From Desulfobacterales bacterium (GTDB lineage Bacteria; Desulfobacterota; Desulfobacteria; Desulfobacterales; JAFDCJ01): a DNA stretch of 8,971 nt. Below the pieces are notes generated by a model. That model saw nothing but the letters and a program-made list of their open reading frames with translations, did not search any database and was not told the origin of the DNA. The position numbers and the translations under genes were made by a program. The DNA is taken from positions 3,523,214 to 3,532,184 of the forward strand of contig CP070771.1 in assembly GCA_020345785.1 (NCBI GenBank), read 5' to 3'. Shown piece by piece: positions 1 through 8,971 of the stretch (position 1 is its first letter; every line of letters begins with the position of its first letter).

Positions 1-123
1 GGGACTGAGCGCCACGCAGCGTGCACACTGGCGCTGAGCGTAGCGAAACAATCCTTCGAAATTCTGCGACTCGCTGTTCCTTTCAGGGGAAGTTTTCTAT
101 AAACTCGACCTGCTCCCGTCATT
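1..123. other. Intergenic edge with inverted and direct repeats; no dctM start
   Basis: The first 45 bases are dense in small symmetries. AGCGCCA (8-14) pairs with TGGCGCT (29-35), CACGC-A-GCGTG is palindromic at 13-23, and CTGAGCG occurs at 5-11 and again at 34-40. This looks like a structured intergenic repeat rather than coding DNA. On the minus strand a frame starting with ATG just after the dctQ stop stays open to the edge. Its product is short, basic and polar and does not resemble the hydrophobic start of DctM, so I do not call a gene. There is no clear GC-stem plus T-run terminator for dctQ here; AGTTT/AAACT near 91-105 is the only weak stem. Confidence 0.45.
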
Positions 124-615
124 TCAGTGTTTAGTGGTCACCGTTTGATATATAAATCCAATCGTATGCAGCAACATAAGGGCGGCGCCAACCGGTACGG
201 CCAAATAGGGAACGGACATCGACACGCGCAATGCAGGGCTGATCTGGGCCCGCGTGATCGCCACAAGTTGGATCCCACCCCATAAAATGACCGTTAAAAT
301 GACAGCCACCGATATCAGGGCAACAATTGTAAACACCCGACGCAGCGCCGGTGGCATGCGCTCCACTATGATGGTCACGGCAATGTGCTGGCCGCGTTTG
401 ACAGCCACGGCCGATCCTAAAAGTGAGGACCACACCAGACAGTAGCGGGCAAATTCCTCGGTCCAGAACAGGGGGAAATTAAGAAGGTAACGAAAGATAA
501 CCTGCAGAAAAACAACTACCGCCATCGCCGAAAGCACGGTGACAAGAATAACTTCAGTCATGCGGTTCAGGAAATCGCTTATTCGCTGCAAGGTGTTAGC
601 CATAATCTGCATCAT
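124..615 (-). CDS. dctQ: TRAP transporter small permease (DctQ family)
   Basis: This is the small membrane subunit of a tripartite ATP-independent periplasmic (TRAP) transporter, which sits in the inner membrane with the large permease DctM. The 163-residue protein has four hydrophobic segments (about 22-41, 53-72, 93-117 and 134-157), the normal DctQ topology and size. It carries the family-type stretch FRYLLNFPLFWTEEFARY (41-58) followed by a hydrophobic run and VKRGQHI (72-78). I place the start at 615 because GGAG lies nine bases upstream. The frame also has an ATG at 630, which would add MELES, and another at 603. The gene lies downstream of dctP on the same strand, separated by a GC-rich hairpin and a 113-bp inverted-repeat element whose end overlaps the possible start sites. 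No DctM follows within the window. Family assignment is firm; substrate is unknown. Confidence 0.9.
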   Translation of the reverse strand: MMQIMANTLQRISDFLNRMTEVILVTVLSAMAVVVFLQVIFRYLLNFPLFWTEEFARYCLVWSSLLGSAVAVKRGQHIAVTIIVERMPPALRRVFTIVALISVAVILTVILWGGIQLVAITRAQISPALRVSMSVPYLAVPVGAALMLLHTIGFIYQTVTTKH

Positions 616-624
616 CGACTCTAA

Positions 625-737
625 CTCCATTCATAAGCCACCGGCTGTGGCGGTGAGAACTGAAAGGTTTTACCGTTGCGGCGAGCTTATTTTTCGGTGG
701 TCCAAACTTAAAAGATGCCGCTGGATTATGAATGGAG
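625..737. repeat. TIR-bounded repeat element, copy 1
   Basis: This 113-bp element is bounded by CTCCATTCATAAGCCACCGGC on the left and, as its complement, on the right; the 21-bp arms match at 19 positions. It shares blocks with the copy at 4390-4506 in the same order and orientation: the left arm, GGCTGTG, AAAGGTTTTACC, CGGCG, TGGTCCAAACTTAA, GATGCCG and TTATGAATGGAGAT. No transposase is encoded and no target-site duplication is obvious, although both copies are preceded by TAA. It lies between dctP and dctQ. Read along the minus strand, its terminal ATGGAG supplies either the dctQ start codon or its Shine-Dalgarno. It resembles MITE or ERIC-like intergenic repeats in design, but I do not recognise the family. 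Confidence 0.85.
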
Positions 738-747
738 ATCAGGAAAA

Positions 748-791
748 CACACTGTGTGACACCGGGCGAAGACCCCGCCGGCGGCGGGGCC
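748..791 (-). terminator. Stable GC hairpin between dctP and dctQ (attenuating or mRNA-protecting structure)
   Basis: CCCCGCC (773-779) and GGCGGGG (783-789) form a perfect seven-pair stem with a GGC loop just after the dctP stop codon. Further along the minus strand, a CACAC-A-GTGTG palindrome (748-758) is followed by TTTT. The GC stem itself lacks an immediate T-run, so it may stabilise the dctP transcript 3' end rather than terminate. Such hairpins are common after binding-protein genes and keep binding-protein levels above permease levels; that role here is inferred. Confidence 0.55.
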
Positions 792-807
792 TCTGGGTGT
801 GGATCCT

Positions 808-1794
808 TTACTTTGTGGCCCTGATCTGCTCAAGCACCGTCTGCCAGCCCGGATACTTTTTACCGAACTGGTCATAGACCGGTGCCATGGCCTCGACAAA
901 AACGGCTTTATCCACTTCACTGACAACCATTCCCTGTTCCTTGAGAGCTGCGAGCTGCTTGGCTTCATTATCGCGGATGAGTTTGCGTTCGTAGGCGGCA
1001 GCTTTCAGGGCGGCGTCCAGCACTGCCTGTTGATGCTGGGGTTTCAGCGCGTTGAATTTTTTAAGACTCATCGACAAAGGCGCCGGGGAATAGAAATGAC
1101 CGGTCAAACTCAGATACCTCTGGACCTCGCTGAGTTTGAAGGCAAAGACGATGGCCACCGGATTCTCCTGTCCGTCAATCACGCCGGTTTGCAGGGAAGT
1201 GTAGACTTCACCCCAGCTCATCGGCACCGCCTGAGCACCCAGCTGACGAACCGAGGCCAAATGAACCGGATTCTCCATGGTTCGAAATTTAAGGCCTTGG
1301 AAATCTTCCGGCTTCGTCAGTGAGCGCTTGGAATTGGTAAAGTTGCGAAAACCGTTTTCAAAAAATGCCAATCCTTTGATGTTGGCTTTTTCGAGCCCGT
1401 CCAGCAGACTGCGTCCGACGGGACCATCCAGGACTTTGTCCACATGTTCATTACTGGTGAAAAGAAAAGGCAGATCAACAACGCCCATGTCTTCGCTGAA
1501 ATTAGACACCGGTCCGGTCGCCGTCACCGCCAAATCGATGGTGCCTAACTGCAGACCTTCCAACAATTCGCGTTCGCCCTTGCCGAGTTGGCCGCCACCA
1601 TAGACTTTGATGACCACCTCACCGTTGGTCCCTTCTTCGACCAGGCGAGCGAACTCCTGGGCACCCCTGGTGTAAGCATGATGGTCGGGTGTCACCGTTG
1701 CCAATTTCAGCGTCGTTTTAGCCTGGGCCGGAAGGAAGGTTAGCAGTGCGATCAAAGCGGCCAAAACAAACGGGCTAAACTTGAAGCGTTTCAT
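808..1794 (-). CDS. dctP: TRAP transporter solute-binding protein (DctP family)
   Basis: This is the periplasmic substrate-capturing subunit of a TRAP transporter, delivering small organic anions to DctQM. The 328-residue product has a classic Sec signal peptide: MKRFKF, a hydrophobic core, and likely cleavage after AQA at residue 25. The mature part shows DctP hallmarks: LATVTPDHHAYTRGAQEFARLV near the start, YGGGQLGKGERELLEGLQLG (65-84), the GLKFRTMEN motif (167-175) with Arg171 as the probable carboxylate-pairing arginine, and SWGEVYTSLQTGVIDGQENP (193-212). I chose the start at 1794 because AAAAGGAGG lies just upstream; an in-frame ATG at 1836 would add 14 polar residues before the signal peptide and has no such support. 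It is the first gene of the minus-strand transport operon and is divergent from the GntR regulator. Family is certain; the ligand (a dicarboxylate, keto acid, amino-acid derivative or similar) cannot be fixed from sequence. Confidence 0.95.
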   Translation of the reverse strand: MKRFKFSPFVLAALIALLTFLPAQAKTTLKLATVTPDHHAYTRGAQEFARLVEEGTNGEVVIKVYGGGQLGKGERELLEGLQLGTIDLAVTATGPVSNFSEDMGVVDLPFLFTSNEHVDKVLDGPVGRSLLDGLEKANIKGLAFFENGFRNFTNSKRSLTKPEDFQGLKFRTMENPVHLASVRQLGAQAVPMSWGEVYTSLQTGVIDGQENPVAIVFAFKLSEVQRYLSLTGHFYSPAPLSMSLKKFNALKPQHQQAVLDAALKAAAYERKLIRDNEAKQLAALKEQGMVVSEVDKAVFVEAMAPVYDQFGKKYPGWQTVLEQIRATK

Positions 1795-1808
1795 GGTGGT
1801 TCCTCCTT
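1795..1808 (-). promoter_or_regulatory. Strong Shine-Dalgarno fixing the dctP start
   Basis: Read on the minus strand, AAAAGGAGG is followed by AACCACC and then ATG at 1794. This near-perfect anti-16S match at normal spacing selects the start at 1794 over the in-frame ATG at 1836. Confidence 0.8.
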
Positions 1809-1855
1809 TTGGTTGGTGGGTTGATCGGAGTGACAAAAATGTGAAGCGTTTGAAA

Positions 1856-1907
1856 GGTGAATTGCACCGTCTAATAGAAAAAATACAGATGCATTTCGCC
1901 CTATCAA
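1856..1907 (-). promoter_or_regulatory. Possible dctP promoter with a small operator-like palindrome
   Basis: On the minus strand, TTGATA (1907-1902) and TATTTT (1885-1880) are 16 bases apart and make a passable sigma70-like promoter about 90 bases before dctP. Just downstream of it is GGTG-AATTG-CACC (1856-1868), a short dyad of the size bound by GntR-type dimers. Both matches are weak and could be chance in AT-rich DNA. Confidence 0.3.
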
Positions 1908-2028
1908 ATCAGAGACTAATTAATCCGCCCTGAAAAATAAACGAACCGGTGAAATTAAACCGATTTGGCATCTAAAATCTGTTTAATATAATTTGAAACT
2001 GCCTCGGGCGGATTAATTAGCAAATGCA
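1890..2028. repeat. Long nested inverted repeat in the dctP/gntR intergenic region
   Basis: CTAATTAATCCGCCC (1916-1930) and GGGCGGATTAATTAG (2006-2020) are perfect 15-bp complements separated by 75 bases. Inside them ATTAAAC-C-GATTT (1954-1966) pairs with AAATC-T-GTTTAAT (1975-1987): 12 of 13 positions, with an 8-base loop. Outside them TGCATTT (1890-1896) matches AAATGCA (2022-2028). The whole could form a cruciform or a long RNA hairpin, or be the remnant of a small mobile repeat. It has no sequence similarity I can see to the 625-737/4390-4506 element. Confidence 0.7.
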
Positions 2029-2128
2029 CTTTTCGATTTAATATAAAAGTAGCCGTATAAAAGTCAAGGGAAGATAGTTTAAATGATTGGGCGAAGCCGG
2101 TCCTTTGAATGTCCGTGTGATGTTTTCG

Positions 2129-2166
2129 CAAAATTTTGTTGACATGCACTAAAAAAATCATTTAAA
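2129..2166 (+). promoter_or_regulatory. Probable sigma70 promoter of the GntR gene
   Basis: A consensus -35 TTGACA (2139-2144) is followed after 16 bases by TTTAAA (2161-2166), a four-of-six -10. The perfect palindrome CAAAATTTTG (2129-2138) abuts the -35. Transcription would start near 2173, inside the AGTTTAACT repeats, leaving a leader of about 110 bases before the regulator gene. Confidence 0.5.
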
Positions 2167-2171
2167 AGGTC

Positions 2172-2200
2172 AAACAGTTTAACTGTTTATTAGTTTAACT
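2172..2200. promoter_or_regulatory. Tandem palindromes, candidate operator of the GntR regulator
   Basis: AAACAGTT-T-AACTGTTT (2172-2188) is a perfect dyad with 8-bp arms. Its core AGTTTAACT (2176-2184), itself palindromic, recurs at 2192-2200, sixteen bases on. A near copy AGTTTAAAT is at 2076-2084, exactly 100 bases upstream of the first. The pair sits at the predicted transcription start of the downstream regulator, the usual place for an autorepressor site. GntR binding is inferred; the palindromes are directly visible. Confidence 0.5.
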
Positions 2201-2280
2201 TTTATATTTTTTGATGCCATGCGATCGCTGAACCATCAAACGTTACTCAATTTTCAAAATACACTTTCATAGGGATAAAT

Positions 2281-3009
2281 ATGCAACTTAAATTTGAAAA
2301 AATGAAACCGAGTCGATCTTTCCAACATGTTGCCGATCAAATCCAGGCGGCCATTCTCGATGGCAGTCTCAAGTCCGGAGACAAGCTTCCCGCCGAGATG
2401 AAATTAAAAGATATGTTTGACACCAGCCGAGGCACCATCCGCGAAGCCCTGCGGGTTCTTGAGCAAAAAGGTTTGATCAACATTAAAACTGGAGTCAGCG
2501 GCGGTGCCATCGTCAAGGAAATCAGTACGCAGCCGATAACCGAAGGCCTTGATCTTTTAATGCAGTACCAAAAGGTTTCGGTAGAGCATCTCTCTGAATT
2601 TCGCCACGAGATCGAGGGTACGGTCACCGCATTGGCGGCCGAAAGGGCCACTAAAAAAGATATTCAAAGGCTGAAAAAAATTCTGGCAGAAGCCCGCAAG
2701 CAGCTTGAAAAGGGAATCAACGGCCGTAATGATTTTTTTAGAACAGATGTCAAGCTGCATATCGAACTGGCTAAAATCGCAAAAAACCCCATTTTCGAAG
2801 CGGTTCTTCAAATGGTCCATGAAAACATTCTCGGACGGTGGCTCAAGTTCTCTCCGACCGATGAAAATGTTTTCCAAGAAAATTACGAAGATCTCTGTGA
2901 CATTGTGGCCGCCGTGGAGCGTGGAGAATCCAACAAGGCCCGTGTTTTAGCCCATGACCATGTCAGCCGATTTTACCGCTATATGGAGCGAGGCAAAGGA
3001 AAGGTTTAA
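2281..3009 (+). CDS. GntR family transcriptional regulator, FadR-type with FCD domain
   Basis: This is a DNA-binding regulator of the GntR superfamily, FadR-like branch, 242 residues. The N-terminal winged helix-turn-helix spans about 12-80, with typical text: VADQIQAAILDGSLKSGDKLPAE (17-39), then SRGTIREALRVLEQKGLI (49-66) as the recognition helix and wing. The C-terminal all-helical FCD ligand domain spans about 103-232. In it Asp156 and His160 (DVKLH) and a histidine in AHDH (225/227) fit the metal-ligand pattern. The usual middle histidine is absent around EDLCDIVAAV (203-212), so metal binding may be altered or lost. AGGG lies six bases before the ATG. The gene is divergent from dctP and upstream of rocD, so it probably controls one or both in response to a small carboxylate. 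FCD effectors vary widely, so no gene symbol is given. Confidence 0.93.
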   Translation: MQLKFEKMKPSRSFQHVADQIQAAILDGSLKSGDKLPAEMKLKDMFDTSRGTIREALRVLEQKGLINIKTGVSGGAIVKEISTQPITEGLDLLMQYQKVSVEHLSEFRHEIEGTVTALAAERATKKDIQRLKKILAEARKQLEKGINGRNDFFRTDVKLHIELAKIAKNPIFEAVLQMVHENILGRWLKFSPTDENVFQENYEDLCDIVAAVERGESNKARVLAHDHVSRFYRYMERGKGKV

Positions 3010-3028
3010 AAGCAGTAAAGAATTCTGT

Positions 3029-3080
3029 CTCCGCTTCCGGCCCGCAGGGCTCACAACAGCGCGGAGGGATGGCCGGGTTT
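3029..3080 (+). promoter_or_regulatory. Interlocking hairpins between the GntR gene and rocD (attenuator-like)
   Basis: Two stems cannot both form simply. CTCCGC (3029-3034) pairs with GCGGAG (3061-3066) and encloses the small hairpin GCCC-GCA-GGGC (3040-3050). CCGGCC (3037-3042) pairs with GGCCGG (3071-3076) and is followed by GTTTTAAAAG, a weak terminator-like tail. The arms interleave, so they form either a pseudoknot or alternative folds. This may tune read-through into the aminotransferase gene; function is inferred. Confidence 0.35.
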
Positions 3081-3113
3081 TAAAAGCTATCATCTATTAC
3101 CGAGGCGATAAGA

Positions 3114-4313
3114 ATGGATTCCTGTGAATATATTAGAATCGAGGAGCAATATGGCGCCCACAATTACCGGCCTTTGGATGTCGTATTAAGCCGCGGTCAG
3201 GGTGTCTGGGTCTGGGATGTGGACGGCAACAAATATCTGGATTGCCTGTCTGCCTATTCCGCAGTTAACCAGGGACATTGCCATCCAAAAATCATGCAGG
3301 CATTTATGGATCAGGCTCGGAAGCTGACCCTGACATCACGGGCGTTTCGTAATGATCAACTCTGCCTCCTTTATAAGGAGGTTTGCGACCTGACCCGCTC
3401 CCATAAGATGCTGCCGATGAACAGCGGCGCCGAGGCTGTGGAGACTGCCCTCAAAACGGTGCGTAAGTGGGGCTATACTGTGAAAGGCGTTCCAGAGGAT
3501 CAGGCTGAAATCATTGTGTGTGAAAACAATTTTCATGGCCGGACCATCTCCATCGTCAGCTTCAGTACGGATTCGAATTCGCGCAGCGGGTTCGGTCCCT
3601 TCACACCGGGGTTCAAGGTGATTCCTTTCGGTAATTTACAGGCCCTTGAAGAGGCGATAACGCCCAACACCGTCGCTTTCCTTGTGGAACCGATTCAAGG
3701 AGAGGCCGGGGTGATCATCCCCCCTGCCGGGTACCTCAAGCAGGCCAGAGATATTTGTTTAACGCACCGTGTTATCCTGGTCCTGGATGAAATCCAAACC
3801 GGTTTAGGGCGCACCGGCAAACTGCTGGCAGAGGAGCATGAGGGGATTGAGGCGGATTTGACATGCATCGGCAAAGCCCTTTCCGGCGGCTTTTATCCGG
3901 TGTCCGCTGTTTTATCCAATACCGAAGTCATGAACGTCCTGCAGCCCGGCGAACACGGTTCGACCTTCGGCGGAAATCCGCTGGCATGCGCGATTGCCCG
4001 CGCAGCTTTGAAGGTGCTGGTGGAAGAGGGACTCATCGAAAACTCGGCATCAATGGGCGCCTATTTTTTGGAAGGTCTTCGACAGATTTCAAATCCTCAG
4101 GTCAGGGAGGTACGGGGAAAGGGTTTGATGATTGGTCTGGAATTTTATCCGGAAGCCGGCGGCGCCAGACAATACTGCGAAAAACTAAAAGAAAATGGGT
4201 TGCTGTGCAAGGAAACCCATGAGCATATCATTCGCTTCGCGCCGCCTTTGGTCATTACCAAGGAACAGGTCGATTGGGCCTTGGAAAAAATTTACAACGC
4301 AATTAATGCCTAA
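3114..4313 (+). CDS. rocD: Ornithine aminotransferase (ornithine--oxo-acid transaminase)
   Basis: This is a PLP-dependent class III aminotransferase of 399 residues, the normal length for bacterial OAT (EC 2.6.1.13). It converts L-ornithine and 2-oxoglutarate into glutamate-5-semialdehyde and glutamate, linking arginine/ornithine breakdown to proline and glutamate. Diagnostic stretches run in order: [16 protein letters not shown] (13-28), [14 protein letters not shown] (45-58), [12 protein letters not shown] (103-114) for cofactor phosphate binding, ENNFHGRT (137-144), EPIQGEAGV (192-200), [13 protein letters not shown] (224-236) with the PLP-contacting Asp225, and GKALSGG with Schiff-base Lys254. 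[13 protein letters not shown] (281-293) and the late segment [20 protein letters not shown] are OAT-specific in style. The start follows GAGGCGATAAG. It lies 104 bases after the regulator gene on the same strand. A related omega-aminotransferase specificity is possible but less likely given how closely the motifs match OAT. Confidence 0.92.
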
Positions 4314-4389
4314 AAGGTGATTAAATTGGCTCCGTTACCGGTTCTGGTGGTAAAACCGTTTGAGAAGACGTTTGACGCTTGAAATGTAA
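4314..4389. other. Short intergenic stretch after rocD
   Basis: This holds no gene. CGGTT (4339-4343) can pair with AACCG (4354-4358) and is followed by TTTG, at best a weak terminator. GGTAAAACC (4349-4357) is the exact complement of GGTTTTACC inside the repeat element just downstream (4435-4443), which could allow a long-range stem. I see no convincing promoter. Confidence 0.3.
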
Positions 4390-4506
4390 CTCCATTCATA
4401 AGCCACCCCGACCTATCGGGCTGTGAATTGAAAAGGTTTTACCATTACGGCGGATGCATGTTTCGATGGTCCAAACTTAACCGATGCCGGTGGCTTATGA
4501 ATGGAG
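4390..4506. repeat. TIR-bounded repeat element, copy 2
   Basis: This is the second, better-preserved copy of the 625-737 element. Its 117 bp are bounded by a perfect 18-bp inverted repeat (CTCCATTCATAAGCCACC at 4390-4407, complement at 4489-4506). Compared with copy 1 it carries an extra small hairpin, CCCGA-CCTA-TCGGG (4407-4420), next to the left arm and lacks a GCGGTG-like segment. In the core, ACCAT (4441-4445) pairs with ATGGT (4466-4470). The equivalent positions in copy 1 (ACCGT 672-676, GTGGT 697-701) still pair through G-T wobbles. An open frame runs through it into the binding-protein gene but is not its coding start. Confidence 0.88.
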
Positions 4507-4559
4507 ATTGCAACGAAAAATCGGACGGGACATATAACATTTTGAAAGGAGGATACGCT

Positions 4560-5855
4560 ATGAAGAAACGAAAGGGTCTGATCCTAGTGTTTGTTTTAAT
4601 TGTTTTCGTTTCCGCGAATGCACTGGGTCAGGTGCTGGATGTCGGCACTTTATTTCCCGTCACCGGTGCTTTGAAGGAATCGGGGCCCCATGTTCGCAAC
4701 GGCGTGATTTTGGCTGCCAAACAGATGGCCGCGGCCGGATTCGATGTCTCCCTCAGCCATGCGGACAGCCAAACATCCGCCCCTGCCGCGATCGAGGCTG
4801 CTGAAAAGCTCGTCAAAGAAGATAAGGTGACTGCGATCATAGGGGCGGAAGCCAGCGGTGTGACAGCGGCTGTCGCTGAAATGGTGGCGGATCCAGGCGA
4901 TGTCCTGATGGTGTCGCATGCTTCCACCTCGCCCTTCCTGACCAATCTGGCCTCCGACAAGGATAAAGATCTGCTTTTCCGCACGTGTCCCTCGGACGCG
5001 CTTCAGGGAGTCGTTTTGGGCAGACTCGCCGCCAGTCTCTACAAAACGGCTGCCGTCATGTACGTCAACAATCCGTATGGTCAGGGGCTCGCCGAACAGT
5101 TTAAAAAATCTTTTGAAAAACGAGGGGGCAGGGTCCTGGCAATGGTGCCGCACCACGAGGAGGTGTCATCCTCTTATGCCGCCGAGCTCAAGACGGCGCT
5201 GGCCGCTGCCTATGTGCCGGCTCAGGTCCTGGAGACGGGTCAATCCAAGAAAATGCTTAAAAGGGCGTACCTCCCTCAAAAACCTGAGGTTCTCTGTGCC
5301 TTCAGCTACCCGGAGCACGCCATCGTTTATCTCCGGGAGGCCGTCGACCAAATGAATTACAGAAGTTTCCTGTTCTGTGACGGCACCAAGTCGATTGATA
5401 TTTTAAACGCCGTCGGCGCCGAGAATCTCGAAGGAATGATGGGCACGGCCCCCGGTACCGCGAGCGGTGAGCCGTACTTGGATTTTATTACCGACTTCAA
5501 AGCCGAATTCGGCAGCCTGCCGCCGCTGCCGTTTATCTCCAACGCCTATGATGCGATGGCCGTTATCGGCCTTGCCGCCTATGCCGTCAAGGTCAAAGGG
5601 CTGCCCTTGACGGGACCGAACCTGCGGGATCACCTCCGACTGGTAGCCAATCCTCCGGGCCATTTTATCAAGCCCGGAGAATTTGAAGCGGCTTTCGCGT
5701 TGTTGCGGCAGGGCAAGGACATCAATTATGAAGGCGCGTCCGGGGGATTGGATTTCGATGAAAACGGAGATGTGGAGGCACCCATTGAAGTCTGGCAGTA
5801 CGCCGACAAAAGAATCGTCACCTTTCGGATGGAATACCAGGTTCCAAAAGAATGA
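4560..5855 (+). CDS. LivK-like type-1 periplasmic solute-binding protein
   Basis: This is a secreted solute-binding protein of the Peripla_BP_6/ANF-receptor fold, the class that serves branched-chain amino acid, amide and urea ABC importers. The 431-residue product begins MKKRKG plus a hydrophobic core and a likely signal-peptidase site after ANALG (residue 23). Lobe 1 shows GTLFPVTGALKESGPHVRNG (29-48), AEKLVKEDKVTAIIGAEASG (81-100) and HASTSPFLTNL (120-130). The hinge and second lobe show LFRTCPSDALQG (139-150) and YVNNPYGQGLAEQFKKSFEKRGG (168-190), typical of the family. I chose 4560 because AAAGGAGG precedes it; the upstream in-frame ATG at 4428 would translate part of the repeat element and displace the signal peptide. 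No ABC permease or ATPase lies nearby; the next gene is an NhaC-type carrier. It could be an orphan receptor, use a transporter elsewhere, or serve the neighbour. Ligand unknown. Confidence 0.9.
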   Translation: MKKRKGLILVFVLIVFVSANALGQVLDVGTLFPVTGALKESGPHVRNGVILAAKQMAAAGFDVSLSHADSQTSAPAAIEAAEKLVKEDKVTAIIGAEASGVTAAVAEMVADPGDVLMVSHASTSPFLTNLASDKDKDLLFRTCPSDALQGVVLGRLAASLYKTAAVMYVNNPYGQGLAEQFKKSFEKRGGRVLAMVPHHEEVSSSYAAELKTALAAAYVPAQVLETGQSKKMLKRAYLPQKPEVLCAFSYPEHAIVYLREAVDQMNYRSFLFCDGTKSIDILNAVGAENLEGMMGTAPGTASGEPYLDFITDFKAEFGSLPPLPFISNAYDAMAVIGLAAYAVKVKGLPLTGPNLRDHLRLVANPPGHFIKPGEFEAAFALLRQGKDINYEGASGGLDFDENGDVEAPIEVWQYADKRIVTFRMEYQVPKE

Positions 5856-5871
5856 GAATCCGGATGCTTGC

Positions 5872-5913
5872 CGGGTTTGTTGATGTATATGCATCTTGCG
5901 GACCCGTTTTTTT
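5872..5913 (+). terminator. Rho-independent terminator after the binding-protein gene
   Basis: CGGGT (5872-5876) pairs with ACCCG (5902-5906), enclosing a second stem GATG (5882-5885)/CATC (5892-5895), and seven T residues follow directly (5907-5913). The position just after the binding-protein stop fits a terminator, although the outer stem is short and the internal loops are large. It would make the downstream carrier gene partly independent. Confidence 0.5.
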
Positions 5914-5931
5914 CAACGTGCCTGGTTGAAA
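5911..5931. promoter_or_regulatory. Inverted repeat TTTCAAC-N7-GTTGAAA upstream of the NhaC-type gene
   Basis: Perfect 7-bp arms (5911-5917 and 5925-5931) are separated by seven bases, about 50 bases before the carrier start. The left arm shares its T residues with the terminator tail. It may be an operator or a second small hairpin. No convincing -35/-10 pair was found beside it. Confidence 0.35.
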
Positions 5932-5979
5932 GCTTCGATACATGCTATTTTCCGAATCAATCAATGAGGGAGGTACTTC

Positions 5980-7950
5980 ATGAAAAAGCTCATGGTTTTG
6001 GCGTTGACAATTTTTATCGGCCTGCTCTTTGCGGCCCATTCAGGGGCGGCGCCGGTTTTGAAGGTTGAAGGCAAGGGCGCGAACCTGAGCGGCCTAAACC
6101 TGTATTTAAAGGTGACTGTTGAAAATTTAATGCCCGGTGAAGCGCGCACAGTCGCGATAAATGCCGACGGAAAGCCGATACACCGCCAGGAACTGACCGC
6201 CGGTGAACATGAAATCAAGATAGAAGGCGCGAATCTGGACTCCGGTACCCACACGATCAGCGTCGAAAGTGAAGGTGTGAGCGCAGAAACGGAGCTTCGC
6301 GTGCTGCCGGGATGGCTGTCGCTGCTTCCGCCGGTGATTGCAATTGTCCTGGCGCTTTTGATCAAAGACGTCCTGATTTCCCTGTCCATTGCAATATTTA
6401 TCGGCGCCCTGTCGCTTGCCGGCTGGAATCCGTTTGCCGCCTTTTCGATGTTCATTCTGGATTTCATCGTAAAAGCCCTCATCGATGAGTACCACGCCAG
6501 CATCATTTTGTTTTCCATGTTGCTGGGTGGCATGGTCGGCATCATCAGCAAAAATGGGGGTACCCGCGGTATCGTCGACCGGGTGGCTCCTTTTGCCACT
6601 ACCCCCCGACGGGCGCAGTTGGCGGCATGGCTCATGGGCTTGCTTGTATTTTTTGATGACTACGCCAACACCCTGATCGTCGGCAACACCATGCGGCCGG
6701 TCACCGATCGCCTCCGTATCAGTAGGGAGAAGCTTTCCTATATCGTCGATTCGACGGCTGCACCGGTGTCGAGTGTATTTCCCATTACGACCTGGATCGG
6801 TTTTGAGGTGGGGTTGATCGCTGCTGGATTCGCGGCGCTGGAGATTCCATTCAATGCCTATAATGTATTCATTGCATCGATTCTTTACCGGTTTTATCCA
6901 ATTTTTTGTCTAATTATCATTTTTGTGATCGCGTGGACCGGTCGTGATTTGGGGCCCATGCTCAAAGCGGAACGGCGCGCACGCCAGACCGGTGATGTCA
7001 TGGCTGCCGATGCCAAACCGCTGGCGGATTTCGGCCAGGACGAATTGGCCCCGCCCGGAGAGACGCCTAAACGCGCCATGAATGCGCTGATACCCATTCT
7101 GACGGTGATTGTCGTCACCATTTTGGGGCTTTGGATTACCGGCACCGAAGCCGTCGACAGGACCGCCTACACTAGTACGTTCAAATACGTCCAGGATGTT
7201 TTCTCCAACGCCAACAGTTTCAGCGCCCTGCTGTGGGCGAGTTTGTCGGGTGTTGTCGTCGCCCTGATAATGACCTTTGCGCAGCGCCTGCTCAATGTTC
7301 GCGACGCTATCGGCGCCCTGGTCGGCGGTTTGAAGGCGATGGTGCTCGCCATGGCGGTTTTGCTGCTGGCCTGGTGTATCGGGACGGTGTGCTCGGATCT
7401 TCATACGGCGGATTACGTGGTCAGTCTCATCAGCGGACTGGTATCACCGGTATGGCTTCCGGTTCTAACCTTTGTGATCTCAGCGGTGATCGCTCTGGCC
7501 ACCGGGACCTCCTGGGGAACCATGGCCATCCTGATGGCGCTGGTCATCCCTATCTGCCACGAGCTGGCAATCGCCGCCGGGCATGGTTTAGAAAGCGGGA
7601 TTTACTACACCCTCATGGTTGGGACGATCTCATCCGTCCTGGCGGGAAGCGTGTGGGGAGATCATTGCTCCCCCATATCGGACACCACGATTCTGTCCAG
7701 TATGGCTTCGGGCTGTGACCACGTGGACCACGTCAAGACCCAACTGCCCTACGCCATGGGCATCGGACTCTTGGGAATGCTGGTGGGCGACATCCCCACC
7801 GCATTCGGACTTTCTCCTTGGATTTCGATTTTACTCGGAACTGCTGTTATTGTGGTTGGTGTTCGCTTTTTATTCAAAAAAAATGATGTCGAAGAAACCG
7901 AAGCGTCAGAAGAAACCGACCGTAAGACCGCCGAGGTTGGGGCTGCTTAA
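5980..7950 (+). CDS. NhaC-family sodium/proton antiporter-type carrier with exported N-terminal domain
   Basis: This is a multi-pass inner-membrane secondary transporter of the Na_H_antiporter (NhaC) family, 656 residues. It carries the family's conserved elements: GGMVGIISKNGGTRG (183-197), FFDDYANTLIVGNTMRPVTD (224-243), STAAPVSSVFPITTWIG (258-274), ATGTSWGT (507-514) and GSVWGDHCSPISDTT (556-570). The N-terminus is unusual. Residues 1-24 look like a signal peptide (cleavage near SGAA/P), followed by about 85 polar, beta-rich residues (25-110) before the first membrane helix at about 112-130. The beta segment (LYLKVTVENL, RTVAINADGK, HEIKIEGANL, HTISVESEG) suggests an Ig-like periplasmic module. 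A charged cytoplasmic loop lies at about 325-367, and the tail (634-656) is acidic and hydrophilic. GAGGGAGG lies upstream of the ATG. Family members move Na+/H+ or exchange amino/organic acids (malate-lactate MleN, amino-acid carriers); the substrate is unassigned. Confidence 0.88.
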   Translation: MKKLMVLALTIFIGLLFAAHSGAAPVLKVEGKGANLSGLNLYLKVTVENLMPGEARTVAINADGKPIHRQELTAGEHEIKIEGANLDSGTHTISVESEGVSAETELRVLPGWLSLLPPVIAIVLALLIKDVLISLSIAIFIGALSLAGWNPFAAFSMFILDFIVKALIDEYHASIILFSMLLGGMVGIISKNGGTRGIVDRVAPFATTPRRAQLAAWLMGLLVFFDDYANTLIVGNTMRPVTDRLRISREKLSYIVDSTAAPVSSVFPITTWIGFEVGLIAAGFAALEIPFNAYNVFIASILYRFYPIFCLIIIFVIAWTGRDLGPMLKAERRARQTGDVMAADAKPLADFGQDELAPPGETPKRAMNALIPILTVIVVTILGLWITGTEAVDRTAYTSTFKYVQDVFSNANSFSALLWASLSGVVVALIMTFAQRLLNVRDAIGALVGGLKAMVLAMAVLLLAWCIGTVCSDLHTADYVVSLISGLVSPVWLPVLTFVISAVIALATGTSWGTMAILMALVIPICHELAIAAGHGLESGIYYTLMVGTISSVLAGSVWGDHCSPISDTTILSSMASGCDHVDHVKTQLPYAMGIGLLGMLVGDIPTAFGLSPWISILLGTAVIVVGVRFLFKKNDVEETEASEETDRKTAEVGAA

Positions 7951-8051
7951 TGAGTGAAGCATCTAATTGATATTGTTCACATTCTTTTGTCAGTCCGGTT
8001 TCCAATGATCAAAACCCTTACATTTCAGCCGGTTTGGAAAAAAGTGTTTTC
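7951..8051. other. Intergenic region after the carrier gene, weak inverted repeat
   Basis: TTTCCAA (7999-8005) pairs with TTGGAAA (8034-8040). CCGGTTT occurs twice, at 7995-8001 and 8029-8035. No T-run follows on the plus strand, so this is at most a weak terminator. No gene is seen here. Confidence 0.3.
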
Positions 8052-8130
8052 TTGACAATACAACCGGTATCAGATACCTGAATCCGGGAAATCAGCAGCT
8101 GCAGTATATCAGCTCTGTGATACCGGAGAT
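8052..8130 (+). promoter_or_regulatory. Leader of the FAD oxidoreductase gene: -35 box, palindrome and RBS-covering hairpin
   Basis: A consensus TTGACA (8052-8057) is present but no good -10 follows. The palindrome GGTATC-A-GATACC (8066-8078) sits where the -10 would be, as for a repressor or activator site. CCGGTATCA (8064-8072) is the exact 9-bp complement of TGATACCGG (8118-8126), and its right arm covers the first two bases of the GGAG ribosome-binding site (8125-8128). Between them AGCTG (8097-8101) pairs with CAGCT (8110-8114). Whether the left arm is transcribed depends on where transcription starts, which I cannot tell. Confidence 0.4.
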
Positions 8131-8135
8131 CCGCG

Positions 8136-8971
8136 ATGCCACCTGAAACCCAGACGCCCCCGAGCTTCATGGAGTGGAGAGAGCTGAACTCACTGGTCGG
8201 CTCCATCCGAACGCGCTCCCTTGTCGCCCAGCCGACGACGATCGAACAGTGCCGCGAGGCACTGGCCTACTGCCGGCGGCACGGTATGACCATCTGCGTG
8301 CGGGGAGCCGGGCGCGGCTACGGGGACCTTGCGCTCAACGACGGCCAAGCCCTGCTCGACATGAGCGCCATGAACCGGGTCCTTGCGTTCGACGAGGAGG
8401 CCGCCCAGATCACCGTGGAGGCCGGCATCCGGATCATCGATATCTACCAGGCGGTTCACCACCGTCTGCTCACGCTCCACGCCAGTCCGACCGAATCGCA
8501 CTCCAGTGTCGCCGGCGCCATCTGTGCCAACGTGAACGGCAAGGACGCCTGGCACCACGGCAGCTTCGCCCACCAGATCGTCCGCCTGAACCTGCTGCTT
8601 GCCAACGGCGAGGCGCTCACCGTCGACCGGTCGCACGAGCTCTTCAACGCCGTCGTGGGGGGGATCGGACTGCTCGGTGTCATCGTGGATGCAACGCTTC
8701 AGCTCAGACCGATCCCGTCGCCTTTTGTCGAGATCAACCGCATCCCGGCGTCCAACGTCGACGCGCTGCTTGAGACGATGGCCCGGGTCGAAAAATCACA
8801 CGACGCGGCCGTGGTGTGGATGGACGCTTACGCCCGCGGTCGCAAAACCGGCCGCTCCGTGATTCACGCCGCAAAGTGGATCGAGCGCAACGATACCGAA
8901 TTACAACGCCGGCAAATTCTCGAGGCGGGCTATGAACGCCTCGAGCAGCACCGCCATTTCGGCCTCGCACT
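8136..8971 (+). CDS. FAD-linked oxidoreductase, DprE1-like PCMH domain (partial, runs off the window)
   Basis: This is the N-terminal 278 residues of a flavoprotein with a vanillyl-alcohol-oxidase/PCMH-type FAD-binding domain; the C-terminal substrate domain lies beyond the edge. Visible motifs are VAQPTTIEQCREAL (30-43), the FAD pyrophosphate loop RGAGRGYGDLALNDG (56-70), ASPTESHSSVAGAICANVNGKDAWHHGSFAHQI (116-148), LLANGEALTV (154-163) and VVGGIGLLGVIVDATLQL (173-190). The HGK/GSF-like segment and GGIGLLGVI resemble DprE1 (decaprenylphosphoryl-ribose oxidase) and related sugar or alditol oxidases. The substrate is not predictable. The ATG at 8136 has GGAG eight bases upstream and an in-frame TGA at 8118-8120, so the start is well supported. 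The gene is visibly richer in G+C and in third-position G/C than its neighbours (a sampled line, 8281-8340, is 42 of 60 G+C; 2401-2460 is 30 of 60). That suggests a different history or strong expression constraints. Confidence 0.88.
   Translation, partial: MPPETQTPPSFMEWRELNSLVGSIRTRSLVAQPTTIEQCREALAYCRRHGMTICVRGAGRGYGDLALNDGQALLDMSAMNRVLAFDEEAAQITVEAGIRIIDIYQAVHHRLLTLHASPTESHSSVAGAICANVNGKDAWHHGSFAHQIVRLNLLLANGEALTVDRSHELFNAVVGGIGLLGVIVDATLQLRPIPSPFVEINRIPASNVDALLETMARVEKSHDAAVVWMDAYARGRKTGRSVIHAAKWIERNDTELQRRQILEAGYERLEQHRHFGLA

Follow-up and report, generated by a model that had tools for sequence, protein, structure and literature searches.

Palindrome-associated transposable elements (PATEs) of the archaeon Haloquadratum walsbyi are described as too short to encode a transposase, as causing no target duplication and as carrying near-terminal palindromes like those of IS605-type transposons, some having been derived by core deletion to terminal-only forms; inverted terminal repeats are given as absent (PMC3119063). 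The same source describes the SMR-A small mobile repeats of Haloquadratum, which measure about 110 bp, have prominent inverted terminal repeats, cause no target duplications, reach up to 54 copies per genome and target near-terminal palindromes of other elements; they are presented as unrelated to known transposons and their mobilisation is called enigmatic (PMC3119063). REP units are reported to be 20-40 bp long (PMC3733652), and REP/BIME repeats are described as intergenic palindromes in mosaic arrays that are tied to Y1 transposases, specifically REP-associated tyrosine transposases (RAYTs) (PMC2817692, PMC3733652). IS200 elements are described as classically lacking terminal inverted repeats (PMC2817692).

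The window, the 8,971 nucleotide stretch of a Desulfobacterales bacterium genome analysed here, contains two copies of one palindromic repeat with arms of 18-21 bp, from now on referred to as module I (Table 1). An earlier note on this DNA had claimed two copies of an element of about 115 bp with inverted arms, perfect over 18 bp in copy 2. Both copies are confirmed: a module I profile built from 77 copies, including the two in the window, locates them end to end, and the true start of the conserved unit is TAAC, 3 nt ahead of the coordinates given earlier. Positions 622-642 and 4387-4407 match over 21 nt without any difference (TAACTCCATTCATAAGCCACC), and 663-739 and 4432-4508 are 83% identical across 77 nt. 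The copy 2 arms are fully complementary over 18 nt, those of copy 1 at 90% over 21 nt. Copy 1 separates dctP from dctQ in a TRAP transporter operon on the - strand, while copy 2 is flanked by genes for a class-III aminotransferase and a periplasmic binding protein, both on the + strand.

Table 1 Module I copies in the window and their parts.
Feature	Position	Strand	Remarks
Module I copy 1	622..740	+	Profile positions 1-119 at 622-739, 95.5 bits (copy in profile)
Copy 1 left arm	625..645	+	Pairs with 717-737, 90%
Copy 1 right arm	717..737	+	Pairs with 625-645
Copy 1 IS200-left-end-like core	634..674	+	Subterminal hairpin 639-655, tail GAGAACTGAAAGGTTTTACC
Module I copy 2	4387..4509	+	Profile positions 1-119 at 4387-4508, 103.8 bits (copy in profile)
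Copy 2 left arm	4390..4407	+	Perfect inverted repeat of 4489-4506
Copy 2 right arm	4489..4506	+	Perfect inverted repeat of 4390-4407
Copy 2 IS200-left-end-like core	4399..4443	+	Hairpin 4407-4420, tail TGTGAATTGAAAAGGTTTTACC

Both window copies fold strongly as single strands: the z-scores range from -4.48 to -5.73, and in none of the four tests (two copies, two strands) did any of 200 shuffles fold equally well. The stem bases of the core hairpin differ between the copies while pairing is kept. RNAalifold returned no consensus structure from 63 module I copies and pairs were therefore named by hand. In the arms of solo module I, 87.8% of cells are paired in these 63 copies, and the hand-specified pairs covary: pairing is retained in the arm variants CTCAATT/AATTGAG, CTCCATT/AATGGAG and CTCCCTT/AAGGGAG as well as in single-copy double changes. 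The covariation, whose counts are inflated because related copies inherit both arms jointly, is compatible with a maintained hairpin.

Module I forms a dispersed repeat family. BLAST with copy 2 alone found full-length relatives in other genomes (best E 8e-26), matches not expected by chance. In one order, 10 of 389 genomes matched, nine of them with module I itself; two draft genomes gave 45 and 32 matches. Left-end-like cores rather than module I were found in the tenth genome (G179, L090) and in G004 (L081), the latter being the weak and sole match in the 12 relatives' genomes first searched. Lengths among the 63 aligned copies range from 118 to 124 nt, with no transposase gene inside, in line with the earlier claims of a multi-copy, non-coding repeat mobilised in trans. 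The first two positions are T in 95 of 103 copies and A in 79 of 103, with G, T or C at position 2 in the other 24, and the last two are T in 72 and A in 71 of 81. Among the 71 of 81 copies that were placed, 70 are intergenic and one lies inside an ORF; neighbouring gene strands are 20 ++, 22 --, 11 +- and 17 -+, with no orientation bias of the copies beside genes. A DNA search of viruses and plasmids with the repeat gave no match. The exact core pattern occurred 0 times in genome contigs, and relatives were therefore sought through a neighbour protein; in the 80 loci obtained in this way (1.33 Mb), no more than two matches occurred, 14 and 16 nt in length. The earlier note could match the repeat to no named family, and neither could the searches made here: Rfam covariance models gave 0 matches in the window at E up to 1 and, in loci of five relatives, a group II intron (L084) and two matches far under gathering scores, and a literature search returned no described repeat family matching module I and none for these Desulfobacterota genomes. 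Neither outcome that the note had named as refuting its reading, two copies with none in relatives or a match to a described family, was thus observed.

Module I is often the first member of an ordered array of palindromes, I-II-III. Pneumococcal BOX elements likewise consist of modules in fixed order, boxA-boxB-boxC; the modules described here differ in that each is a full palindrome, and we know of no IS200 end in BOX elements. Of the 50 multi-module arrays, 47 read I-III, I-II-III, I-II or II-III on a single strand; module I stands alone in 73 and module III in 52 of 182 arrays. Modules I and II diverged together inside one genome (Mantel r 0.845, p 0.0002, n=19), and the two ends of a I-II-III array do not form an inverted repeat. 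One module III sits within a module II (L240).

The origin of these modules is suggested by a phylum search of 395 genomes with a whole module I copy as query. Eight genomes matched, G175 over the full length; in the other seven, the match was limited at all nine places to query positions of about 9-57. The part common to copy 1 and the tnpA-adjacent IS200 left ends corresponds to the copy 1 core in Table 1 (model positions of about 13-57). Five of the nine places lie directly upstream of an IS200-type tnpA, which is complete in three (L369, L372 and L375) and cut by contig ends in two. The complete ORFs score as IS200/IS605 transposases (NCBIfam NF033573, 133-140 bits, cut-off 55) and as Pfam Y1_Tnp (119-128 bits), while the truncated ones (L370 and L376) run for 77 and 60 codons from the start, with 68-70% identity to TnpA of L369. 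Of the remaining places, L371 has a left and a right end with tnpA absent, L374 has neither tnpA nor right end, and in L373 and L377 the contig ends before the downstream gene can be judged. These last two, both from G508, have unrelated DNA before TAACTC, and beyond it the stretch that was compared is identical; an IS200-like left end thus begins at the same point as module I.

Where tnpA stops, the module III profile matches in L369 (E 4.5e-11) and L372 (E 5.5e-8), the matching part being the right half of module III; it matches again in L371 (E 5.4e-13), each time on the strand of the left end, and in L375, with its complete tnpA, it had no match. It should be noted that the loci were picked by their module I left-end match and that the module III matches are independent of this choice. 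An IS200 on a Desulfosarcina ovata plasmid, chosen by protein similarity alone, has module III just downstream (E 1.2e-6) and module I upstream in the right place at a non-significant E of 0.4. Four further plasmid IS200 loci gave weak matches, the best being E 0.0008 for module I, upstream of tnpA in Xenorhabdus, and E 0.026 for module III; in viral contigs scanned with TnpA, one distant locus was found, whose ends had no match at E up to 1. With module I matches before tnpA and module III matches after it, modules I and III are, as judged by sequence similarity, homologous to IS200 left and right ends, respectively. IS200-type elements of Desulfobacterota, and distantly the ISDha13-like element of Xenorhabdus, share with module I the core CCACC-hairpin-GAG..TTGAAAAGGTTnTACC before tnpA, share with the arrays the order and strand in which the module III right half follows tnpA, include one left end that begins at TAACTC and resemble module I in its lack of a 4-9 bp target duplication. 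They differ from the modules, which have no transposase gene and carry extra outer arms that make each a long palindrome; the outer arms of module I are absent from most IS200 left ends examined. The copy 1 right arm may resemble the tail of the IS200 right end when right ends are compared by eye.

Insertion sites were analysed in relatives. Direct repeats of 4-9 bp showed no excess around 47 solo I, 16 I-II-III and 16 I-III arrays; around solo III, 5-bp direct repeats numbered 11 against 6.3 in shuffles, with 1.5% of shuffles as high. The earlier note had proposed a check for empty sites, and one was found: a copy in G206 occupies a site that is a short spacer in the orthologues of three genomes (G175, G218 and G153). 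The filled site is not base-clean, about 30 more nt differing from the empty orthologues, and in G002 and G084 the orthologous spacers are longer and of other sequence. In orthologous stretches met by chance, elements are likewise present or absent, but divergence of the spacers prevents the ends from being placed. Two solo copies in G175 are 99% identical in the core and have unrelated flanks. Insertion into host hairpins was considered and rejected, flanks being no more complementary than flanks re-dealt among copies (solo I 8.28 versus 8.54, sd 0.30, n=46; solo III 8.98 versus 8.69, sd 0.30, n=44).

Long arms and the TA common at both ends would suit a classical MITE of a TA-targeting DDE transposase (IS630/Tc1-mariner type) with TAACTC..GAGTTA as terminal inverted repeats, and a 2-bp TA duplication, in the same letters as the terminal TA, would fit the finding that no larger duplication was seen. 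However, a search for facing outer arms 0.5-5 kb apart in five genomes (up to 1 mismatch) revealed by eye no enclosed gene among all 67 places in G206, G084, G153 and G159 or among 100 of the 134 in G175, so the arm-flanked transposase that the earlier note suggested looking for was not seen. The variable second position and the I-II-III arrays, diversified as units with ends that are not mutual inverted repeats, also speak against this origin, which would leave the IS200 left-end and right-end matches unaccounted for and which we consider unlikely. Mobilisation of a REP/BIME-like repeat by a RAYT is quite improbable: the repeat is palindromic, intergenic, high in copy number and arranged in mosaic arrays, and G175 and G206 have frames of about 320-340 aa that encode Y1 proteins, but the tnpA genes next to the cores reach only 25-35 bits as REP_Tyr_transpos (cut-off 80), far from their IS200/IS605 scores, and units of about 120 nt contrast with the REP lengths given in PMC3733652. 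Further, Y1 matches in the three carrier drafts G175, G206 and G084 numbered 9, 7 and 3, one under the Pfam cut-off, and 0 of these 19 loci were flanked by modules I, II or III beyond three weak matches (E 0.07-0.46); thus, an enzyme gene bounded by the right ends is not known from any carrier.

Independent insertions that brought three unrelated palindromic repeats side by side could explain why I and III often occur solo and why one III lies within a II, yet the fixed order and strand of the arrays, the correlated divergence of modules inside one genome and the match of the module III right half to post-tnpA sequence make this very improbable. Least probable of all is a cis-acting RNA or operator common to two operons, for instance sites of the neighbouring FadR-type GntR regulator. 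The strong fold on both strands, the covarying arms and the location of the two window copies inside apparent operons, between genes, are in its favour, whereas dozens of copies stand by different genes in both orientations, Rfam has no match and the element is present or absent at an orthologous site.

An IS200/IS605 (Y1, HUH) origin is indicated because the subterminal hairpin and tail of module I equal the IS200 left end beside tnpA elsewhere in the phylum. The repeat is likely to derive from an IS200/IS605 element and to be non-autonomous, resembling a PATE except for its long inverted arms; module I itself is probably a stripped-down passenger of an IS200-type transposon. Points against the IS200 reading are the 19 Y1 loci without flanking modules in the carrier drafts, the outer arms foreign to most IS200 left ends examined, the imperfect empty site, the missing module III match in L375, the 5-bp repeats around solo III and the lack of an RNAalifold consensus. 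The terminal inverted repeats of solo module I also count against it, such repeats being classically absent from IS200, and lower the case for calling solo copies PATEs: as far as PMC3119063 describes them, PATEs are archaeal and lack inverted terminal repeats, whereas solo module I is bacterial and has arms. The I-II-III arrays are compatible with that description of PATEs, a likeness in described features. To SMR-A, as portrayed in the same source, solo module I corresponds in outward design; it differs in containing an IS200 left end, and the single III inside a II reveals no general insertion rule. Compared with REP/BIME and RAYT as described (PMC2817692, PMC3733652), the palindromes, the tie to Y1 transposases and the mosaic arrays are alike, but REP/BIME units are much shorter and served by RAYT, while module I sides with IS200 TnpA. 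The interpretation in the earlier note is thus partly supported: the MITE/ERIC-REP analogy holds for a repeat family in relatives and is incomplete for recognition by terminal repeats, where the evidence points to an IS200/IS605 end.

We hypothesize that the 5' half of module I is a retained left end, composed of a terminal stretch, a subterminal recognition hairpin and a conserved tail, and that the 3' arm, which makes the element one long palindrome, probably serves as its own right end. The fuller form in relatives would comprise left end (I), spacer (II) and right end (III) without a transposase gene. An IS200-type TnpA, a single-tyrosine HUH nuclease, may act in trans by recognising the hairpin on single-stranded DNA and cutting it in the left flank (T-N-A-C) and again at the right end; the single strand would then be pasted elsewhere with no target duplication. 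Going further, solo module I might be a new minimal transposon built from a single hairpin of about 120 nt: the left strand would be an IS200 left end, and the right arm, complementary to it, would have turned into the right end, so that TnpA would need one long palindrome, with the look of a MITE and movement as single-stranded DNA; we regard this as possible but on balance doubtful.

The module I family enlarges the mobile DNA inventory of these Desulfobacterota genomes. MITEs of DDE transposons are the class to which small repeats with long inverted arms are commonly assigned, and here the MITE design appears to hide an IS200 left end. The fuller arrays show a possible origin, in which tnpA was lost from an IS200 element, each end grew into a palindrome and the left module spread alone. 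If this is right, it offers a source of mobility, open to testing, for palindromic repeats without a matching transposase, and the solo module I design, if true, could account for the haloarchaeal small mobile repeats of enigmatic movement.

The two copies of module I, a palindromic repeat of about 120 nt, differ in how closely their parts agree: the leftmost 21 bases are identical, while the right 77 bases are 83% identical. The arms of copy 2 had been described in the earlier note as perfect over 18 bp, and arm comparison bears this out; those of copy 1 are 21 bp long and 90% complementary. For both copies, folding is much stronger than that of shuffled controls (z -4.48 to -5.73). dctQ has an ambiguous start: one candidate ATG falls within an arm of copy 1, and the start may therefore have been provided or displaced by the element. 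A perfect 15-nt inverted repeat (CTAATTAATCCGCCC / GGGCGGATTAATTAG), its halves spaced by 75 nt between dctP and the divergent regulator gene, is a candidate operator or hairpin. The window spans 8971 bases of a contig of 7,205,039 bases. The few named close relatives of the aminotransferase are from Desulfobacterales, Desulfonema and Deltaproteobacteria.

Features of the window, genes in left-to-right order, and of loci fetched from other genomes (L numbers)
Feature	Position	Remark
TRAP transporter pair dctQ/dctP	window left end	minus strand
FadR-type GntR regulator	right of dctQ/dctP	divergent from dctP
Class-III aminotransferase	right of GntR-type regulator gene	
Periplasmic binding protein	right of aminotransferase	
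NhaC-type antiporter	right of periplasmic binding protein	
FAD-binding protein	right of NhaC-type antiporter	
Repeat copy 1 (module I)	622-740	dctP/dctQ gap
Repeat copy 2 (module I)	4387-4509	aminotransferase/binding protein gap
dctQ start, ambiguous	612-630	candidate ATG at 630
15-nt inverted repeat	1916-1930 and 2006-2020	
L154, direct repeat in module I	15952-16078	
L338, remnant	1499-1543	
L328, remnant	84-132	
L240, module III within module II	1574-1716	
L084, group II intron D1-D4 match	1978-2151	
L351, inverted repeats, GGGGTCAAGTCTTC type	1352-1387 / 2393-2428	
L357, inverted repeats, GGGGTCAAGTCTTC type	885-905 / 1900-1920	

Of 389 genomes in the order to which G003 (Desulfobacteraceae) belongs, 10 gave matches to copy 2 as a BLAST query. 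Module I is present in nine of these, the tenth (G179) having a left-end-like core only. When further candidates were scored in four of the ten, matches numbered at least 45 in genome G175 (40 of 93 candidates scored), at least 32 in G206 (40 of 43), 5 in G153 and 2 in G159, counts that include a few single arms or reverse-strand matches of the palindrome; the repeat family of many copies anticipated by the earlier note is found in some relatives. The covariance-model search that it had called for, run with a model built from 63 copies and 150 candidates scored per genome, gave among the matches listed 101 in G175, 39 in G206, 10 in G153 and 9 in G084, reverse-strand matches of the same palindrome included, and none in the remaining four of the eight genomes of this family. 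Within the family of G159, two of six genomes had one match each. Neighbours could be placed with a simple ORF caller for 71 of 81 full copies; 70 of the 71 are intergenic, and their orientation is unbiased.

Judging from the aligned copies, the arms of module I covary. Arm cells are paired in 87.8% of cases in 63 copies compared with 82.7 +/- 0.5% when partners are re-dealt, and two-sided changes are seen in 59 cells, compared with 26.3 +/- 3.1, counts that are inflated by the relatedness of the copies. There are three main arm types (CTCAATT, CTCCATT and CTCCCTT), mostly with the matching complement present. The inner hairpin is variable as well, and 85.2% of its cells remain paired. RNAalifold on its own predicted no structure for the module I copies.

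Comparison of sites and flanks indicates that the module I family moves. One copy in G206 sits between two convergent genes, a site at which G175, G218 and G153 have a short spacer only; in G002 and G084 the spacer is longer and of a different sequence. At this one site, the empty state that the earlier note proposed to look for is seen as a short spacer in three genomes. Roughly 30 additional bases also distinguish G206, and the element ends are therefore not base-exact here. Two solo copies in G175 have cores that are 99% identical in unrelated flanks, and 12 pairs among 46 solo copies are at least 93% identical. Direct repeats of 4-9 bp showed no excess around 47 solo copies. The copies have a well-defined left edge, T-N-A-C-T-C, and the positions preceding it are nearly uninformative; T-N-A-C might be a target tetranucleotide. 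Separately, locus L154 holds a module I copy whose first ~25 bases occur twice in direct orientation, as slippage or a nested insertion would produce, and two chimeric or minimal remnants were seen, one with the module I left end overlapping the right half of module III (L338), the other with module I arms lacking the middle (L328).

Two further palindromic repeats, modules II (161 nt) and III (84 nt), often follow module I in relatives. After removal of sequence duplicates, 182 arrays were counted, some of them cut by contig ends: I alone (73), III alone (52), I-III (20), I-II-III (16), I-II (7), II alone (7), II-III (4), and one each of I-I, III inside a II, and an opposed III pair. Order and strand are constant in 47 of 50 multi-module arrays, and the two ends of the I-II-III array are not mutual inverted repeats. 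The divergence values of I and II correlate strongly from array to array, within G175 alone too (r 0.845, p 0.0002, n=19); II and III give 0.39 (p 0.016, n=14), and I and III in arrays lacking II give 0.56 (p 0.043, n=7). By this correlated divergence, the I-II-III array looks like a unit of amplification. At L240, a copy of module II encloses a module III and apparently lacks a few of its own bases, so module III may also insert by itself. A group II intron match (Rfam RF02001, 61 bits) lies ~100 nt after the I-II-III array of L084. The downstream flank of L122 (query 192-304) holds a further dispersed repeat of GGTTGGGTTAAGC..CCCAACC type, distinct from modules I-III; this repeat gave over 20 matches in G175, besides some in further genomes of the family.

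Of 395 genomes of the phylum searched with a complete module I, eight matched, and all nine places outside G175 (L369-L377) match query positions ~9-57 only. In L369, L372 and L375, the complete ORF after the match is classed as an IS200/IS605 transposase (NCBIfam; Y1_Tnp in Pfam), and the ISHp608 transposase is among the relatives of the L369 protein in the PDB. L370 and L376 contain the first 77 and 60 codons of this gene, tnpA, 68% and 70% identical to L369, before the locus ends; L373 and L377 stop short of the point where tnpA could be judged, L371 has both ends without the gene, and L374 has neither tnpA nor the right end. The copies at L373 and L377 belong to one genome; they are unrelated before TAACTC and identical from there over the compared stretch. 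Module I and this IS200-like left end thus start with the same letters. In the left end of L375, TTTAACTCGAA occupies the equivalent position. The profile of module III had been built before these loci were fetched; it matches where tnpA stops in L369 and L372, as well as at the opposite end of L371, and has no match in L375. An IS200 on a Desulfosarcina ovata plasmid, picked by protein similarity only, has module III downstream (E 1.2e-6) and, at the expected position upstream, a non-significant match to module I (E 0.4). The best E values from four further plasmid IS200 loci were 0.0008 for module I and 0.026 for module III. Side by side, left ends have a common CCACC-hairpin-GAG..TTGAAAAGGTTnTACC-like sequence and right ends a common GGCCCC hairpin, CCTCATACC, a second hairpin and a GGTnGCTGATT-like sequence, with drift in distant ones. 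In G034 (L371) and G179 (L090), the left-end-like core is followed by a common unrelated spacer, ATAAAAGACTATAAATCAGACAGG.., and in L371 the right end lies 235 nt beyond; these elements are apparently a second IS200-derived family without tnpA.

Other classes were also considered. By the present tests the family does not fit a DDE MITE with a visible partner element, no gene enclosed by facing arms being seen among the places listed in five genomes, nor REP elements of the kind associated with tyrosine transposases (RAYT). A TnpA with matching ends was not found in the carriers G175, G206 and G084, none of their 19 Y1 (single-tyrosine) transposase loci being flanked by modules. Two such loci (L351 and L357, from G206 and G175; frames of 320-330 aa) have inverted repeats ~1 kb apart that are not modules I-III.

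The best reading of these alignments is that module I carries the IS200 left end and module III the right end. IS200-type elements and the module family were tested for, and have, homologous ends in common, and the family probably works by an IS200-type route. I-II-III would then be an IS200 derivative without tnpA, like the palindrome-associated transposable elements (PATEs) of Haloquadratum (PMC3119063). In contrast to PATEs, the ends here would each have developed into a long palindrome, and module I also spreads by itself; solo copies likewise depart from the PATE feature 'no terminal inverted repeats' (PMC3119063). By eye, the 3' arm of module I (GCCGGTGGCTTATGAATT) resembles the IS200 right-end tail, and a solo copy may therefore hold both ends in one hairpin.
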